In this document: positions 1-64,000 of the stretch, piece by piece
How positions within the stretch are numbered: the stretch's first letter is position 1
Layout: each line of letters begins with the position of its first letter
Assembly (NCBI RefSeq): GCF_003841485.1
Contig: NZ_REFY01000003.1
Location: 496,001-560,000, forward strand
From: Natrarchaeobius halalkaliphilus
Lineage (GTDB): Archaea > Halobacteriota > Halobacteria > Halobacteriales > Natrialbaceae
DNA: 64,000 bases
Direction of reading: 5' to 3'
The notes under the pieces: model-generated
What the model was told of the DNA's origin: nothing
Database searches by the model: none
What the model saw: only the letters and a program-made list of their open reading frames with translations
Translations under genes and position numbers: made by a program

Positions 1-591
1 GTCGCTGACGGACTGGACGGCATCCTTGCTCGCCGCTACGGCGGTACCGAGGCCGGCCCCTATCTCGACTCGCTCGCTGACGTCGCCTCCTTTGCGGTCG
101 CGCCGGCCGTCCTCGCGTTCGTCGTCGTCACCGCCGGTCTCAACATCGGTTTCGAGACGGTGACGGCCGGGTTGCTCCTCGTGACGGCCGTCTGTGCGCT
201 GTTCGTCGCGACGGCCGTCACCCGACTCGGCATGTACACGGCCTACGACGTCACCGGCAGCTACACCGAGGGCGTCCAGACCACGCTCGCGGCGACAATT
301 CTCGGCGCGGCGATCCTCGCGGACGTCGCCGGACCGTGGCTCGTGCTCGCGATCACGGGTGCGTTCTGTTACCTGATGGTCTCGAGGATCGAGTATCCGG
401 ACCTGCTCGTTCGAGACGCGGCGATCATGGGCGTCGTCCACGTGCTCGCGGTTCTCGTCCCCGAGTTCGCGGCTCGCTCGTTTCCGTTCGCGCTGTTGAT
501 CCTCGGGATGGCGTACATGACGCTCAGTCCGTGGTTCTACTGGCGCGAGGGACCGGAGACGGGACGGGCGGGCGTGCATGGAAACGCTTAG
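1..591 (+). CDS. pssA: Archaetidylserine synthase, CDP-alcohol phosphatidyltransferase family (5' end outside window)
   Basis: The reading frame is open from base 1, so the N-terminus lies upstream of the window; 196 residues are visible. It opens with the family's active-site signature, DG-x2-AR followed by G-x3-D-x3-D (DGILAR ... GPYLDSLAD), which binds the CDP-alcohol and metal ions. Several hydrophobic membrane segments follow, and a GVQTTLAA stretch resembles the GLPTP element of PssA enzymes. The expected reaction joins CDP-archaeol and serine to make archaetidylserine at the membrane. In haloarchaea this subfamily is linked to archaeosortase-dependent protein sorting; that role is inferred from the family, not from neighbours. 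The exact alcohol substrate is less certain than the family. Confidence 0.85.
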   Translation, partial: VADGLDGILARRYGGTEAGPYLDSLADVASFAVAPAVLAFVVVTAGLNIGFETVTAGLLLVTAVCALFVATAVTRLGMYTAYDVTGSYTEGVQTTLAATILGAAILADVAGPWLVLAITGAFCYLMVSRIEYPDLLVRDAAIMGVVHVLAVLVPEFAARSFPFALLILGMAYMTLSPWFYWREGPETGRAGVHGNA

Positions 592-663
592 GGCGATCCT
601 GACACGACCGTTTCGTATGGACACTGTCACGCGTCGGCATCGTTTCGTACGGAGGGAACAGAG

Positions 664-2010
664 ATGAGCGACGACGAGGCGAACGGTGACGGGTCAGCCG
701 GCGACGAGCCCGCGGATTCGGAACAGCGAGACGTCGATCTCGAGGGGATTCGCGACCGACTCGAGGGGTTCCAGTCCGACCTGGAGGGACTGACTGCGGA
801 CCTCGAGGCGGCAGAAACCGAAGCCGACCTCGACGTCGTCGAGGCGGATATCGACGAGTTCCGTGCGGAAATCGAGGACGTCGAGGTTCCGGAGCCGCCG
901 GAGACGGACGAGGACGAAGACGACGAGGACGACGAACAGACCCCCGAAGAAGCACTCGAAGAGACCTACGACGGGATCGAAAGCGACGTCTCGGACCTCG
1001 AGGACGACCTCGAGGATCAGCGCGGTCCCTACGCCGAAGACGTCGTCGACGAAATCGACGGCACGACGAGCACGATCACGGACACTCGCTGGACGACCGA
1101 GGGTGACGAGGAGCTGATCGAGGGCGTCGAAAGCTTCCTCGCGGACGTAACTGAGTTGCTCGACGAGTCCGTCTCGGTCGACGAGGGCGACGACGTTCCC
1201 GAGCGGCTGGCGGCGACGCTCGAGGAGTGTGCGGACGCGGTCGAAGCGGTCGACCTCGACGCGGACGAGGACGCGGCGACGATCGCCGGATTGCTCGAGG
1301 CGACTGACGATCTCGAGTCGGACGTCGACGAGGCGACCGCCTGGACCGACCTCGAGGTGCGCGAACAGCTCCGCCGGGAAGGGTTCTACGACGTCCTCGA
1401 TCACGTCAAGGATTTCCCGCCGGAGTGGCACGCGCTCAAGGTCCACGAAAAGCGAGGAAACGTCGACATGATCCTGCTCGCCTACGAGAGTCTCGGGTCG
1501 GACTTCATGGAAGAACACTGTCTCGAGGCCTTAGAGCGAATGGGACCCGAGGAGGCGATGGAACCGATGCTCCAGAAGGCGAATCGTCGGGACACGACGG
1601 CGATGAGCATTCTGGGGAAGATCGGCGTCACGGACGAGGAGGTCGTCGAGACGCTTCTCGATTACGTCGATTCCAACCCCGACCTGCAGAAACCGGCGTT
1701 CAGAGCGCTGGGCGAGGTCGGTGCCGAGGACGCGGTCCAGCCGATCGCGAACCAACTCGAGGCGGACAATCCGGACGTTCGAAGCTGGGCGGCCCGCGCG
1801 CTCGGCCTGATCGGTGACACCCGCGCGATCGAACCGCTCTCTGACCGTCTCGAGACCGACGAGGAAGACCGGGTGCGAGCCAGTGCCGCCTGGGCGCTCA
1901 ACCAGCTCGGAACGCAAACCGCCCTCGAGATCGTTGCCGAGTACGCAGACGATCGGGCGTATCTGGTTCAAGCCGAAGCCGAGCGAGCGGATCTCGAGCC
2001 GGTTGCGTAA
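664..2010 (+). CDS. HEAT-repeat domain protein with acidic coiled-coil N-terminus
   Basis: 448 residues. Roughly residues 1-240 are very acidic and heptad-like, rich in Glu, Asp and Leu, consistent with a coiled coil. From about residue 245 onward there are tandem alpha-helical HEAT/PBS-lyase-type repeats, seen as recurring A-x2-ALG-x-IGD-x-RAIEPL-like units (for example ALGEVGAEDAV and ALGLIGDTRAIEPL). Such repeats usually serve as protein-protein scaffolds; no catalytic motif is visible. It lies 72 nt downstream of the archaetidylserine synthase gene on the same strand and could be cotranscribed with it. The biological role is unknown. Confidence 0.85.
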   Translation: MSDDEANGDGSAGDEPADSEQRDVDLEGIRDRLEGFQSDLEGLTADLEAAETEADLDVVEADIDEFRAEIEDVEVPEPPETDEDEDDEDDEQTPEEALEETYDGIESDVSDLEDDLEDQRGPYAEDVVDEIDGTTSTITDTRWTTEGDEELIEGVESFLADVTELLDESVSVDEGDDVPERLAATLEECADAVEAVDLDADEDAATIAGLLEATDDLESDVDEATAWTDLEVREQLRREGFYDVLDHVKDFPPEWHALKVHEKRGNVDMILLAYESLGSDFMEEHCLEALERMGPEEAMEPMLQKANRRDTTAMSILGKIGVTDEEVVETLLDYVDSNPDLQKPAFRALGEVGAEDAVQPIANQLEADNPDVRSWAARALGLIGDTRAIEPLSDRLETDEEDRVRASAAWALNQLGTQTALEIVAEYADDRAYLVQAEAERADLEPVA

Positions 2011-2082
2011 CGTTCGACCGATTTATCCGCGTCTCTCCAGCGATCAGTATTTCCCGCCGGGGCTCCTATCGCCACGTAACGA

Positions 2083-2982
2083 ATGCAATTCGTCGAAGAG
2101 ATCGTCGTCGACGAGTTCCTGCCGACCGTCCGGTCGATGCTCGCCACAGCGCTCCGCGAGCGAGGACTCACCCAGAGCGAGGTCGCCCAGGTTCTCGGAA
2201 TCAGTCAGAGCGCCGTTTCGAAATACGCCCACGGCGACGTCACGACGAACGATCGCATCGCCGGAGACGAACGGATCGAGGCGCTGGTCGAGGAACTCGC
2301 TGACGGGCTGGCGTCGGGGGACGTCACGCCCGTCCGCGCGCTGATCGAGATCGAGGTGCTCGTTCGCGAACTCGAGACCGGCGGAGACGTTCTCGCCCAG
2401 CTTCACGAGGAGGCCGTGCCGGAACTCGCGGACCACGGCTCGAGTTTTCGCGTCCACGATCCGGAGAACGACCTCCGAACGAGCGAGCGCGTCCTCTCGT
2501 CGCTCCGGCGGGGGCTGCGCATCCTCGAGAACGCGAGCGGCTTCGCGTCGCTGATTCCGGCGGTCGGCTCGAACCTGGTCGCCTGTACGCCCGACGCCGA
2601 CGACATCGACGACGTCGCCGGCGTTCCGGGTCGAATCTTCGACGTGAAAGGTCAGGCGACGGTGCCGACGGACCCCGAGTTCGGCGTTTCGGAACACGTC
2701 GCAACGATCCTGCTCGCGTCGCGTCGTCACGACGCGCCGGTCTCGGCGGCGATCAACATCGCCTACAGTCCCGAGTTACTCGACCGACTCGTCGAGTCGG
2801 GACACACGGCCGCCGAGTTCGACGAGTCGAACGACATCGTCTCGAGCGTCGGGGCGGCGGTCGAGAACGAGCCGGAGGCGACGGTGCTGTACCAGACCGG
2901 TCGGATGGGAATCGAGCCGCTGATCTACGTCCTCGGATCCGACGCGGAGTCGGTCGCTGACGACGTTCGGTCGCTGTTATAA
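2083..2982 (+). CDS. thiR: HTH-ThiN transcriptional regulator (ThiR-like, thiamine-phosphate responsive)
   Basis: 299 residues. An N-terminal helix-turn-helix at about residues 20-60 (LTQSEVAQVLGIS, then SAVSKYAHG) is followed by a ThiN-type domain at about residues 120-299. ThiN is the archaeal thiamine-phosphate synthase domain. When fused to an HTH it acts as the ligand-binding half of a repressor of thiamine biosynthesis and transport genes (ThiR). No thiamine gene is adjacent in this window, so the target set is inferred from the family. The start at 2083 places the first strand of the HTH domain normally. It is followed 16 nt later by a methyltransferase gene and may share a transcript with it. 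Confidence 0.8.
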   Translation: MQFVEEIVVDEFLPTVRSMLATALRERGLTQSEVAQVLGISQSAVSKYAHGDVTTNDRIAGDERIEALVEELADGLASGDVTPVRALIEIEVLVRELETGGDVLAQLHEEAVPELADHGSSFRVHDPENDLRTSERVLSSLRRGLRILENASGFASLIPAVGSNLVACTPDADDIDDVAGVPGRIFDVKGQATVPTDPEFGVSEHVATILLASRRHDAPVSAAINIAYSPELLDRLVESGHTAAEFDESNDIVSSVGAAVENEPEATVLYQTGRMGIEPLIYVLGSDAESVADDVRSLL

Positions 2983-2998
2983 CGAACGGTTCGCACTC

Positions 2999-3724
2999 AT
3001 GGCTTCGAACTCCCTTCTCACGACGGTCCGGTCGATGGCGACGGAGGATGCACAGGAGTTCTACGGCCGCTGGTCGGGGCTTTACGACGTAATCGCCAGA
3101 CGAACGCCCGGGATTCCCCGCCTTCGACGACGGACGGCCGCGGCCTGCCGGCTCGAGCCCGGAGACACCGTCGTCGAGATGGGCTGTGGGACGGGGGCGA
3201 ATCTGCCGTACCTGCGCGAGCGCGTCGGCCCCGAGGGAACCGTCGTCGGGATCGATTTCACCGGACCGGTACTCGAGCGAGCCCGCGAGGCCACCGCCGG
3301 CTACGACAACGTTCACGTCGTGAGAGGGGACGCGACTCGGTTACCGCTCGCCGCCTTTCCGGAAGGGACGACCGAGATAGACGCGATCCTCGCGACGTTC
3401 GTCGTCGGTATGCTCAGCGATCCCGCCGGAGCGGTCGACGACTGGTGCGATCTGGTTCGACCCGGTGGACACGTCGTCCTCGCGAACGCGGCCCGAAGCG
3501 ACGCGTGGTACGCGCCGCCGGTGAACGCTGTCTTTCGAGCGATCGTCGTCCTCTCGACGCCACCGACGACGAAACTTCGCTACGAGAACGAACCGCACCT
3601 GCGACTCGACGAGAAAATCGACGCGGCACACGCGCGACTTCGCGATCGGTCGGTCGCGGTCGCGGACGAAACGCGCGTGTTCGGCGTCGTTCGGCTGACC
3701 GGCGGCCGCCTCCCAAAGCACTAG
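2999..3724 (+). CDS. Class I SAM-dependent methyltransferase
   Basis: 241 residues. It has the Rossmann-fold SAM-binding motif I (VVEMGCGTGANLPYL, about residues 59-73), then an acidic motif II region (GIDFTGPVLERA) and a motif IV-like aspartate around ILATFVVGML. The family resembles UbiE/phospholipid N-methyltransferase-like enzymes, but the substrate cannot be read from the sequence. The start codon follows the ThiR-like gene by 16 nt, so cotranscription is likely. The C-terminal part (about residues 170-241) lacks a recognisable extra domain. Confidence 0.8.
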   Translation: MASNSLLTTVRSMATEDAQEFYGRWSGLYDVIARRTPGIPRLRRRTAAACRLEPGDTVVEMGCGTGANLPYLRERVGPEGTVVGIDFTGPVLERAREATAGYDNVHVVRGDATRLPLAAFPEGTTEIDAILATFVVGMLSDPAGAVDDWCDLVRPGGHVVLANAARSDAWYAPPVNAVFRAIVVLSTPPTTKLRYENEPHLRLDEKIDAAHARLRDRSVAVADETRVFGVVRLTGGRLPKH

Positions 3725-3807
3725 TCCGACCCGTCCACACGAAACGGCGACCCCGTCCGTCGGCTCGAGGTCGGAACTCCGCTCGTCGACTCGAGGGTGC
3801 CGTCGAC

Positions 3808-4221
3808 TCACTCCGCCGCGGCGTCGAGGTTTTCCGACGTTTCGATCCGCGTTCGGACGTCGTCGGGAACCGGAGCCGGCTGAACCGTCTCGGGATCGAC
3901 GTAGACCATCGTCGTCTCGGCGGTCGCCGCCACGTCGTCGTCGGTTCGGATTTCGTATCTCATCGTACAGCTCGTCTCCCCGAGTTCGGAGACCCAGGTC
4001 GCCACGGTCGGCTCGTCCGAGCGCGTGATGGGACGCTCGTAGCTGATCTCGAGATTCGCGACGACGTACGAGAGGTCCTGCGGTTTTTCCTCGAGAAGCG
4101 ACTCGAAGTAATCGATCCGTGCGGTCTCGAGGTACGTCGCGTAGACGGCGTGGTTGACGTGGTTCAGCGTGTCGAGGTCGCGGTACCGGACGGGAACGTC
4201 GACGGTGAAAGGGTCGCTCAC
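3808..4221 (-). CDS. Acyl-CoA thioesterase, 4-hydroxybenzoyl-CoA thioesterase (hotdog) family
   Basis: 137 residues from a GTG start at 4221. The frame stays open further upstream, but upstream residues are not protein-like. The N-terminus shows the 4HBT/YbgC signature: VPVRYRDLDTLNHVNHAVYATYLE, where the aspartate after RYR and the NHVNH motif form the active site. A hotdog fold would fill the rest. These enzymes hydrolyse short or aromatic acyl-CoA esters in the cytoplasm. It is convergent with the upstream methyltransferase and divergent from the RNase P component 4 gene (95 nt apart), so that gap should contain two opposing promoters. Confidence 0.8.
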   Translation of the reverse strand: MSDPFTVDVPVRYRDLDTLNHVNHAVYATYLETARIDYFESLLEEKPQDLSYVVANLEISYERPITRSDEPTVATWVSELGETSCTMRYEIRTDDDVAATAETTMVYVDPETVQPAPVPDDVRTRIETSENLDAAAE

Positions 4222-4315
4222 GTGTTGTCGACGGCGATTGAAACGGATGTACGCTCCGATTTCGAGGCTTCGGTTGGAACGCAACATCAATAGGTGGACC
4301 GACGAAAAACGGGGT

Positions 4316-4594
4316 ATGGACGTCGCCGCCGAACGGATCGATCGGCTCCACGACCTGGCTCGAGCGGCGGCAGCGGCGGATGACGACGACCGAGCCAGAG
4401 AGTACGTCCGGCTCGCGCGTCGAATCGCGGAACGAAACCGACTGACGCTCCCGAGATCGTTCCGACGGTTTACCTGCGACTCCTGTGATTCGTACCTTCG
4501 GCCGGGGAAAAACGCACGCGTCAGGCTCCAGGACGGCCACGTCGTCGTGAGCTGTGACTGCGGTTCCCACGCCAGGTATCCATACGAGACGTAG
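4316..4594 (+). CDS. rnp4: Ribonuclease P protein component 4 (Rpp21/Rpr2 family)
   Basis: 92 residues starting at MDVAAERIDRL. An N-terminal helical segment (about residues 1-45, RIDRLHDLARAAAA ... RIAERNR) precedes a zinc ribbon with one cysteine pair (FTCDSC) and a second pair (VSCDCG), which is the Rpp21 arrangement. In archaea this protein pairs with Rpp29 and binds the RNase P RNA specificity domain for tRNA 5'-end processing. The frame extends upstream to 4154, but that part overlaps the opposite-strand thioesterase and is not conserved-looking. The next gene, a CRS1-YhbY RNA-binding protein, follows after 163 nt; this pairing is common in haloarchaea and suggests an RNA-processing operon. 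Confidence 0.88.
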   Translation: MDVAAERIDRLHDLARAAAAADDDDRAREYVRLARRIAERNRLTLPRSFRRFTCDSCDSYLRPGKNARVRLQDGHVVVSCDCGSHARYPYET

Positions 4595-4757
4595 CGGCCC
4601 CGTCGCCGTCGGTCGTCGGTTTGGGGAACTCTCCGTGTTTGGCCGCTCTCGGTTCTGGCCAGTTTCGGTTCGGGACACTCTCGAGGGACGACACCCACCT
4701 CCGGCCGGCGTTTCGATTCGCGAAGATTCAAATCACTCGGATTCCTTATCCAGGGTT

Positions 4758-5006
4758 ATGGATCGAGAAGAGCGGATGCGGCGGGCACACGACCTCGACG
4801 TTACCGTCTGGGTCGGCAAGAGCGGAATCGAATCGGTCGTCGACGAACTCGACGATCAACTGACCAACGGCGATCTCGTGAAGGTGAAGTTCTTGCGTGC
4901 CGCCCGCGCCGGCAGTTCGACCGACGAAACGGCACAGGACCTCGCCGATCGAGTGAACGCCGACCTCGTCGATACCCGCGGCCACACCGCGGTTCTCTAC
5001 CGATGA
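4758..5006 (+). CDS. YhbY/CRM-domain RNA-binding protein
   Basis: 82 residues. A complete CRM (CRS1-YhbY) domain is visible: the basic GKSGI loop (VWVGKSGIESVVDEL) is the GxxG-type RNA-binding turn, followed by LVKVKFLRAARAG and a final strand GHTAVLYR. YhbY proteins associate with ribosomal RNA precursors. The stop codon overlaps the ATG of the mechanosensitive channel gene (ATGA at 5003-5006), so the two are translationally coupled. Placement after rnp4 supports a role in RNA maturation. The start at 4758 is chosen because the long upstream extension of this frame is arginine- and proline-rich shadow sequence. Confidence 0.85.
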   Translation: MDREERMRRAHDLDVTVWVGKSGIESVVDELDDQLTNGDLVKVKFLRAARAGSSTDETAQDLADRVNADLVDTRGHTAVLYR

Positions 5007-5926
5007 GCGCCGTCGCGACGCCCCTCCAGAACGGAGAACCGGGAGGGGATTCCGGCATCGTCGCGGGCGTACTCGAGGAGAGCCTCGGTGACGCGACGGT
5101 CGCTGCGACGGTCGAACGGCTGGTGCTGTTCGTCGTCGCCTTTCTCATCGTCTACGCCGTCGGTCGGTTCGTCGTGATTCCGCTGTTGAACCGGGCGTTC
5201 GACCGCCGGGACCTGGACCGTCACGCGCGGAGACCGCTGGTGAAGATCACGAAGTTCGGAATCCTGTTCGTCGCGCTCGCAGCAGCCTTCGGCGCGGCTG
5301 ACTTCGGTAACTTCCTCGTCTCGCTGGCCGGCATCGCCGCCGCCGGTGCGCTCGCGGTCGGTCTGGCGATGCAAAACGTCATCAGGAACTTCGTCGCGGG
5401 CGTGTTCATCTACGTCGACAAGCCGTTCAAGATCGGGGACTGGATCGAGTGGGACGATCACGCGGGCGTCGTCGAGGACATCAGCCTCCGGGTGACCCGG
5501 GTCCGGACGTTCGACAACGAACTGCTGACCGTTCCGAACTCGGCGCTGACCGAGAACGTCCTCAAGAACCCCGTCGACGCCGACACGCTTCGACTGAAGT
5601 TCGTCTTCGGAATCGGATACGACGACGACATCGAGCGCGCGACGGAGATCATCGTCGAAGAAGGCGACCGCCATCCCGAAATCGTGGACGATCCCGGGCC
5701 GTCCGTTCGACTGACGGAACTCGGTGACTCCGACGTCGGCCTCCAGTCACGGTTCTGGATCGAAACCCCCTCGAGAGCCGACTTCGTCCGCATCAAAGGC
5801 GAGTACGTGACGGCAGTCAAAGAGCGCTTCGACGAGGAGGGAATCGACATTCCCTACCCCGTCCGGACCCTCGAGGGCGATCTCGCGGTCGAAAACGGGA
5901 TCGAGACGGCCCAGGTTAGCGACTAG
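5003..5926 (+). CDS. MscS-family small-conductance mechanosensitive channel
   Basis: 307 residues. Three hydrophobic segments lie at about residues 33-58, 80-105 and 108-140. The third is the Gly/Ala-rich pore helix (GIAAAGALAVGLAMQN). It is followed by the MscS beta domain (KPFKIGDWIEW, GVVEDI, and TVPNSALTENVLKN) and the C-terminal alpha/beta cage domain. It opens under membrane tension to release solutes on hypo-osmotic shock, which is relevant for a halophile. The ATG overlaps the stop of the YhbY gene by 4 nt. No ligand-binding extra domain is present. Confidence 0.9.
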   Translation: MSAVATPLQNGEPGGDSGIVAGVLEESLGDATVAATVERLVLFVVAFLIVYAVGRFVVIPLLNRAFDRRDLDRHARRPLVKITKFGILFVALAAAFGAADFGNFLVSLAGIAAAGALAVGLAMQNVIRNFVAGVFIYVDKPFKIGDWIEWDDHAGVVEDISLRVTRVRTFDNELLTVPNSALTENVLKNPVDADTLRLKFVFGIGYDDDIERATEIIVEEGDRHPEIVDDPGPSVRLTELGDSDVGLQSRFWIETPSRADFVRIKGEYVTAVKERFDEEGIDIPYPVRTLEGDLAVENGIETAQVSD

Positions 5927-6064
5927 CGCTCGTCGATCGGCTGGCACGCTGGCGCTCGAGGTATGGGATATTCGTAAAACAGGTACTCACCGCTCGCACT
6001 CGAAGGACCAGTACCGGCGTGTTGGCCGCCGGTTCGCGAGCGGGATCGCGTTGCCGTTCACCGA

Positions 6065-6856
6065 CTACTCGATCTCGTCGACCGTCACGTTCTCCGCGGG
6101 CTCGAACGCGAACGTTCCGTCCGGGAGGTCGTTGTTGAACGACACCTCCTCGAAGCGCTCGGTCATCGTCTTTCGCTCACCGTTCGGTCCCTCGAACACC
6201 AGCTCTTCTTTCAGCGGATACTCGTACTCCGCGTCGATCCAGATCGTCTGTTCGAGTGCGACGAGTTCGTCGGCCGGATCGACCGTCTCGAGCGCGTAGA
6301 CGTACTCCGTATCGCCAACGAGGACCGAGATACCGTCCTCGACCACCTCGTCTTTCGCCTCGACCGTGAGGACGTACGTCTCCCGGTCCGCGACCGTCTC
6401 GGTTCCCAGATACTCGAGATCGTAGCGCTCGAGTTGTCGCTCGGCCTGGTCTGCACGCGCCGCCTCGACGGCCTCGTTTTCGTGGGGCTCGTCGACCTCG
6501 TAGACGCTCGCGGCGTTCGATTCCGGATCGTACCACCACGAGGCCGTCGCGTTCGAGACGTAGACGTCTCCGGCGGTGGCGGCCATCGAAGACTCGAGGA
6601 CTTCGCTCCGGTACTCGACGTAGGGGCGCTCGACGACGGAGGCGACCTCGGTGACGGTTTCGTCGCCGTCCGTCACCGTCGTCGTCCGCTCGCCGCGGAC
6701 GTCGACGAGGTCGTCGCCGTGGACGAAGGCGGCTTCGAACACCGTCTCCGGATCGGGTTCCGGATCGCTCGAGGGGACGTCGAGGACGGCACAGCCACCG
6801 AGGACGACGACCACCGCGAGCAGACAGAAAACGAGTGGCAATCGGCGGGCACCCAT
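6065..6856 (-). CDS. LolA-like outer-leaflet lipoprotein (DUF2092/LolA fold)
   Basis: 263 residues. The N-terminus is a Sec-type lipoprotein signal: MGARR, a hydrophobic stretch and the lipobox VLGGC with cysteine near residue 22. The remainder is a beta-rich domain with YVEYRSEVLE, ASWWYDPESN, YVLTVEAKD and IWIDAEYEYPLKEEL segments, typical of the LolA/LppX/sporulation-protein fold that carries lipids or lipidated proteins. In haloarchaea the protein would be anchored outside the cytoplasmic membrane; its cargo is unknown. There is no operon partner: endonuclease V lies upstream on the same strand, about 125 nt away. The identity of the fold is inferred from pattern and not proved. Confidence 0.7.
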   Translation of the reverse strand: MGARRLPLVFCLLAVVVVLGGCAVLDVPSSDPEPDPETVFEAAFVHGDDLVDVRGERTTTVTDGDETVTEVASVVERPYVEYRSEVLESSMAATAGDVYVSNATASWWYDPESNAASVYEVDEPHENEAVEAARADQAERQLERYDLEYLGTETVADRETYVLTVEAKDEVVEDGISVLVGDTEYVYALETVDPADELVALEQTIWIDAEYEYPLKEELVFEGPNGERKTMTERFEEVSFNNDLPDGTFAFEPAENVTVDEIE

Positions 6857-6981
6857 TGATCACAACCCGTGCAAGCGTCGTCCTAAGTTTTTCTATCCCA
6901 CTTCCCAACCCGCTCCTGTCAGCCCTGGTCAGGGACCGATCCACCTGACCGGGATACGGATCGAAGCGGTGAACCGGCCGT

Positions 6982-7779
6982 CTACTCCTCGAGCGTCCGT
7001 TTCGCCTCGTCGGCGTAGGCGTCGGCCAGCCGGATCGGTTCGGGGAGTTTGTAGGTCGTCGCGAGTTCGAGCGCACCGTCGGCGGCCGTCTCGGGCCCGA
7101 CCCGGTGGCCCGGGCTGACGTAGAGCGGATTGATGGCGCGGTCGGGCGAGTCGTACTGGCGCGTCTGGACCGCGTAGCCGAGTACCGTTCCCGCCGGAGC
7201 GTCGACCCGCGAGTTCGCGTCGATCGGAACGGTGGTTCCCGCCGGCAGATCGTCGACGTCCCCGCGTGGCTCACCACAGAGCAGGCTCTTTGCGATCCCG
7301 ACGCTCGGCACGTCGAGGACGACGCCGATGTGAGTCGCGATCCCCGCCTGCCGGAAGTGGATACGCCCGCTGCCGTCGAACAGGAACAGGTCCGGCTCCG
7401 TCGAAAGTCCCTCGAGAGCCGCGAGGATCGGTCCGCCCTCGCGAAACGCCAGCAGCCCCGGAATGTAGGGTATCTCGAGCGGCGTCACGGCGTGGACGCG
7501 CTCGACGACCTCCCCGGCCTGCATCACCACGACGGCGCTCAACGCCCGTTCGCTCTCGAGGAGAAACGACTGATCGACGCCGGCGACGAGCGGTGGTTCC
7601 GGTCGGTCGCGGTCGCTCGAGGCCGCCTCGAGCGGATTCGAAAGCGAACCGACGGCGACGTCGTGATCGTCTTCGAAGATCGCGGCGGCGGCGATCTCGC
7701 GTTGCATGGCTTCCATCTCTTCGCGCTCGAGGTCGGCGTCGGGCTCGAGATCGGGACGTGGTGTTCGGGGCTGGCGCAT
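6982..7779 (-). CDS. nfi: Endonuclease V (deoxyinosine 3'-endonuclease)
   Basis: 265 residues. The first catalytic aspartate lies in AGVDQSF. It is followed by the signature PYIPGLLAFREGP, then FLFDGSGRIHFRQAGIATHIG (second catalytic Asp and the DG-x-G-x-x-H-x-R motif) and GIAKSLLCG. Endonuclease V cleaves the second phosphodiester 3' of deoxyinosine to start repair of deaminated adenine, or acts on inosine-RNA. The first 65 residues before the first motif are longer than in bacterial enzymes and acidic, as is common in haloarchaea. The upstream region carries a degenerate tandem array (7934-8040). Confidence 0.9.
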   Translation of the reverse strand: MRQPRTPRPDLEPDADLEREEMEAMQREIAAAAIFEDDHDVAVGSLSNPLEAASSDRDRPEPPLVAGVDQSFLLESERALSAVVVMQAGEVVERVHAVTPLEIPYIPGLLAFREGGPILAALEGLSTEPDLFLFDGSGRIHFRQAGIATHIGVVLDVPSVGIAKSLLCGEPRGDVDDLPAGTTVPIDANSRVDAPAGTVLGYAVQTRQYDSPDRAINPLYVSPGHRVGPETAADGALELATTYKLPEPIRLADAYADEAKRTLEE

Positions 7780-7933
7780 CGGTCGTGCGCCGATACGAGG
7801 GCGATGAAAATCAGTTGGTGGGATCTGCTCGGTCCGACACCGTCGGACGGTGGCTGATCGACGGGGATACGTCGGTGTCGGTTACGTTTCGTCAGAAGTA
7901 CGAAAACATACGCTTCGGCCGACGTCCTCCTAT

Positions 7934-8040
7934 ACTTCGAAGATCAAAGTAATTCACTTCGGATTTCAAAGTAACGGGTTCGAAGCGCGTCCAACGTAGT
8001 GGGTTCGAAGCACGCTCGAAATAACGGTTCGAAGAACGTG
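7934..8040. repeat. Degenerate tandem repeat array with TTCGAAG cores
   Basis: Five imperfect units of about 22-25 nt share an ACTTCGAAG or GGTTCGAAG core. Two start near 7934 and 7956 and end in CAAAGTAA. Three start near 7976, 8001 and 8025 and have GGTTCGAAGC/A cores. The array fills most of the 290-nt gap between endonuclease V (start at 7779, minus strand) and the rhomboid gene (stop at 8070). No open frame crosses it convincingly. It sits upstream of the endonuclease V gene and could hold its control elements or be a decayed repeat; nothing else is visible in the gap. Confidence 0.55.
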
Positions 8041-8069
8041 GCGTCCTCAAATCGGCACTCGAAGAGAAC

Positions 8070-9023
8070 CTAGAACCGACGACGACCGCCGGGACCACCC
8101 GGACCGCCGGGACCGCCCGGGCCGCCACCGAGTTGGAACTGACTCGGTGCGCGGACGTTCTGGGTCCGTTTGACGTATTCACCGTAACCCAACCCGATAA
8201 CCAGGCCGACGAGGTGGGCCATGTGAGCGACGTTTCCGCCGCCACCAGTTCCGATAAAGAAGACGCTGATGACGGCCGTTCCGGCCGTGAGCAGCCAGAT
8301 CGGAACGGGGAGGACGAAATACAGGTAGACCTTGAGGCTCGGGTTCAGCACGGTGATGACGCCCATGATCGCGAGCGCCGCACCGCTCGCGCCGAGGACG
8401 CCGCCCGCGGCGGGAATCGCTCCGAGGCCCTGCGTGATCTGGATTCCGATCTGGGCGAGACCGGCGAGTGCACCGCTGACGACGAAGAGGATCGCGAACT
8501 TCTTCGAGCCGACGTAGCGCTCGACGAGCGGGCCGAAAAAGAAGATCACGATGCTGTTGAAGACGATGTGGAAGATGTTGATCGGGCTGTGTGCGAACAC
8601 CGACGTGACCCAGGTCCAGACGTACTCCGGATTCTGTGGTGCGAGTACGAACAGGGCCCGGTGGAGGTTCGGAAAGCCGAACGCGCCGCCGACGGCGATC
8701 GCGATCCACTGCAACAAGAACGTGAGCCACATCAGCGCGAGGAACGTGTAGGTCATGTTCCCCCGGAAGTACGCGAGTGGCCCGCCAGGACCGGTATCGA
8801 TCGGCAGTTTCTCGAGAACCCGCGAGGACGCCGAGGACCGGCCGCCGTTCTGGACGCTGTCGTCGAAGCCGCTGTCGAAGACGCCGTTCGGATCGTTCCA
8901 GTCTTTCAGGCCGGAACAGCCGTGATTCTCCGGGAGTCTGTGTTCAGCACAGTAGGTCCCGCCGCAGTGCCGACAGTTGTACGGCATGCTTTCGTCTTTC
9001 CCACACGCGTCGCACTTGGCCAT
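8070..9023 (-). CDS. Rhomboid-family intramembrane serine protease with N-terminal AN1-type zinc finger
   Basis: 317 residues. Residues 1-36 form a zinc finger of the AN1 pattern (C-x2-C, then C-x2-C, YCAEHR and H-x-C ending at GC). A linker of about 55 residues follows, then six hydrophobic segments forming the rhomboid domain. The catalytic serine is in GASGAALAIMG and the catalytic histidine in NVAHMAHLVGL; the WTWVTSVFAHS segment and the NS-x-V loop fit the family. The C-terminus ends in GGP repeats and RRRF. The protease should cut membrane proteins within the bilayer, and the zinc finger may recruit substrates on the cytoplasmic face. This fusion is known in haloarchaea. Confidence 0.9.
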   Translation of the reverse strand: MAKCDACGKDESMPYNCRHCGGTYCAEHRLPENHGCSGLKDWNDPNGVFDSGFDDSVQNGGRSSASSRVLEKLPIDTGPGGPLAYFRGNMTYTFLALMWLTFLLQWIAIAVGGAFGFPNLHRALFVLAPQNPEYVWTWVTSVFAHSPINIFHIVFNSIVIFFFGPLVERYVGSKKFAILFVVSGALAGLAQIGIQITQGLGAIPAAGGVLGASGAALAIMGVITVLNPSLKVYLYFVLPVPIWLLTAGTAVISVFFIGTGGGGNVAHMAHLVGLVIGLGYGEYVKRTQNVRAPSQFQLGGGPGGPGGPGGPGGRRRF

Positions 9024-9096
9024 TGGTCCGGGGTATGCGTGGCACTGCTAAGGGATTTGGGGTTCGCGATCCCACCTGGCCGTGGGACTCGCACCG

Positions 9097-10899
9097 TCAC
9101 TCGACCGTCACGCTCTTCGCCAGGTTCCGCGGCTTGTCGATCGGTCGTCCGAGCAGGTCCGCCGTCCAGTACGCGAGCAGCTGTAGCTGAACGTTCGTCA
9201 GGATCGGAACGAGGTGTCGGTGGGTTTCCGGCACCTCGAGGACGTAATCCGCGACGGGTTCGACGGGAGCCGACGACGTCGTAACGGCCACGACGGGAGC
9301 GCCGCGCGCCTCCACTTCTCTGACGGTGCCGAGGGTTCTGTCGACGACGTCCTCGCTGCCGGTGACGAGCGCGACCACGGGTGTCCGGGGGGTCACCAGC
9401 GCGAGCGGGCCGTGTTTCAACTCGCCGGCGGCGAACCCCTCCGCGTGTTCGTACGTGATCTCTTTCATCTTCAGGGCCCCCTCGAGAGCGACGGGGTACT
9501 GGTACCGGCGGCCGACGAAGAAGTACGCGTCGGCGTCGACGATCTCTTCAGCAACGTGCCGGGCGCTCGAGGTGTCGAGGACGTGTTGAATCCTGGACGG
9601 AAGGTCGCGAAGCGCCCCGAGGAACGGCTGGGACTGGCGCTCGGCCAGAACCGAGGCGATCATCGCGAGCGTGACCTGCTGGCTGGCGAAGGACTTCGTG
9701 GCCGCGACGCTGATCTCGGGTCCGGCACGGATGTAGACGGCGGCGTCGCACTCCCTGGCCGCCGAGCTTCCGACGACGTTCGTCACGGCGAGCGTCGTCG
9801 CACCGGCCCGGTTCGCGGCTCTGAGCGCGCCGAGCGTGTCCGCCGTCTCGCCGCTCTGGGTGACGGCGACGACGAGCGTGTCGGGTTCGATCGGAATCGA
9901 GTCGGCGTCGTACTCGCTCGCGACGAACGGCTGGGCTGGAATCCCGTGTTCGCACAGGAGCGAGGCACCGTACTGCATCGCGTAAAACGACGTCCCACAG
10001 CCGACGAGCTGTACGCGATCCGTCCCGGAGCGGACGGAAGCGGGAAGCTCCGACAGCTCCAGTGAGCCGGCCATCTCCGTCACTCGCCCCCTCGTACACT
10101 GCCGAACGGCGCGTGGTTGCTCGTAGATCTCCTTTAGCATATAGTGGTCGTAGCCGCTTTTCCCGACGTCCGCCGGATCCCAGTCGATCGATTCGACGGT
10201 GGGATCGACGAGCGAACCGTTGCCGTCGGTGACGGCGACGTTCCCGGGAGTGAGTCGAACGAACTGTCCGTCCTCGAGATAGATCACCCGATCCGTGTGC
10301 TCGATGAACGCCGGCACGTCACTCGCCAGGTAGCGTTCTTTTTCCCCCAGGCCGACCACCAGCGGGGATTGTCTTCGCGAGGCGTAGATCGCGTCCGAAT
10401 CCGCAACGACGGCGGCGATCGCGTAACTCCCCTCGAGCCGGTCGAGCGCCCGTTCGAACGCCGCTTCGGGCTCGGCTCCGTCGTCGAGGAACACCCGCAT
10501 CAGGTGGGGGACCACTTCGGTGTCGGTTTCACTTTCGAATCGGTGTCCCGCCTCGACGAGTTCCGCCCGGAGCGCGTCCGCGTTCGAGATGATACCGTTG
10601 TGAACCACCGCGACTCGACCCTCACAGTCGGTGTGTGGATGTGCGTTTTCGTGGGACGGGGAGCCGTGCGTGCTCCAGCGGGTGTGTCCGATGCCGACGG
10701 CTCCGTTGAACTCCCGGTCAGCGAGCGAGTTCTCGAGCGCCGAGAGCTCGCCGGATCTCTTGTGGACGTCGAGCGTCGAGTTGGCGACCGCGATACCGGC
10801 CGAATCGTAGCCGCGGTACTCGAGTCGCTCGAGCCCGTCGAGCAGGACCTCCTGCGCCGGCTGTCGTCCGGAGCCGACGTACCCGATGATTCCGCACAT
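9097..10899 (-). CDS. glmS: Glutamine--fructose-6-phosphate aminotransferase (isomerising)
   Basis: 600 residues, the usual GlmS length. It begins MCGIIGYVG; Cys2 is the glutaminase nucleophile after removal of Met. The glutaminase half contains TRWSTHG and the class II amidotransferase pattern HPHTDC. Two SIS domains (about residues 275-600) include GCGTSFYA, VTQSGETADT and AATKSFASQ, and the protein ends in LAKSVTVE. It makes glucosamine-6-phosphate, the entry to UDP-GlcNAc used for haloarchaeal glycans. Its ATG overlaps the TGA of the upstream glmU-like gene (ATGA at 10896-10901 region), so the two are coupled in one sugar-nucleotide operon. Confidence 0.95.
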   Translation of the reverse strand: MCGIIGYVGSGRQPAQEVLLDGLERLEYRGYDSAGIAVANSTLDVHKRSGELSALENSLADREFNGAVGIGHTRWSTHGSPSHENAHPHTDCEGRVAVVHNGIISNADALRAELVEAGHRFESETDTEVVPHLMRVFLDDGAEPEAAFERALDRLEGSYAIAAVVADSDAIYASRRQSPLVVGLGEKERYLASDVPAFIEHTDRVIYLEDGQFVRLTPGNVAVTDGNGSLVDPTVESIDWDPADVGKSGYDHYMLKEIYEQPRAVRQCTRGRVTEMAGSLELSELPASVRSGTDRVQLVGCGTSFYAMQYGASLLCEHGIPAQPFVASEYDADSIPIEPDTLVVAVTQSGETADTLGALRAANRAGATTLAVTNVVGSSAARECDAAVYIRAGPEISVAATKSFASQQVTLAMIASVLAERQSQPFLGALRDLPSRIQHVLDTSSARHVAEEIVDADAYFFVGRRYQYPVALEGALKMKEITYEHAEGFAAGELKHGPLALVTPRTPVVALVTGSEDVVDRTLGTVREVEARGAPVVAVTTSSAPVEPVADYVLEVPETHRHLVPILTNVQLQLLAYWTADLLGRPIDKPRNLAKSVTVE

Positions 10900-12077
10900 C
10901 AGTGGCCGACCTCCGTTCGTCCGGTGTTGCGTCCGCTGACGATCGAGCCGGTTCGAACGACGGCATCCGAACCGACGATCGAACCCGGCGCGTATCGCGT
11001 TGCTCCGCGGTCCTCGACGCGATCGCCGAAGAGCGCACCGAGACGACGATCCTCGAAAATCCGGTCCCCGATACGTACGTCGCCCGGACCGCCGGGGACG
11101 ACCGTTCCGGCCCCGATGTGGACGCCGCGTCCGATGACGCAGTCTAGGAGCGTCGCGCCCTGGCCGACTCGCACGTCAGCGTCGACGACGCACCGCTCGA
11201 CGACGGCGTTCGAGCCGACCGTCGTATTCGCACCGAGACAGACGTCGGGTCCGACGACCGCTCCCGCCCCGATTTCGCAGCCCGGTGCGGCGACGATCGG
11301 CGGCCTGAGCGCCGCCGACTCGTGGACCCGCGTCGACGTGAGATCCACGTCGTCGACTCGCGAATCGGTTTCGACGATCAGGTCAGCGACTTCGAGCAGA
11401 TCCCACGGATAGGTCGCGTCCGCCCAGAAGCCGTCCGATTCGACGCCGACGACGGAGTCGCCCGACTCGATCTGTCCCTCAATCGCGTCGACGATCAAGT
11501 GCTCTCCCGCCCGCGGCGTCGCTCGTCTGATAGCGTCGAAAACCGTCTGATCGAACGCGTAGACGCCCGAGTTGAGTCGATACTCCCGATCGTCTCGGGG
11601 AGCTTCGACGATTTCGGAGATGGTCCCGTTATCTGTCAACACGCCACCGTACTCACCGATATCGCTCCGTCGCAGGAGTCCGATCGTCGTGACGGCACGG
11701 CTCGCGGCGTGTCTCTCGAGGACGTCGCGAACGATGCGATTGTCGATGACCTGGTCGCCGTTGACGAGGAGAAACGATCCGTCGACGTGTGGCTCGGCCG
11801 GGAGGACCGCGTGACCGGTTCCGAGTTGCTTCTCCTGGACGGCGTACGTGAGCGGGACGTCGCGGTACGATGGGCCGAAGTGAGACTGGACGTCGGTTCG
11901 TTTGTACCCGACGACGACCACGATGGACGTGATCCCCGCGTCGATCAGCGCGTCGAAGACGTACTCGAGAATGGGACGAACTCCCGCGGGAAGCATCGGC
12001 TTCGGACGGTGTCGCGTAAGCGGTCGAAGCCGCTTTCCCTCCCCAGCGGCGAGGACGACGGCCGTTCGATCGGACAT
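10899..12077 (-). CDS. glmU: Bifunctional sugar-1-phosphate nucleotidylyltransferase/acetyltransferase (GlmU-like)
   Basis: 392 residues from ATG at 12077; the frame runs on to 12104, but the MSDRTAVVLAAGEG start fits the family. The N-terminal nucleotidyltransferase has AAGEGKRLRPLT and KPMLPAG, with the catalytic aspartate in LVNGDQVID. The C-terminal third is a left-handed beta-helix of hexapeptide repeats (for example IGAGAVVGPDVCLGANTTVG). Together they suggest acetylation of GlcN-1-P and formation of UDP-GlcNAc. The close match of position to glmS, with the stop codon overlapping the glmS ATG, supports this pathway. A related glucose-1-phosphate thymidylyltransferase function cannot be excluded on sequence alone. 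Confidence 0.87.
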   Translation of the reverse strand: MSDRTAVVLAAGEGKRLRPLTRHRPKPMLPAGVRPILEYVFDALIDAGITSIVVVVGYKRTDVQSHFGPSYRDVPLTYAVQEKQLGTGHAVLPAEPHVDGSFLLVNGDQVIDNRIVRDVLERHAASRAVTTIGLLRRSDIGEYGGVLTDNGTISEIVEAPRDDREYRLNSGVYAFDQTVFDAIRRATPRAGEHLIVDAIEGQIESGDSVVGVESDGFWADATYPWDLLEVADLIVETDSRVDDVDLTSTRVHESAALRPPIVAAPGCEIGAGAVVGPDVCLGANTTVGSNAVVERCVVDADVRVGQGATLLDCVIGRGVHIGAGTVVPGGPGDVRIGDRIFEDRRLGALFGDRVEDRGATRYAPGSIVGSDAVVRTGSIVSGRNTGRTEVGH

Positions 12078-12205
12078 GGCAGTACGGCCCATGGCGACCA
12101 CCATAAAGCACCACCCGGAAGCCTCGAGCGGGAACGTGATCGTCGACCGCCGCCAGCGGACGAGAAAGCGTCGCGTTCAAGGGGCGGGGCGGCGGACTGT
12201 CGGCC

Positions 12206-12985
12206 ATGATCGTGGTTGTTCCCGTCGCTCCGCCGCGAACGGACCTCGCCTGCGCTTCGCTGGTCGAGACGACGCCGTTGACCGACGCCCAGGCTGTCGC
12301 CCTCTACGAGGCCGCCGTCACCGACGTCCTCCGCGCTGCCGCGGCAAGCGGTGGCGACCTGCTGGTGAACTATCGCGACGAGGGAACGATTCCCGACGGG
12401 GTCGGCGGAACCGGTGGAGCGAAAACCGACGAGGCCGGCGGATCGACCGCCGATCCGGAGGACGAGGTTCGCACCCTCGTCGGGGACGCGTTAGAGAGCG
12501 TCGAGGACGTCCGATTCGAGCGACAGGTCGGCTCGAGTCACGCGGCGCGGATCGGAAACACCGTGACGCACCTGCTCGAGCGCGAGGATGCGGGAACCGT
12601 CGGCGTTCTGGAGCCGACGGCACCGCTGGTCGGGCGCTCCGAGATCGACAGCGCGTCGATGTCGCTTCGCCGCTACGATGCGGTTCTCGGTCCGTCGTCC
12701 GGTGGCCGAGTCTACTTCGCCGGATTCTGCGACCCGATCGACTTCACCGACGCGTACGCGACGCCGTCGCTCGCGACGCTCGCGAGGGGGGTCGAAGCCG
12801 CAGGTCTGAATCTCGGCTTCGCACCCGTCGTCCCGACCATCGCGACGGAGTCGGGGCTCTGTGCGACGATCGCCGCGCTCGAGGCTCGCCGGATCGCCGG
12901 TCGTCCGGGTGCTACCGCGACCGGACGCGCCGTCGACGAGCTGGGGCTGACAGTCGGAGGGGATGGACGACTCGAGCGCGAGTAG
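12206..12985 (+). CDS. DUF2064/TIGR04282-like nucleotidyltransferase-fold protein
   Basis: 259 residues. It starts with a hydrophobic beta strand (MIVVVPVAPPRTDLA) and has ALYEAAVTDVLRAAAASGGDLLVNY, then VGVLEPTAPLVGRSEI and VLGPSSGGRVYFAGF. This is the layout of DUF2064 proteins, which adopt a glycosyltransferase/nucleotidyltransferase fold. An acidic insert of about 35 residues (around residues 58-92) separates strands. The substrate is unknown. It is divergent from glmU (128 nt apart), so a link with sugar-nucleotide metabolism is possible but is inferred from position only. A tRNA-Ser gene follows 42 nt downstream. Confidence 0.7.
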   Translation: MIVVVPVAPPRTDLACASLVETTPLTDAQAVALYEAAVTDVLRAAAASGGDLLVNYRDEGTIPDGVGGTGGAKTDEAGGSTADPEDEVRTLVGDALESVEDVRFERQVGSSHAARIGNTVTHLLEREDAGTVGVLEPTAPLVGRSEIDSASMSLRRYDAVLGPSSGGRVYFAGFCDPIDFTDAYATPSLATLARGVEAAGLNLGFAPVVPTIATESGLCATIAALEARRIAGRPGATATGRAVDELGLTVGGDGRLERE

Positions 12986-12995
12986 ACCGATAACC

Positions 12996-13004
12996 CTTTT
13001 TGAA
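12996..13004 (+). promoter_or_regulatory. Candidate TATA box of the tRNA-Ser gene
   Basis: A T-rich stretch (CCTTTTTGA) lies about 25-30 nt before the first base of tRNA-Ser(UGA). That is the normal archaeal TATA distance. No other promoter is needed between the upstream CDS stop at 12985 and the tRNA. Confidence 0.4.
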
Positions 13005-13026
13005 CGCGCCGGGAACGGGTAGACGA

Positions 13027-13110
13027 GGTGGGGTGGCAGAGCGGCCCAACGCGCCTGCCTTGAGAGCAGGTGGCTGTCAAGCCTCATGGGTTCAAATCCC
13101 ATCCCCACCG
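13027..13110 (+). tRNA. tRNA-Ser (anticodon UGA)
   Basis: 84 nt. The acceptor arms GGTGGGG (13027-13033) and CCCCACC (13103-13109) pair perfectly, with discriminator G at 13110 and no encoded CCA. The anticodon stem CCTGC/GCAGG encloses a CTTGAGA loop, giving anticodon TGA at 13061-13063. A long variable arm (TGGCTGTCAAGCCTC region) is the class II hallmark of serine tRNAs. The T arm is ATGGG-TTCAAAT-CCCAT. No intron is present. Confidence 0.96.
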
Positions 13111-13243
13111 TTTTCCACCGATCGATCGGTTTTTCCGGCGAGCACGAGCGACGAGCGAAGCGAGATTCCGCCGACGAACTCGAGACTCCGGCTAGCGCCG
13201 AGAACGGGAAAACCTATGTGGGTCCGATCGACAGCGGAGTGCA

Positions 13244-13450
13244 ATGGACGAGAACAGAACCGTCGTCGACATACTCGAGCGGGTTCGCGAGTCGCGTCGA
13301 CACAGGCGGTGTCCCGATTGCGAGGAGGTCTGCGTGATCCGCGGGTTCAGAGGAGAGTACCGCTGGGAGTGTTCGAACTGTGAGAGCCTCGGAATCGGAT
13401 ACGCGACTCGAGCCGCCGCACTGGACGGGATCCGAAACCGACGCGGATAG
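13244..13450 (+). CDS. Small zinc-ribbon protein
   Basis: 68 residues. An N-terminal amphipathic helix (VVDILERVRESRRHRR) precedes a four-cysteine zinc ribbon, CPDCEEVC, then CSNCESLG. Such CPxCG-like micro-proteins are numerous in haloarchaea and often regulate transcription or metabolism, but no specific function is readable here. An AT-rich TATA-like stretch (AAAACCTATG, about 13206-13215) lies roughly 30 nt before the start, consistent with a nearly leaderless transcript. Confidence 0.7.
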   Translation: MDENRTVVDILERVRESRRHRRCPDCEEVCVIRGFRGEYRWECSNCESLGIGYATRAAALDGIRNRRG

Positions 13451-13569
13451 TCCGTATCTGCGGTGGCAGTGAGATAGATCGTTGATATTGACGTCAGCGT
13501 CAGCAAGAACGGTTCGAATGCGAGAGTGCGCGACTGCCACGAACGCCGGCGACCCTCCCGCCGAGCTAG

Positions 13570-14034
13570 TCATCGAAGGGCGTTCAACACGTCCTCCGGA
13601 GCGTCCTCGAGATCGTCCGGGAGCCGACGAATGTCCCAGGCGACGTCGGTCACGATGTGGACGTAGAGGACGACACCGGTGATGAGCCCGAGCGGAGTCG
13701 ATTCGACGGCGACGACGGAAACGACCGCGACGGTGATCAGGAGGTGGCTCAGCAGTCGCGAGAGAAGACCGACGTCGCCCCGGTCGAAGAGACGGTCCTG
13801 ATCGACGACGGCGGCGCTCGGATGTGTAACGCAAAATCGGAGTGCGTTCCAGTCACCCGTCCTGAGACGGGCGATGACGAAGTGGTCGAGGTCGATGAAA
13901 ACGCCGATAGCGGTTCCGTAGGCGACGACGATACCGAGCGGGACGACGACGCCACCGACGTCGATCGGCGGGAGGAAGAAGACCAGAATTGCCGTCACGA
14001 CGAGCGACGTGACGGCGTGGTGTCTCGAGTACAT
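13570..14034 (-). CDS. Predicted membrane-bound metal-dependent hydrolase (YdjM/DUF457-like)
   Basis: 154 residues, mostly hydrophobic, with about four transmembrane segments. Conserved-looking metal-ligand residues are MYSRHHAVTS at the N-terminus, IDLDHFVIARL in the middle, THPSAAVVD and LYVHIVTDVAWD at the end. This His/Asp spacing resembles the LexA-binding/YdjM inner-membrane hydrolase group, whose true activity is unknown. Another member of this type occurs at 57139-57639. It is convergent with the zinc-ribbon gene and 30 nt downstream of the cupin gene. Confidence 0.6.
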   Translation of the reverse strand: MYSRHHAVTSLVVTAILVFFLPPIDVGGVVVPLGIVVAYGTAIGVFIDLDHFVIARLRTGDWNALRFCVTHPSAAVVDQDRLFDRGDVGLLSRLLSHLLITVAVVSVVAVESTPLGLITGVVLYVHIVTDVAWDIRRLPDDLEDAPEDVLNALR

Positions 14035-14064
14035 CGGTGGAGAGTCCGGAGCGTGGGGATCGCG

Positions 14065-14442
14065 CTAGCCGGCGAAACCGGTGAGCAGCCATTCGCCACC
14101 CTCGTCGTCGTCGTCACCGATGCTCGGTGCGCTCACGAGGACGAACGCGCTCTCTTCGTCGCCGTTTTGGATCTGGCGGGTCGACTCGGGCGGGATCCAG
14201 AGCGCGTCTCCCGTCTCCATCTCGATCGGATCCTCGTCGACGACGACCGTCGCCTCGCCTTCGATCAGGACGTAGACTTCCTCGTGATCGTTGTCGGCGT
14301 GGTCGTGAGACTGACTCATCCAGCCGGGGTCACACCGGGCGACCGTCACGCCGACGCGTTCGGTCTCGAGCGGATCGCTGAGAAAGTGCATCGCGCTCGA
14401 GACCTGATCGACGTCTTCGTAGTTCACCTTTCGGTAGGACAT
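14065..14442 (-). CDS. Cupin-domain protein
   Basis: 125 residues forming a single conserved beta barrel. Cupin motif 1 is visible as HDHADNDHEEVYVLIEGEA, with three histidines and a glutamate for metal. Motif 2 is the GDALWIPPESTRQI region, which lacks the usual terminal histidine at the expected position (a glutamine is there). Single-domain cupins of this kind are sugar or small-molecule binding or isomerising proteins; no substrate is evident. It reads in the same direction as the downstream membrane hydrolase gene, about 30 nt away. Confidence 0.8.
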   Translation of the reverse strand: MSYRKVNYEDVDQVSSAMHFLSDPLETERVGVTVARCDPGWMSQSHDHADNDHEEVYVLIEGEATVVVDEDPIEMETGDALWIPPESTRQIQNGDEESAFVLVSAPSIGDDDDEGGEWLLTGFAG

Positions 14443-14526
14443 ACGGACCCATTCGATGGGATAACAGTAAAACTACGCGTTCCGCGGGGGCCCAGCGGAA
14501 CCGAGTCGACCGTTTCGTCGACGAGC

Positions 14527-15129
14527 CTAGAGCAGCGGAGCGACGACCGCGCTGAACTCGTACTCGTAGACGTGATTGAGCAACAGATAGGTGACGATTC
14601 CGAGAGCCAGACTCAGGATCCACGACCCGGCGGCGACGCGTCCGATTCGAGCGTGTGGCGTCCGTCGAAGTTCGTTCGGCGTGTGCGTGATGCCGAGAAT
14701 CAGCGCGTAGAGAACGACGGGGACGGCCACGATCGAGAGGACGATGTGAATCGCCAGCATGACGAGATACGCGTAGTAGACGGAATCGGGGCCGACGAAC
14801 AGCTTTTCGCCCCCGCCACCGACCCTGATCAGGTAGACGACCAGAAAGAGGAGGATCAACGCGAACGCGCTCGTCATCGCCAGTCGATGCCTGTCGACCT
14901 GGTCGGTTCGGATCCAGTACCAGCCGGCGACGAGCAACGCAAGCGTGAGGGAGTTGATCACCGCAATGGCGTGGGTAAAGAGCGTTATCTGTGGGTTCGT
15001 CAGATCCGGATAGATGGGTAACTCGAGGAGGAACGTCCCGATGACCAGCGCGTAGCCGACGATCGTCAACGCGATCGTTACGCCGAGGGGACGCTCTCGA
15101 AGTCGTCGTCTCGCACCCGCGGTTTCCAT
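14527..15129 (-). CDS. DUF420 (YozB-type) membrane protein
   Basis: 200 residues from ATG at 15129; the longer frame upstream is arginine-rich and not membrane-like. Five to six hydrophobic helices are visible. Histidines lie in ITLFTHAIAVINS, DRHRLAM, AYLVMLAIHIVLS and RRTPHARIGR, the pattern of DUF420 proteins, which are related to haem-copper oxidase assembly (CtaG/caa3 accessory-like) proteins. No oxidase genes are adjacent here. The four spaced histidines could bind haem or copper; this is inference. Confidence 0.75.
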   Translation of the reverse strand: METAGARRRLRERPLGVTIALTIVGYALVIGTFLLELPIYPDLTNPQITLFTHAIAVINSLTLALLVAGWYWIRTDQVDRHRLAMTSAFALILLFLVVYLIRVGGGGEKLFVGPDSVYYAYLVMLAIHIVLSIVAVPVVLYALILGITHTPNELRRTPHARIGRVAAGSWILSLALGIVTYLLLNHVYEYEFSAVVAPLL

Positions 15130-15170
15130 ATCTGATTCTCGGAGAGACGCCGTATCTGTCTTACTGTTCG

Positions 15171-15488
15171 CTACGAATCTTCGAACCCTTCGAGTCCGGA
15201 CCGCGGCTCCACCGTCACCGAGCCGTTCGGTTCGACCAGAATCCGATAGCCACAGTAGACGAACGAAACGGTGCCGCCGGATCGGTGCCGTCCATCGGGT
15301 CGATCCGCGAACAGCGAATCGAGCGCGTCCGGATCGATAACCGAGTTGAGCGGTTCGTACTCGGGTGGACAAAGCGCATCGGTCGGCACACCTTCGGCGC
15401 TGGCGACGGCTTCGACGACTGCGTGACTGGCCGATCGCTGTGTCCGTTCGTCGACGTCATTGCCGCCGCGCTCCATGTGTCCCGGCAC
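15171..15488 (-). CDS. HalOD1 output-domain protein
   Basis: 105 residues (an internal ATG four codons in, at 15476, is a possible alternative start). It carries a HalOD1 domain: SHAVVEAVASAEGVPTDAL, then PLNSVIDPDALDSLF, and a final beta pair VSFVYCGYRILVEPNGSVTVE. HalOD1 is a haloarchaea-specific output domain often found in signal-transduction proteins. Here it stands alone, as many paralogues do. Its partner is unknown. Confidence 0.8.
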   Translation of the reverse strand: MPGHMERGGNDVDERTQRSASHAVVEAVASAEGVPTDALCPPEYEPLNSVIDPDALDSLFADRPDGRHRSGGTVSFVYCGYRILVEPNGSVTVEPRSGLEGFEDS

Positions 15489-15634
15489 TTTCGAATCCGA
15501 TCGAATAAACCTGTCCTTCCGGGCCCATCGTTCGGCAGTTTCGCCACTCGAAACCTTCGATATCGAAGGGTTGGGTTATCGACGGAGTGTCACAACGGAT
15601 CGAAACGAACGAGTCGCTCGAGTGCGACCCTCTC

Positions 15635-15714
15635 GTACGGTCCGTTATGATTCTTTACCGGTGATAGCTGTCCCGTCCGAGCGATCGCCGGTAAAACGGG
15701 ACAACGATCCGTAT
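15635..15714. repeat. Palindromic intergenic repeat, divergent copy
   Basis: The ends are GTACGG and CCGTAT, and the arms share TACGG-x-x-CGTT and TTTACCGG-x-GAT in inverted orientation. This is a degenerate member of the repeat family at 35495, 56951, 57046 and 61400. An inner hairpin TGTCCCGT/ACGGGACA is also present. It ends exactly at the leuS stop codon (15714), so it may act as part of the leuS 3' end. It is the most diverged of the five copies. Confidence 0.5.
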
Positions 15715-18386
15715 CAGTCGATCCGTATCGCGGGCTTTCCGGGCCGTGCCTTCTCGCCCAGCGCTTCGTCATCCGCTGGCCGGCGGACGACGACGTCGGC
15801 GTCGAACTCGTCGACGATCAGCCACTGCGCCTGCTCTAAAAGCCGCCGCTCCTCGTCGGCATCGAGCCGATTGGGCGGACTCGCCCGCTCGCGACGGCCG
15901 AGGAGTTCGCCAACGGCCGCCGCGACCGTCTCGCGCTCGAGCGATTCGTCCACCTCGAGAACTCGATCGACGAGCGCTGAGACGTCGACGTCCGACGACT
16001 CCTGTTCGTCGAGCAGGTTCCTGATACGGTACTTCCACTCCGGTGCGATCACCAGTTCGATCCGTTCGGGCTCGTCGATGGCGGCAACGTCGACGATATC
16101 GCGGACGTCACCGAGCGTGGTTTCGACGAGTCGCCGCTCGAGAGAGCGGTTCGTGACGTCGGTTTCCGGCTCGGGCCAGTCGGCTTCGACGACCAGTCCC
16201 TCCCCTCGGAGCTTGTTCCACAGCTCCTCTCCGAGATGCGGAGCCATCGGTGAGAGCATGGCTGCAAGGGAAAGCAGCCCGCGGCGATAGACTCCCCCGT
16301 GGGGACTGTCGTACTCCCGATATCGACGAAGGAGCCGCGCGAGTTCTTGGATCTCGGTCGCCGCGCGGTGAAACCGAAACCGCTCGTACTCGTCGGTCAC
16401 CACAGCGATCGTCCGATCGATCTCTCGCTCGACGTACGCGTCGTGGCTGCGTTTTTCGACGCGAGTGTCCGTCTCGCCGATGAATCCGGTCGCCATCCGA
16501 TACAGGGTTTGCTGGAGGTCGTAGACGCCACGGACGTTGTTCGCGGTCCACTCGAAGTCCTGTTCCGGATGCGCCGCCGAGAGGACGAACAGTCGCGTCG
16601 TCTCCGCACCGTACTCGTCGGGAGCGACCACGTTCCCTTTCGACGTGGACATCTTCTCGCCGTCGTAGAGCACCGTCCCCTGACTGACGAGTCGATCGAC
16701 GGGTTCGCGGTGCTCGAGCAGGCCGAGGTCCGCAAGCGCTCGCGTCATGAATCGGATGTAGAGCAGGTGCAAGATCGCGTGTTCGTCGCCGCCGACGTAG
16801 ACGTCGATTGGGAGCCACTCGTTGGCACGCTCGGTGTCGAACGGCGCGTCCTCGAGATCCGGCGAGAGAAACCGAAGGAAGTACCACGAGGAATCGACGA
16901 ACGTGTCCATCGTGTCCGTCTCCCGTCGTGCGGGTTCACCACACTCAGGGCAGTCCGTGCGACGAAACGAGTCGTGTTCCTCCAGGGGGTTCCCCGTCGT
17001 TCGGACGAACTCCGGCAACTCCACGGGGAGATCCTCGTCGGGAACGAGGACGTGTCCGCAGTCCTCGCAGTGGACGACCGGAATCGGCGTCCCCCAGTAC
17101 CGCTGGCGCGAGATCAGCCAGTCCCGGAGCCGATAGGTCACGTCAGACTCGATCGTCGCGTGATCCGCCACCAGTCGCTCCCGCGCCCGCTCGCTCTCGA
17201 GACCGTCGTACTCGCCACTTCCCACGAGCGTTCCCTCACCGACGTACGGCGACGACCCGTCCGCAGATTCGTCGGACGTCTCGTCGTCGGGGACGATTAC
17301 GCGCTCGACCGGAAGATCGTGCTCGAGCGCGAAGCCGTGGTCGCGTTCGTTGTGACCGGGAACGCCCATGACGGCACCCGTTCCGACGTCCTCGAGGACG
17401 TAGCCGGCGACGTAAACCGGGAGCCGCTCGCCGGTAATCGGATGGACTGCCGTCGCCTCGGTCCGGACGCCCGAGAAGCCGACCTCGTCGGGCCCCCGCT
17501 CGCGAACCGTCTCGAGGTAGCCCGCGACGTCTTCGTTCCCGTCCGCCAGCTCCCGGGCCAGCTCGTGTCCCGGCGAGAGCGCGAGGTAGCTCACGCCGTA
17601 GACCGTCTCGGGACGGGTGCTGAACACGTCGACGGAGTCGGGCGCACTCGTCACCGCCGGCGTCGACACCTCGAAGCTGATTCTGGCACCCTCCTGGCGA
17701 CCGATCCAGTTTCGCTGGATCTCCCGAACGCCGTCCGGCCACCCCTCTAGGTCGTCCAGCCCGCTCGCCAGCTCCTCGGCGTAGTCGGTGATCGTAAAGA
17801 ACCACTGATCGAGTTCTCGACGGTCGACCGGCGTTTCACACCGCCAGCAGACGCGGCTTCCGACCTCGCGCTCTTCGACCTGCGCGTCGGCAAGCACCGT
17901 CTCACAGTCCGGACACCAGTTGACCGTCGCAGCCTCGTACTCGACGAGTCCCGCCTCGTAGAGTCGCGTGAACAGCCACTGGTTCCACCGGTAGTAGTCG
18001 GGCTCACAGGTGGTGACTTCTCGAGACCAGTCGTAGCCAAAGCCCATCGTCTCGAGTTCCTCGCGCATCCGACGGATACACGCCTGCGTCCACGACTCCG
18101 GATCGCTCGCCCGCTCGTGGGCCGCGTTTTCCGCCGGGAGACCAAAGGCGTCCCATCCCATCGGATGGAGAACGTCGTCGCCACGCATTCGTCGGTATCT
18201 GGCGTACGCATCCGATATCGCGTAGTTGCGAACGTGGCCCATGTGAAGCGTTCCGGAGGTGTACGGAAACATTCCGAGGACGTACGTCGGATCGTCCGCG
18301 TCCTCGGGAAGCTCGTAGACGTCGTCTCGCTCCCAGACGTACTGCCAGAACTCCTGTACCTGCGCGTGATCGTAATAACTCGACAT
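15714..18386 (-). CDS. leuS: Leucyl-tRNA synthetase
   Basis: 890 residues from ATG at 18386; a GTG two codons upstream is an alternative. The class I signatures are HMGH (in TSGTLHMGHVRN) and KMSTS (GEKMSTSKGN). It contains an editing (CP1) domain with the TGVPGHNERD-like segment (VMGVPGHNERDH), a zinc-binding insertion with cysteine pairs (CPDCE, CWRCE, CEDCG, CPECGE) and a C-terminal anticodon-binding domain. This is the bacterial-type LeuRS architecture usual in haloarchaea. It charges tRNA-Leu in the cytoplasm. The downstream HalOD1 gene is separated by the palindromic repeat. Confidence 0.96.
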   Translation of the reverse strand: MSSYYDHAQVQEFWQYVWERDDVYELPEDADDPTYVLGMFPYTSGTLHMGHVRNYAISDAYARYRRMRGDDVLHPMGWDAFGLPAENAAHERASDPESWTQACIRRMREELETMGFGYDWSREVTTCEPDYYRWNQWLFTRLYEAGLVEYEAATVNWCPDCETVLADAQVEEREVGSRVCWRCETPVDRRELDQWFFTITDYAEELASGLDDLEGWPDGVREIQRNWIGRQEGARISFEVSTPAVTSAPDSVDVFSTRPETVYGVSYLALSPGHELARELADGNEDVAGYLETVRERGPDEVGFSGVRTEATAVHPITGERLPVYVAGYVLEDVGTGAVMGVPGHNERDHGFALEHDLPVERVIVPDDETSDESADGSSPYVGEGTLVGSGEYDGLESERARERLVADHATIESDVTYRLRDWLISRQRYWGTPIPVVHCEDCGHVLVPDEDLPVELPEFVRTTGNPLEEHDSFRRTDCPECGEPARRETDTMDTFVDSSWYFLRFLSPDLEDAPFDTERANEWLPIDVYVGGDEHAILHLLYIRFMTRALADLGLLEHREPVDRLVSQGTVLYDGEKMSTSKGNVVAPDEYGAETTRLFVLSAAHPEQDFEWTANNVRGVYDLQQTLYRMATGFIGETDTRVEKRSHDAYVEREIDRTIAVVTDEYERFRFHRAATEIQELARLLRRYREYDSPHGGVYRRGLLSLAAMLSPMAPHLGEELWNKLRGEGLVVEADWPEPETDVTNRSLERRLVETTLGDVRDIVDVAAIDEPERIELVIAPEWKYRIRNLLDEQESSDVDVSALVDRVLEVDESLERETVAAAVGELLGRRERASPPNRLDADEERRLLEQAQWLIVDEFDADVVVRRPADDEALGEKARPGKPAIRID

Positions 18387-18555
18387 TGGCACCCGTTGCC
18401 CAACACTGGGCGTGCCGGCTATATCATTGTTCGGCCGCGAGCGAAGCGGGCTCGCCCACTCGAGGAGGGACGTCGTCCCCGTTACGCGGCCCAGAACGGA
18501 CCGTTGCCCTGAAAAACAGTTAAGGCTCTGAACACCCTATAGCGTGGTACGGACG

Positions 18556-18780
18556 ATGACCGACTATTCCGACGAAGAGCAACGGATTCTCTCGTATCTC
18601 CGCGAGAACGCCGCCCGCGGTGAGCGGTACTTCCGAGCGAAGAATATCGCGAAATCGATCGGACTCTCGTCGAAGCAGGTAGGCGTCCGTCTCCCACACC
18701 TCGCTGAAAAATCGGACGACGTCGATATCGAGAAGTGGGGACGCGCCCGCTCGACGACGTGGAAAGTCACCATTAGCTGA
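18556..18780 (+). CDS. DUF7123 winged-helix protein
   Basis: 74 residues from ATG at 18556; a GTG at 18544 is also possible. The sequence reads as a compact winged helix: DEEQRILSYLREN, then AKNIAKSIGLSSKQVGVRLPHLAE (HTH), and a basic wing GRARSTTWKV. The family is conserved across haloarchaea as a small DNA-binding-like protein of unknown function. A TATA-like AGTTAAGG about 30 nt upstream suggests near-leaderless expression. Confidence 0.8.
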   Translation: MTDYSDEEQRILSYLRENAARGERYFRAKNIAKSIGLSSKQVGVRLPHLAEKSDDVDIEKWGRARSTTWKVTIS

Positions 18781-18880
18781 GTACGCCATCCGATCGCTGG
18801 TCGGGAACGAACCCTCGTTCTCGAGGAAGCCGCGTCCAGGGTCCACCGCCTTTTTACCCGCCACCGACTCAGATAGAGCC

Positions 18881-19321
18881 ATGACTGTACGGGTCGACCG
18901 TTCGTTCGAGCTTCGGGCCTCGCCCGAGCGGGTCTGGGAGTTCATCGCCGATCCCGCGAACCGCGCCCGGGCGATCAGTGTGGTAGATCGATACACGACT
19001 ACCGGTCCGGATGGGCGTGAGACGACGTGGCACGTCGAGCTACCGATCCCGTTCGTTCGGCGGACCGTCGCCGTCGAAACCGAGGACGTCGTTCGGCGGC
19101 CGCCGGAGTACGTTAAGTTCGTCGGCAGATCGAACGTCCTAAAGGTCACGGGTGAACACCGAGTCAGCGAAACGGCGACCGGCGCTCGTCTCGAGAACCA
19201 CTTCGTCGTCGACGGCAAACTCCCCGGCGTCGAGACGTTCTTCAAGCGCAACCTCGACGACGAACTCGAGAACCTGCGACGGGCTCTCGAGCGCGACCTG
19301 CGGACGGCCGAGGAGGACTGA
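18881..19321 (+). CDS. SRPBCC-family protein (CoxG/START-like)
   Basis: 146 residues. The opening VRVDRSFELRASPERVWEFIADP is the typical SRPBCC first strand and helix. Further strands carry HVELPIPFVRRTVAVETEDV, and the long C-terminal helix (VETFFKRNLDDELENLRRAL) closes the hydrophobic pocket. These proteins bind hydrophobic ligands or serve as polyketide-cyclase-like enzymes. It ends 5 nt before the nitrilase-family gene, suggesting one transcript. The ligand is unknown. Confidence 0.85.
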   Translation: MTVRVDRSFELRASPERVWEFIADPANRARAISVVDRYTTTGPDGRETTWHVELPIPFVRRTVAVETEDVVRRPPEYVKFVGRSNVLKVTGEHRVSETATGARLENHFVVDGKLPGVETFFKRNLDDELENLRRALERDLRTAEED

Positions 19322-19326
19322 CGCCG

Positions 19327-20178
19327 ATGCCGGACGGGATCGACACGGTCGACGGGACGGATCGACCGAGTTCGCGACAGATCGCGCTTGCACAGATACG
19401 CATCGAGGCGGGAGCGCTCGAGGACAACCTCGAGCGAGCGATCGCGGCGATCGAGGACGCGGCGTCTCGAGGCGCCGATCTGGTTGCACTCCCCGAACTG
19501 TTCACGGTGGGCTACTTCGCGTTCGACCTGTACGGCCGGTATGCAGAGGCGATCGAGGGGGAGACGCTTTCCCGAGTGAGCGAGGCGGCCGGCGATGCCG
19601 GAATCGCGGTCCTCGCGGGAACCATCGTCGAGGACCTCGCCGCGACGGATAGCGTCGAGACGCCGGCAGCGGACGGGCTCGCCAACACCGCGGTGCTGTT
19701 CGACGCCGACGGCGACCGACGCCTCGTCTACCGAAAACACCACCTCTTCGGCTACGAGTCGGCGGAATCGGAACTGCTCGTTCCCGGCGAAACGATCGAA
19801 ACCGCCACGGTCGGAGGAGTTACCGTCGGCGTGACGACCTGTTACGATCTGCGGTTTCCGACCCTGTATCGTCGGCTGGTCGATGCTGGCGTCGAACTCG
19901 TCCTCGTCCCGAGCGCGTGGCCCTATCCTCGACTCGAGCACTGGCACACGCTCTCGAGGGCGCGCGCGATCGAAAATCAGTGTTACGTCGCGACGATCAA
20001 CGGATCGGGAGCGTTCGACGACGCCACGCTACTCGGGCGGTCGACGGTGTACGATCCGTGGGGGGTAAGTCGCGCCTCGAGTGGCGACGAGCCGGCGCTG
20101 GTCACGGCGGAGGTCGATCCGAAAGCGGTCGCCGACGTCCGAACCGAGTTTCCGTCGTTGCGCGACCGACGACTCTAA
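19327..20178 (+). CDS. Carbon-nitrogen hydrolase (nitrilase superfamily)
   Basis: 283 residues. The Glu-Lys-Cys catalytic triad is present: ALPELFTVGYF (Glu), VYRKHHLFGYE (Lys) and VTTCYDLRFPTLYR (Cys). This subtype resembles omega-amidase/Nit2 or N-carbamoylputrescine-like amidases, which hydrolyse a C-N bond of a small amide. The substrate cannot be fixed from sequence. The first 20 residues are a haloarchaeal extension. It follows the SRPBCC gene with a 5-nt gap and faces the aldehyde dehydrogenase across a 255-nt convergent gap. Confidence 0.85.
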   Translation: MPDGIDTVDGTDRPSSRQIALAQIRIEAGALEDNLERAIAAIEDAASRGADLVALPELFTVGYFAFDLYGRYAEAIEGETLSRVSEAAGDAGIAVLAGTIVEDLAATDSVETPAADGLANTAVLFDADGDRRLVYRKHHLFGYESAESELLVPGETIETATVGGVTVGVTTCYDLRFPTLYRRLVDAGVELVLVPSAWPYPRLEHWHTLSRARAIENQCYVATINGSGAFDDATLLGRSTVYDPWGVSRASSGDEPALVTAEVDPKAVADVRTEFPSLRDRRL

Positions 20179-20325
20179 CCGGTCCGGGCGACGGACAGCC
20201 GGCGGAGATCCGCAGGCCGTGACGGGCGACCGCTGACTTTTTACCTCGAGACGTATTCGGTAGAATCGCCGGTAGAAGGCGCTTTTCACGTCTATGCCGG
20301 CAGAAACGTCGCTCCGGCCCGTCGC

Positions 20326-20350
20326 TGGCTCGTTTCCCGGGAACGAGCCA
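20326..20350. terminator. 25-nt near-perfect palindrome between convergent genes
   Basis: The arms TGGCTCGTT and AACGAGCCA pair over 9 bp around a TCCCGGG centre. It lies in the 255-nt convergent gap between the nitrilase-family gene (stop 20178) and the aldehyde dehydrogenase gene (stop 20434). A bidirectional 3'-end hairpin is the simplest reading. A poly-T tract does not follow directly, so archaeal termination there is inferred only. Nothing else coding is seen in the gap. Confidence 0.4.
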
Positions 20351-20433
20351 TCCACTCCCGTCTCCTCGTCTCGCCGTTTCGGCCGTCGAGTCCCGACCGT
20401 GAAGCCGAACGCTCAGACAGACGACGGCACGAA

Positions 20434-21990
20434 TCACTCCTCTCGATTGTCGGATCGCTCCTCTCGAGCGAAGAGGTCGACGGAGAGTCCCTGTGCCATT
20501 TCGATTTCCGTGGAGTTGTTCATCGTCCAGGCCGTTCGTTCGGTCACCGCCTCGATGGCTTCCCGCGCCGAGGGGTAGCCGTTGCCGGACTTTTTGACGC
20601 CGCCGAAGGGGAGCTGGACCTCGGCACCGATACACGGAAGGTTCGCGTACGCCAGTCCGAGCTCCGCCCGGTCACGGAAGTGATTGAGCTGGCGGTAGTC
20701 CTCCGAGATGATCGCGCCGGCAAGACCGTACGGTGTGTCGTTGTGGATCTCGAGCGCTCGTTCGATACCGCCGTCGTACTCGATGAGTGCGACGTGAGGG
20801 CCGAAACACTCCTCGGTCAGACAGCGAAGCTCGGAGTCGTACTCGATTTCGTAGACGAACGGGCCGACCCAGTGACCCGCTTCGTGTCCGTCTGGAATCT
20901 CCTCGTCGGGCAGTTCGAATCGATCGACCAGCACGTTCGCCCCCTCCTGACGGGCGAGGTCGTTGTGTTCGCGGATCTTCTCGACGTGGGCGGCTTCGAT
21001 CGCCGGTCCCATGAACGTCCCTTCCTCGAGCGGATCGCCGACGACGACGTCGGTAGCGAGGTCGACGAATCGGGTTTTGAACTCGTCGTAGACGTCCGTG
21101 TGAACGATCAGTCGCTCGGAAGAGACGCAGCGCTGGCCGGTCGTCTTGAAACTCGACACGACCGCCGAGTGGACGGCTGTCTCGAGATCCGCCTCCTCGG
21201 TGATGACGATACCGTTTTTGCCCCCCATCTCGCAGGCGGCCAGTTTTCCCGGTTCACCGCCGACGGCGTCCGCGATCCCGTGGCCGACCTCCGCCGAGCC
21301 GGTAAAGAGGACGGTGTCGACGCGGTCGTCGTCCACGATTGCGGCACCCGCGTCGCCAAAGCCCTGGATCATGTTGAAGACGCCCTCGGGAACGCCGGCG
21401 TCCGCCATCATCTCCGCGATGATCTGGCCACACCACGGCGTCTGCTCGGCGGGCTTCCAGACGACGACGTTTCCCTCGACCAGCGCGATCGCCATGTGCC
21501 AGAACGGGATCGCGACCGGGAAGTTCCAGGGGGTGATACAGCCGACGACGCCGCGAGGTTTGCGACGCATGTAGGCGTCCTTGCCCGCGACCTCCGAGGG
21601 AACGACGTCACCGTGTGGATGGCGAGCGTTGCCCGCCGCCCACTCGACCATGTGCCAGGCCTCGGTTACGTCGGCTTTCCCCTCCGAGAGCTCCTTTCCG
21701 CACTCTTTGGTGACGATCTCTCCGAGCTCGTCGTGACGGTCGCGAAGCTCGTGGTAGATATCCCAGAGGTACTCCGCCCGGTCGATGTACGACAGCGACC
21801 GCCACTCCTCAAACGCCGAGTCGGCCGCCTCGAGCGCGGTCTCGACGTCCGCGGTCGTCCCGCGCCGAAACTTCGCCAGCGTCTCGCCGGTCGCCGGGTT
21901 CTCGCTTTCGAACGTCTCGGAGCCGTGACCGTCGGTCCACTCGCCGCCGATGTAGTGACCGTGACTCCGCTCGGTGGCTTGCTGGCCCAT
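20434..21990 (-). CDS. Aldehyde dehydrogenase (NAD(P)+ dependent)
   Basis: 518 residues from ATG at 21990, the first start giving a family-like N-terminus (HGHYIGGEWTDG). Key elements are WNFPVAIPFWH (cofactor-binding region), FTGSAEVGHGI, CEMGGKNGIVI (general-base Glu) and TGQRCVSSERL (catalytic Cys). The C-terminal ECFGPHV motif is also present. This places it in the class of succinate-semialdehyde or alpha-ketoglutaric-semialdehyde-type dehydrogenases, but the substrate is not determinable. It is convergent with the nitrilase gene. Confidence 0.92.
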   Translation of the reverse strand: MGQQATERSHGHYIGGEWTDGHGSETFESENPATGETLAKFRRGTTADVETALEAADSAFEEWRSLSYIDRAEYLWDIYHELRDRHDELGEIVTKECGKELSEGKADVTEAWHMVEWAAGNARHPHGDVVPSEVAGKDAYMRRKPRGVVGCITPWNFPVAIPFWHMAIALVEGNVVVWKPAEQTPWCGQIIAEMMADAGVPEGVFNMIQGFGDAGAAIVDDDRVDTVLFTGSAEVGHGIADAVGGEPGKLAACEMGGKNGIVITEEADLETAVHSAVVSSFKTTGQRCVSSERLIVHTDVYDEFKTRFVDLATDVVVGDPLEEGTFMGPAIEAAHVEKIREHNDLARQEGANVLVDRFELPDEEIPDGHEAGHWVGPFVYEIEYDSELRCLTEECFGPHVALIEYDGGIERALEIHNDTPYGLAGAIISEDYRQLNHFRDRAELGLAYANLPCIGAEVQLPFGGVKKSGNGYPSAREAIEAVTERTAWTMNNSTEIEMAQGLSVDLFAREERSDNREE

Positions 21991-22103
21991 AGTGACGTAT
22001 ACGACCGACGCGATCAAAAGCACTGGTGGTCGGACACACTGGCCACGATACGACGCGTCGAATCGCTCGTCCAATCGGCCGACGGATCGCTCGAGACGTC
22101 GGA

Positions 22104-22913
22104 TTATCGCCGGCCGAGGTCCGCCGCCTTCTCGAGTTCGCTCCGAAGTCGGGTCGAATCGAACTCGTGATCTGGACGAAGCCTGACGAAATCGAGGAAT
22201 CGGCGAGCCGAGAGGAGTTCGGATGGTCCGTAGGCCGACGACGCCGCCTGAACGGCCGCTCGAGGACCGATTCGGGGCTCGAGGACGGCCAGTGCACAGG
22301 CCAGATCGTAGGCGGTCGTCTCCGAGACCCGGTCCTCGTGGACGCTCGTAGCGTCGATGAAGTAGAGCTCGCCGTCACAGAACAGGATGTTCTCGGCTCG
22401 CAGGTCGCCGTGAGCGAGCCCGTTTTCGTGAAGGCTCGAAAGCATCTCGAACAGCTCGGGCGACCGTTGCTCGACGACGCTGTCGGAAACCGACTCCAGG
22501 GATTCGAATTCGGGGAGGTATTCGAGGACGAGGACGCCCAGGCCGTTCACCTCGAAGGCTTCGATCGGCCGGGGGGCGTTGACACCGATCGAACGCATTC
22601 GCTCGGTCGCTTCGTACTCGTGTTCGACCATCTCCCGTGGCGTGTCGAACCGATCGAAGAACCCGCCGGTTCCCGAGGAGACGGCACCGACGTTTCGTCC
22701 GGTCGTCAAGAGCGCGTGTACGAGCGCGTTCTGCCGGGAGACGATCTTGACGAACCACTCGTCGTCGATGACACACGGTGTCGACAGCCAGTTGTCCGCC
22801 TCGAGAAACTCGACGCGGACGACATCGCGGTCGTGGCGGTCCGCCAGCGAGCGGACGACGCGCTCGATACGTTCCCACTCGACGGTGCCTCGAGCGAGCT
22901 GGCGGATATCCAT
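22104..22913 (-). CDS. RIO-like atypical protein kinase
   Basis: 269 residues. Kinase-like motifs are present though short: DEWFVKIVSR (the lysine strand), an EHEYEATERM-type helix (VEHEYEATE) with the paired Glu, a hinge VLVLEYLPE, the catalytic loop HGDLRAENIL (H-x-D-x4-N) and a metal-binding FIDAT in place of DFG. The layout resembles RIO1/Bud32-type kinases. The function could be ribosome-related ATPase or protein kinase activity; this is inference. The start at 22913 gives an N-terminal helix of about 40 residues typical for the group. It is divergent from a DUF7544 membrane protein. Confidence 0.75.
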   Translation of the reverse strand: MDIRQLARGTVEWERIERVVRSLADRHDRDVVRVEFLEADNWLSTPCVIDDEWFVKIVSRQNALVHALLTTGRNVGAVSSGTGGFFDRFDTPREMVEHEYEATERMRSIGVNAPRPIEAFEVNGLGVLVLEYLPEFESLESVSDSVVEQRSPELFEMLSSLHENGLAHGDLRAENILFCDGELYFIDATSVHEDRVSETTAYDLACALAVLEPRIGPRAAVQAASSAYGPSELLSARRFLDFVRLRPDHEFDSTRLRSELEKAADLGRR

Positions 22914-23054
22914 ACGCCGAAGAGACGCGCTTCGAAGTTAAATGCGTCCCGAAGTGTCGCCATCGAAACGTCTCGCTCGAGCGAGGTCGTCGACGACGAT
23001 CAGTCGAACGTCAGAACAGAATTATTTTCAACGATGCGACCATACCTCGTGAGT

Positions 23055-24245
23055 ATGCACTCCGTTGACGACCTCAGCGACGCGATCGACGTGACGCGAG
23101 ACCTCCTGTTACCGATCCGGGCGAAACTGTGGCTCAAACTCGCCATCGTCGTGTTCTTCGTCGGCGGAATGGGAATGGGTGGTGGCGTCCCGACCGGTGA
23201 CGTCAGCATGTTCGGTGACGACGTCCCCGTCGACGGAGTCGACGAGGGTGTCGATGCGATTCCAGAAGACGTGTTGCTCATCGTCGGGGCGGTCCTGTTG
23301 GTGTTACTGGCGCTGTGGTTGCTCTTTCAGGTGCTCGCAGCGATCATGGAGTTCGTCTTCATCGAATCCCTCCGTTCGAAGGAGGTACACATCAGACGGT
23401 ACGTCAGAGCGAATCTGGGGAGAGGCCTCCGACTGTTCGGATTTCGGCTGCTCATCGGACTGTTCGCCTTCGCGGTCGTCGCCGTTCCCACCGTACTCGT
23501 CGTTCTCAACGCCTCGAGCACCGAAGCGATCCTCGGGAGCGTGCTGTTGTTACTTCTGGTTGGCGTCGTCGTCTACCTCGGTTACGCCGTCGTCATGCGC
23601 TTTACCTCCGAGTTCGTCGCCCCGATCATGCTCCTCGAGTCACGTGGCGTCCTGAGCGGCTGGAGCCGGTTCCTCTCGACGTTCAAAGCGAACTGGTCGG
23701 AGTACGTCGTCTACCTGATCCTGGTGTGGATCCTCCAGCTCGTCGTCAGCTTCGCCGCCGGAATTCTCATCCTCTTTGCCATCATCGTCATCGCGATCCC
23801 GTTCGTGATCGTGATTTTCGGGCTGCTCACGCTCGGTGAACTCGGACTCTGGCTCGCGGTTCCGGTCGGTATCGTCGCGGGGCTGATCATGCTGCTCGTC
23901 GTTGCGCTCATCGAAACGCCGATCCGATCGTACTTCCAGTACTACGCACTGTTGATACTCGGAGACACGGACGCAGAGCTCGATCTCATCCCGGAACAGC
24001 GAGCGGCGGTCCGAGGAGATGGCGGAGCGCCGATCGATCGCGACGAACCGGCTCACGACGACGACCGCTGGGACGGTGACGAATCCGACGACACCGCAAC
24101 CTGGGACGACACGGACAGCGACTCCTCGAGCTACTGGGACGATCCGGACACTGGGAGCGACTGGGATGACTCGGACGGCGGAAGCGACAGGGATGATCGC
24201 GACGACCGCGACGACCGCGACGACCGCGACGACCGCGGCTGGTAG
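23055..24245 (+). CDS. DUF7544 multi-pass membrane protein with acidic tail
   Basis: 396 residues from ATG at 23055; the frame is open for another kilobase upstream, but that part is antisense to the kinase and not membrane-like. Six or more transmembrane segments span about residues 27-320, with a soluble-looking GGVPTGDVSMFGDDVP loop early. The last 75 residues are very acidic and Trp-containing (repeats of WDD and SDWDD) and end in five copies of Asp-Asp-Arg. The membrane part resembles haloarchaeal DUF7544 proteins. The function is unknown. Confidence 0.75.
   Translation: MHSVDDLSDAIDVTRDLLLPIRAKLWLKLAIVVFFVGGMGMGGGVPTGDVSMFGDDVPVDGVDEGVDAIPEDVLLIVGAVLLVLLALWLLFQVLAAIMEFVFIESLRSKEVHIRRYVRANLGRGLRLFGFRLLIGLFAFAVVAVPTVLVVLNASSTEAILGSVLLLLLVGVVVYLGYAVVMRFTSEFVAPIMLLESRGVLSGWSRFLSTFKANWSEYVVYLILVWILQLVVSFAAGILILFAIIVIAIPFVIVIFGLLTLGELGLWLAVPVGIVAGLIMLLVVALIETPIRSYFQYYALLILGDTDAELDLIPEQRAAVRGDGGAPIDRDEPAHDDDRWDGDESDDTATWDDTDSDSSSYWDDPDTGSDWDDSDGGSDRDDRDDRDDRDDRDDRGW
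24192..24236 (+). repeat. 9-bp tandem coding repeat (Asp-Asp-Arg x5)
   Basis: Five in-frame 9-nt units (GAY GAY CGC) end the DUF7544 coding region. The last four are identical GACGACCGC units. Such slippage-prone repeats in an acidic tail can change length between strains without breaking the frame. Confidence 0.85.
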
Positions 24246-24342
24246 GCGATTCCGTCCCGTCGTCGGTGGTCTCGACCGGATCGGGTCGGGCTGGACCGTG
24301 ATCCGGCGGTGAGTTTATTCCGCGTGCCGGCGAGTGTTCCGT

Positions 24343-25488
24343 ATGGATCTCGAGTTGCCTGACGAACACCGAATGATCCAGGAGACCGTCAGGGACTTCT
24401 GTGAGACGGAGATCGAGCCCGTCGCACAGGAGATCGAAGACGAACATCGGTTCCCGACGGAAATCTTCGACCAGCTCGCGGAGCTCGACATGATGGGAGT
24501 CCCGATCGACGAGCAGTACGGTGGTCTCGGTGGCGATACGCTCATGTACTCGCTGGTTGCCGAGGAACTCGGTCGCGTCTCGGGTTCGATCGGGCTCTCG
24601 TACGTCGCACACGTCTCGCTCGCCTCGAAACCACTCGAGCGCTTCGGGACCGAGGAACAGAAGCGACGATGGTTGCGGCCGCTCGCCGAGGGGACACACC
24701 TGGGTGGCTGGGCGCTGACCGAGCCCGAAAGTGGATCCGATGCGTCCGACATGAGCACGACCGCCGAACGAGACGGTGACGAGTGGGTTCTCGACGGAAC
24801 CAAACAGTTCATCACGAACGCCTCGGAGGCCGGTTCGATTCTCGTCAAGGCCGTCACCGATCCCGAAGCTGGCTACGACGGAATCTCGACGTTCATCGTC
24901 GATCCGCGCGAGGACGACGGCTTCGAGGTAACGACGATCTGGGAGAAGATGGGACTCAACGCCTCACCGACCTGTGAGATTCACCTCGAGGAGGTTCGGC
25001 TCCCGCCGGATCGACTGCTCGGAGAGGTTGGCGACGGGTGGGAACAGACCAAAACGACGCTCGACGGTGGTCGAATCTCGATCGCGGCGCTCTCGACGGG
25101 GCTAGCCCAGGGGGCCTACGAGCACGCCAGAGAGTACAGTTTAGAGCGCGAGCAGTTCGGGCAGCCGATCTCGTCGTTCGACGCGGTCCGAGACAAGATC
25201 GTCGATATGCACCGCAAGACCGAGCGAGCACGGCTGCTCACGCGCCGAGCCGCACGAACCGCCGACGCCGGACGGCCGGTCACTCGAGAGTCCGCACTCG
25301 CCAAGCTCGACGCGAGCGAGGCGGCTCGAGAGGTAGCCGAGGACGCTGTTCAGGTTCTGGGCGGATACGGCTATACGACCGATTTCGCACCCCAGCGGTT
25401 CTACCGGGACGCGAAGCTCATGGAGATCGGTGAGGGTACGAGCGAGATTCAACATCTGGTTATCGGGCGAGAGCTCGGGCTCACGTAG
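24343..25488 (+). CDS. Acyl-CoA dehydrogenase
   Basis: 381 residues from ATG at 24343. The family pattern is complete: a helical N-domain with an FD-x-LAELDMMG region, the middle domain WALTEPESGSDAS (FAD/substrate contact), and a C-domain with QVLGGYGYTTDF and the final EGTSEIQHLVIGRE. The catalytic glutamate is expected in IGEGTSEIQ. It oxidises acyl-CoA to enoyl-CoA with FAD, passing electrons to ETF. Chain-length specificity is not readable. A small membrane-protein frame overlaps or follows its 3' end. Confidence 0.95.
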   Translation: MDLELPDEHRMIQETVRDFCETEIEPVAQEIEDEHRFPTEIFDQLAELDMMGVPIDEQYGGLGGDTLMYSLVAEELGRVSGSIGLSYVAHVSLASKPLERFGTEEQKRRWLRPLAEGTHLGGWALTEPESGSDASDMSTTAERDGDEWVLDGTKQFITNASEAGSILVKAVTDPEAGYDGISTFIVDPREDDGFEVTTIWEKMGLNASPTCEIHLEEVRLPPDRLLGEVGDGWEQTKTTLDGGRISIAALSTGLAQGAYEHAREYSLEREQFGQPISSFDAVRDKIVDMHRKTERARLLTRRAARTADAGRPVTRESALAKLDASEAAREVAEDAVQVLGGYGYTTDFAPQRFYRDAKLMEIGEGTSEIQHLVIGRELGLT

Positions 25489-25702
25489 TGCGATATTCGT
25501 CGCAATCGCGGGCGTCGGACTCGTGGCTCTCGGTCTGGCCGGCGTTCGGTACGCGCCAGCGATCGTCGCGGCGCAGCATCGCCAGGGCATGACGCCGGTC
25601 GAAGACGACGCGATCAGCGGGACCGACCGGATTCGAGTGACGAAAGGAACAGGGCTGGTCGTTGCAAGCCTCGGCGTCGTCCTCCTCGCGTACTGGCTCT
25701 GA
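25430..25702 (+). CDS. Small membrane protein, start uncertain
   Basis: The frame is 90 residues if it starts at 25430, overlapping the acyl-CoA dehydrogenase by 59 nt. The overlapping first 20 residues look like shadow sequence. The convincing part begins near 25490 (AIFVAIAGVGLVALGLAGV) and contains two hydrophobic helices around a hydrophilic RQGMTPVEDDAISG loop. A GTG inside the first helix or an unusual start are alternatives. No function is recognised. It is read in the same direction as the dehydrogenase and probably shares its transcript. Confidence 0.5.
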   Translation: MRVRARFNIWLSGESSGSRSAIFVAIAGVGLVALGLAGVRYAPAIVAAQHRQGMTPVEDDAISGTDRIRVTKGTGLVVASLGVVLLAYWL

Positions 25703-25780
25703 GCCGCGTATCTTTCCGACCCGATCGAAGCGAACGCTCCAGCCGTCGCGGTATCCGAACCGTCGAAATCGCCGACTCCG

Positions 25781-26557
25781 CTAGCTCACTGAGCCGATGT
25801 TGATCCCGTCATCGTCGCCGTCCCCGCCGTCGTCCGAAGATCCGTCGTCGCCGTCCCCGCCGTCGTCCGAAGATCCGTCGTCGTCAGTGTCATCGTCATC
25901 GGCCGGCTCGCCCTCCTCGAGCGACGACGTGACGGCTTCCGCGAGCGCCCGAACGTTGTCGGACTCCCCGGAGCGCAGTTGTTCCGGATAGACGCCGATC
26001 GTGACGATCAGATCCTCACCCGCCGAGACCGCTTCGGTGACGTGAAGATCGACGTCGACCGTCGTTCCGTCGAACGCGGCTTCCGCCGAAAAACGAGACT
26101 GCGGCGTCGACTCCCCGAGTATGGAGACGGACCGCTCGTCCTCGAGCGAGACGTCACCAATGTCGTCGTAGTTGCTCTCGATCAGTTCGACGAGTTCGCC
26201 GGCCGACATCTCCTCGACGGGATTGAACTCTCGTCCGAGAACGTCGACTTTCGGTGTCGAGAGAACGGTGAAAACGGCACCTCGCTGTTCTCCGAGAACA
26301 CCCATCTCGACGGACTTCTCGTACTCGGTCAGGTAGTTTTCAGCGACGACTTCCTCCGTCAGTGGTCCGAGCGAGAGTTCGCGCTCGACGACGACCGAGT
26401 CGACGTCCGTCTGTTCGTAGCCCGTGTCGTCGCTAATCGATGGTTCGACACCCGCTGGTGATGAGACGTGTTCGTCCAGTCCGAGGACGCCGAGACATCC
26501 GGACAGCGCTGCGATACCTGTCGCACCGATCCCAGCTATGACGTCTCTTCGATTCAT
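25781..26557 (-). CDS. DUF6517-type Tat lipoprotein
   Basis: 258 residues. The N-terminus MNRRDVIAGIGATGIAALSGC is a twin-arginine signal with a lipobox and lipid-accepting cysteine at residue 21. The main domain (about residues 45-205) is beta-rich and acidic, with VVVERELSLGPLTEEV, GAVFTVLSTPKV and a final LIVTIGVYPEQL, as in haloarchaeal DUF6517 proteins. The C-terminal 45 residues are a low-complexity Asp/Gly/Ser tail with a duplicated 11-residue unit. The function is unknown; it should be anchored to the outer face of the membrane. Confidence 0.75.
   Translation of the reverse strand: MNRRDVIAGIGATGIAALSGCLGVLGLDEHVSSPAGVEPSISDDTGYEQTDVDSVVVERELSLGPLTEEVVAENYLTEYEKSVEMGVLGEQRGAVFTVLSTPKVDVLGREFNPVEEMSAGELVELIESNYDDIGDVSLEDERSVSILGESTPQSRFSAEAAFDGTTVDVDLHVTEAVSAGEDLIVTIGVYPEQLRSGESDNVRALAEAVTSSLEEGEPADDDDTDDDGSSDDGGDGDDGSSDDGGDGDDDGINIGSVS
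25817..25882 (-). repeat. Perfect 33-nt tandem duplication in the DUF6517 coding tail
   Basis: Two identical 33-nt units, 25817-25849 and 25850-25882, encode the repeated Asp/Ser/Gly segment near the C-terminus. The unit keeps the reading frame (11 codons). A perfect copy indicates recent duplication. Confidence 0.85.
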
Positions 26558-26664
26558 GAGTAACGCAAACTGATCGCCTGTTCATAAATGTTTGCTGGAT
26601 CTCGATCAGATCTGTTCGGGAGGAATCAAGAACCGAATGCATGACATCGCCCGCGCCGTGAATC

Positions 26665-26724
26665 ACCTCGGGATCAAGCCCCGGTGAATTCTCCTATACC
26701 GCTTGTAAACGGCGTAGAAGCGGT
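26665..26724. other. Two hairpins, possible insertion-sequence end relic
   Basis: A CACCTCGGG / CCCCGGTG stem lies at about 26665-26687, followed by a second stem, ACCGCTT (26698-26704) with AAGCGGT (26718-26724). Together they occupy the 183-nt gap between the DUF6517 gene (start 26557, minus) and the DUF2062 gene (stop 26741). A GC hairpin with the sequence context GAATCACCTCGGG...CCCCGGTGAATTCTCC recalls the ends of IS200/IS605-type elements in haloarchaea. No transposase remains. This is a weak inference. Confidence 0.3.
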
Positions 26725-26740
26725 GTCCGGACAGCGGTCA

Positions 26741-27199
26741 CTAACTATCGACGGTCGGTGTTCGTCGACGATTGACTCGAGTGAGATGCAAGACGAGAGC
26801 GTACCCCGTTAGTGACAGTCCGGCAGCGATCACCAGATTACCGACGAGCAGCTGATGGATTGCGTCCCGTGCGGTTTCAGTCAAGTCCTCACCGATGGGG
26901 ACGGGATCCGTTCCGAGGACCGTCGCACCGACTTGAAAGCTCGCGAGGTAGACTCCCGGTTTGACGAGGGGGTTGAGTACCGCAATCGACGCGAATATCG
27001 CGGGCTTGCTAATCCACGACCACATCGAGACGAGGACGAAAAAAAGGCCGATTCCGAGACCACCGGTAGGCATTGCCGTGACGAAGATACCGATGGCGAA
27101 ACTCGAGGCGACCTGATGTGGCGTGTGTTCTTCCCGAAACGCGGCTGTAAGCTCGCGCCGAATCCGATCACGATATAGCGCGAGACGTTCCGTTACCAT
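26741..27199 (-). CDS. DUF2062 membrane protein
   Basis: 152 residues from ATG at 27199 (MVTERLALYRDRIRREL); the frame continues upstream but is arginine-rich and unlike protein. The DUF2062 signature follows: SSFAIGIFVTAMPTGGLGIG, then FFVLVSMWSWISKPAIFASIAVLNPLVKPGVY, with about four transmembrane helices. The family includes small membrane proteins found near glycosyltransferases. The function is unknown. Upstream is a 586-nt gene-poor stretch. Confidence 0.8.
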   Translation of the reverse strand: MVTERLALYRDRIRRELTAAFREEHTPHQVASSFAIGIFVTAMPTGGLGIGLFFVLVSMWSWISKPAIFASIAVLNPLVKPGVYLASFQVGATVLGTDPVPIGEDLTETARDAIHQLLVGNLVIAAGLSLTGYALVLHLTRVNRRRTPTVDS

Positions 27200-27785
27200 T
27201 CCTCTTCTCACTGAAGGTTTCTCCGGGGCAACCAGCAAAAAGGTATCGAGACACTGCGAGTGCTCGACAGGTGTCACGCCGTCGATGGCGGACCTTTTCT
27301 CTCCAGCGAGCGCCAGCACACGAGCAGGGAAGATCCCGGTTTCTGACAGACGCACGGATAGCCTCGGCTGACTACGCTGTCTGCGGCGGTAAGGCTGGTT
27401 CGAGACGTGACGATCGGGAGAGCTACGGTCCACCGTACGTGCTAACTCGCGTTGCACGCATCGTCTGTCGGCCGATCCAGTGTGGCTCTTCCGATGGTGA
27501 CTGCCACTGGTTATCGATTGATTCGATCAGACCCCATTGGAATCGATCACAGCTCACACCCATACGATACTGCAATACAATAACGAGGATATATAATTAT
27601 TGTAAGATATCTGTCTATGATCCGAACAATGTGAGCGGAACGCACGCGTCAAACGATTGTTCGATTCATCGACAAAGCAAGTCAATTTCGGACAAAAATT
27701 ACCGTCAGCCATCGGTACGAGAACTTCTGGTGTGAGAACGGCCAGCAAAATTAAGTGATGTGGGTCCGTTTACTTGTGTATAGGC
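27200..27785. other. Gene-free 586-nt stretch, AT-rich in its second half
   Basis: No frame here gives a plausible protein on either strand. The first 240 nt keep the genomic GC-rich character. From about 27480 the base composition shifts to AT-rich, with tracts such as GATATATAATTATTG near 27585-27600. This is probably the shared control region of the DUF2062 gene (minus) and tbsP (plus). A small RNA cannot be excluded. Confidence 0.5.
27745..27756 (+). promoter_or_regulatory. Candidate TATA region of tbsP
   Basis: AAAATTAAG-like sequence lies about 30-40 nt before the tbsP ATG at 27786. A second T-rich element (GTTTACTTG) falls between it and the start. This would give a short or absent 5' leader, as usual in haloarchaea. 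Confidence 0.4.
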
Positions 27786-28604
27786 ATGACCTCGAATTTA
27801 CTCAATCACCAGATTGACGATATCCTCGAGTCGGTTCTCGAGGACGCACGTGGAGACGTCTACATGGTCAACCCCTCACGGGAGGCTATCGAAGAGTTCG
27901 TTACCGTTGCAACGTCGTTCGACGGAGCGGTCCCGTCCGTTCACATGCTCGCTGACGAGCGAACGTTAAAAGACGTCATGGACGACTTCATCGTCGCCTC
28001 GAACGCCGCCGACCTCATCGCGGACGGAACGCTCTCGCTTCGAACGATCGAGCAGGCTCCGGAAAACTCGCTGTTGGTAACCGAAGACCGCGTTATCGCG
28101 GTCGTCCACGCCGGTGACCGAGTCGGGGGGCTCGTCACCGACGAGGAGAGTTTCGTCGAGGATACGTACGACACCTACACGAACCGCTGGGACGACGCAG
28201 CGTCGTACAACCTTCGAACGCCACCGATTACGGACGTTCGTGAGACGCTCGCAGACGAGATCAGTCCGGATGCAGAAGACGACTTTACGGCGATCCTCAA
28301 CTCGCTCGAGACCGCTCGCGGCGATGGCGACGGTCTCGACGAAGTCACGATCTCGCTGCTCGTCGCCGCGAAAAACGAAGCGTTGCTCTACGACATCAGC
28401 AAGTGGGGCGAAGACGTGGGGATCGCCTCCAAAGCGACGTTCTCGCGTACGAAGACGAAGCTCGAGGATATGGGCCTGATCGACACCGAGAAGGTTCCGA
28501 TCGACGTCGGTCGACCGCGACTTCGGCTCAAAATCGGTGACGATCGCCTTCGCGAGGCTGACAACGGACAGCTCGCGACGGTTGCACAGAGCATCCTCAA
28601 CTGA
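27786..28604 (+). CDS. tbsP: Transcriptional regulator TbsP (DUF5821 family)
   Basis: 272 residues from ATG at 27786 (MTSNLLNHQIDDILE). The N-terminal part (about residues 15-160) is a sensor-like domain with GDVYMVNPSREAIEEF and LLVTEDRVIAVVHAGDRVGG. The C-terminal 80 residues form a winged helix (LLVAAKNEALLYDISKWGED, then ASKATFSRTKTKLEDMGLI). This is the TbsP family, described in Haloferax as acting with TrmB on gluconeogenic glyceraldehyde-3-phosphate dehydrogenase expression and linked to cell morphology. Identity rests on family recognition. The long AT-rich upstream region suggests extensive regulation of its own gene. Confidence 0.8.
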   Translation: MTSNLLNHQIDDILESVLEDARGDVYMVNPSREAIEEFVTVATSFDGAVPSVHMLADERTLKDVMDDFIVASNAADLIADGTLSLRTIEQAPENSLLVTEDRVIAVVHAGDRVGGLVTDEESFVEDTYDTYTNRWDDAASYNLRTPPITDVRETLADEISPDAEDDFTAILNSLETARGDGDGLDEVTISLLVAAKNEALLYDISKWGEDVGIASKATFSRTKTKLEDMGLIDTEKVPIDVGRPRLRLKIGDDRLREADNGQLATVAQSILN

Positions 28605-28741
28605 ACTCGGCGTTCTTTCGCGTACAAATCGTTTCGACGGAGCGTACTGTCTCGATCGGAGTGAAACCGGGACGGCGCCGACTATCAACTGAGACTGGGG
28701 ATGACGCAAGCCCCAAGTAAGCGCCACGCAACGAGTCGTGT

Positions 28742-29446
28742 ATGTACGAGGCCGTCCACGCTCAGCCCGACGGAGAGAGCACGGTCGCGACGCTCGTTGA
28801 GACGGCGGCTGCGTACGGCTTCGAGGGCGTGGTCGTGCGAAATCACTCGAACGCTCGAGCGAGCTACGATGCGACCGAGCTCCGAGCGGAGCACGATATT
28901 GACATCGTTCGGGGCGTCGAGATTCGTGCGGAGAATCCACAGCACGCAAGCGGCGCAGTGGGAAACTTCCGGACCGACGAGACGATCGTCGTCGTCGAGG
29001 GCGGAACGAACGACCTGAACCGCTTCGCGGTCGAAAACGAGAAGGTCGACGTGCTCGCCCATCCGATGGCCAACGGCGGCGACGTCAATCACGTCATGGC
29101 GAAAGCCGCCGTCGAAAACGGCGTTCGACTCGAGTTCTCGCTCGCGGACGTCTTGCGAGACCACGGTGGCCACCGGGTTCGGGTCATCCAGTCGCTTCGA
29201 AAGCTCGCGGAGATCGTCGACTACTACGACGTCCCGTACGTCGTAAGCGCGGACCCGTTCTCTCACCTGGCGCTTCGCGCGCCGCGAGAGCTCCGTGCAC
29301 TCGGTGATGCGATCGGCCTCTCGTCGACGTTCGTCGAGGACGGACTCGACGAGTGGGGGCGAATCGCAACCCGAAATCGTCGGATCCAGTCCGAGTCGTT
29401 CATTGAGCCCGGGGTCGAACGAGGGAGATATGAAGCGGACAATTGA
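28742..29446 (+). CDS. rnp3: Ribonuclease P protein component 3 (Rpp30)
   Basis: 234 residues with the TIM-barrel pattern of RNase P p30/PHP-like proteins: MYEAVHAQPDG, GFEGVVVRNHS, IVRGVEIRAENP, VDVLAHPM and GVRLEFSLADVL. It binds Pop5 and stabilises the catalytic domain of RNase P RNA. The 3' end overlaps the following methyltransferase start by 17 nt (29430-29446), and Pop5 follows that. The three genes thus form a tight operon. The final 15 residues (RIQSESFIEPGVERG) are the usual C-terminal extension. Confidence 0.9.
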   Translation: MYEAVHAQPDGESTVATLVETAAAYGFEGVVVRNHSNARASYDATELRAEHDIDIVRGVEIRAENPQHASGAVGNFRTDETIVVVEGGTNDLNRFAVENEKVDVLAHPMANGGDVNHVMAKAAVENGVRLEFSLADVLRDHGGHRVRVIQSLRKLAEIVDYYDVPYVVSADPFSHLALRAPRELRALGDAIGLSSTFVEDGLDEWGRIATRNRRIQSESFIEPGVERGRYEADN

Positions 29447-30068
29447 GGAACACGCCGCTCGGTTCGACGAACAGGCAAGCGATTACGACGACGAGAAATC
29501 AGCGGAGTATCGCGCCTGTGCGAATCTGGTGATCGAACACGCCACGCCGGGCGACGACGATGTCGTTCTCGATCTCGGAACCGGAACCGGGGCCATCGCG
29601 CTTGCGCTTGCGCCCGACGCAGACCTCGTCGTTGGCCGCGACATCAGCGAGGGAATGATGGAAAAAGCCGAGACGAAAGCGGCGGACCGCGGGTTCGAGA
29701 ACGTCGAGTTCGGGTACGGAACCTTCCGCGAGCCCGAGGTCGACCTCGAGTCGTCGGAGACGTCGGGCGTGGACATCGTCACGTCGAACTTCGCGATGCA
29801 CCACCTCTCGGACGACGAGAAACGCGAGGCGATCTCGGTTATCGCGGCTCTCGGCGCGGAAAAACTCGTCCTGGGTGACATCATGTTCTTCGACGAGCCG
29901 GATTCGGATACCTCGTTTTACTCGCCGGTCGTCGACGATCCGGCGACCGTCGGTATCCTCGCCGACGCCGTCACTGACGCCGGCTTTTCGCTGACGGCCG
30001 TCGAACGGGTCCACGATCTGGTCGGAGTGCTCGTCGCTGAACGGTCCCGGCCGTCCGGAGACGAATGA
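29430..30068 (+). CDS. SAM-dependent methyltransferase in the RNase P operon
   Basis: 212 residues from ATG at 29430 (MKRTIEEHAARFDEQASDYD). It has the glycine-rich motif I VVLDLGTGTGAIALALA, followed by VGRDISEGMMEKAE (motif II) and DIVTSNFAMHHLSDDEK (motif IV/post). The start overlaps rnp3 by 17 nt and the stop overlaps rnp2 by 4 nt (ATGA at 30065-30068). It is thus translationally wedged between two RNase P subunits. A role in tRNA modification or maturation is a fair inference from position; the substrate is not readable. Confidence 0.85.
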   Translation: MKRTIEEHAARFDEQASDYDDEKSAEYRACANLVIEHATPGDDDVVLDLGTGTGAIALALAPDADLVVGRDISEGMMEKAETKAADRGFENVEFGYGTFREPEVDLESSETSGVDIVTSNFAMHHLSDDEKREAISVIAALGAEKLVLGDIMFFDEPDSDTSFYSPVVDDPATVGILADAVTDAGFSLTAVERVHDLVGVLVAERSRPSGDE

Positions 30069-30409
30069 AACACCTTCCGAAACACCTGCGTCCCCGGTGG
30101 CGATACCTCGTTGTCTCCCTCGAGACGTGGCCGGGAGACGCCGTCGACAGACGGTCGTTCCAGCGGGAGTGTTGGTACGCGGGACAGAACCTGCTCGGCG
30201 ATCCGGGGAGTGCCCACGCCGACCTCTCGGTCGTCAGATTCGACTTCGAGAACGCGACCGGGACGGCTATCGTCAGGGTCCGTCACGGACGGACCGAACC
30301 GGCACGAGCAGCACTCGCCTGCATCGACGAAATCGACGGCGTTCCCGTCGGCGTACGCGTCGAGCGGATCAGCGGAACTATCCGTGCTGCAACGGACGAG
30401 ACCACGTAG
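30065..30409 (+). CDS. rnp2: Ribonuclease P protein component 2 (Pop5)
   Basis: 114 residues with the RRM-like Pop5 fold: LRPRWRYLVVSLETWPG at the start, then ECWYAGQNLLGDPGSAHADLSVVRFDFENATGTAIVRVRH. Pop5 pairs with Rpp30 to activate the RNase P catalytic RNA. The ATG overlaps the methyltransferase stop codon. In many haloarchaea a proteasome alpha-subunit gene follows this operon, but here the next gene is an opposing acyl-CoA thioesterase, 21 nt beyond. Confidence 0.9.
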   Translation: MKHLPKHLRPRWRYLVVSLETWPGDAVDRRSFQRECWYAGQNLLGDPGSAHADLSVVRFDFENATGTAIVRVRHGRTEPARAALACIDEIDGVPVGVRVERISGTIRAATDETT

Positions 30410-30430
30410 CTCGAGCAGGCTCAGGCGACG

Positions 30431-30871
30431 CTACGTTCCGTTTCCCTCGAGCGCTTTCGTTCGGAGCCGTTCGCCCTCTTTCGTCCCGGTTGTCAACTCG
30501 GGAACCGACGTCGGTCGGTTGTCGTCGTCGATCGCCACGTAGACGAAGTACGATTCGGTCGTCTTCTCGCGCTCTCTTGTCCGCAGGTCCTCGCGTTCGG
30601 TGACGAGCCGGACGCGAACGCTCGAGGTCCCGGCGTCGTAGACGTAGGCCGTAATGTACGCCGTATCACCGACGGGAATTGGCCGTTCGAAGTCCATACG
30701 ATCGACTCGGACGGTGACGCAGGTTTCTCCGGCAAAGCGCATCGCTGACATCGCGCCGACCTCGTCCATCCACTTCATCACGTTGCCGCCGTGGGCGACC
30801 TCCAGCATGTTCGCGTGGTTGGGCTGAACCATCTCTCGGTTTTCGACCAGCGTCTCGACGAGATCGGTCAT
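30431..30871 (-). CDS. Acyl-CoA thioesterase, hotdog family
   Basis: 146 residues from ATG at 30871. The pattern NREMVQPNHANMLEVAHGGNVMKWMDEVG is the catalytic Asn/His plus GG-x-V-x-K/H-x-MDE region of the cytosolic acyl-CoA hydrolase group. It is followed by VRVDRMDFERPIPVGDTAYITAYV. Such enzymes cleave acyl-CoA to fatty acid plus CoA. It is distinct from the 4HBT-type thioesterase at 3808. It is divergent from the TraB gene (start 31011), leaving a 139-nt bidirectional promoter region. Confidence 0.88.
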   Translation of the reverse strand: MTDLVETLVENREMVQPNHANMLEVAHGGNVMKWMDEVGAMSAMRFAGETCVTVRVDRMDFERPIPVGDTAYITAYVYDAGTSSVRVRLVTEREDLRTREREKTTESYFVYVAIDDDNRPTSVPELTTGTKEGERLRTKALEGNGT

Positions 30872-31010
30872 ACGGCGACTTTCGGAAGGACGAAGATCAG
30901 TCTTGTCGTCGAGCCTGACTCGAGTCCCTCCCCATCTCCGGTGGCTGTCGAGTCGGGCTCGATCACCCAGTTCGATACTGGTAAAAGTCGCGGCCGAGTG
31001 TTCTGTCCTA

Positions 31011-32783
31011 ATGAGCGATGCAGGCGACGCCGACGTACCCACGCCCCCTGAGACGCCGGAGCGCGAGCAGGGGTCGGTTCACGTTCTCGGGACGGCACAC
31101 GTCTCGAAGGCGAGCGTCGACGACGTTCACGAGGCCGTCGACCGGGAACAGCCCGACGTCGTCGCCGTCGAACTCGACGAGGGTCGGTACCGCCAGATGC
31201 AGGGTGGAACCCCGGACGACATCGAGGCCAAGGACCTTCTATCGGGGAACACCGTCTTTCAGTTTCTGGCCTACTGGATGCTCTCGTACGTCCAGTCGCG
31301 TCTCGGGGAAAAATTCGATATCGAACCCGGTGCCGACATGCGAGCCGGAATCGAGGCCGCAGAGCGCAACGGAAGCGGCGTTGCCCTCGTCGACCGGGAT
31401 ATTCAGGTCACGATTCAGCGGTTCTGGCGGCGGTTATCGGTCGTCGAGAAACTCAAGATGGTCGGCGGACTCGCGCTCGGGATTACCGACCCCCGAACGA
31501 TCGGACTTACGCTCGGTGCCGTCGCCGGTATACTGCTTGGCACCGTCGTTACCGTCTTTCTCGCGCCCTTACTCGGGCTCGAGGAGACGCTTCTCTTCGG
31601 GATCACCGCGACGACAACCCACCAGTACATCGGAGCCGTCGGCATCGGTGCCCTCGTCGGTGCCTTCGTCGGCTTGCTCTTTCTTCCCACGCTCGAGTCC
31701 ACCGAGCGCTACACTGGCGGTTTTATAAACGGGTTCACGATGCGGATTCTCGCCGGCGTTGGGGTCGGTATCGCGGCCTGTCTCGCTCTGGTCGCGACCG
31801 AGACGTTCGTCGGACCGTTCTCCGCCGGACGGTTCGAGACCGCCGGGATCTACTCGATCCGCGGCGGCGCTGGCGTGATCGCCGGACTCGGACTCGGCGT
31901 TCTCGGCGGAGCGGTCCTCGGTCTGGTGCTCGACGTTCTAAGCGGTGACGTCGACGACGTCGAGGAAATCGACATCGAGGAGATGACCGACGGCGACGTC
32001 GTCGCGGCGATGATGGAGGAGTTCCGGCAGTTCAGCCCGCGCGGGGCGAACGCGCTGATCGACGAACGCGACGCCTACATCGCACACAACCTCCACGAAC
32101 TCCGCCAGCAGGGCTACGACGTGTTGGCCGTCGTCGGCGCGGGACACAAAGCCGGCATCGAACGCTACCTCGAGAAGCCATCGACGCTGCCACAGATGGA
32201 GTCGCTGACCGGAACCGCCTCGGGCCGGCGCTTCTCGCCGTTGAAGATCTTCGGCTATCTGGTTATGGTCGGCTTCCTCGGCTTTTTCTTCCTGTTGATC
32301 ATGGCGGGAGTCAGAAACACCTTCCTCCTCCAGCTCTTTGCGGCCTGGTTCCTGTTCAACGGGATCTTCGCGTTCACGCTTGCACGACTGGCAGGCGCAC
32401 GCTGGGCCAGTGCGGGAGTCGGCGGATCGGTGGCGTGGCTGACCAGCATCAATCCGCTGTTAGCGCCGGGCTGGTTCGTCGGCTACGTCGAGCTCAAGTA
32501 CCGCCCGGTGAACGTCCGTGACGTCCAGACGCTCAACGAAATCGTCGGTGACACGGAGCGACCGATCGGTGAGGCCGTCGAGGATATGTTCGACGTGCCG
32601 CTGTTTCGGCTCATCATGATCGTCGCGCTCACCAACGTCGGTAGCATGATCGGGACGTTCCTCTTCCCGTTCGTCGTCTTGCCGTGGCTCGCACCCGAGA
32701 TCGGCGGCGTCGATGCGCTCATGGGCGAGTTGATCCAGGGTGCCCAAAACAGCCTCGAGCTGATTCGTTCGGTGATCGCATGA
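31011..32783 (+). CDS. TraB/PrgY-family membrane protein
   Basis: 590 residues from ATG at 31011. The N-terminal domain has the family hallmark VHVLGTAHVSKASVDDV, then VVAVELDEGRY and VALVDRDIQVTIQRFW, a Tiki/TraB-type metalloprotease-like fold. From about residue 170 there are many hydrophobic helices, with a soluble insert around EEIDIEEMTDGD and a second GTAHV-related histidine region VLAVVGAGHKAGIERYL. TraB proteins were first seen as inhibitors of peptide pheromones; archaeal roles are unknown. The stop overlaps the start of a site-2-type protease gene by 4 nt. Confidence 0.85.
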   Translation: MSDAGDADVPTPPETPEREQGSVHVLGTAHVSKASVDDVHEAVDREQPDVVAVELDEGRYRQMQGGTPDDIEAKDLLSGNTVFQFLAYWMLSYVQSRLGEKFDIEPGADMRAGIEAAERNGSGVALVDRDIQVTIQRFWRRLSVVEKLKMVGGLALGITDPRTIGLTLGAVAGILLGTVVTVFLAPLLGLEETLLFGITATTTHQYIGAVGIGALVGAFVGLLFLPTLESTERYTGGFINGFTMRILAGVGVGIAACLALVATETFVGPFSAGRFETAGIYSIRGGAGVIAGLGLGVLGGAVLGLVLDVLSGDVDDVEEIDIEEMTDGDVVAAMMEEFRQFSPRGANALIDERDAYIAHNLHELRQQGYDVLAVVGAGHKAGIERYLEKPSTLPQMESLTGTASGRRFSPLKIFGYLVMVGFLGFFFLLIMAGVRNTFLLQLFAAWFLFNGIFAFTLARLAGARWASAGVGGSVAWLTSINPLLAPGWFVGYVELKYRPVNVRDVQTLNEIVGDTERPIGEAVEDMFDVPLFRLIMIVALTNVGSMIGTFLFPFVVLPWLAPEIGGVDALMGELIQGAQNSLELIRSVIA

Positions 32784-33415
32784 GCGTTCGCGTCGGTCGC
32801 CAGCCCGAGCCGGAACTGACGTTCAGCGACAGAGAGCTGTTCGATCTCGCTCTGGCGTGGATCACGCTGAGCGTCGCCTTCGCGCTGTTGTTCGCACCGA
32901 TCCACCGGAGCGCTGGTACCGATCTCACGTTCTTCGCGACAATGGTCGGCATGAGCTTCGTGACCGTTGGCGTTGCCTTTCTGTTGCACGAACTCGCCCA
33001 CAAGGTCGTCGCGATCGAGTACGGCCAGATCGCCGAGTTCCGAGCCGATTACAAGATGTTATTTCTGGCAGTCATGAGCGCCCTGATTGGGTTTCTCTTC
33101 GCCGCACCCGGCGCGGTCTACCACCGGGGACGAATCACCATAAAGGAGAACGCGATGATCGCGGTTGCCGGTCCAGTGACCAATCATCTGCTCGCACTCC
33201 TTTTCTTCCCGATGATGCTCTTCGGGGGCTACATCGGTCTGATCGGACACATGGGGGTGCTGATCAACCTCTTTCTCGCCGCGTTCAACATGATCCCCTT
33301 CGGTCCGCTCGACGGAAAGACGGTCCTCGAGTGGAACACGCCCGTCTTCGTCCTCGTCTTCGGTCTGAGCCTGCTCGTACTGGGCGGGTTCGTCTTCCTC
33401 TTCGGATTCTGGTGA
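32780..33415 (+). CDS. M50-like (site-2) membrane metalloprotease
   Basis: 211 residues. The HExxH zinc motif is present as LLHELAHKVVAIEYG, and the second metal-ligand region is NMIPFGPLDGKTVLEW. Several transmembrane helices surround these. The substrate is unknown; cleavage of membrane-anchored regulators is the family role. ATG at 32780 overlaps the TraB-family stop (ATGA), so the two proteins are produced together and may act on the same pathway. Confidence 0.88.
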   Translation: MSVRVGRQPEPELTFSDRELFDLALAWITLSVAFALLFAPIHRSAGTDLTFFATMVGMSFVTVGVAFLLHELAHKVVAIEYGQIAEFRADYKMLFLAVMSALIGFLFAAPGAVYHRGRITIKENAMIAVAGPVTNHLLALLFFPMMLFGGYIGLIGHMGVLINLFLAAFNMIPFGPLDGKTVLEWNTPVFVLVFGLSLLVLGGFVFLFGFW

Positions 33416-33521
33416 CCGGTTTCGAACCCGAGCGCTGGGTATTACTGTCCGCCGCTCCGCCGTCCCCGTCGCGTCGTCCGGGACCGGTGGTCTTTTGCTC
33501 GACCCACGCGGTCGTTCGCAC

Positions 33522-34523
33522 ATGACCGATTCAGCGGACGACGGACGCGAGGGCGACGGCGATCGGCTCACCTACGCCGAGTCCGGGGTCGATATCGAGG
33601 CGAGCGAAGACGCGACCGCGGCGCTGCTCGAGGCGTTCGGAAGCGACCTGCGGACGGAGTACGCCGGAGTGATCGACATCGGGAATCGGTACCTCGCGCT
33701 CGCGACGGACGGCGTCGGGACGAAGCTTCTGGTCGCAGAAGCGATCGGGGACTTCTCGACGATCGGCATCGACTGTATCGCGATGAACGTCAACGATCTC
33801 GTGGCAGCCGGCGTCGAACCGGTCGGGTTCGTCGATTATCTCGCGATCGACGAACCCGACGAAGCGCTAACGAACCAGATCGGAGAGGGACTCGCCGTCG
33901 GCCTCGAGCAAGCAGATCTGACGATGCTCGGCGGCGAGACGGCGGTGATGCCGGAAGTCGTCGAGGGATTCGATCTGGCGGGCACCTGCGTCGGTCTCGC
34001 GACCAAAGACGAGATCTTCGCGGGGAAGGCAAACGAAGGCGACGCACTCGTTGGCTTTCCGTCGAACGGGATCCACTCGAACGGGCTCACGCTCGCCCGC
34101 GAGGCGGTCACGCGAAATCACGACTACACCGACACCTTCCCGCTCGATCCCGAACGAACGATCGGGGAGGAACTGCTCCGGCCGACGCGGATCTACACTG
34201 ATCTGCTCGAGTCGATGCGCGACCACGGCGTTCACGCGGCGGCACACGTTACGGGCGGCGGCCTGACGAATCTGCTCCGGATGGGTGAGTTCGAATACGT
34301 CGTCGACGATCCGTTCCCCGCACAGCCGATCTTCGAGTTCGTCCAGCAAGAAGGAAGCGTCACCGACGAGGAGATGCACCGAACGTTCAACATGGGAACC
34401 GGCTTCGTCGTTTCCCTCCCCGACGCACAGGCGGAGAAACTCGCAGCCGAAACGGACGGACGGATCATCGGACGCGTCGAAGAGGGGTCGTCGGTCGAGA
34501 TACGCGGTCTCTCCCTGTCCTGA
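33522..34523 (+). CDS. purM: Phosphoribosylformylglycinamidine cyclo-ligase
   Basis: 333 residues from ATG at 33522. Family motifs are TYAESGVDIEASE at the N-terminus, LATDGVGTKLLVAEA, GGETAVMPEV and HVTGGGLTNLLRMG. It catalyses ATP-dependent closure of FGAM to AIR in purine synthesis, in the cytoplasm. The length matches the family. No purine operon partner is adjacent. The opposing macro-domain gene starts on the other side of an 18-nt gap between stop codons. Confidence 0.95.
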   Translation: MTDSADDGREGDGDRLTYAESGVDIEASEDATAALLEAFGSDLRTEYAGVIDIGNRYLALATDGVGTKLLVAEAIGDFSTIGIDCIAMNVNDLVAAGVEPVGFVDYLAIDEPDEALTNQIGEGLAVGLEQADLTMLGGETAVMPEVVEGFDLAGTCVGLATKDEIFAGKANEGDALVGFPSNGIHSNGLTLAREAVTRNHDYTDTFPLDPERTIGEELLRPTRIYTDLLESMRDHGVHAAAHVTGGGLTNLLRMGEFEYVVDDPFPAQPIFEFVQQEGSVTDEEMHRTFNMGTGFVVSLPDAQAEKLAAETDGRIIGRVEEGSSVEIRGLSLS

Positions 34524-34541
34524 CGATTCGATCGATACACG

Positions 34542-35111
34542 CTATGGGTTCGACCCCGTCGTCTCCTCGGATTCGGTGGCACTCACCGACTCCGCCGTAT
34601 CCGCAGAACCAGTAGCACCTCGGACTGCGGTAGAAATCGTCTCGTATTCCTCGTCGCTGTAGGCGATGAACCGCACGTCTTCGAGGGAGTTCGGCTCGTA
34701 TCGACCGATCTCCTCACCGATTATTTCGGCACCCGCCTCGAGGTCGAATCCGGCTACGCCACAGCCGAGTGCCGGGATCACGATCGACCGACAGCCGAGT
34801 TCGTCGGCGCGCTCGAGCGCGTTTCGGGTCGCGTCGCGAACGCTCGCCGCGGTCGCTTTCCCGTCGCCGTAGTGTGGCATGGCGGCCGCGTGAACGACGT
34901 AGTCGGCCTCGAGATCGTAGGCGTCCGTAACCGCAGCCGAACCCAGATCGACGGGACCGTTCTCCATCGCCGCGCGATTGATCTCCTCGCCTGCACCGCG
35001 TCGAAGCGCACCGGCGACGCCCGACCCCATTCGCAGGTTCGTTCCGGCCGCGTTGACGAGTGCGTCGGCGGACTGTACAGCGATGTCGCCCTGGATCACC
35101 TCGAACTCCAT
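34542..35111 (-). CDS. Macro-domain protein (ADP-ribose-binding / deacetylase type)
   Basis: 189 residues. The macro domain is clear: IQGDIAVQSADALVNAAGTNLRMGSGVAGAL (catalytic Asn and GSGV loop), then VVHAAAMPHYG and SIVIPALGCGVAGFDLE. MacroD-type enzymes remove acetyl or ADP-ribosyl groups from O-acetyl-ADP-ribose or modified proteins. The C-terminal 50 residues are an acidic, Ser/Thr-rich tail. It is divergent from the small DUF7331-like gene; the 209 nt between them hold two DtxR-type palindromes. Confidence 0.88.
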   Translation of the reverse strand: MEFEVIQGDIAVQSADALVNAAGTNLRMGSGVAGALRRGAGEEINRAAMENGPVDLGSAAVTDAYDLEADYVVHAAAMPHYGDGKATAASVRDATRNALERADELGCRSIVIPALGCGVAGFDLEAGAEIIGEEIGRYEPNSLEDVRFIAYSDEEYETISTAVRGATGSADTAESVSATESEETTGSNP

Positions 35112-35271
35112 ACGCGGATAGAGGTTCTCGAGTCAATTGAAACCTCGCGAGAGTAGCCATTGCGCGTCACTGGACAGATCGTACGACAGCCGTGCGATCA
35201 GTGCGTAAATCGGTGCGGTTGTTCCGACGGGAAGAACTCATCGGCGTGACGATACGTCGATATGACACAAA

Positions 35272-35311
35272 TTAGGTCGACCAAAACCTTTTTAGATTTA
35301 GGGTCACCTAA
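35272..35311 (+). promoter_or_regulatory. Two DtxR/IdeR-type metal-repressor palindromes
   Basis: The first site, 35272-35285, is TTAGGTCGACCAAA, one arm matching TTAGG perfectly and the other with two mismatches. The second, 35298-35311, is TTAGGGTCACCTAA, a perfect inverted repeat of arms TTAGG/CCTAA around four bases. This is the shape of haloarchaeal DtxR-family iron-repressor sites. The second site ends 9 nt before the ATG of the small gene at 35321, and a T-rich TATA-like TTTTTAGATTT overlaps its start. A bound repressor would block transcription. The regulator itself is not in the window. Confidence 0.6.
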
Positions 35312-35320
35312 CTCATCGTG

Positions 35321-35488
35321 ATGGACGCACCCGCCCGCAGGCAGGATTCCGACACCGACGACCGACTCGAGGAGCCGACAGCGATCGTAACCAGCCACGA
35401 GACGAGTCCGGGAAAGGTCGTATTCACCGAACGCGACAACACCGACGGCTGGATAGCGACCGACGTCGCGGTCGACCTCGAACCCTGA
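35321..35488 (+). CDS. Small acidic protein, DUF7331-like
   Basis: 55 residues, MDAPARRQDSDTDD to AVDLEP. The first 20 residues are polar and probably disordered. The rest has a short beta-hairpin pattern (GKVVFTERDNTDGWIATDVAVDL), typical of the small haloarchaeal DUF7331 group, with unknown function. No cysteine or membrane segment is present. Control by the two upstream metal-repressor palindromes is the strongest clue: it may belong to the metal response. The start codon is placed leaderless, directly behind the promoter. Confidence 0.6.
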   Translation: MDAPARRQDSDTDDRLEEPTAIVTSHETSPGKVVFTERDNTDGWIATDVAVDLEP

Positions 35489-35494
35489 GACGGT

Positions 35495-35560
35495 CTATTG
35501 TAACGATTACCGGTGGGACCGCGACCCGTCTGCGGTCCCACCGGCAATGGCTTACAATAG
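35495..35560. repeat. Palindromic intergenic repeat, copy A
   Basis: 66 nt with terminal inverted CTATTGTAA/TTACAATAG and core CCGGTGGGACCGC/GCGGTCCCACCGG around a 9-nt centre. The flanks continue to a CCGTAT-type end at 35561-35566. It starts 7 nt after the stop codon of the small gene at 35321. It is the closest relative of the copy at 57046-57126 (opposite orientation). Confidence 0.75.
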
Positions 35561-35667
35561 CCCGTATGAGTCCGCGCGCGACGACTCGCGAACGCTCGCG
35601 TTCGGTGTGGACGACCTGGCGACCGCGATCACGAACTCGTTTTAGCCCTCGAGTGTGCGTCTCGACT

Positions 35668-36072
35668 ATGGAGCGATTCCGACTCGCGCTAGCGAAGGGG
35701 TGTCTCGTGGCGATGGGTTTCTTTCTCGCCACCGGCGTCGTGACCGGCCTGCTCCCGACGTCGCTATTCGACCGGATGGTGTCTCGCTCCCTCCTCGACT
35801 ACGCCTTTCTCTCGCTCACGTCGGTCCTCACGGGCGTCTACGTCGTCCAGCGTACGTCGCTCACCGAGTGTTCGGGTGATCGCTGTGCGTACGGTGGCGG
35901 TGCCGCCGGGTTTTTCGCCGTCGCCTGTCCGCACTGCAACGCGATACTGGCGTCGCTGTTCAGCGCGACGTGGCTCGCGACGTACGTCGATCCGATTCGG
36001 CCCCTGCTAGGTCTGATCGCCATCGCACTCTTTACCGTCGTGATCGCCAGCCGTCGGTCGCTGATGTCGTAA
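35668..36072 (+). CDS. Membrane protein with CSGDRC and CPHC cysteine motifs
   Basis: 134 residues from ATG at 35668 (MERFRLALAKGCLVAMG). Hydrophobic helices lie at about residues 8-30, 42-62, 78-100 and 108-130. Between helices sit CSGDRC (Cys-x4-Cys) and, at the next helix start, ACPHCN (CxxC with an intervening His). Membrane proteins with such pairs can act as thiol exchangers or metal-binding sites. I do not recognise the family. It lies between an iron-box gene and dpsA, which suggests a link to metal or redox homeostasis; this is positional inference. Confidence 0.6.
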   Translation: MERFRLALAKGCLVAMGFFLATGVVTGLLPTSLFDRMVSRSLLDYAFLSLTSVLTGVYVVQRTSLTECSGDRCAYGGGAAGFFAVACPHCNAILASLFSATWLATYVDPIRPLLGLIAIALFTVVIASRRSLMS

Positions 36073-36179
36073 TTCACGGCTGTTCACAGCCGTTCCTCTT
36101 CGCGTCGGATGTGTCGATCGACGGGAGAATCACCCCGCGTTCGCAAAAAATCGGTGTCCGTCGCGCCGTCGCAGTCGCG

Positions 36180-36725
36180 CTACTTCGTCGCCTCTTCGAG
36201 GACGAGGGTGTCGTCTTCGAGGTAGTGTTCGAAGTGGTGTCCGTCTTCCTCGAGCGTGACGAGGATCTCCCGGAGGATCTCCGCCGTCGCGTAATCGCCG
36301 AGGTTCTCCGCGAGTTCGATGCTGTCGCGCATCGACTCGATGATGTCGCCGTACATCTCGAGGTCGTTCTCGAACATCGTTCGGACGTCGTAGACGTCCT
36401 CGCCCTCGAACTCGACGGTCGCGCGTCGTTCCTGATTCGCCGGCCCCGAAACCGGAACGCCACCGAGCGCCTGAGCGCGCTCTGCGATGACGTCCGCTCC
36501 TCCTTCGACGTGTTCGTATGCCTCCTCTAAGAACTCGTGCAGCGGAAGGAACTCGGCTCCCTCGACGACCCAGTGGTGCTTTTTCAGCTGGTGATACAGG
36601 ACGTACGAGTTCGCAAGTTCCGTGTTCAGTGCGTCGACGATCTGTTCTGCTTTCTCCTGGTCGAGTCGGAGTTCGTTCTCCTCGACGGCGTCGGCCGACT
36701 GACGGACGGTTTTCTGAGTGCTCAT
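36180..36725 (-). CDS. dpsA: DNA-protecting ferritin-like protein DpsA
   Basis: 181 residues from ATG at 36725 (MSTQKTVRQSADAVEENELR). The Dps four-helix bundle shows the ferroxidase-type residues in NSYVLYHQLKKHHWVVEG and EEAYEHVEGGADVIAERAQALGG, and the last helix carries LVTLEEDGHHFEHYLEDD. DpsA stores iron and protects DNA against oxidative damage, as studied in Halobacterium. A TTTAAG box lies about 27-30 nt upstream of the ATG on the minus strand (36754-36760), pointing to near-leaderless transcription. Confidence 0.93.
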   Translation of the reverse strand: MSTQKTVRQSADAVEENELRLDQEKAEQIVDALNTELANSYVLYHQLKKHHWVVEGAEFLPLHEFLEEAYEHVEGGADVIAERAQALGGVPVSGPANQERRATVEFEGEDVYDVRTMFENDLEMYGDIIESMRDSIELAENLGDYATAEILREILVTLEEDGHHFEHYLEDDTLVLEEATK

Positions 36726-37077
36726 CGTACGACGTGAATACAGTCGCATTCCACTTAAAGCTTCGCCCTCTACGAAATGATGTTTACGTATTTGAAAAAT
36801 TAATTTCCTAATTGAGAAATATTGACATCGGACGTCGTCCACCGGGTGAGTCGACCAGAACTCGAAGGGGTCGAATGCGACGTGCGTTTTCATCTCGCCT
36901 GCCACCGCGATCACCTGAACCTGGCCCGATGTGCCGGCGTCGTACTCGAGGGTTGTGCTCCCCCAACGGCCGAGATCTCGTTAAGATCTTGCTACGCATC
37001 TAGTAGGGTTTAGCTCCGCTTAACAATATCGTTAACTTCATTAGTAATCCATCACAACGAAGAGGTGGTGACTACGT
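36726..37077. other. 352-nt divergent intergenic region between dpsA and the His-rich lipoprotein
   Basis: No credible open frame is present. On the dpsA side there is a TATA-like box at 36754-36760 and an AT-rich stretch at 36776-36830. On the other side, AT-rich DNA at 37015-37050 (TTAACAATATCGTTAAC and CATTAGTAATC) precedes the lipoprotein. A purine-rich GAGGTGGTGA near 37060 could act as a Shine-Dalgarno element for the lipoprotein ATG at 37078. The middle 200 nt are ordinary GC-rich sequence. Confidence 0.55.
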
Positions 37078-38055
37078 ATGACTGACAAGGCACGATCGAC
37101 CTCTCGTCGAAAGCTTCTCGCAACCACAGGATCTCTCGCTGCGCTCGGAATCGCTGGCTGTCTCGGTGATGACGACGGTAGCGACGGAAACGGTGGTGAC
37201 GATCACGACGACGACCACGATCACGACGATGACCATGACGATCATGATCACGACGATGACCATGACGATCATGATCACGACGATGACCACGACCACGATC
37301 TCGCAGTTGCTGAGTTCGAGGTCCTAGACCGCAACCACGACGAGGACGTTCTCGTCTACGTCCACGGAACGCACTGGCACCAGGATCCACTCGAGGTCCC
37401 CCACGACGATACCCTCTCGCTCGGTGCCTACGTCGAGGACGAAGACGGCAACGAGGTCGAACTCGGTGACGGAATCGAATTCACCGGTGCGGTCGTCGAC
37501 GACGCGACCGAGCTCGTCGAGGTCGAGTCACACGGCGATCACGTCCACGTCCACGGCAACGAAGACGGGTTCACCGACATCGTCTTCCAGCTGATCGAGG
37601 ACGGCGACGTCGTCTACGAGACGCCGGAACTCGAGACCGAGGTCGGCCATCACGACCACGACGATCACGATCACGGTGAGGTCGACGAACTCTCGATTCT
37701 GGATCGGGCCGAAGATCCACACGAGGAAGTCGCGACGTTCCACGACGGACACTGGGACGGGGAGGTACCACACGTCCACGTCGACGATAACGTCTCGCTC
37801 GGTGCGGAGTTCCTCGACGACCACGACGACGAGATTCCGATCGGAAGCTCCGAAGAGTACGAACTCGCGGTGATGCTCGCAGACGACGCCGAGGAAGGTG
37901 TCGTCGAGATCGATCCGGACGACCACTGGCACGGCGATCACGTCCACATCTACGGCAAATCCGAGGGCGAAACCGACGTCGTCTTCGCGCTCTGGCACGA
38001 CGATCACGCCGACTGGGAAAGCGAACCGATCGCCGTTTCCGTCGAGGACCACTAG
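37078..38055 (+). CDS. His/Asp-rich Tat lipoprotein with two HG-x-HWH metal-binding modules
   Basis: 325 residues. SRRKLLATTGSLAALGIAGC is a twin-arginine lipoprotein signal with lipid cysteine at residue 28. Residues 41-74 are a His/Asp-only tract (27-nt DNA repeats). Two related modules follow: residues 75-188 (YVHGTHWHQDP, then GDHVHVHG and DIVFQLIEDGD) and 201-322 (FHDGHWDGEVPHVH, then HWHGDHVHIYG and DVVFALWHDD). Both run as an immunoglobulin-like beta sandwich pattern and end before a histidine-rich tail. The same module is inserted in the ZnuA-like protein 184 nt downstream. I infer an extracytoplasmic zinc or other metal chaperone or reservoir; this has not been shown. Confidence 0.8.
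   Translation: MTDKARSTSRRKLLATTGSLAALGIAGCLGDDDGSDGNGGDDHDDDHDHDDDHDDHDHDDDHDDHDHDDDHDHDLAVAEFEVLDRNHDEDVLVYVHGTHWHQDPLEVPHDDTLSLGAYVEDEDGNEVELGDGIEFTGAVVDDATELVEVESHGDHVHVHGNEDGFTDIVFQLIEDGDVVYETPELETEVGHHDHDDHDHGEVDELSILDRAEDPHEEVATFHDGHWDGEVPHVHVDDNVSLGAEFLDDHDDEIPIGSSEEYELAVMLADDAEEGVVEIDPDDHWHGDHVHIYGKSEGETDVVFALWHDDHADWESEPIAVSVEDH
37219..37272 (+). repeat. 27-nt tandem repeat in the His/Asp tract
   Basis: Two identical 27-nt units, 37219-37245 and 37246-37272, each encode nine residues of His and Asp. They lie in the low-complexity metal-binding tract of the lipoprotein and can vary in copy number in frame. Confidence 0.85.
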
Positions 38056-38207
38056 CGACGCTCGATCTCGAGGCGCGCGTGCTCGCTCGCTTTTCGGTTC
38101 GTCGGTTATCGAAGTCGGTTGTCGGTGGCTGTTTGTGTCTCGCTTCGTGTTACTAACACTACGCTAGCGTGTACCACGAGTTAATAAAAAACCATCATCA
38201 AGTAATA

Positions 38208-38220
38208 AGACTTTTATTCA
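38208..38220 (+). promoter_or_regulatory. Candidate TATA box of the znu operon
   Basis: CTTTTATTCA at 38211-38220 lies about 20-30 nt before the ATG of the binding-protein gene at 38240, at TATA distance for a leaderless start. The preceding 45 nt are AT-rich. No perfect operator palindrome is seen here. Confidence 0.45.
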
Positions 38221-38239
38221 CGGGCCCGTAGGTACTGAT

Positions 38240-39649
38240 ATGACTCTCTCACGCCGTTCAGTACTGACGTGTGGCGGGGCCGCCCTCGTCGGCAGCAGTC
38301 TCGGAGGCTGTTTGAGCGAACCAAACGAGAGCGATCCGAACGGATCGGATGGGACGTCGAAGGGATACGCCGCGTTCTTCGCGCTGTGGGACTGGGCGAA
38401 ACACGTAAGCGGTGAGGAGATGGGCTTCGAGAATCCGATCGAGGCCGGCGAGATGGGACACGGCTGGGAACCCCCCGCAGACATCCAGCGCGAAATCGCC
38501 GACTCGGACGTCTTCATCTATCTCGACACCGCCGAGTTCTCCTGGGCCCAGACGATCGCATCGGATCTCGAGATGGATTACGACGACGTCACGGTGATCG
38601 ATGGGATGGCCGATCTCGAGAACGAGTTGCTCCCGATCGACAGGGAGACGGACGACGATCGCGAGCCGGCAACCGATTACGATTTCGATCCCGACTCCGT
38701 CTCGATCGGCGGGTTCGACGTGTACGACGGCCAATCCGGCGAGGAGGTCGCCTACTGGCACGGCGATCACTGGCACGGCTCCCTTCCGCCGATCCCCCTC
38801 GACGGATACGCGACCGTCGAGGGCGTTTTCGAGGACGGAGACGAGCGAGTTCTTCCACTCGGTGAGGACGAACAGTTTCGAATCGACGCGCGGATCGTCG
38901 ACGGCGCAAACGAGGACGTCGTCGAAATAACGTCTCGAGGGGATCGCGTCGAGCTCCACGGTCTCGAGACCGGTCGGACGCGGATCGTGTTCGAACTGGT
39001 CGGTGACGGAGACGTCGTCTGGGATACCAGCGACGACAACATCACCACAGAAACCGTCGAGGAGTTGGACGAATCGACGGCACCGGAGTTCTACGATCCA
39101 CACGTCTGGGTCGATCCGGTCATCGCACAGGACATCGTCCGAACGATCGCTGACGGTCTCGCTGACGTCGATCCGGACAACGCAACCGTCTACGAAGAAC
39201 ACGCAGCGACCTACACCGACCGGCTCGCGGACGTCGATCGGCAGTTCGAAGAGCTCGTTGAGGAGGCCTCGCGCGACGTTGCCGTCCTCGCCGGTCACGA
39301 CTCGTTCCAGTACATAGAACACCGCTATGAGTTCGATATCCACACTCCGGTCGGTATTTCGCCCGACGCCGCCGAGACCGAGTCGGACATCTCCGAGACG
39401 ATTCGGGTCGTCGACGAACACGGGATCGACACGATCCTCTACGATCCGTTCGAGACGCCCAACCCCGACGAAGACGTCCCTCAGATGGTCGAGCTCCTCC
39501 TCGAAGGTACCGACGCCGAAGAGTACGCCCCGCTTACTCCCGCAGAGGGGACAACAGCGGAGTGGAACGAGCAAAACTGGGGCTGGGTCGAACAGATGGA
39601 AGAGATCAACATTCCGTCGCTCCGACGAGCGCTCGGAGCGAGAGAATAG
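38240..39649 (+). CDS. znuA: ZnuA-like metal ABC transporter binding protein with inserted HG-x-HWH module
   Basis: 469 residues, long for the cluster A-I family (usually about 300-330). SRRSVLTCGGAALVGSS plus lipobox GGC gives a Tat lipoprotein with cysteine at residue 24. Metal-ligand histidines are seen at GHGWEPP (His74), YDPHVWVDP (His288) and AGHDSFQYIEHRY (His353), with an acidic fourth ligand near YDPFE (402). Instead of the usual His-rich flexible loop, residues about 153-275 form a module related to the upstream lipoprotein: YWHGDHWHG, GDRVELHG and IVFELVGDGD. Substrate is probably zinc but manganese is possible. Overlapping promoters are not needed, since the permease and ATPase follow. 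Confidence 0.85.
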   Translation: MTLSRRSVLTCGGAALVGSSLGGCLSEPNESDPNGSDGTSKGYAAFFALWDWAKHVSGEEMGFENPIEAGEMGHGWEPPADIQREIADSDVFIYLDTAEFSWAQTIASDLEMDYDDVTVIDGMADLENELLPIDRETDDDREPATDYDFDPDSVSIGGFDVYDGQSGEEVAYWHGDHWHGSLPPIPLDGYATVEGVFEDGDERVLPLGEDEQFRIDARIVDGANEDVVEITSRGDRVELHGLETGRTRIVFELVGDGDVVWDTSDDNITTETVEELDESTAPEFYDPHVWVDPVIAQDIVRTIADGLADVDPDNATVYEEHAATYTDRLADVDRQFEELVEEASRDVAVLAGHDSFQYIEHRYEFDIHTPVGISPDAAETESDISETIRVVDEHGIDTILYDPFETPNPDEDVPQMVELLLEGTDAEEYAPLTPAEGTTAEWNEQNWGWVEQMEEINIPSLRRALGARE

Positions 39650-39695
39650 TGGAAGAACTAAGCGGGCCCACGTCAGAGAACGAAGTGAGTGTACA

Positions 39696-40436
39696 GTGAC
39701 CTCGGTCGTCGACATTCGGAACGTAACGTTTGCCTACGGCGAGAAGATCGCGCTCGATGACGTCTCGCTATCGATCGAGGCGGGAGATTTCCTCGGCTTG
39801 ATCGGACCCAACGGATCGGGCAAGACGACGTTGTTGCACATCATGCTCGGGTTGCTTACCCCCGACAGCGGTTCGGTCGATCTGTTCGGCCGGCCGATCG
39901 ACGAGTTCGATCAGGGCGAGCGGATCGGCTACGTTTCACAGCAGGCGACCAGCGGCGGCGGCACGATGCCCGTTACCGTCCGCGAGTGTGTTCGGATGGG
40001 ACGGTTCGCTCACGTCGGTCACTCGAGACTGAGCGACACCGACCGACAGATCGCAGACGAGGCCCTAGAGACCGTCGGCATCACGGGCCTCGCTGACCGT
40101 CGAATCAATCAACTCTCTGGCGGACAGCGCCAGCGTGCCTACATCGCGCGGGCGCTCGCCTCGGAAGCGGACCTCCTCGCACTGGACGAACCGACCGTCG
40201 GCGTCGACGCCGAATCGAGGGACGCGTTCTACCGGCTGCTCGATTCGCTGAACGACTCCGGGATCACGATCATCCTGATCGAACACGATATCGGCGTCGT
40301 CACGGACCGAGCGGACCAGATCGCCTGTATCAACACGAAACTGTACCACCACGGTGACACCGAATCGTTCGTCGAAAGCGACGCACTGAGCGAAGCCTAC
40401 GGCGCGACGGGAACGGTCGTTCACCATCACCACTGA
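39696..40436 (+). CDS. znuC: Metal ABC transporter ATP-binding protein
   Basis: 246 residues from GTG at 39696, the first start before VVDIRNVTFAYG. Walker A is GPNGSGKTTLL, the signature LSGGQRQR and Walker B LLALDEP, with the switch histidine in LIEHDIG. The C-terminus ends in VVHHHH, a short His tail also seen in zinc transporters. It energises import of metal delivered by the binding protein. It lies 46 nt after znuA and 35 nt before the permease gene. Confidence 0.93.
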   Translation: MTSVVDIRNVTFAYGEKIALDDVSLSIEAGDFLGLIGPNGSGKTTLLHIMLGLLTPDSGSVDLFGRPIDEFDQGERIGYVSQQATSGGGTMPVTVRECVRMGRFAHVGHSRLSDTDRQIADEALETVGITGLADRRINQLSGGQRQRAYIARALASEADLLALDEPTVGVDAESRDAFYRLLDSLNDSGITIILIEHDIGVVTDRADQIACINTKLYHHGDTESFVESDALSEAYGATGTVVHHHH

Positions 40437-40471
40437 CCGACGCGGAGCCATCGAGTACTGATACGATACTG

Positions 40472-41572
40472 ATGAGCGGACCAAACGAACACGCAACGGA
40501 ATCGACCACCGTCTCGGAACCGAACAGCCACGCGTCCGCCGATCGTTGGCGAGCGCTCGAGGTCGTCGGCGTTTCGATCGTCGGCGTTCTCGGCGCTCTA
40601 ATGATCGGCGTCATCACGCTCGATTGGCTCCGACACTACCCGTCGCTCGGGAACGGTCCCGTTCTCCTGTTCGAGCAGCTTCGAATCGCAGGGATGTGGG
40701 CCGACCACTACCTGGGAACCGATGTCTTTGCCCACCCGTTCATGTGGCGTTCGATCGCCACAGGCGTGTTGATCGGAATCGTCGCACCGCTCGTCGGGAC
40801 CTATCTGGTTCACCGACAGATGGCGCTCATCGGGGAAACGCTCGCACACACCGCCTTCGCCGGCGTGGCGATCGGCCTGCTGGTTATCGCGGTGACCGGA
40901 TTCGAAGGATCGCTGTTGCTCGTCGCCCTCGTCGTAAGCGTCATCGGCGCGCTCGGCGTCCAGTGGCTCACGGAACGCACCAGCACGTTCGGTGACGTTC
41001 CCATCGCAATCATGTTGACCGGGAGTTTTGCGATCGGAACGTTGCTCATCAGCTGGGGGCGCGGATTCATGTCGGTCTCGATCGAGATCGAAGGGTTTCT
41101 GTTCGGGAGCCTCTCGGTCGTCAGTCCGAGCGGAGCGCGGATGATGGCCGTTCTCAGCGTCGCCGTCGTCGCCGTCGTCATCTACACGTACAAACAACTG
41201 CTGTTCATCACGTTCGACGAACAGGCGGCGCGGGTCGCACAGTTCAACGTCTCGGGCTACAACACGTTGCTCGTCGTCATGACTGCCGTCGTGGTCGTCG
41301 GCGCGATGCAGGTTCTCGGCGTGATCCTCGTCGCAGGGATGCTCGTTATCCCCGTCGCGGCCGCCACACAGATCGCACGGAGCTTCCGCGAGACGCTGTA
41401 TCTCTCGATCCTGTTCGGACAGCTTTCGATCGGCGGCGGCTTCGCGTTCGCCATCAGCCAGAGCCTCCCCTCCGGCGGCTCGATTATCCTCGTCGCGATC
41501 GCCATCTACCTGGTTTCGATTTTCGTCTCGCTGCTGGCGGGTCGCTCGAGCGCTGCGATCTCGATGCACTGA
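40472..41572 (+). CDS. znuB: Metal ABC transporter permease
   Basis: 366 residues with about 8-9 transmembrane helices. The ABC-3 permease signatures are present: ATGVLIGIVAPLVGTYLVHRQMALIGETLAHTAFAG and LLVVMTAVVVVGAMQVLGVILVAGMLVIPVAAA. The first 30 residues are a polar extension not usual for the family. It forms the membrane channel of the znuABC system. A near-direct repeat TACTGATACGATACTGATG spans the start region (40456-40474) and may affect translation. Confidence 0.92.
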   Translation: MSGPNEHATESTTVSEPNSHASADRWRALEVVGVSIVGVLGALMIGVITLDWLRHYPSLGNGPVLLFEQLRIAGMWADHYLGTDVFAHPFMWRSIATGVLIGIVAPLVGTYLVHRQMALIGETLAHTAFAGVAIGLLVIAVTGFEGSLLLVALVVSVIGALGVQWLTERTSTFGDVPIAIMLTGSFAIGTLLISWGRGFMSVSIEIEGFLFGSLSVVSPSGARMMAVLSVAVVAVVIYTYKQLLFITFDEQAARVAQFNVSGYNTLLVVMTAVVVVGAMQVLGVILVAGMLVIPVAAATQIARSFRETLYLSILFGQLSIGGGFAFAISQSLPSGGSIILVAIAIYLVSIFVSLLAGRSSAAISMH

Positions 41573-41732
41573 GTCGACCCGTTGTGCCGGTATCCCGGCG
41601 AAACCGTCGGGCGTTCGCGGTCTCACCGGAACTGGCTCACGGCAGTCCCGACCGAGGCACACTCACACGCATCCACCCATTCGTCGGGAACAGGCCACGG
41701 TTTTAATCCGCGTCGGGGCGACCTGTCGAACG

Positions 41733-43829
41733 ATGGGACGGCTATCCGAACTGTTCGATCCGGCGTCCGTCGGCGTCCTCGGTGCGACCGACCGGGAGGG
41801 TGCAGTGGGTCGGGCGATCGTCGAGAATCTCCGTGCGGACTTCGACGGCGACATCGTTCCGATCAATCCCTCCCGAGAGGAAGTCCTCGGGCTGGAGTGC
41901 TATGCCGACGTGACGACCGCACCGCAGATCGATCTGGCCGTCGTCGTCGTGCCGCCGCCGGCCGTCCTCGAAACGGTTCGAGAGCTCGCCGTGGCCGGAA
42001 TCGAGAACGTAATCGTGATCACGGCCGGCTTCGCAGAAACGGGTGACGAGGGAGCCGAGCGCGAGCGGGAGTTGGCCGAGATCGCCGCCGAGTACGACCT
42101 GAACGTCGTCGGGCCGAATAGTCTCGGCGTCATCTCGACTGACGCCGGAATGAACGCCACGTTCGCTCCGGAGAACGCCCGCCAGGGATCGATCTCCTTT
42201 CTGAGTCAGTCGGGCGCGTTCATCACCGCCGTCCTGGAGTGGGCCAACGAGCAGGGGATCGGTTTTCGGAACGTCGTTTCGCTCGGAAACAAGACGGTGC
42301 TCGACGAGACGGACTTCGTTCGGGAGTGGGGACACGACCCGGAAACGGACGTCGGTATCGGCTACCTCGAGTCGATCGACGACGGACGGACGTTTATGGA
42401 TGCGGCAGGGGAGGTGACAGCCGAAACGCCGATCGTTCTAGTCAAATCGGGACGAACCGACGCCGGTGCGCAAGCTGCGTCCTCCCATACGGGTGCGATC
42501 GCCGGCAGCGAACGCGCCTACGAGGCCGCTCTCGAACAGGCTGGCGTGATCCGCGCGACGTCGGTCCAGGAGCTCTTCGACTACGCGCGAGCGCTCTCCG
42601 GACTCACCGAACCCGAATCGGACGGCGTCGCGGTCGTGACCAACGCCGGCGGTCCTGGCGTGTTGACGACCGACGCGGTCGGTGACTCGAGACTCGAGAT
42701 GGCGACGTTCACCGACGAAACGATCGGGAAGCTGACCGAGGTGCTGCCCGACGAATCCAACGTGTACAATCCGATCGACGCCGTCGGTGATGCGGACGCA
42801 GATCGCCTCGGTGACGCCCTCGAAATCGCGGTTTCGGATCCAAACGTCGGCAGCGCCGCAGTCGTCGCCGCCCCGACAGCAGTGCTCCAGTACGACGTCC
42901 TCTCCGAGACGATCATCGAAAAACGCGAGACGTCCGGAAAACCCATCGTCACCAGCCTGATGGGAGGCCAGTCCGCCCGAGCGGCCGAAGAAGTCCTGCG
43001 CGAGTTCGGAATTCCCAACTACTTCGATCCATCCCGAGCGGTCGCGGGGCTCGATGCACTCGCACGGTATCGTGACGTTCGCAGTCGAACCGTCGACGAT
43101 CCGGAACGCTTCGACGTTGACCGCGAGCGCGCCCGGGAAATACTCTCTCGCGCCGCCCGCCGCGGAGACAACCGCCTCGGAGTCGAGTCGATGGAGTTGC
43201 TCGAGGCGTACGGGATTCCGACCCCGGCAGGCGAAATCGTCGACGATCCCGATCGGGCACGTGCGATGGCCGAATCGATTTCGGGCGACGTCGTCGTCAA
43301 GGTCGTCAGCCCCGATATCTCACACAAATCGGATATCGGTGGCGTGAAAGTCGGTGTGACTGATGAGCAGGTGTGCGATGCCTACGAAGACGTCGTCTCC
43401 CGAGCGCGAACCTACCAGCCCGATGCGACGATCCTCGGCGTCCAGATCCAGGAGAAACTCGACCTCGAAGGATCAACGGAGACGATCGTGGGAATGAGCC
43501 GTGATCCCCAGTTCGGACCGCTCGTGTTGTTCGGTCTCGGGGGAATCTTCGTCGAGATTCTCGAGGACACCTCAGTTCGCGTCGCCCCGGTCGACGAGGG
43601 GGCGGCTCGACAGATGATCGAGGAGATTCGAGCGACACCGCTGTTTCGGGGTGCTCGAGGGCGCGAATCCGCGGATATCGAGGCGATCAGCGAAACGATC
43701 CAGCGACTCTCACAGCTCGCGACGGACTTCCCGGCGATCCTCGAACTTGACGTCAACCCGCTCGTAGCAGGGGCCGACGGCGTACGGGCGATCGATCTCA
43801 GACTCACCGTCGACACGGAGGAGCTATGA
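41733..43829 (+). CDS. acd: ADP-forming acetate--CoA ligase, fused alpha-beta subunits
   Basis: 698 residues in one chain. Residues 1-130 are a CoA-binding Rossmann domain (LFDPASVGVLGATDREGAVGRAIVENL). The middle carries succinyl-CoA-synthetase-like domains with the phospho-His loop SHTGAIAGSERAYE and NAGGPGVLTTDAV. From about residue 480 an ATP-grasp domain runs to the end (GVESMELLEAYGI, VVKVVSPDISHKSDIGGV). It interconverts acetyl-CoA and acetate with ADP/ATP, an energy-yielding route in haloarchaea. Its stop overlaps the next gene's start (ATGA, 43826-43829). Confidence 0.93.
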   Translation: MGRLSELFDPASVGVLGATDREGAVGRAIVENLRADFDGDIVPINPSREEVLGLECYADVTTAPQIDLAVVVVPPPAVLETVRELAVAGIENVIVITAGFAETGDEGAERERELAEIAAEYDLNVVGPNSLGVISTDAGMNATFAPENARQGSISFLSQSGAFITAVLEWANEQGIGFRNVVSLGNKTVLDETDFVREWGHDPETDVGIGYLESIDDGRTFMDAAGEVTAETPIVLVKSGRTDAGAQAASSHTGAIAGSERAYEAALEQAGVIRATSVQELFDYARALSGLTEPESDGVAVVTNAGGPGVLTTDAVGDSRLEMATFTDETIGKLTEVLPDESNVYNPIDAVGDADADRLGDALEIAVSDPNVGSAAVVAAPTAVLQYDVLSETIIEKRETSGKPIVTSLMGGQSARAAEEVLREFGIPNYFDPSRAVAGLDALARYRDVRSRTVDDPERFDVDRERAREILSRAARRGDNRLGVESMELLEAYGIPTPAGEIVDDPDRARAMAESISGDVVVKVVSPDISHKSDIGGVKVGVTDEQVCDAYEDVVSRARTYQPDATILGVQIQEKLDLEGSTETIVGMSRDPQFGPLVLFGLGGIFVEILEDTSVRVAPVDEGAARQMIEEIRATPLFRGARGRESADIEAISETIQRLSQLATDFPAILELDVNPLVAGADGVRAIDLRLTVDTEEL

Positions 43830-44968
43830 CTGACACGCAATCCGAACCGGAGCCGGAAGCGGAATCGAAAACTGAGCGAGAAGCAGAACCCGAACCGAAA
43901 ACCGGGACTCGCCCGAAACCGATCCTCGTCGCCTCGCTCTCAGAGAGCACCGGAAAGACGGCGATCACGCTGGCGCTCGCCCGACTCGCTCGAGTCGACG
44001 GCCAGCGCGCCGGCTACATGAAGCCAAAGGGGACGCGCCTACAGAGCGACGTCGGCAAGACCCTCGACGAGGATCCGCTGTTGGCCCGCGAGCTGCTCGG
44101 TCTCGAGGCGGAAATCCACGATCTCGAGCCGATCGTCTACTCCCCGACGTTCGTCGAACAGGCGATCCGCGGACGGGAGAACCCCGACGAACTTCGGACG
44201 CGGGTTCGGGAAGCATACGAGACGCTTTCGGCGGATCACGACCGCATGTTTCTCGAGGGCGGCGGCGAGTACGGGATCGGCGGCATTGTCGATCTGACCG
44301 ATGCCGATCTCGCGGAGCTACTCGACGCCCGCGTCGTACTCGTCGCCCCCTACGGCGTCCCCGCGGACATCGACGACGTACTCGGTGCCGTCGAGGACTT
44401 TGGCGACCGTTTCGCCGGTATCCTCTTCAACGACGTTCACGACGCGGCGTACGATCAACTCGAGACCGACGTCGTCCCCTACCTCGAGAACCGCGGCGTT
44501 CGCGTGTTCGGCGTAATTCCGAGCGAACGCCGGCTTTCGGGCGTCACGGTCGGAGAGCTTGCCGACGAACTCGGCGCGGAACTCCTGGTCGAGGCGGGAA
44601 CGGACGCCTACGTCGAGCGCTTTTCGGTCGGCGCGATGGGTGCCGACAGCGCCCTGCGACGCTTCCGGCGGACGAAAGACGCGGCGGTCATCACCGGTGG
44701 CGACCGCGCCGGGATCCACACCGCTGCACTCGAGGCACCCGGCGTCCGCTGTCTGATCTTGACCGGCGGCCATCGACCCTCGGGATCGGTCCTCGGACGG
44801 GCGGCCACGAAGGATGTTCCGATTCTCTCCGTGCGAACGGACACCCTCACGGCGGTCGAACGCGCCGAGGACGTCGTCCGGAGCGGGCGCACGCGAGACG
44901 AAGAGACCGTCGATCGGATGACGGAACTTCTGGCAGATCACGCCGACGTCGAGTCGATGCTCGAGTGA
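43826..44968 (+). CDS. P-loop/DRTGG protein, phosphotransacetylase-like regulatory module
   Basis: 380 residues. After an acidic low-complexity stretch (about residues 1-35) there is a BioD-like P-loop (VASLSESTGKTAITLALA), then a long alpha/beta domain with MFLEGGGEYGIGGIVDLTD. A DRTGG-type domain (MGADSALRRFRRTKDAAVITGGDRAGIHTAAL) follows at about residues 270-360. The catalytic phosphate acetyltransferase domain of bacterial Pta is missing. Translational coupling to the ADP-forming ligase suggests a regulatory or accessory role in acetate/acetyl-CoA metabolism. That role is inference; the enzyme activity, if any, is unknown. Confidence 0.8.
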   Translation: MTDTQSEPEPEAESKTEREAEPEPKTGTRPKPILVASLSESTGKTAITLALARLARVDGQRAGYMKPKGTRLQSDVGKTLDEDPLLARELLGLEAEIHDLEPIVYSPTFVEQAIRGRENPDELRTRVREAYETLSADHDRMFLEGGGEYGIGGIVDLTDADLAELLDARVVLVAPYGVPADIDDVLGAVEDFGDRFAGILFNDVHDAAYDQLETDVVPYLENRGVRVFGVIPSERRLSGVTVGELADELGAELLVEAGTDAYVERFSVGAMGADSALRRFRRTKDAAVITGGDRAGIHTAALEAPGVRCLILTGGHRPSGSVLGRAATKDVPILSVRTDTLTAVERAEDVVRSGRTRDEETVDRMTELLADHADVESMLE

Positions 44969-45095
44969 ACGCGACGTGGTCGACGACGAAAGCCTATCGC
45001 CACGACGAACGAGGTCGCCCTGCAGCAATGGCCGAGGTTCGATCGGCACTCTGGTCTGACCAAGAATTAAGAGCCAGCCATACGTGGGGGTAGGC

Positions 45096-45389
45096 ATGGA
45101 CGACACTCCACAGGAGATCACCTCCCTCGTCGGTCGCGAGATCTACTCGAACAACGGCGTCTTCGTCGGTGAAGTCGAAGACATACAGCTACACTTAAAC
45201 GGCGAGGCCGTCACGGGACTCGCACTCGGCAACCTGAACGCCGAACTGTTTGCCGAAGAAGCGCGGACAGAACAGGGAATCATCGTTCCGTATCGCTGGG
45301 TCCGGGCCGTTGGCGACGTCATTCTCGTCAACGACGTCGTCGAGCGCGTCCGAGATCCCGACGAAGAACAGGACGAAGTGCTCGCCTAG
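45096..45389 (+). CDS. PRC-barrel domain protein (CdpB-type candidate)
   Basis: 97 residues from ATG at 45096. The PRC barrel is complete: EITSLVGREIYSNNGVFVGEVEDIQLHLNGEAVTGLAL, then GIIVPYRWVRAVGDVILVNDVVERV. Single PRC-barrel proteins of haloarchaea include the cell-division factors CdpB1 and CdpB2, which work with SepF and FtsZ. Assignment to that group is by similarity of length and motif only. The TrkA-N/DHH gene on the other strand starts nearby at its 3' end, 18 nt away between stop codons. Confidence 0.75.
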   Translation: MDDTPQEITSLVGREIYSNNGVFVGEVEDIQLHLNGEAVTGLALGNLNAELFAEEARTEQGIIVPYRWVRAVGDVILVNDVVERVRDPDEEQDEVLA

Positions 45390-45407
45390 ACCGGACACCG
45401 CGGACAG

Positions 45408-46856
45408 CTAACTCCCGTTCGATCCTTCCGATCCGTCGACGCCCATCGCGTCGAACAACGTTCGTTTGACCGCCTCTTCTGTCAGCTCGAGTAACGTATC
45501 TCGAGTGTCCTCGGAGATTTCGATACCGGTGAAGATTCCGAGCGGAATCTCCGCGCTCGCCTGAGTCGAGTGGCCGGCCGTCTCCCCCATCTCGCCGTAG
45601 GCGTCGTCGAGGACTTTACCGATGTTGATCCGGATATCCTTCGAGCGACCGGCGAGGAAGATGGTCTCCTCGGCGATCCCGAAGACGGCGGTCGTGGTGA
45701 CACCCTCGAGATTGAGGAGGTGGCTGGCGGCCTGGGTGAGCGCTTCTCGATCGCGAACCAGTCCGGCGTTCGAGACCAGGTGGCTTCCCTGAACGTCGCG
45801 ATTGGTGATCGCTTCCGCAAGGACATCGAGCGTCTCCGGCGACATCGACGGCGACTCGACCTGCTCTAGCGTGTCGTGGTTTGCGAACGGGTAGAGATAC
45901 GCGGCTGCGGTCAGATCCGCGGGCGTTGTATCGCGTTTGAAATCGAGCGTCTCGGCGCGGATACCGTACAGCAACGCGGTTGCGACCTCCTCGGAGACGT
46001 TCATGTCGAACTCCTGGATGTACTTCGTCATGATCGTCGACGTCGAGGAAACGTTCGGACGAATGTCGACGAACTCGGGTTCGTAATCGGCGTCCGGCTC
46101 GTTGTGATCGATGATTACGTCGACGGTCAGATCCATCTCTTCGGAGGTCGCGTGATCGACGAGCGCAACGGTGTCGTAGACAGAGTGATCTTCGAGTTCG
46201 TCCCACTGGATCAGGTCGATGCCGAGAAGGTTGACGAACGCTCGGTTTTCCTGGTGGCCCACGTCGCCCAGATAGATGATGTCCGATTCGACCCCCAGGT
46301 GATCCGCGATCGCCTGAAGTGCGGCTGCACTCGCGATCGAATCGGGGTCGGGACTATCCTGGGTGACGATCGCAAGCTCGTTCGAGGTTTCCTCGAGAAG
46401 CTGGGCCAGCTTTCCGGCGTTGTACTCGAGTTCGCCCGACTCGAGCGCACGCAGTGCGGATTCTGCGATCACCGAAGAGGGATTAATCACGATATCCGCG
46501 CCCAGCTCCTCGAGTTCGTCTCCGGAAACGGGATCGCTCGCGCGCGCAACGACGAACTGATTTTCGTTGTTCGCACGAATGTGCTCGACGGCCTGTTTGT
46601 TCGATTCGACGTCGGACGCGAGGATCAAGACGACGTCCCGATCGGCAACCAGGTCGGCGGTAGCCGGTTCGCGAATGTCGGCGCTCCGTGCGTCCAGATC
46701 CTGATCGCGAAGCGATTCGACCCGACTTTCGTCGCGGTCGACGATACGGACGTCTTTGCCCTGTTCGACCAGTTCCTCGGTGACCGCGTAGCCGACGCTT
46801 CCACAGCCAAGGATCGCATAGTCAGATATCGACGAGATCGTGACCCCCGTACTCAT
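45408..46856 (-). CDS. TrkA-N / DHH-family phosphoesterase protein
   Basis: 482 residues from ATG at 46856 (MSTGVTISSISDYAILG). An NAD-binding TrkA-N domain occupies about residues 10-135 (AILGCGSVGYAVTEELVEQG). A DHH phosphoesterase domain with QDSPDPDSIASAAALQAIAD and a degenerate third motif VIIDHNEPD follows, then a DHHA1 domain near the end (GRSKDIRINIGKVLDDAYGEMG, GHSTQASAE). The usual DHH reads DHN here, from a CAC-to-AAC difference. The group is related to oligoribonuclease/c-di-nucleotide phosphodiesterases (GGDEF-DHH-like, RecJ-like). The substrate is unknown; loss of the second His may reduce metal binding. Confidence 0.8.
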   Translation of the reverse strand: MSTGVTISSISDYAILGCGSVGYAVTEELVEQGKDVRIVDRDESRVESLRDQDLDARSADIREPATADLVADRDVVLILASDVESNKQAVEHIRANNENQFVVARASDPVSGDELEELGADIVINPSSVIAESALRALESGELEYNAGKLAQLLEETSNELAIVTQDSPDPDSIASAAALQAIADHLGVESDIIYLGDVGHQENRAFVNLLGIDLIQWDELEDHSVYDTVALVDHATSEEMDLTVDVIIDHNEPDADYEPEFVDIRPNVSSTSTIMTKYIQEFDMNVSEEVATALLYGIRAETLDFKRDTTPADLTAAAYLYPFANHDTLEQVESPSMSPETLDVLAEAITNRDVQGSHLVSNAGLVRDREALTQAASHLLNLEGVTTTAVFGIAEETIFLAGRSKDIRINIGKVLDDAYGEMGETAGHSTQASAEIPLGIFTGIEISEDTRDTLLELTEEAVKRTLFDAMGVDGSEGSNGS

Positions 46857-46983
46857 TGATCGTGTGGTCGGTCCGACCGCACTTAACGGTCCCGAAGATT
46901 GGTACGTCACGACAATACGGAATAACACGAATTATGACGATTCGAGAGCCCGTGGCGTTCTCTGGCATGCTCGAACCCAAGGG

Positions 46984-46993
46984 AAACGTATTT
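46984..46993 (+). promoter_or_regulatory. Candidate TATA box of the tRNA-Lys gene
   Basis: AAACGTATTT lies about 28-37 nt upstream of the first base of tRNA-Lys(CUU), at normal TATA distance. The gap to the tRNA has no other element. Confidence 0.4.
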
Positions 46994-47020
46994 CACCAAC
47001 CGACCAAAAGTCGTGGATGA

Positions 47021-47094
47021 GGGCCGGTAGCTCAGTTAGGCAGAGCGTCTGACTCTTAATCAGACGGTCGCGTGTTCAAATCGCGCCCGGCCCG
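47021..47094 (+). tRNA. tRNA-Lys (anticodon CUU)
   Basis: 74 nt. Acceptor arms GGGCCGG (47021-47027) and CCGGCCC (47087-47093) pair, with discriminator G at 47094. The anticodon loop CTCTTAA (stems TCTGA/TCAGA) gives CTT. The T arm is GCGTG-TTCAAAT-CGCGC. No intron, no encoded CCA. A second copy of its 3' end occurs 121 nt downstream. Confidence 0.96.
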
Positions 47095-47460
47095 TGCAAC
47101 GAACTGGTGAGCGCAGCGAACAGTGAGTGAACCGGCAGGCACGATTTGAACGCAGAGAGGGCGTGCGCAACGGAGTGAGCACGTCCGACCGTGTGTTCAA
47201 ATCGCGCCCGGCCCGCTTTTGCCACGAGCAATCACGCGAGGAGCAAAGTGGTTCTGCGATTTGAAGTAGACGAGTCACAGCCAGCGATAGATCTTCGATC
47301 CCTCGAGCAGTACGGCGAAAGTTAGACAATCGAAACGCGCTGCGACGGAGTGGCGCGAGTGGAGCGGCGCAGCGACAGCGCCTGAATCCACGCCGTCGAC
47401 TGATCCCGAACGTGACGTCGATTCCTCGAGCGTAAAGAACGATAGGCAGCGAACGGGTCG
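47095..47460. other. 366-nt stretch after tRNA-Lys with tRNA 3'-end fragments
   Basis: No plausible protein is coded. The stretch holds a perfect second copy of the last 23 nt of tRNA-Lys (47193-47215), an inverted fragment CGATTTGAAC near 47140-47155, and another GCGATTTGAA near 47257-47266. GAGCG/AGCGA-rich filler lies between. The pattern is typical of remains from repeated integration and excision at a tRNA 3' end. Confidence 0.6.
47193..47215 (+). repeat. Duplicated tRNA-Lys 3' end (att-like direct repeat)
   Basis: 23 nt identical to 47072-47094, covering the T loop, T stem and acceptor 3' strand through the discriminator base. The two copies lie 121 nt apart in the same orientation. 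This is the arrangement left by site-specific integration at a tRNA gene, with the element now gone or reduced to a 98-nt spacer. Confidence 0.8.
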
Positions 47461-47820
47461 TTAGTCGTCCTCGAGTGCGTCTGCGATTCGCTTGATCGCC
47501 CGCGTCTGATCGCGCATCTCGTCGCGAAGCTGTCGTACTTCACGAACGAGTTCCTCGTTGCTCTCCTCACCGCCGCGTCCGCCCGGACCGGGGGCACCGC
47601 CGGGGCCACCGGGACCGCCGCCCATCATGCCGCCCATCATCTGTGCGAACGGGTTTCCGCCGCCACCCATGCCGCCCGGACCGCCACCGCCGCCGCCGAA
47701 CGGACTTTCCGGCGGCTCGCCCTCGCCTTCTTCGGCTCGTTTCTCTCGGATCTCCTCGACTCGATCGCGGAAGGATTTCTCCTCTCCGTCGTCGCCGTTG
47801 GATTCGTTTTCGTCCGACAT
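47461..47820 (-). CDS. Gly/Met-rich acidic small protein with C-terminal coiled coil
   Basis: 119 residues from ATG at 47820 (MSDENESNGDDGEEKS). The N-terminal 40 residues are charged, the middle is almost pure Gly/Pro/Met (GGMGGGGNPFAQMMGGMMGG), and the last 40 residues are an amphipathic helix (NEELVREVRQLRDEMRDQTRAIKRIADALED), likely a coiled coil. It looks like a scaffold or disordered linker protein. I do not recognise a family function. Confidence 0.65.
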   Translation of the reverse strand: MSDENESNGDDGEEKSFRDRVEEIREKRAEEGEGEPPESPFGGGGGGPGGMGGGGNPFAQMMGGMMGGGPGGPGGAPGPGGRGGEESNEELVREVRQLRDEMRDQTRAIKRIADALEDD

Positions 47821-47949
47821 ACACTCGGATTCTCCATCTGCGCGGAAAAGGGTTGCCATGTTTTCGATTCACCGGAGTCGCTAGCGGAACTCGAGGCGCT
47901 CGTCGTCGGAAGACGAACGATATATTTCGATCCGACCCTATCTCACGGT

Positions 47950-48429
47950 ATGGCCGGACACGTTCACGCGGTTCACGTCGCTCCCGTGCGGGGAGAACCC
48001 GTAGAGCGCATCGAGCGCGCAACCGCCGTCGCCGGCCGTGGACTCGAGGGTGATCGGTACTTCGCCGCCGAGGGCAGCTTCTCCGATCGGGAGGGGAGCG
48101 ACCTGACGTTGATCGAAGTCGAGACGCTCGAGGCCGTCGAAGACGAGTACGGAATCGCACTCGAGTCGGGCGTCCACCGACGCAACGTGACGACGACGGG
48201 AGTGAAGCTCGACCAGTTGGTCGGGAGTCGATTCCGCCTCGGTGGCGTCCGCTGTGAGGGCGTCGAGCGCTGCGAGCCGTGTTCGTACCTGGAACGACAT
48301 CTCGAGCGGGCGGGCGTCCGCGAGGCGCTCGTCCACCGCGGCGGACTTCGAGCTCGAATACTCGAAAACGGGACGATCACGCCGGGAGATCGAATCGAGA
48401 TCGAATCGGGAGTACACGTGCCCGAGTGA
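47950..48429 (+). CDS. MOSC-domain protein
   Basis: 159 residues. The pattern VHAVHVAPVRGEPVERIERATAVAGRGLEGDRYF and then HRRNVTTTGVKLDQLVGSRFRLGGVRCEGVERCEPC is the MOSC signature, with the conserved cysteine in CEPC proposed to carry sulfur for the molybdenum cofactor. Stand-alone MOSC proteins are thought to transfer sulfur or act with molybdoenzymes. No molybdenum-cofactor genes are adjacent here. It is divergent from the Gly-rich gene. Confidence 0.88.
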   Translation: MAGHVHAVHVAPVRGEPVERIERATAVAGRGLEGDRYFAAEGSFSDREGSDLTLIEVETLEAVEDEYGIALESGVHRRNVTTTGVKLDQLVGSRFRLGGVRCEGVERCEPCSYLERHLERAGVREALVHRGGLRARILENGTITPGDRIEIESGVHVPE

Positions 48430-48503
48430 CGAACCGACGCTGCTTTCGAGAACCGAACCTCAACGATCATGACGCCGACCTCGAACAACCAGACAGACCG
48501 AGC

Positions 48504-49301
48504 ATGAACGAACCAGGTATCCAGTCGCTGATGGACCAGGAAACGCTCGACGATCGAATCCGCCGCGGCGAGACGCCGCGGTGGGTCAGAGATCACTGGG
48601 AGTCCTTTCGGGACGGGCTCCTCGGCCGGCGAAACGGGACTCCGTTCCCGTGTTTTTTCGGCGCGGAGTCCGTCGCAAACGGAGACCCGCTGTACACCAC
48701 GGTCCCCTCGATGAGCGACGCGGAGGCGCTGTTGACGCTCAGAGATCGAGTCCTCGAGTACCTCGAGGTGTATCGAGCCCACTCCGATCGGGCGTCGCTT
48801 GTCACCTTCTTCAAACCGCCGGAGACGCCGCTGTCCGAACGCGAGTATCACGAGTCGCTCTGGCACATCCTCCAGACGCTCCACCTCCACGATCCCGAAC
48901 CCTGGCCCGAGGAGATTCCCACCGATCCGGACGATCCGTACTGGGAGTTCTGCCTCGGCGGCGAGCCCATGTTTCCGACCTGTCGCGCACCGTTTTACGA
49001 CGCGCGAAAGAGCAGGTACTGTCCGATCGGCCTCGAGATCACGTTTCAGCCGCGAGCGCTGTTCGAACGGATGGGCGTCACCGCCGATACCGACGCGGGG
49101 GAACACGCTCGAGAGGTCATTCAGGGTCGCCTCGAAGGATACGACGGCGTCTGTCCGCACGCCGACCTCGGTGACTGGGGCGTCGAGGGCGACCGGGAGT
49201 GGTCACAGTACATGCTCTCTTCGGACGACGACCAGGCACCAGAAACGTGCCCGATCACCGTCACTCGAGAACATCCGAAACCGGCCGCGAGGATCCCGTG
49301 A
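48504..49301 (+). CDS. YqcI/YcgG-family protein
   Basis: 265 residues from ATG at 48504. The family elements [38 protein letters not shown] and [25 protein letters not shown] are present, with conserved cysteine and histidines. The biochemical function is unknown; in bacteria the family is often linked to oxidative or cofactor-related genes. Its stop overlaps the GTG start of an isochorismatase-family gene by 4 nt (49298-49301), so the two are coupled. Confidence 0.8.
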
Positions 49302-49885
49302 CCCAAACAGGCCAAGGCGACGCACGGACGAACCGTGGCGTACCAGACGACGCGGTGTTGCTCCTGATCGACTTTCAGCGGGGGTTCGACGATCCGTCGT
49401 GGGGAACGCGAAACAACCCCGACGCGGAACGACGGGCCCGACGGCTCCTAGAGCACTGGCGGGCGACCGACCGGCCGCTCGCACACGTTCGCCACGACTC
49501 CACCGAACCCGACTCGCCGCTCCGGGGAGATCGACCCGGGTTCGCGTTCATTTCGGAGACCGCGCCCGTCGAAGGCGAGCCGACGTTCGTCAAATCGGTC
49601 AACGGTGCGTTCGTCGACACCGACCTCGAGTCGTGGCTTCGATCGTCCGGCTACGAGACGCTCGTTCTCGCGGGACTGACGACCGATCACTGCGTCTCGA
49701 CGACGGCGCGAATGGCCGAGAACCGCGGCTTCGACGTGATCGTCGTCGCGGATGCGACCGCGACCTTCGACCGGACGTTCGACGGCGAGCGGTTCGACCC
49801 GGAGACCGTTCACCGAACCGCACTGGCCCACCTCGAGGGTGAGTTCGCGACGGTCGCGGAGACGGACTCGATCGTTGACGGCTGA
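49298..49885 (+). CDS. Isochorismatase-family cysteine hydrolase
   Basis: 195 residues from GTG at 49298. The Asp-Lys-Cys triad is seen in LLIDFQRGF (Asp), [18 protein letters not shown] (Lys) and [24 protein letters not shown] (Cys). Members hydrolyse nicotinamide, ureidoacrylate, isochorismate or similar; the substrate here is unknown. Coupling to the YqcI/YcgG gene suggests a shared pathway. The start is chosen because the upstream part of the frame is antisense-like. Confidence 0.85.
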
Positions 49886-49929
49886 CAGGTACCCCAAACG
49901 GGAACCCCATCGGCGTGGGAGGTGGGCGT

Positions 49930-50292
49930 ATGACCGATGAGGGTTCGGACAGACCGGCGATCGTCAGCGAGGGACGGTACAGCATTGTGGATGCGAGCGC
50001 GGGCGAGCCAACCGATTTCTGGCTGGTCAGAGCGGACACCGAAAGCCGCGATTCGGGAGGGGTGGAAGTCGACGTCGCTCACCGCGTTCCGATCGACGAC
50101 ACGGAAATCGACGATCTCGATTCCACGATCTCTCGGTTTCGGAACACCCGAAGCGACACGACAGACGGCACAGATCAGGTCGAACTCGAGTGCCACGAGT
50201 GTGGCAAGCGCTGGACGTACACCGGCTCCGACGACCACGCGGCGTGTCCGAACTGCGAAACCGAGGTCCCCGTGAAGGGGATCGGACCCTGA
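49930..50292 (+). CDS. Small protein with C-terminal zinc ribbon
   Basis: 120 residues from ATG at 49930. The first 80 residues are acidic and strand-rich (VSEGRYSIVDASAGEPTDF). The C-terminus holds a zinc ribbon, CHECGKRW then CPNCETEVPVKG. A strong purine-rich GGGAGGTGGG 4-13 nt before the ATG matches a Shine-Dalgarno sequence, uncommon for leaderless haloarchaeal genes. Function unknown. Confidence 0.7.
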   Translation: MTDEGSDRPAIVSEGRYSIVDASAGEPTDFWLVRADTESRDSGGVEVDVAHRVPIDDTEIDDLDSTISRFRNTRSDTTDGTDQVELECHECGKRWTYTGSDDHAACPNCETEVPVKGIGP

Positions 50293-50360
50293 GTCCCCGT
50301 CGAGATGTCGTCCTCGAAAACCCCGCATCGTGGACCGAGCCGAGGACACGGAGAACCGTC

Positions 50361-51113
50361 TCAGCCGAAGGAACCGAGCGACGACTGGAGGTTTCGGTCC
50401 GTCTCACCCGTCTCGAGTTCGTAGCCGACGAGATCGCGCATGTCGACGGCGTAGGTCGTCCCGCCGTTCTCGAGGACCAGCAGCCGCCCCTTCAGGCCGA
50501 CGACGATTCCCGTCGCGATCGTCTCGCGAACGGGTCGGGTCTCGACGTCGAAGCCGTACTCGAGATCGAACCGGTCGATCACGTCGAACGACGTCAGGAC
50601 GTCTAGCCAGGCGTCCTCGTCGACCCGACTGGCGAGCGAAGCGACTTTCGCGTCCGTTCGAACGCGGTCGACGAGCCGCCTTGCGATCTCGGCTTCGATC
50701 TGGCGGGCGATCCGGCCGTTCGAAACGGTGTGGACGTGAGCCGCACGGTCTGCACCCTGTTCGCGAAGACGGGTCTCGAGCCGCCGGCGTCGGGTGACGC
50801 CGACCTTGAACGTTTCGGGGGCGAACGCCGCGAGGTAGACCGCGTGTTCTTCGTAGCAGTCCATCTCGTCTTTCAGACAGGTTCCCGTACAGCGGGCACA
50901 GACCCAGGTGCTGGTATGAAAGTCACAGTACGGTGCGGCCGAGCGTTCGCAAGCGAGGTGCGTCCCGTCGTCGATCACGCCCGCACAGCGACGCGAGCCG
51001 AGGGCGTACGTGAGTCGGTCGCCGGGCTCTATCACCCGTCGTTCGATCGACCCGCCGTTGCTCACGAGAAGCGCCGACCCGCGTCCGCTCGGTTCGTACC
51101 CGACCAGTTGCAC
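50361..51113 (-). CDS. DUF2797 protein
   Basis: 250 residues from GTG at 51113 (MQLVGYEPSGRG), which gives the normal N-terminus of haloarchaeal DUF2797 proteins; the longer upstream frame is shadow sequence antisense to the next gene. A cysteine-rich zinc-binding region lies at about residues 47-90 (CAGVIDDGTHLACERSAAPYCDFH, then CARCTGTCLKDEMDC). It is followed by YLAAFAPETFKVGVTRRRRLETRLREQGA, a GIY-YIG-like strand pattern. The function is unknown, possibly nucleic-acid related. Confidence 0.8.
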   Translation of the reverse strand: MQLVGYEPSGRGSALLVSNGGSIERRVIEPGDRLTYALGSRRCAGVIDDGTHLACERSAAPYCDFHTSTWVCARCTGTCLKDEMDCYEEHAVYLAAFAPETFKVGVTRRRRLETRLREQGADRAAHVHTVSNGRIARQIEAEIARRLVDRVRTDAKVASLASRVDEDAWLDVLTSFDVIDRFDLEYGFDVETRPVRETIATGIVVGLKGRLLVLENGGTTYAVDMRDLVGYELETGETDRNLQSSLGSFG

Positions 51114-51202
51114 GCCTCCGGGTTGGACGCGGCCGCCGATATACTGTTCGTCTCGAGGCGGATCCAACCAAGAGATATGTCCGCCGGGCCGAAGCCGACC
51201 GC

Positions 51203-51460
51203 ATGACGCTCGAGGGAACGCTCGAACCGACGGTCTCGATCGGCGGTGGGGGTACCCCTGCCGTGGAGTTCGCGTTCTCCGATGGGCGCGCGTTCGCTCA
51301 GGTGCTCGGCTCCGAGCGCCTCGATACCGACGACGTCGCGACGTACGACGGGAGCTGGACCGATGCACAGCCGGGCCAGTACACCGCCGTCGCTGAGCTG
51401 CTCGCACGAGAGACGTCCTGCGAGGCGCGCGCGGAGATAACCGTTCCACAGAACGGGTGA
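51203..51460 (+). CDS. BsuPI-like intracellular proteinase inhibitor domain protein
   Basis: 85 residues. The core FSDGRAFAQVLGSERLDTDDV, then YDGSWTDAQPGQYTAVAELLARE, matches the BsuPI (intracellular proteinase inhibitor) pattern W/F-S-DG-x-x-F-x-Q followed by a W-x3-PG-x-Y strand. The bacterial member inhibits an intracellular serine protease. Target and activity here are unknown. It is divergent from DUF2797, 89 nt apart, and precedes the CbiX gene by 102 nt. Confidence 0.65.
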   Translation: MTLEGTLEPTVSIGGGGTPAVEFAFSDGRAFAQVLGSERLDTDDVATYDGSWTDAQPGQYTAVAELLARETSCEARAEITVPQNG

Positions 51461-51562
51461 GCGGATCGAGAGACGACGAGTCCGACCCCGATCGCTGGGC
51501 GGATGGCGGTGACGACCACCGACAGCGAAGTCCCTAAATCGCTTCCAGCCTAACGACGAGCC

Positions 51563-52468
51563 ATGCAAGCGCTGGTCATCGCGGCACACGGATCTCACCT
51601 GAATCCGAACGCTTCGGATCCGACGTACGCTCACGCGGACGCCATCCGAGAGACGGGCGCGTTCGACGAGGTTCGTGAGGCGTTCTGGAAAGAAGAACCA
51701 CACTTTCGCGAGGTTATCCGAACCCTCGAGTCCGAATCGGTGTTCGTCGTTCCGCTGTTCATCAGCGAGGGCTATTTCACCGAGCAGGTCATCCCGCGCG
51801 AACTTCGACTCGAGGAGTGGGATCCGGCGCTGTGGGACTCGAACGGAACCGACGCCTCCCAGGCGACGCTCGAGGCGACCGACGTCGGAAAAACGATCCA
51901 CTACTGCGGCCCGGTTGGAACGCACGATGCGATGACGGACGTGATCGTCGGACGAGCCGAAACCGTCACGGATGATCCGAGCGTGGGCGAGGGATTCGGC
52001 CTGGCGGTCGTCGGCCACGGTACCGAACGCAACGAGAACTCCGCGAAGGCGATCGAGTACCACGCGGGCCGGATTCGAGAGCGCGAACGCTTCGACGAGG
52101 TGAACGCCCTGTTCATGGACGAACCGCCCGAAGTCGACGACGTCACGGACTACTTCGAGAGCGAGGACGTCGTCGTCGTCCCGCTGTTCGTCGCTGACGG
52201 CTACCACACGCAAGAGGACATCCCCGAAGACATGGGCCTGACGGCGGATTATCGACGCGGGTGGGACGTCCCGGCAGAGGTCGACGGCCACCGCATCTGG
52301 TACGCCGGTGCCGTCGGGACCGAAGGGTTGATGGCCGACGTGATCCTCGAGCGGGCGGCCGACGCCGGGGCCGACATAGACGAGGCGATCGCAGCCGTCC
52401 GCGCGGCGACGACGGCCACCGGCGATGGTGGCGTGAATTCGGACGCGAGTACCGGAGCGGGTGACTGA
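51563..52468 (+). CDS. cbiX: CbiX-type sirohydrochlorin cobaltochelatase, two-domain
   Basis: 301 residues in two similar halves. The first holds VIAAHGSHLNPNASDPT with the metal-ligand His, then VFVVPLFISEGYFTEQVIPREL. The second holds AVVGHGTERNENSAKAIE, then VVVVPLFVADGYHTQEDIPEDM. The last 50 residues are an acidic linker-like tail. It inserts cobalt into sirohydrochlorin for cobalamin synthesis, or other metals in related tetrapyrroles. The DR2241-type gene follows with a 2-nt gap, a common pairing for this pathway. Confidence 0.9.
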   Translation: MQALVIAAHGSHLNPNASDPTYAHADAIRETGAFDEVREAFWKEEPHFREVIRTLESESVFVVPLFISEGYFTEQVIPRELRLEEWDPALWDSNGTDASQATLEATDVGKTIHYCGPVGTHDAMTDVIVGRAETVTDDPSVGEGFGLAVVGHGTERNENSAKAIEYHAGRIRERERFDEVNALFMDEPPEVDDVTDYFESEDVVVVPLFVADGYHTQEDIPEDMGLTADYRRGWDVPAEVDGHRIWYAGAVGTEGLMADVILERAADAGADIDEAIAAVRAATTATGDGGVNSDASTGAGD

Positions 52469-52470
52469 TC

Positions 52471-53649
52471 GTGACGGTGTCGAGGACACACGTCGAGTCG
52501 CTGCTCGAGCGCGCCGACGATGGAGTCGCGCTCGATGGATTCCGTCTCGAGCGATCCGAAGACGGCGACGGGCGATACGTTCTCGAGACGCCGGATCAGC
52601 GACGACCGTCGCTCGACGAATCCGCACTCGAAGGAGCACTCGAGTCGACAGCGGAGTACGTCACGAACTGGTCCTACTGGCAGGAAACGGTCGGCGGCGA
52701 GGGGACCGCCCGGCGTGCGTTTCTCCGGTGGTGTGAACGGGCACCGGTTGGGGAAACCGAACCGACGGCCGCCGGAAACGGAGACCGAGGAATCACGGAA
52801 CGGGGGACGGCGGAGACCGAACCGATCCGCTCGCTCCCGGAGCGCTACGACGCAATCAGAACCGGCATCAGTCGCGAGTGGGGACAGCTTTCCATCACCG
52901 TGAGCTTCGACGACGGCGACGACCGTCGCGGGGGGCGCGTCTACGAACTTCGACACGTCGACGACGACGGGGCTCAGCGCGAGGATCTCGAGGCGCTGGA
53001 CGAGCCTCGAGACGCACGCGATATCGCGACTACCGACGAGAACGGGCGCTATCGACCGCTGAAGACCGCGCCGACGCTCGAGTCGGGCTGGGTCTTTGCC
53101 GACCTCGCGGGCGACGACCTCGTCGAGGCCGTCGACTTTCTGTATCCGGCGACGATCGCGAACTGGCACCGCGAGCGACGGGGTAATCTGGACGTCGACC
53201 ACTGGCTCGAGACCGCCGAGCGCCAGACGGGGATCTACGACGTGGTCGACGAACTACCCCGCGAGGCCGTCGAGTGGATGGCTGAAGCCTGCTGTGTCGA
53301 CTCGCAGTGTCTGCGCCGTCGAGAGTGGGAGTACGAGGAGGATGCCGAACTCGACGTCGACGGTGGCGACGGCCAGTTCCCCTGTCGCGAGCCGTGTTCG
53401 CTCGTGATCGCCGCAGCCCGGAAGTGGACGATCCTCGAATCGGAGGACGAACGGACCTACGAACTCGAGTTGACCACGAGCGAGTTCAATCAGCTGACCG
53501 AGCTGATCGATGCGGTCGCGGAGGGACGAACCGACGAGGTTCGCGAGGCGGACGTCTACGACGGTGCGAACCGGTATCGGGCGCGGTACCTCCGAGCGAA
53601 GCGCTTCGACGACGGCGCGCTCACGGCGCGGTCGTCCGACGAGGAGTGA
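52471..53649 (+). CDS. DR2241-family iron-sulfur-type protein
   Basis: 392 residues from GTG at 52471. The N-terminal 130 residues have tetrapyrrole-pathway-like strands. The C-terminal half carries cysteines in EACCVDSQCLRRREWEY and FPCREPCSLVIAAARKW, consistent with a 4Fe-4S or metal site. DR2241 proteins accompany CbiX in archaeal and bacterial genomes; the role in cobalamin or sirohaem metabolism is inferred. The protein is acidic and haloarchaeal in composition. Confidence 0.8.
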   Translation: MTVSRTHVESLLERADDGVALDGFRLERSEDGDGRYVLETPDQRRPSLDESALEGALESTAEYVTNWSYWQETVGGEGTARRAFLRWCERAPVGETEPTAAGNGDRGITERGTAETEPIRSLPERYDAIRTGISREWGQLSITVSFDDGDDRRGGRVYELRHVDDDGAQREDLEALDEPRDARDIATTDENGRYRPLKTAPTLESGWVFADLAGDDLVEAVDFLYPATIANWHRERRGNLDVDHWLETAERQTGIYDVVDELPREAVEWMAEACCVDSQCLRRREWEYEEDAELDVDGGDGQFPCREPCSLVIAAARKWTILESEDERTYELELTTSEFNQLTELIDAVAEGRTDEVREADVYDGANRYRARYLRAKRFDDGALTARSSDEE

Positions 53650-53661
53650 ACCGCTTCGGCG

Positions 53662-54243
53662 CTAGTACAACAGCAACCACAGTGCAACGAGTACGCCGGC
53701 ACCGACGATGGCGAGTCCGATCAGCGCCATCAGGCCGCCGATCGTCGCCGCGGTGATCGTCGCGATAGCGACCGCGATCGCGCCCAGTGCGAGGACGGCG
53801 ATCGCTGACGTATCGAGGACGAGGCGGGAGAACAGTTGTTCGAAGGGGCTCGGTTCGGGCGTTGGTCGCGACGGTTTCGAAAGTGACCGATCGACGTCGA
53901 TCCCGGTGTCTGGTGCGGGCGTAACCGTCAGATCGATCGTCAGGGATTCCGCGCCGTAGCCCGTCACAATTTCGAGTTGTCCGTCGACGGGCTCGTCGAT
54001 TCGAGCCGAGTCGATCTCGACCGGAACGCCCGTTTCGACTCCCGGCTCGAGGTAGTAGTTCGACTGGTCGATCGAGACGATCCGATCGAGATCTCCCAGA
54101 ATCCGGCAGTGAACGTGTGCTGGCCGTTCGTAACCCTGTAGATCGAGCGTGAACGTCCGATGAGTCTCTATCGACTCGGTCTCAGCTTCGAGCGAGTCGG
54201 TGGTGCCGCGGTTGACGTACACGGTGATCTGGGTCCCGGACAC
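53662..54243 (-). CDS. DUF7524 membrane-anchored protein
   Basis: 193 residues. The N-terminal 120 residues form a beta-rich domain (TQITVYVNRG, ERPAHVHCRILGDLDRIVSI, YYLEPGVETGVPVEI). Two hydrophobic helices at the C-terminus (about residues 140-162 and 167-190) anchor it in the membrane with the rest likely outside or in the cytoplasm; topology is unclear. It belongs to a haloarchaeal family of unknown function. It is followed 15 nt downstream by the Trm112-like gene. Confidence 0.75.
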   Translation of the reverse strand: MSGTQITVYVNRGTTDSLEAETESIETHRTFTLDLQGYERPAHVHCRILGDLDRIVSIDQSNYYLEPGVETGVPVEIDSARIDEPVDGQLEIVTGYGAESLTIDLTVTPAPDTGIDVDRSLSKPSRPTPEPSPFEQLFSRLVLDTSAIAVLALGAIAVAIATITAATIGGLMALIGLAIVGAGVLVALWLLLY

Positions 54244-54258
54244 GGTCGATCTGGCCGA

Positions 54259-54459
54259 TCAGGCCGGTGTTTCCTCGCGCATGTCGGGTGGCAGCAGGTT
54301 GGGAATTCCGTCTTCGATCCGGTATCGCTCGCCACATTCGACACAGACAAGCGTGCCGGCCACGATCTCATCGCCGTTCTCGCCGTATTCGGCGTCCTCG
54401 AGCTCGAGTTCGTGTTTGTCCATCGGACAGCGCAAGATATCCAGCAGCGACTCCTTCAT
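54259..54459 (-). CDS. Trm112-like zinc-ribbon activator protein
   Basis: 66 residues from ATG at 54459. The Trm112/UPF0434 ribbon is LDILRCPMDKHELEL, then GTLVCVECGERYRIEDGIPNLLPPDM. Trm112 activates several SAM-dependent methyltransferases that modify tRNA, rRNA and release factors. No methyltransferase is adjacent, so the partners are elsewhere. It is cotranscribed-looking with the DUF7524 gene on the minus strand. Confidence 0.85.
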   Translation of the reverse strand: MKESLLDILRCPMDKHELELEDAEYGENGDEIVAGTLVCVECGERYRIEDGIPNLLPPDMREETPA

Positions 54460-54537
54460 AGTACGTAGGGAGAGCGCCTCCAGCAAAAGGTTTCGGGAAC
54501 GAAACGATTCGGTCCGGTTTCGTGGCTCGCCGGACGC

Positions 54538-55236
54538 TCACAGCGGGATCGGCACCCACTCGAGGTACTGAAGTACCGGCGTCGGATCGAACAGCGGATC
54601 GTGCAGGATGAGCCAGTCGAGCAAGACGAGACCGGCACCGTGGGCGATGACGGAGGGGAGAATCGAGTTCGATTTGTAATCGACTGCGCCGAAGAGGACG
54701 TCGGTCGGTCCGGAGAGCAGGAATTCGATCGGGGGCTTCGAAGCGTGGTGAATCATGTAGACGATCGGGCTGATGAACACCGCCTTGAAGCCGATCTCCT
54801 TGATACCGACACAGAGCAGCCCCCGATAGTAGGTTTCGGTCGCCAGCGCGAGCAAGAACAGTTGTGCGGCGTGTGGCACGAACTCGCCCAGTGCGGCCGA
54901 GGTGTACCACATCGGATAGAACTCCCGAATCGTCGGGAGCGTCGAGCCGACGAGATAAAACGGGAGAACGAACAACGACAGCAAGACTGCGTTTCGGACG
55001 GCAACGCGGTTGATATTCCATCCGATGTGTCGGCCGTGAGTGAGTCCCAGCGCGAGCGGCCCGCCGATCAGGAGAATGCCGTCGACGACGATCCGCTCGT
55101 CCAGGTCGCCCGGAACGAAGTACATCCAGAGGAGCGTCAGTACTGCGCCGGTCAGCAGGGACTTCTGGACCCAGGAGAGTCGGTCGAACTGGCCGCGAAT
55201 CCGGCGTTCGATCCGCGTTTCGTCCTCGGTCGCCAC
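54538..55236 (-). CDS. CPBP-family intramembrane metalloprotease
   Basis: 232 residues with about seven hydrophobic helices. The CPBP motifs are ALATETYYRGLL (one glutamate retained before the YYR, the first Glu of the usual EE pair being Thr), YMIHHASKP and VIAHGAGL with the metal-ligand histidines. It resembles the type II CAAX prenyl endopeptidase/bacteriocin-processing family. Substrate unknown. The Thr substitution could change activity. It overlaps no neighbour; the DUF5789 gene begins 6 nt upstream on the same strand. Confidence 0.8.
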   Translation of the reverse strand: MATEDETRIERRIRGQFDRLSWVQKSLLTGAVLTLLWMYFVPGDLDERIVVDGILLIGGPLALGLTHGRHIGWNINRVAVRNAVLLSLFVLPFYLVGSTLPTIREFYPMWYTSAALGEFVPHAAQLFLLALATETYYRGLLCVGIKEIGFKAVFISPIVYMIHHASKPPIEFLLSGPTDVLFGAVDYKSNSILPSVIAHGAGLVLLDWLILHDPLFDPTPVLQYLEWVPIPL

Positions 55237-55242
55237 GGGTGG

Positions 55243-55527
55243 TTACTCGTCCGCTGTCGGAATCGGACCCGTCCCGATAACCGCGCGAACACAGCCCTCG
55301 AACTCCTGACTGCGCTGGAAGTACGTCTCGTCGACATCCTCGAGAATCGACGACAGCGGTGTGGGACCATCGGGCGTCCGAACGACGCTCTCTCCCTCGA
55401 GGCGGTCGATCTCGCTTTTCTCTTTCGGCCAGGTCAGTCGCGAAGTCACGCGGGCGAGGGGCGCGCCCTCGACGGGGGTGTGCTCTCCGAGTGAGACGGC
55501 AGGTTCCTCGTCCTCGTCGTCGCTCAT
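55243..55527 (-). CDS. DUF5789 protein
   Basis: 94 residues from ATG at 55527 (MSDDEDEEPAVSLG). The family pattern is VEGAPLARVTSRLTWPKEKSEIDRLEGESVVRTPDGP, ending in VDETYFQRSQEFEGCVRAVIG. Members are short haloarchaeal proteins of unknown function. The gene ends 6 nt before the CPBP start and probably shares its transcript. Confidence 0.78.
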   Translation of the reverse strand: MSDDEDEEPAVSLGEHTPVEGAPLARVTSRLTWPKEKSEIDRLEGESVVRTPDGPTPLSSILEDVDETYFQRSQEFEGCVRAVIGTGPIPTADE

Positions 55528-55798
55528 ACGACTGGGTTCGTGAGCGCGTCGATTCAAGGTTTCGCTTCTGACGGATCCTGATCGTCCGCTCTGGTACGGA
55601 ACGATCGATCGGAGCGAACTCGAGTCGGTCCAGCGCGTCTCTGGACGGGCACCCAGGACGGGTGAATATCCGGAAGTATATTGCCACCAATTCCGCCCGA
55701 TCAGCCGTGAAATATCGGGGAGGTTGACGATCGATCTCTCCGGAAATTGATCGGTGTCTGACGTACTGCTTTTGTGAGAGGAGTTCGAATGCCTACGC

Positions 55799-56872
55799 AT
55801 GACAAGCCTGACGGACGTCTACGAGGGGAGCACCGGGGAGATGCGTGATCCCCGACGGCTGTACGCGGGGACGGCGCTCGTCCTGTTCGGCGCAATCCTT
55901 GCGGTTGTGGCCGTCCTCATGGCGGCGACCGACCTCTTTAGCGGATTCGTCACCGCGCTCTCCTGGGAGATGGCACCACAGTACGCGTCCGTCCGTATCG
56001 CCGGCGGACTCGCCGGGTTGGGCGTTCCAGCAGCGCTCGTCGGCGTCTTCATCGTTTTGCCCGCGAACCGACGCGTCAAGGCCGCAGCCGCGATCAGCGC
56101 GAGCCTCTGTCTGTTCGGTGTCGTCCTGTTCTGGCACGCCTATCCCTACCACTGGAACGGCGTCGGAGAGGATCTGACGTTTCAGGTTTCGGTTGTCTAT
56201 CTGCTCGGACTCTTTACCGCGGTCTGGTGTCTGTTCACCGCCGTCGTCAACTTCAAGACGCGAAACGACCCCGGTGGAATGCTCGAGATGAACGTCACGC
56301 GTCACAATCAGACGATCCTCGAGGTTTCCGACGAAGACCGCGAGTCGAGTCAGTTCGGCGGAGTCGGGTTCCTGGGCGGAACGCCCGACGGTGAGGTCGA
56401 AACGCAGACCAACGCGCCCGGTGCTGGAACAGGCGACGAAAAAGCGACGACTGACTCGGAGGGGCGGTCCTCCGGTGACCCAGAACCCGCTCGATCGTCC
56501 GATCCGACAACCGCGGACGAAGACGGGGGGACGATCCTGTCTTCGGGATCGAAAACGGGACCCGATCGTTCGAACGGGCCGACGAAACCGCGCCGCGGAC
56601 TCGGTGGCGTCCCATCGAGCGATGGTGGCTCTGCTGCGTCGGACGTCTCCTCACCCCTCGATGAGGCACCGACCGGCGAAAACGGAGCGGAGATCGTCGA
56701 ATCAGCGGCTTCCGGGCCGAATCCCGACGAACCGACCGATCGATACTGCGGAAACTGTCGTCACTTCGAGTACGTTCGATCGACCTCCGGCATGGTTCCG
56801 TACTGTGGGTATCACGAGCAGGCGATGGACAATATGGACGCCTGCGAGGAGTGGATGCCGAACCGACGATAA
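55799..56872 (+). CDS. DUF7139 membrane protein with C-terminal zinc finger
   Basis: 357 residues. Four transmembrane helices span about residues 22-150 (VLFGAILAVVAVLMAA, ASVRIAGGLAGLGVPAALVGVF, ISASLCLFGVVLFWHAY, VVYLLGLFTAVWCLFTAVV). A long acidic, Ser/Gly/Pro-rich linker follows. The C-terminus is a cysteine/histidine finger: YCGNCRHFEYV, PYCGYHEQAMDNMDACEEW, of the type seen in small DNA- or protein-binding zinc proteins. The haloarchaeal family function is unknown. It is divergent from DUF5789. Confidence 0.78.
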   Translation: MTSLTDVYEGSTGEMRDPRRLYAGTALVLFGAILAVVAVLMAATDLFSGFVTALSWEMAPQYASVRIAGGLAGLGVPAALVGVFIVLPANRRVKAAAAISASLCLFGVVLFWHAYPYHWNGVGEDLTFQVSVVYLLGLFTAVWCLFTAVVNFKTRNDPGGMLEMNVTRHNQTILEVSDEDRESSQFGGVGFLGGTPDGEVETQTNAPGAGTGDEKATTDSEGRSSGDPEPARSSDPTTADEDGGTILSSGSKTGPDRSNGPTKPRRGLGGVPSSDGGSAASDVSSPLDEAPTGENGAEIVESAASGPNPDEPTDRYCGNCRHFEYVRSTSGMVPYCGYHEQAMDNMDACEEWMPNRR

Positions 56873-56950
56873 GAGCCGCCGTCCGAACGGCGATATTCTG
56901 GCCTGAACTGACCGGTGAAACCACCGGCGTTCGGGCGGTTTTCATTCCTC

Positions 56951-57032
56951 ATACGAATTACTATAAATCATTGCCGGCGCACCCGCCGCCCGGGTCGCGG
57001 GTGCGCCGGTAAATCGTTACAGTAATCCGTAT
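56951..57032. repeat. Palindromic intergenic repeat, copy B1
   Basis: 82 nt, ends ATACGA and CCGTAT. Arms TTGCCGGCGCACCCGC and GCGGGTGCGCCGGTAA are inverted around CGCCCGGGTC. It is the reverse complement of the copy at 61400-61481, same length, with few differences. It lies between the DUF7139 stop (56872) and the second member of the pair. Confidence 0.85.
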
Positions 57033-57045
57033 CAGTGGACGGCCG

Positions 57046-57126
57046 ATACGGACCGTTGTAAGCCGTTTCCGATAGGACCGCAGACGGATCGCGGTCCCAG
57101 CGGTAAATCGTTACAATAGATCGTCT
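57046..57126. repeat. Palindromic intergenic repeat, copy B2
   Basis: About 81 nt from ATACGG at 57046 to TCGTCT at 57126. The core TAGGACCGC/GCGGTCCCA is flanked by CGTTGTAAGCCG and TAAATCGTTACAATAG arms. It is the reverse-orientation partner of copy A at 35495. It lies 13 nt after B1, so the gap between the DUF7139 gene and the membrane hydrolase gene at 57139 consists almost entirely of two repeats. Confidence 0.75.
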
Positions 57127-57138
57127 GAAAGGGGATGG

Positions 57139-57639
57139 CTAGATTCCGATCGTTTGTCGTCCGAGTTCGAAGCCCCACTGTGGAACCTCGTAGACGATCG
57201 CTGCGGCGAGGGCTAGCTCACCAGCCGTGACGATCACCGTCACGACGGTTGCGTATTTGCTGCTCACTGCGACCCCCGTCGGCAGACTGTACTCCGTCGA
57301 GGACAGCGGATAAAACAACGCGATCCCTCGTCTGCTGCCCGCGACGTCCAGCACGTAGTGCGTGAGTACGCCGATCCAGACGTACTCGAGGTTGCCCGCG
57401 AACGCGTACGGGTAGGCGACGAACGCACCCAGGACCGCCAGATTGTGTAGCGTCTTCCGGTGTTTTCCGAACGCCGTGTCGACGTCCGGAAACAGCGCAC
57501 CGAGAGTCACCGGAACGGCGATCATCACTATCGATTCGATCGTCGCCTGTGCCTGTGAGAGTTGCGTTGCCGGCTCGAGTAGGTATCCCAGTCCGATACT
57601 CAACAACACGGCGTTCAGGACGTGTCCCTTCTTGTTCAT
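57139..57639 (-). CDS. Predicted membrane metal-dependent hydrolase (YdjM/DUF457-like)
   Basis: 166 residues. N-terminal NKKGHVLNAVLLSIGLGYLL, then GALFPDVDTAFGKHRKTLHNLAVL, ILTHYVLDVAGSRRG-like (VLTHYVLDVAGSRRG) and EYSLPTGV carry the His/Asp pattern of the YdjM membrane hydrolase group. About four transmembrane helices are present. A related protein occurs at 13570-14034. True activity is unknown. Confidence 0.75.
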   Translation of the reverse strand: MNKKGHVLNAVLLSIGLGYLLEPATQLSQAQATIESIVMIAVPVTLGALFPDVDTAFGKHRKTLHNLAVLGAFVAYPYAFAGNLEYVWIGVLTHYVLDVAGSRRGIALFYPLSSTEYSLPTGVAVSSKYATVVTVIVTAGELALAAAIVYEVPQWGFELGRQTIGI

Positions 57640-57692
57640 TCACACCCTACTCGGAAACCGACCGCCGAATAGCTTTCTCTCGAGACCGTCAG

Positions 57693-58220
57693 TTACGCCT
57701 TCATTTTCTCGCGATCCTCGATCGATTCGAGCAGGTCCTCGAGCGCCCGATCGGCGGTTTTCGCCCGAACCGCCGCGCGATCGCCGTCGAACTCGTAGCG
57801 GGCGGTCGTGGCGAACGAAGATTCGCTGTCCCAGGGGCCGGCGTATGCGATGCCGATGTAGACGGTTCCGACGGGGGTTTCGTCCGTCCCGCCGGTCGGG
57901 CCGGCGACTCCGGTCGTCGAAACACCCCAGGAGACGTCGGTGACGTCGCGGACTCCACGCGCCATCTCGCGTGCGACGGGTGCGGAGACGGCACCGTGTT
58001 CGTCGAGCGCCTCGCGACTGACCCCGAGGAGACGTCGTTTTGCGCCGTAGGCGTAGGTCGTCAGTCCGGCCTCGAAGTACTCGCTCGCGCCCGGAACGGC
58101 GGTGATCGCCGCACCGATCAATCCCCCGGTACAGGACTCGGCAACGGCGAGCGTCTCGTCGGTCGCTCGCAAGGCGTCCGCGACCGCCATCGGGAGCCCC
58201 CGGTCGATGTCGTCGTTCAT
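57693..58220 (-). CDS. CinA-family protein (nicotinamide-nucleotide amidohydrolase PncC-like)
   Basis: 175 residues from ATG at 58220. The CinA C-terminal signature is LAVAESCTGGLIGAAITAVPGASEYFEAGLTTYAYGAK, then WGVSTTGVAGPTGGTDETPVGTVYIGIA. It deamidates nicotinamide mononucleotide in NAD recycling. The length is that of stand-alone PncC proteins. It is divergent from the aminotransferase gene (start 58316), 95 nt away. Confidence 0.88.
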   Translation of the reverse strand: MNDDIDRGLPMAVADALRATDETLAVAESCTGGLIGAAITAVPGASEYFEAGLTTYAYGAKRRLLGVSREALDEHGAVSAPVAREMARGVRDVTDVSWGVSTTGVAGPTGGTDETPVGTVYIGIAYAGPWDSESSFATTARYEFDGDRAAVRAKTADRALEDLLESIEDREKMKA

Positions 58221-58315
58221 GATCGCACCGACGGGCGGGACCACCGTGAAACCAGCGCCGGCCGAGGCCGAATCGAACGAAAAGAACGACGTGTTGCGAC
58301 TCCTCACTCTCGAGC

Positions 58316-59416
58316 ATGGAGTACGAGACGCCGCTGTTCTTTCGCGTCATCGAGTACGCCTCGCGCGCTGATCGCGACGTCATCGATATGGTGAGCGGCA
58401 AGCCGGACTGGGAACCACCGTCGGCGGTTCGGGACGGGCTCTCGGAGTACGCAACCCACCCCTCGGACGCGTTTCAGTATCCGCCCAGCGAGGGACTCTT
58501 CGAGTTGCGCGAGGAGATCGCGAGGCGACGGGGCGTCGACACCGAGCACGTCGTCGTCACCAACGGCGCTGCTGAGGCGAACTACCTCGCGATGGCGTGT
58601 GCACTCGAGCGCGACCGGGGCGACGAAATCCTGCTCACCGATCCGGTGTATCCCTATTATCCCGGGAAGACGACGATGCTCGGAGGGACGCAATCGTTCG
58701 TCCCGACTGACGCGACGGGACAGCTCGATCCGGCAGCCGTTCGCGCGGCCGCGAGCGACGAGACCGCGGCGATCGTCGTCAACTCACCGAACAATCCGAC
58801 CGGTGCGGTCTATCCGGCGGAGACGATCCACTCGCTGGTCGCGATCGCGGAGGAGTACGACGCGATCCTCATCAGCGACGAGGTGTACGACCGCTACGAT
58901 CTGTCCGGGGAGTTCGAAAGCGCCCTCGCAGCGAAGTCGAATCATCGAGTCGTCACGAACGCGTTTTCGAAGTCGATGGCGATAACCGGCTTTCGCGTCG
59001 GCTACGCGATTTTCCCGCCGAAGCTCGCGGCGAGCGCCAAGAGCCGACACATGCTGGTCAACGTCACCGCCAGCAGACCCGCACAGTACGCGGCGTTAAA
59101 CGCACTCCGTGAGACCGACCCGGAGTACTACGATGGAAATCGCGCGCTGCTCCGCGAGCGCGTCGAAACGTTTACCGATGCTCTCGAGGCCGCGGGTGCG
59201 TCGTACACGACGCCGATGGGGTCGTTCTACGTGATGGCCCGCTTCGAAGAGTATCCCGGCACCCTCGAGAACGTCTTCCGGCTGATCGACGAGGCCGGCG
59301 TCGCGGGGATGCCCGGCGAGGCGTTCGGTGACTCGCGAGCGGCCTGGGTTCGGTTCGCGCTCGTCACCCCCCGCGTCGAAGCGGCGGCCGAGCGACTGGC
59401 GGCCTTCTTCGAGTGA
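58316..59416 (+). CDS. Class I/II (PLP) aminotransferase
   Basis: 366 residues. Motifs: VTNGAAEANYLAMACAL, NSPNNPTGAVYPAETIHSL and LISDEVYDRYDL. The PLP lysine lies in VTNAFSKSMAITGFRVGY and the arginine that binds the substrate carboxylate near AWVRFALVTPRVEA. This is the aspartate-aminotransferase fold type I group. The substrate is unknown, possibly an aromatic or branched-chain amino acid. Start 58316 gives MEYETPLFFRVIEYASRAD. Confidence 0.93.
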   Translation: MEYETPLFFRVIEYASRADRDVIDMVSGKPDWEPPSAVRDGLSEYATHPSDAFQYPPSEGLFELREEIARRRGVDTEHVVVTNGAAEANYLAMACALERDRGDEILLTDPVYPYYPGKTTMLGGTQSFVPTDATGQLDPAAVRAAASDETAAIVVNSPNNPTGAVYPAETIHSLVAIAEEYDAILISDEVYDRYDLSGEFESALAAKSNHRVVTNAFSKSMAITGFRVGYAIFPPKLAASAKSRHMLVNVTASRPAQYAALNALRETDPEYYDGNRALLRERVETFTDALEAAGASYTTPMGSFYVMARFEEYPGTLENVFRLIDEAGVAGMPGEAFGDSRAAWVRFALVTPRVEAAAERLAAFFE

Positions 59417-59484
59417 GGGGGATCGCTGTCGCTGGGTGGCGGTACAACCGGAGATGTAGCCCGGAGCAGCAATCCGTCTGTCCT

Positions 59485-59814
59485 CTACCGCAGCGATCCG
59501 TCCCAGGAACACTCGACGCAGGTGAACAGCCCTGCGCCGTTGACCGTCGCTTCGCCACAGGCCGGACACGAGAGCCGCCCGGCAACGCCGGTCGTGTCGC
59601 ACGCACGATCGGATCGGAGAACGCCGTTGGCGGACGGGGACGGAAGTTCGCTCGCGGTCTCGTCGATACGGTACGGAAACGGTTCGAGTACGTCGGTCGT
59701 ACAAGCACTCGAGGAGGGATCCGTCGAGGGAGTCGCACCCGAATCGGTGAGCGGATCCGATCCGGTGTCGGTCGAATTCGTCGTGCTCGCACGTGGAGTC
59801 AGGTTCGCGGTCAT
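59485..59814 (-). CDS. Small protein with C-terminal CPxC zinc ribbon
   Basis: 109 residues from ATG at 59814. The first 75 residues are Ser/Thr/Asp-rich and probably disordered. The C-terminus holds LSCPACGEATVNGAGLFTCVECSWDGSLR, a four-cysteine ribbon. Many haloarchaeal genomes encode such small ribbon proteins. Function unknown. The upstream region has a TATA-rich palindrome (59887-59909). Confidence 0.65.
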   Translation of the reverse strand: MTANLTPRASTTNSTDTGSDPLTDSGATPSTDPSSSACTTDVLEPFPYRIDETASELPSPSANGVLRSDRACDTTGVAGRLSCPACGEATVNGAGLFTCVECSWDGSLR

Positions 59815-60136
59815 GGGTGGTTCGCAGGCGGGTGATCGGACGGAATTCACACCACCCGCCGTTCGCATCGATCGACAACGAACTCGCATATAATGCTAGG
59901 CGTTATATGATAATACTGACCAGGGGTATCTCGATATTGTTTGTATAATATAATGGCGTTTGAGGACGACTCCGATCAAGGTTTGAGATCGGTTCCGATC
60001 GCCGTTTCGGGACCGCGCCGATCGAGAGTGAGGACAGTTTTGATCGGCGAGACGACGACCGTCTCGCCGGTCGGCGGTTGAAGACGGACGGAGACGGACC
60101 GACGAATACTCGTGTCAGCGGTGGATATCGACGGGT
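59815..60136. other. 322-nt AT-rich divergent region between zinc-ribbon gene and ArsA-type ATPase
   Basis: No credible coding frame is present. AT-rich tracts at 59886-59955 contain an inverted CATATAA/TTATATG pair and a later TATAATATAATGG. The rest (about 59970-60100) is GC-rich leader sequence for the ATPase gene. The region is best read as a divergent control region. Confidence 0.5.
59887..59909. promoter_or_regulatory. AT-rich operator-like palindrome
   Basis: Arms CATATAA (59887-59893) and TTATATG (59903-59909) are perfect inverted copies around 9 nt; the extended match also includes ATATAATGC/GCGTTATAT with one mismatch. It lies 73 nt upstream of the zinc-ribbon gene's ATG (minus strand). 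It could be two overlapping TATA boxes for divergent genes or a repressor site. Confidence 0.4.
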
Positions 60137-61336
60137 ATGAGCGGGATCGACGTCGAGCCGGTCGAAGAGGAGGACCGAACCGAGGCGACCCACGACGACG
60201 GCGCACACGCGATCGAGGTGACGCCGACGGACGACGTCGGCTCCGCGAGCGACCGCGAGACGATCGAGGTCGAGCCCTCCGACGAGCCACTCGAGGGACC
60301 GGAGTACGTCCTCTACGGAGGAAAGGGTGGGGTCGGAAAGACGACGATGGCGGCCGCGACGGCGCTCGACAGCGCCCGCGGCGGTACGCGGACGCTGGTC
60401 GTCTCGACTGATCCTGCCCACTCGCTTTCGGATACCTTCGAGACGGACGTTCCGGCGGAGCCCGGTCGAATCCGCGACGACGTTCCCCTTTTCGGGGTGG
60501 AGATCGATCCCGAAGCCGCCATCGAGAGCGGGAAGGCGACGTTTCCCGGGACCGGAGCGGGCTCCGACGCGGGTGAAGGGGCGGCTTTCGACAGCGACAC
60601 CGGCATCGGTGGCGGGGCTGGCGATCTCGGCGGACTCGGAGAGATGCTCGGGGGCGAAAACCCCATGGACGCCCTCTTCGGCGGAGCGATGCCCGGTGCC
60701 GACGAGGCGGCGGCGATGCAGCTCCTGCTCGAGTACCTCGACGATCCGCGCTTCGAGCGCGTCGTGGTCGATACGGCACCCACCGGTCACACGTTGCGGC
60801 TCCTCCAGTTGCCCGAACTGATGGACAGCATGATGGGACGACTGCTCCAGTTCCGCCAGCGGATCGGCGGTCTGTTCGACCAGATGAAGGGCATGTTCGG
60901 TGACGACGTTCCCGAACAGGCGGGCGGAATGGAGGACCTGGAGGCGCTTCGAGAGCGAATCGAGCGCCTTCGGGCAGCTCTTCGAGATCCCGAACGGACG
61001 GATTTCCGGATCGTCATGGTTCCCGAGGAGATGAGCGTCTTCGAGTCAAAGCGCCTCCGCCAGCAACTCGAGGAGTTCGACATCCCGGTGGACACCGTCG
61101 TCGTCAACCGCGTCATGGAACCGCTTTCGGACGTCACCGAGGACGTCACCGGCGAGTTCCTCCGGCCGAACCTCGAGGACTGTGCGTTCTGCCAGCGCCG
61201 CTGGGACGTCCAGCAACAGGCGCTCTCGGAGGCCCAGGAGCTGTTTCGAGGGACGGACGTCCGTCGCGTGCCGCTGCTGGCCGAGGAAGTTCGCGGCGAG
61301 GGTATGCTCGAGGTCGTCGCGGCCTGTCTGCGGTAA
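60137..61336 (+). CDS. ArsA/Get3-family ATPase
   Basis: 399 residues. Residues 1-55 are an acidic haloarchaeal extension. Then the deviant Walker A YGGKGGVGKTTMAAATAL, switch DPAHSLSDTFE, and VVVDTAPTGHTLRLLQLP follow. A zinc-like CxxC (CAFCQRRW) lies in the last third. Single-domain members with the CxxC are usually Get3/TRC40-like and guide tail-anchored membrane proteins; arsenite transport is less likely because no arsenic genes are near. A glycine-rich segment around residues 145-175 is longer than usual. Confidence 0.88.
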   Translation: MSGIDVEPVEEEDRTEATHDDGAHAIEVTPTDDVGSASDRETIEVEPSDEPLEGPEYVLYGGKGGVGKTTMAAATALDSARGGTRTLVVSTDPAHSLSDTFETDVPAEPGRIRDDVPLFGVEIDPEAAIESGKATFPGTGAGSDAGEGAAFDSDTGIGGGAGDLGGLGEMLGGENPMDALFGGAMPGADEAAAMQLLLEYLDDPRFERVVVDTAPTGHTLRLLQLPELMDSMMGRLLQFRQRIGGLFDQMKGMFGDDVPEQAGGMEDLEALRERIERLRAALRDPERTDFRIVMVPEEMSVFESKRLRQQLEEFDIPVDTVVVNRVMEPLSDVTEDVTGEFLRPNLEDCAFCQRRWDVQQQALSEAQELFRGTDVRRVPLLAEEVRGEGMLEVVAACLR

Positions 61337-61399
61337 CGCTCCGGTCACGAACCACTCACGAAACCAGCGGAGGGACGGATGGTTCGCCGGTGGCGTATC

Positions 61400-61481
61400 A
61401 TACGGATTACTGTAACGATTTACCGGCGCACCCGCCGTCCGGGTCGCGGGTGCGCCGGCAATGATTTACAGTAAACCGTAT
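61400..61481. repeat. Palindromic intergenic repeat, copy C
   Basis: 82 nt, ends ATACGG and CCGTAT. Arms ATTTACCGGCGCACCCGC and GCGGGTGCGCCGGCAATGATT are inverted around CGTCCGGGTC. It is nearly the exact reverse complement of the copy at 56951-57032. It lies between convergent genes (ATPase stop 61336; AlkA stop 61507). Confidence 0.85.
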
Positions 61482-61506
61482 CAGTGGTTCCTCGCACGGT
61501 CGTCGA

Positions 61507-62118
61507 TCAGGACTCGTACTCCGCCCAGACGTACCGCGTCGCGAGGCTTCGATGCGGCCGCCAGGGTCTGGCGATTTCGCGCATCTCCGCTCGAGTCAGT
61601 TCCTGTCCGTCGTTGTATAGGGTCTCGATCCCGCGCCGGACGGCGAGGTCACCGAGCGGGAGGACGTCCGGCCGCTGAAGGACGAAGATGAGGTACATTC
61701 GGGCCGTCCACGGGCCGACGCCCGCGATCCGCGTCAGCTCCGCTCGCACCTCGTCGTCGGCGTGGTCGGCCAGCCCCGAACGCGTCAGGTCTCGCTCGAG
61801 AAACGCTCGAGCGGCGTTTCGGACGAAGTCGACTTTCGTTCGCGAGAGACCGGCGTCCCGGAGGTCGTCGCTGGAGGCCGTAAGTACCGCGTCGGGCGTG
61901 ACCTCATCGTCGAGGACCGAAAACACGCGGTCGCGGACCGCGGCCGCGCTCGCGCTCGATAACTGCTGGTTGATGATCGACACGCAGAGGCGCTTGAACT
62001 CGTTTTCGGCGGGCTCGAGCGGATCGAGGTCGTGGCGGTCCATCACGGCGGCAAGTACGGGGTCCGATCCGAGCACGGACGCTCCGTCCTGACTCGTCTC
62101 GGTGTCGGGTTCGACCAT
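61507..62118 (-). CDS. DNA-3-methyladenine glycosylase II (AlkA-like, HhH-GPD)
   Basis: 203 residues. The helix-hairpin-helix-GPD core is GLSRTKVDFVRNAARAFLERD, then ELTRIAGVGPWTARMYLIF, and the catalytic aspartate in DVLPLGDLAVRRGIETLY. It removes alkylated purines in base-excision repair. The enzyme lacks the bacterial N-terminal beta-domain, as is usual for archaeal members. The start at 62118 gives an acidic N-terminus. It is divergent from proC across 155 nt. Confidence 0.9.
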   Translation of the reverse strand: MVEPDTETSQDGASVLGSDPVLAAVMDRHDLDPLEPAENEFKRLCVSIINQQLSSASAAAVRDRVFSVLDDEVTPDAVLTASSDDLRDAGLSRTKVDFVRNAARAFLERDLTRSGLADHADDEVRAELTRIAGVGPWTARMYLIFVLQRPDVLPLGDLAVRRGIETLYNDGQELTRAEMREIARPWRPHRSLATRYVWAEYES

Positions 62119-62273
62119 CGTTCGAACGGAAGTACGGGCGACGGACCAAAAGGATCGTGGTCGACCGAGACGGAGATCCGATTCGATCGCGAGCGAGTCG
62201 CCGTCGAGGACGCTGGCGGTCGCTTCGAAATCAAAGTTGCTATGTGCCCCTCGCCCCGTCGAATGGACATAGA

Positions 62274-63050
62274 ATGGTACGTGCCAGCGTCATCGGATGT
62301 GGAAACATGGGGAGTGCCCTCGTTCGAGGGCTTTCGCGGACCGGCAAACACACGATTACGGCGTACGATATCGATCCGGACGCGCTCGCGGCGGTCGAGG
62401 ATCACTGCGCGGAGACGACGACCGATATCGAGCGTGCGACCGAACCCGATCTCGTCATCGTCGCCGTCAAACCCGATCTCGTCGCCGTCGTTCTCGAGGA
62501 TCTCGACCTCTCGTCGGACCAGACGCTCGTCTCTATCGCCGCCGGCGTTCCGACGGAGTTCATAGAGGACCGAACGGACGCGACGGTCGTTCGAATCATG
62601 CCGAACCTGGCCGCCGAGACCGGCGACATGGCGGCCGCGGTGACCGGATCGGAGATCCCCGACGAGGTCAGGGCGCTCCTCGACGACGTGGGCGAGTACG
62701 TCGAGATCGACGAGGCCCGGATGGACATCGCGACGGCGGTCAACGGCAGCGGTCCGGCGTTCGTGTTCTATCTCATCGGCGCGATGAAAGGTGCCGGGGT
62801 CGACGCCGGACTCGAGGCCGATCAGGCCGAAACGCTCGCGGCACAGACGTTCAAGGGCGCAGCGGAGACGATTCTCCGGTCGGAAGAGTCGATCGAGGAT
62901 CTGATCGACGCCGTCTGCTCGCCCAAGGGGACGACGATCGAGGGCATGGAGGTCCTCTGGGACAGCGCCGTCGAAGCGGAGGTCGGAGACGCGGTCGCCG
63001 CGGCCGAACGTCGCTCGAGAGAACTCGCGACGGAGTTTACGGATGAGTAA
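62274..63050 (+). CDS. proC: Pyrroline-5-carboxylate reductase
   Basis: 258 residues from ATG at 62274; upstream in-frame sequence is arginine-rich and not protein-like. The NAD(P)-binding loop is [15 protein letters not shown], followed by [26 protein letters not shown] and [20 protein letters not shown]. The C-terminal [25 protein letters not shown] motif is the family signature. It converts pyrroline-5-carboxylate to proline. The proB ATG lies 8 nt before its stop, so the genes overlap. Confidence 0.95.
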
Positions 63051-63876
63051 TACGGCCGAACCCGGTGCCGTCGAGGCGGCGAGACGGCTCGCGATGGACG
63101 CCGAGCGGGTCGTCGTCAAGGCTGGAACGAACTCGCTGACCGACGAGGAGTCGAACCTCGACAACGAGAAGCTGGATAAGCTCGTCGACGACGTCGTCTC
63201 CCTGCTCGACCAGGACAGGGACGTTCTGTTCGTCTCCTCGGGCGCGGTCGGAGCCGGGACGGGTCGGGTCGGCTACACCGACGATACGGTCGAAGCCTCA
63301 CAGGCGCTGTCGACCGTCGGCCAGTCCCACCTCATGCACCGGTATACGGAGAGTTTCGGGCGATACGACCGGAAAGTCGCCCAGATACTGCTGACGCAAA
63401 ACGATCTGGACAACCCGGATCGGTTCACCAACTTCAAAAACACGGTCGAGACGCTGCTCGAGTGGGGTATCGTTCCGATCATCAACGAAAACGACGCCGT
63501 CGCCACCGAGGAGATCCGCATTGGCGACAACGACATGCTCTCGTCGTCCGTCGCGATCGGCGTCGACAGCGATCTGCTCGTGACGCTGACCGACGTCGGC
63601 GGCGTCTATACGAGCAATCCGAAAGAGGACCCCGACGCGGAGCGAATCGAGGCCGTCGGACGCAACTACGCGGACGTCCAGACGCTGGTCGATCGGAGCT
63701 CGTCGGCCAGTTTCGGCGGCATCCAGACGAAGGTGTCCGGCGCGCGAACCGTAAGCGAACACGGAATTCCGGCCGTCATCGCGAAGTCGACCGAAGCGGA
63801 CGTCCTCGAGAAGATCGTTGCTGGCAAGGCAGTCGGGACACTATTCGTACCACCCAACGGATCAACCGATGACTGA
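63043..63876 (+). CDS. proB: Glutamate 5-kinase (without PUA domain)
   Basis: 277 residues. The amino-acid kinase fold is visible: [70 protein letters not shown] and [21 protein letters not shown]. Bacterial ProB often has a C-terminal PUA domain; here the protein ends after the kinase fold, as in some archaea. It phosphorylates glutamate for proline synthesis. It overlaps both neighbours by 8 nt. Confidence 0.94.
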
Positions 63877-64000
63877 GAAATCCACCGAATCCAAGGTCGA
63901 AGAGGCACAGACCGCCGCCCTGGAGCTTGCGAAGTACTCCAACGACGAGCGTTCGCGCGCGATCCGCTCGATCGCCGATGCGATCGACGCCCGCCGCGAC
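63869..64000 (+). CDS. proA: Gamma-glutamyl phosphate reductase (3' end outside window)
   Basis: 44 residues are visible, [19 protein letters not shown]-like through [28 protein letters not shown], which is the usual first helix pair of ProA. The 5' end overlaps proB by 8 nt (ATGACTGA). The gene completes a proC-proB-proA operon. The rest lies beyond the window. Confidence 0.88.

Follow-up and report, generated by a model that had tools for sequence, protein, structure and literature searches.

The described layout closest to the one reported here is that of the actinobacterial anchored-repeat ABC systems (TIGR03769 domain, TIGR03770/71 transporter, TIGR03772 receptor, and TIGR03773 wall protein), in which a domain sits within the receptor, ahead of ligand 2, and further copies are found in a neighboring surface protein. 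In the receptors of eight actinobacterial loci, an insert of about 210-230 residues precedes the DPHLW motif, and the neighbors carry repeats. The troA-dip0445 anchored-repeat system of C. diphtheriae is zinc- and Zur-regulated (PMC6711530), and a receptor role has been proposed for the wall protein of C. pseudotuberculosis (PMC3022926). Two further systems pair an extracellular zinc protein with a cluster A-I receptor. Pneumococcal PhtD, a surface zinc protein with the HxxHxH motif, is co-operonic with the zinc receptor AdcAII, and transfer of zinc from PhtD to AdcAII has been shown by NMR (PMC3842936). The extracellular zinc chaperone AztD, a beta-propeller, supplies the receptor AztC, which needs its flexible D-loop (residues 117-133, ahead of ligand 2) to take up this zinc (PMC7463823, PMC6689063).

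We analyzed a window of 64,000 nucleotides from the haloarchaeon Natrarchaeobius halalkaliphilus, in which the gene of a Tat-type lipoprotein precedes those of a ZnuA-like receptor, an ABC ATPase, and a permease. What is new at this locus is an undescribed domain, hereafter the module, shared by the lipoprotein and the receptor; the layout itself is already known from the actinobacterial anchored-repeat systems. Both genes lie where the earlier note on this DNA had placed them, and the features of the locus are as follows (positions in the window).

37020..37048, + strand: putative operator overlapping the promoter, element TTAAYAANATCGTYANNTTCATTASTAAY; exact match, conserved upstream of lipoprotein relatives
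37078..38055, + strand: Tat-type lipoprotein, 325 aa, with RR at residues 10-11 and lipobox Cys28 (from the translation)
within 37078..38055, + strand: His/Asp-rich linker of the lipoprotein, about residues 31-74, preceding the two module copies
37306..37647, + strand: module copy 1, residues 77-190 (HMM 77-189, 130 bits; AlphaFold2 strands 77-190), with His96, His99, Trp100, His101, His152, and His155 by residue mapping
37681..38046, + strand: module copy 2, residues 202-323 (HMM 202-322, 130 bits; AlphaFold2 strands 204-323), with His222, His225, Trp226, Asp227, His285, and His288 by residue mapping
38240..39649, + strand: ZnuA-like (cluster A-I) metal receptor, 469 aa, lipobox Cys24 (PF01297, E=2.8e-38)
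38459..38461, + strand: receptor His74, expected ligand 1 (GHGWEP); invariant, 37/37
38696..39064, + strand: module copy 3, receptor residues 153-275 (HMM 156-269, 151 bits; predicted strands 156-273)
38759..38776, + strand: HGDHWH motif, receptor residues 174-179
39101..39103, + strand: receptor His288, expected ligand 2 (DPHVW); His in 32/37, Lys in 5/37 (DAKFF subgroup)
39296..39298, + strand: receptor His353, expected ligand 3 (GHDSF), the zinc-type choice; 37/37
39443..39445, + strand: receptor Asp402, expected ligand 4 (YDPFE); 37/37
39696..40436, + strand: importer ABC ATPase, GTG start at 39696 (ABC_tran, E=8e-33)
40472..41572, + strand: importer ABC-3 family permease (PF00950, E=1e-53)

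The signal residues R10, R11, G27, and C28 of the lipoprotein are invariant among 25 relatives. The best NCBIfam matches of the ATPase and the permease are AztA (E=9e-55) and AztB (E=3e-40), respectively, both below cut-off. A Dps gene lies upstream in divergent orientation, in the window as in several other loci.

One module family in the lipoprotein and the receptor

Lipoprotein residues 77-189 and 202-322 and receptor residues 156-269 are members of one family of about 115 residues, whose borders were set by searching with a profile HMM of these copies. Their pairwise local alignments score 183, 192, and 164, compared with means of 38-47 for shuffled sequences (z 16-21; 0/2000 shuffles as high). 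When all D, E, and H are masked z is still 10-18, and the likeness is thus not low-complexity matching of histidines and aspartates. The profile recovers 87 full-length copies in 41 haloarchaeal loci. The core HG-x-HWH that the earlier note had ascribed to all three copies is found in copy 1 and the receptor copy, but copy 2 has HWD.

The fold predictions agree with the alignments. From an alignment of 25 lipoproteins and another of 37 receptors, AlphaFold2 predicts one and the same Ig-like beta domain for both lipoprotein copies and for the receptor insert, with a mean pLDDT mostly of about 80-96 within the modules. In copy 1 and in the insert, 11 matching strands are predicted to follow one another in identical order: 77-84, 90-96, 99-101, 105-109, 112-121, 134-139, 147-151, 155-160, 164-174, 177-181, and 185-190 in copy 1, and 156-163, 169-174, 177-180, 185-187, 190-199, 213-219, 228-232, 236-241, 245-255, 258-262, and 268-273 in the insert. 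Thus, the claim that the module occurs twice in the lipoprotein and once in the receptor is borne out by alignment, profile, and predicted structure, and neither of the two outcomes that the earlier note had named as fatal to it, a purely low-complexity likeness or an insert folding unlike the lipoprotein domains, is what we find.

No model in Pfam or NCBIfam matches the module. The lipoprotein has no family in either collection at E<=1, and in the receptor these collections recognize the ZnuA core and nothing else. A search of solved structures with the module profile gave no match (best E 0.06, unrelated), and we found no description of the motif in the literature. The earlier assertion that no such family had been described therefore holds for the domain sequence, but not for the architecture, which is already annotated in Actinobacteria (TIGR03769, TIGR03772, and TIGR03773). 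Modules are also present in surface-type proteins of about 760-950 residues without a known domain.

The domain inserted in the actinobacterial receptors is unrelated to the module (profile-profile probabilities of 1.9% and 0.3% with hhalign), and the module HMM has no match in the eight actinobacterial loci. The best TIGR03769 score in the genome of N. halalkaliphilus is 13.3 bits, located elsewhere, against a cut-off of 30.9, and the receptor reaches 56.2 bits with TIGR03772, in the core region only, against a cut-off of 350.45. The mode of anchoring differs as well, with a Tat lipobox in the haloarchaeal lipoprotein and a sortase signal in the anchored-repeat system. The HxxHxH motif of Pht proteins is present as HGxHWH in copy 1 and the receptor copy and takes the form HDGHWD in copy 2; however, Pht units are short three-strand repeats with a fold unlike that of the module, and membership of the lipoprotein in Pht (PF04270) or ZinT is rejected by the family searches. 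AdcAII is not known to carry a Pht domain, unlike the present receptor, which carries the module. Similarly, AztC contains no inserted copy of its chaperone, and the lipoprotein, with two predicted Ig-like domains in place of a beta-propeller and without a Pfam or NCBIfam match, is not an AztD. We also considered AztD as the identity of an insert of about 385 residues in methanogen receptors, which phmmer and a two-sequence profile did not support.

Insertion site and conserved histidines of the receptor

The receptor passes the Pfam model ZnuA (PF01297) with 132.4 bits, against a gathering cut-off of 29, and in alignment it fits the zinc-type ligand set of three histidines and one acid (His74, His288, His353, and Asp402). 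Its best fold matches in the PDB are AdcA, YcdH, Lbp/Lmb, AdcAII, and AztC (E about 1e-16). By aligned ligands and nearest folds it is a zinc-type cluster A-I protein. It shares the core of ZnuA, AdcA, and YcdH and differs from them in a predicted folded insert of about 115 residues at the histidine loop. This insert is situated between ligand 1 (His74) and ligand 2 (His288). It interrupts the match to a ZnuA HMM derived from 49 receptors that lack the module, at HMM positions of about 127/125 and immediately ahead of ligand 2. The same loop is occupied in haloarchaea, Thermoplasmata/Halarchaeoplasma, Izimaplasma, and Nitriliruptoria. Since the corresponding loop of AztC is needed for zinc from AztD, the module occupies a loop known to matter in transfer from chaperone to receptor. 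The earlier note had the module replacing the His-rich loop; it is seated there, but in one haloarchaeal subgroup the two coexist, so replacement is not universal.

Several receptors carry more than one module in a single protein. Thermoplasmata receptors have the order N-MOD-MOD-C-MOD, the receptors of two haloarchaeal MAGs have N-MOD-MOD-C, and in one Thermoplasmata receptor (C-N-MOD-MOD) a circular permutation has opened the chain at this very loop, its modules still being on the open loop end. Fusions of this kind speak for a function that receptor and collector have in common.

Within the receptor module, the H-x-x-H-W residues (H174, H177, and W178) are invariant in 37/37 relatives, and H179 is present in 34/37. 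The conservation of these three residues equals that of the receptor ligands H74, H353, and D402 and exceeds that of H288. In the lipoprotein modules, the first His pair (columns 24 and 30 of the module alignment) is conserved in 37/39 copies at each position, and the second pair (columns 104 and 107, corresponding to H152 and H155 of copy 1) in 37/39 and 35/39, respectively. The second pair is His in 14/37 and 17/37 of the receptor modules, and the receptor of the window has R233 and R236 at these positions. This loss in many receptor copies means that the receptor copy may not bind metal in the way the lipoprotein does, and the conservation pattern suggests that the metal site may be more complete in the lipoprotein copy and weaker or transient in the receptor copy.

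Linkage, spread, and evolution

The earlier note had called for a survey of gene neighborhoods. In our sample of the haloarchaeal class, 33/58 receptor-sized frames that bear a module have a second module gene no farther than 4.5 kb away, and 31 of these 33 neighbors are upstream on the same strand. The other 25 have no second module gene within this distance, so the pair of lipoprotein and receptor is common and not obligatory; additionally, 17 module genes lie far from any module-bearing receptor in the sample. Upstream of the lipoprotein gene, the window contains an exact match to TTAAYAANATCGTYANNTTCATTASTAAY, with 0 expected in shuffled sequences, and a looser form of this element has one site in the whole genome of the organism. 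Many related lipoprotein genes are also preceded by this conserved element. Its half-site, TTA[C/G]TAA plus a flanking base, is enriched in front of both lipoprotein genes (16/31) and receptor genes (8/37); among random stretches of these loci, 0.4% contain it. A common promoter half-site is compatible with co-regulation of lipoprotein and receptor.

An alignment search found the module in 51/292 sampled genomes of the haloarchaeal class, representing 22/77 genera. Wider taxa were sampled, not censused, by an exact DNA scan of public genomes for HGDHWHG; many matches were chance motifs without a module, and the copies reported here were verified. Among the matches listed, verified copies outside haloarchaea occur in Thermoplasmata and 'Halarchaeoplasma' within Archaea and, within Bacteria, in Izimaplasma, Nitriliruptoria, Myxococcota, Gemmatimonadota, and the Bacillota Syntrophomonadaceae and Tindallia. 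The non-haloarchaeal sources among these matches are mostly sediment MAGs (CSSed, T1Sed, T3Sed, and B1Sed), whose labels denote the Kulunda soda lakes. Mis-binning is an unlikely explanation for this distribution because the GC content of the contigs differs widely (44-76%), most lineages are represented by several MAGs, and the receptor-core tree shows no haloarchaeal cores among the receptors of the other taxa.

In this tree, computed without the insert, the receptors that bear a module occupy four positions: haloarchaea; Thermoplasmata and Halarchaeoplasma, nested within archaeal receptors that lack it; Izimaplasma; and Nitriliruptoria, which lie among receptors of Actinobacteria. A single clade of module-bearing receptors is rejected (cost 274 log-likelihood units; p-AU 1.8e-52). 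Thus, at least four separate receptor lineages have the module at the same loop, a count compatible both with separate insertion and with loop exchange by recombination. The shortness of the domain leaves many forks of the module tree without resolution. In that tree, the receptor modules of Izimaplasma cluster with the lipoprotein modules of the same lineage (SH-aLRT 97), and most haloarchaeal receptor and lipoprotein copies form separate, diverged clades.

In Bacillota the module lipoprotein has a different neighbor. In three Syntrophomonadaceae loci (L091, L161, and L194) and one of Tindallia (L198) it adjoins CbiM in a cobalt ECF operon with the order CbiQ-ATPase-lipoprotein-CbiM. Pfam confirms CbiQ and the ATPase in L161 and L198 and CbiM in L091 and L198, and cbiC/cbiD are located downstream of the lipoprotein in L091. 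The position of module lipoproteins beside two unrelated metal importers is as a metal-donor function predicts. The cobalt context also warns against calling the module zinc-specific and, together with the frequent divergent Dps gene (iron or stress), indicates that the metal need not be zinc everywhere.

Proposed function and alternatives

We propose that the module is an Ig-like, histidine-bearing metal-handling domain and that the lipoprotein may gather metal at the cell surface and deliver it to its importer by way of the receptor loop, a reading to which we assign a probability of about 0.6. With its two modules and its His/Asp-rich tether, the surface-anchored lipoprotein would collect a transition metal that is in short supply (in N. 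halalkaliphilus most likely zinc) and would pass it to the receptor of the neighboring ABC importer. There, the receptor module, beside the three-His/one-Asp site, would first accept the metal or hold the donor in place, after which the metal would move to the receptor site and enter via the importer. On this reading the module histidines would bind metal, transfer from lipoprotein to receptor would be direct, and docking would use the shared module. The suggestion that the haloarchaeal metal is zinc comes from the ligand type and the nearest folds. An extracellular metal collector working with the importer, as the earlier note had envisaged, is favored by the conserved histidines, the gene linkage, the one-protein versions, and the cobalt ECF context.

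The lipoprotein and receptor might instead never dock, the receptor copy being a folded His-rich loop by which metal is concentrated locally, and the lipoprotein an independent surface buffer of the same metal. The receptors without a nearby module lipoprotein, the module genes far from any module-bearing receptor, and the mostly separate haloarchaeal clades of the two kinds of copy fit such an arrangement, which we nevertheless consider rather unlikely: one-protein versions with several modules on the loop, local sharing of modules in Izimaplasma, and the need for the loop in chaperone-to-receptor transfer (PMC7463823) all favor contact. It is improbable, in our estimation, that the module carries metal in an operon importing something other than zinc, such as cobalt, nickel, or iron. 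The Bacillota cobalt operons, with cbiC/cbiD near the lipoprotein in L091, and the divergent Dps genes point in that direction, but the third receptor ligand is His353 and not Glu as in manganese receptors, and the nearest receptor folds are mostly those of zinc receptors.

Two other explanations appear considerably weaker. A purely structural or adhesive Ig-like surface domain, with histidines that stabilize the fold or the surface, would account for the Foldseek matches of the lipoprotein model to generic Ig-like domains, as found in S-layer proteins and adhesins, and for the modules in the large surface-type proteins. The strict conservation of H-x-x-H-W, the repeated insertion at the loop of metal receptors, and the two metal-importer contexts make this very unlikely. 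It is more improbable still that the lipoprotein guards against excess metal by sequestration and does not feed uptake. Its His/Asp-rich tether and many histidines would indeed bind metal non-specifically; however, the lipoprotein is linked to import genes (the ABC importer and the cobalt ECF operon), and no efflux gene was seen beside it.

Beyond the metal-collecting lipoprotein of this locus, we tentatively raise a broader view, which we hold to be possible though somewhat doubtful: that the module is a portable metal-relay domain of Archaea and several bacterial phyla, placed repeatedly and independently in the donor-accepting loop of ABC metal receptors and also paired with cobalt ECF importers, with its copies mediating recognition between donor and acceptor or passage of metal. 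If so, hypersaline alkaline habitats would be the shared setting of its carriers, and the loop before ligand 2 would be a general socket for different metal-donor domains, with the module, the TIGR03769 domain, and no fewer than two other types of insert encountered in this analysis as its examples. A possible selective force is the scarcity of metals in alkaline brines. How ABC metal receptors are loaded at the surface, and what role the histidine loop of ZnuA-type receptors plays, are long-standing open questions, and the presence of the same predicted folded domain at this loop in at least four receptor lineages and in neighboring surface proteins makes a relay testable with small soluble domains. 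With the module, the domains of metal uptake in Archaea and Bacteria gain a family that is still unclassified, and naming it would improve the annotation of many His-rich lipoproteins now labeled 'hypothetical'.

Genes around the module proteins

The lipoprotein gene of the window is preceded by a divergently oriented gene for a haloarchaeal DpsA, and this divergent pairing recurs in the related loci L043, L054, L058, L064–L066, L077 and L078.

window 36180-36914, minus strand: haloarchaeal DpsA gene

In soda-lake Bacillota, the module lipoprotein gene is enclosed within a cobalt ECF operon (CbiM/CbiQ/ATPase), as seen in L091, L161, L194 and L198. One or two modules also occur in surface-type proteins of ~760–950 residues (L060, L061, L062, L067 and L071), in which no known domains were found; one of these proteins ends in a weak PGF-CTERM-like signal.

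Receptor variants

The source genome encodes a second ZnuA-type receptor (L009), which lacks the module and which the receptor tree places on a separate branch from the module-bearing receptor of the window. Within one haloarchaeal receptor subgroup (L069, L072, L074, L075 and L076), DAKFF replaces DPHVW, such that metal ligand 2, equivalent to H288 of the window receptor, is Lys rather than His; these receptors retain the module, preceded by a His-rich stretch. The Thermoplasmata receptor L138 is a natural circular permutation in which the C-lobe is followed by the N-lobe and two modules, and its gene lies between an upstream winged-helix-like regulator gene and a downstream ABC ATPase gene.

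G000:C6:72306-73070 (L009): module-less ZnuA-type receptor
L138:955-2628, minus strand: circularly permuted ZnuA-type receptor

Other inserts at the receptor loop

Two methanogen receptors, from the same phylum, carry at the same histidine loop a ~385-residue insert that is distinct from the module and contains an HGDHFH motif. Pfam weakly hints at a beta-propeller in one of the two, and similarity to the zinc chaperone AztD was not detectable for either insert. A further insert type, of ~140 residues, occupies this loop in a haloarchaeal receptor (L313). This domain also occurs in the cobalt-operon lipoprotein L161, where it comes after the module (phmmer E 3e-9; 28% identity by BLASTP).

L311:4782-6938, minus strand: methanogen receptor, ~385-residue insert
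L312:5560-7638, plus strand: methanogen receptor, ~385-residue insert
L313:4402-5910, plus strand: haloarchaeal receptor, ~140-residue insert
L161:731-1678, minus strand: Bacillota module lipoprotein with L313-type domain after the module
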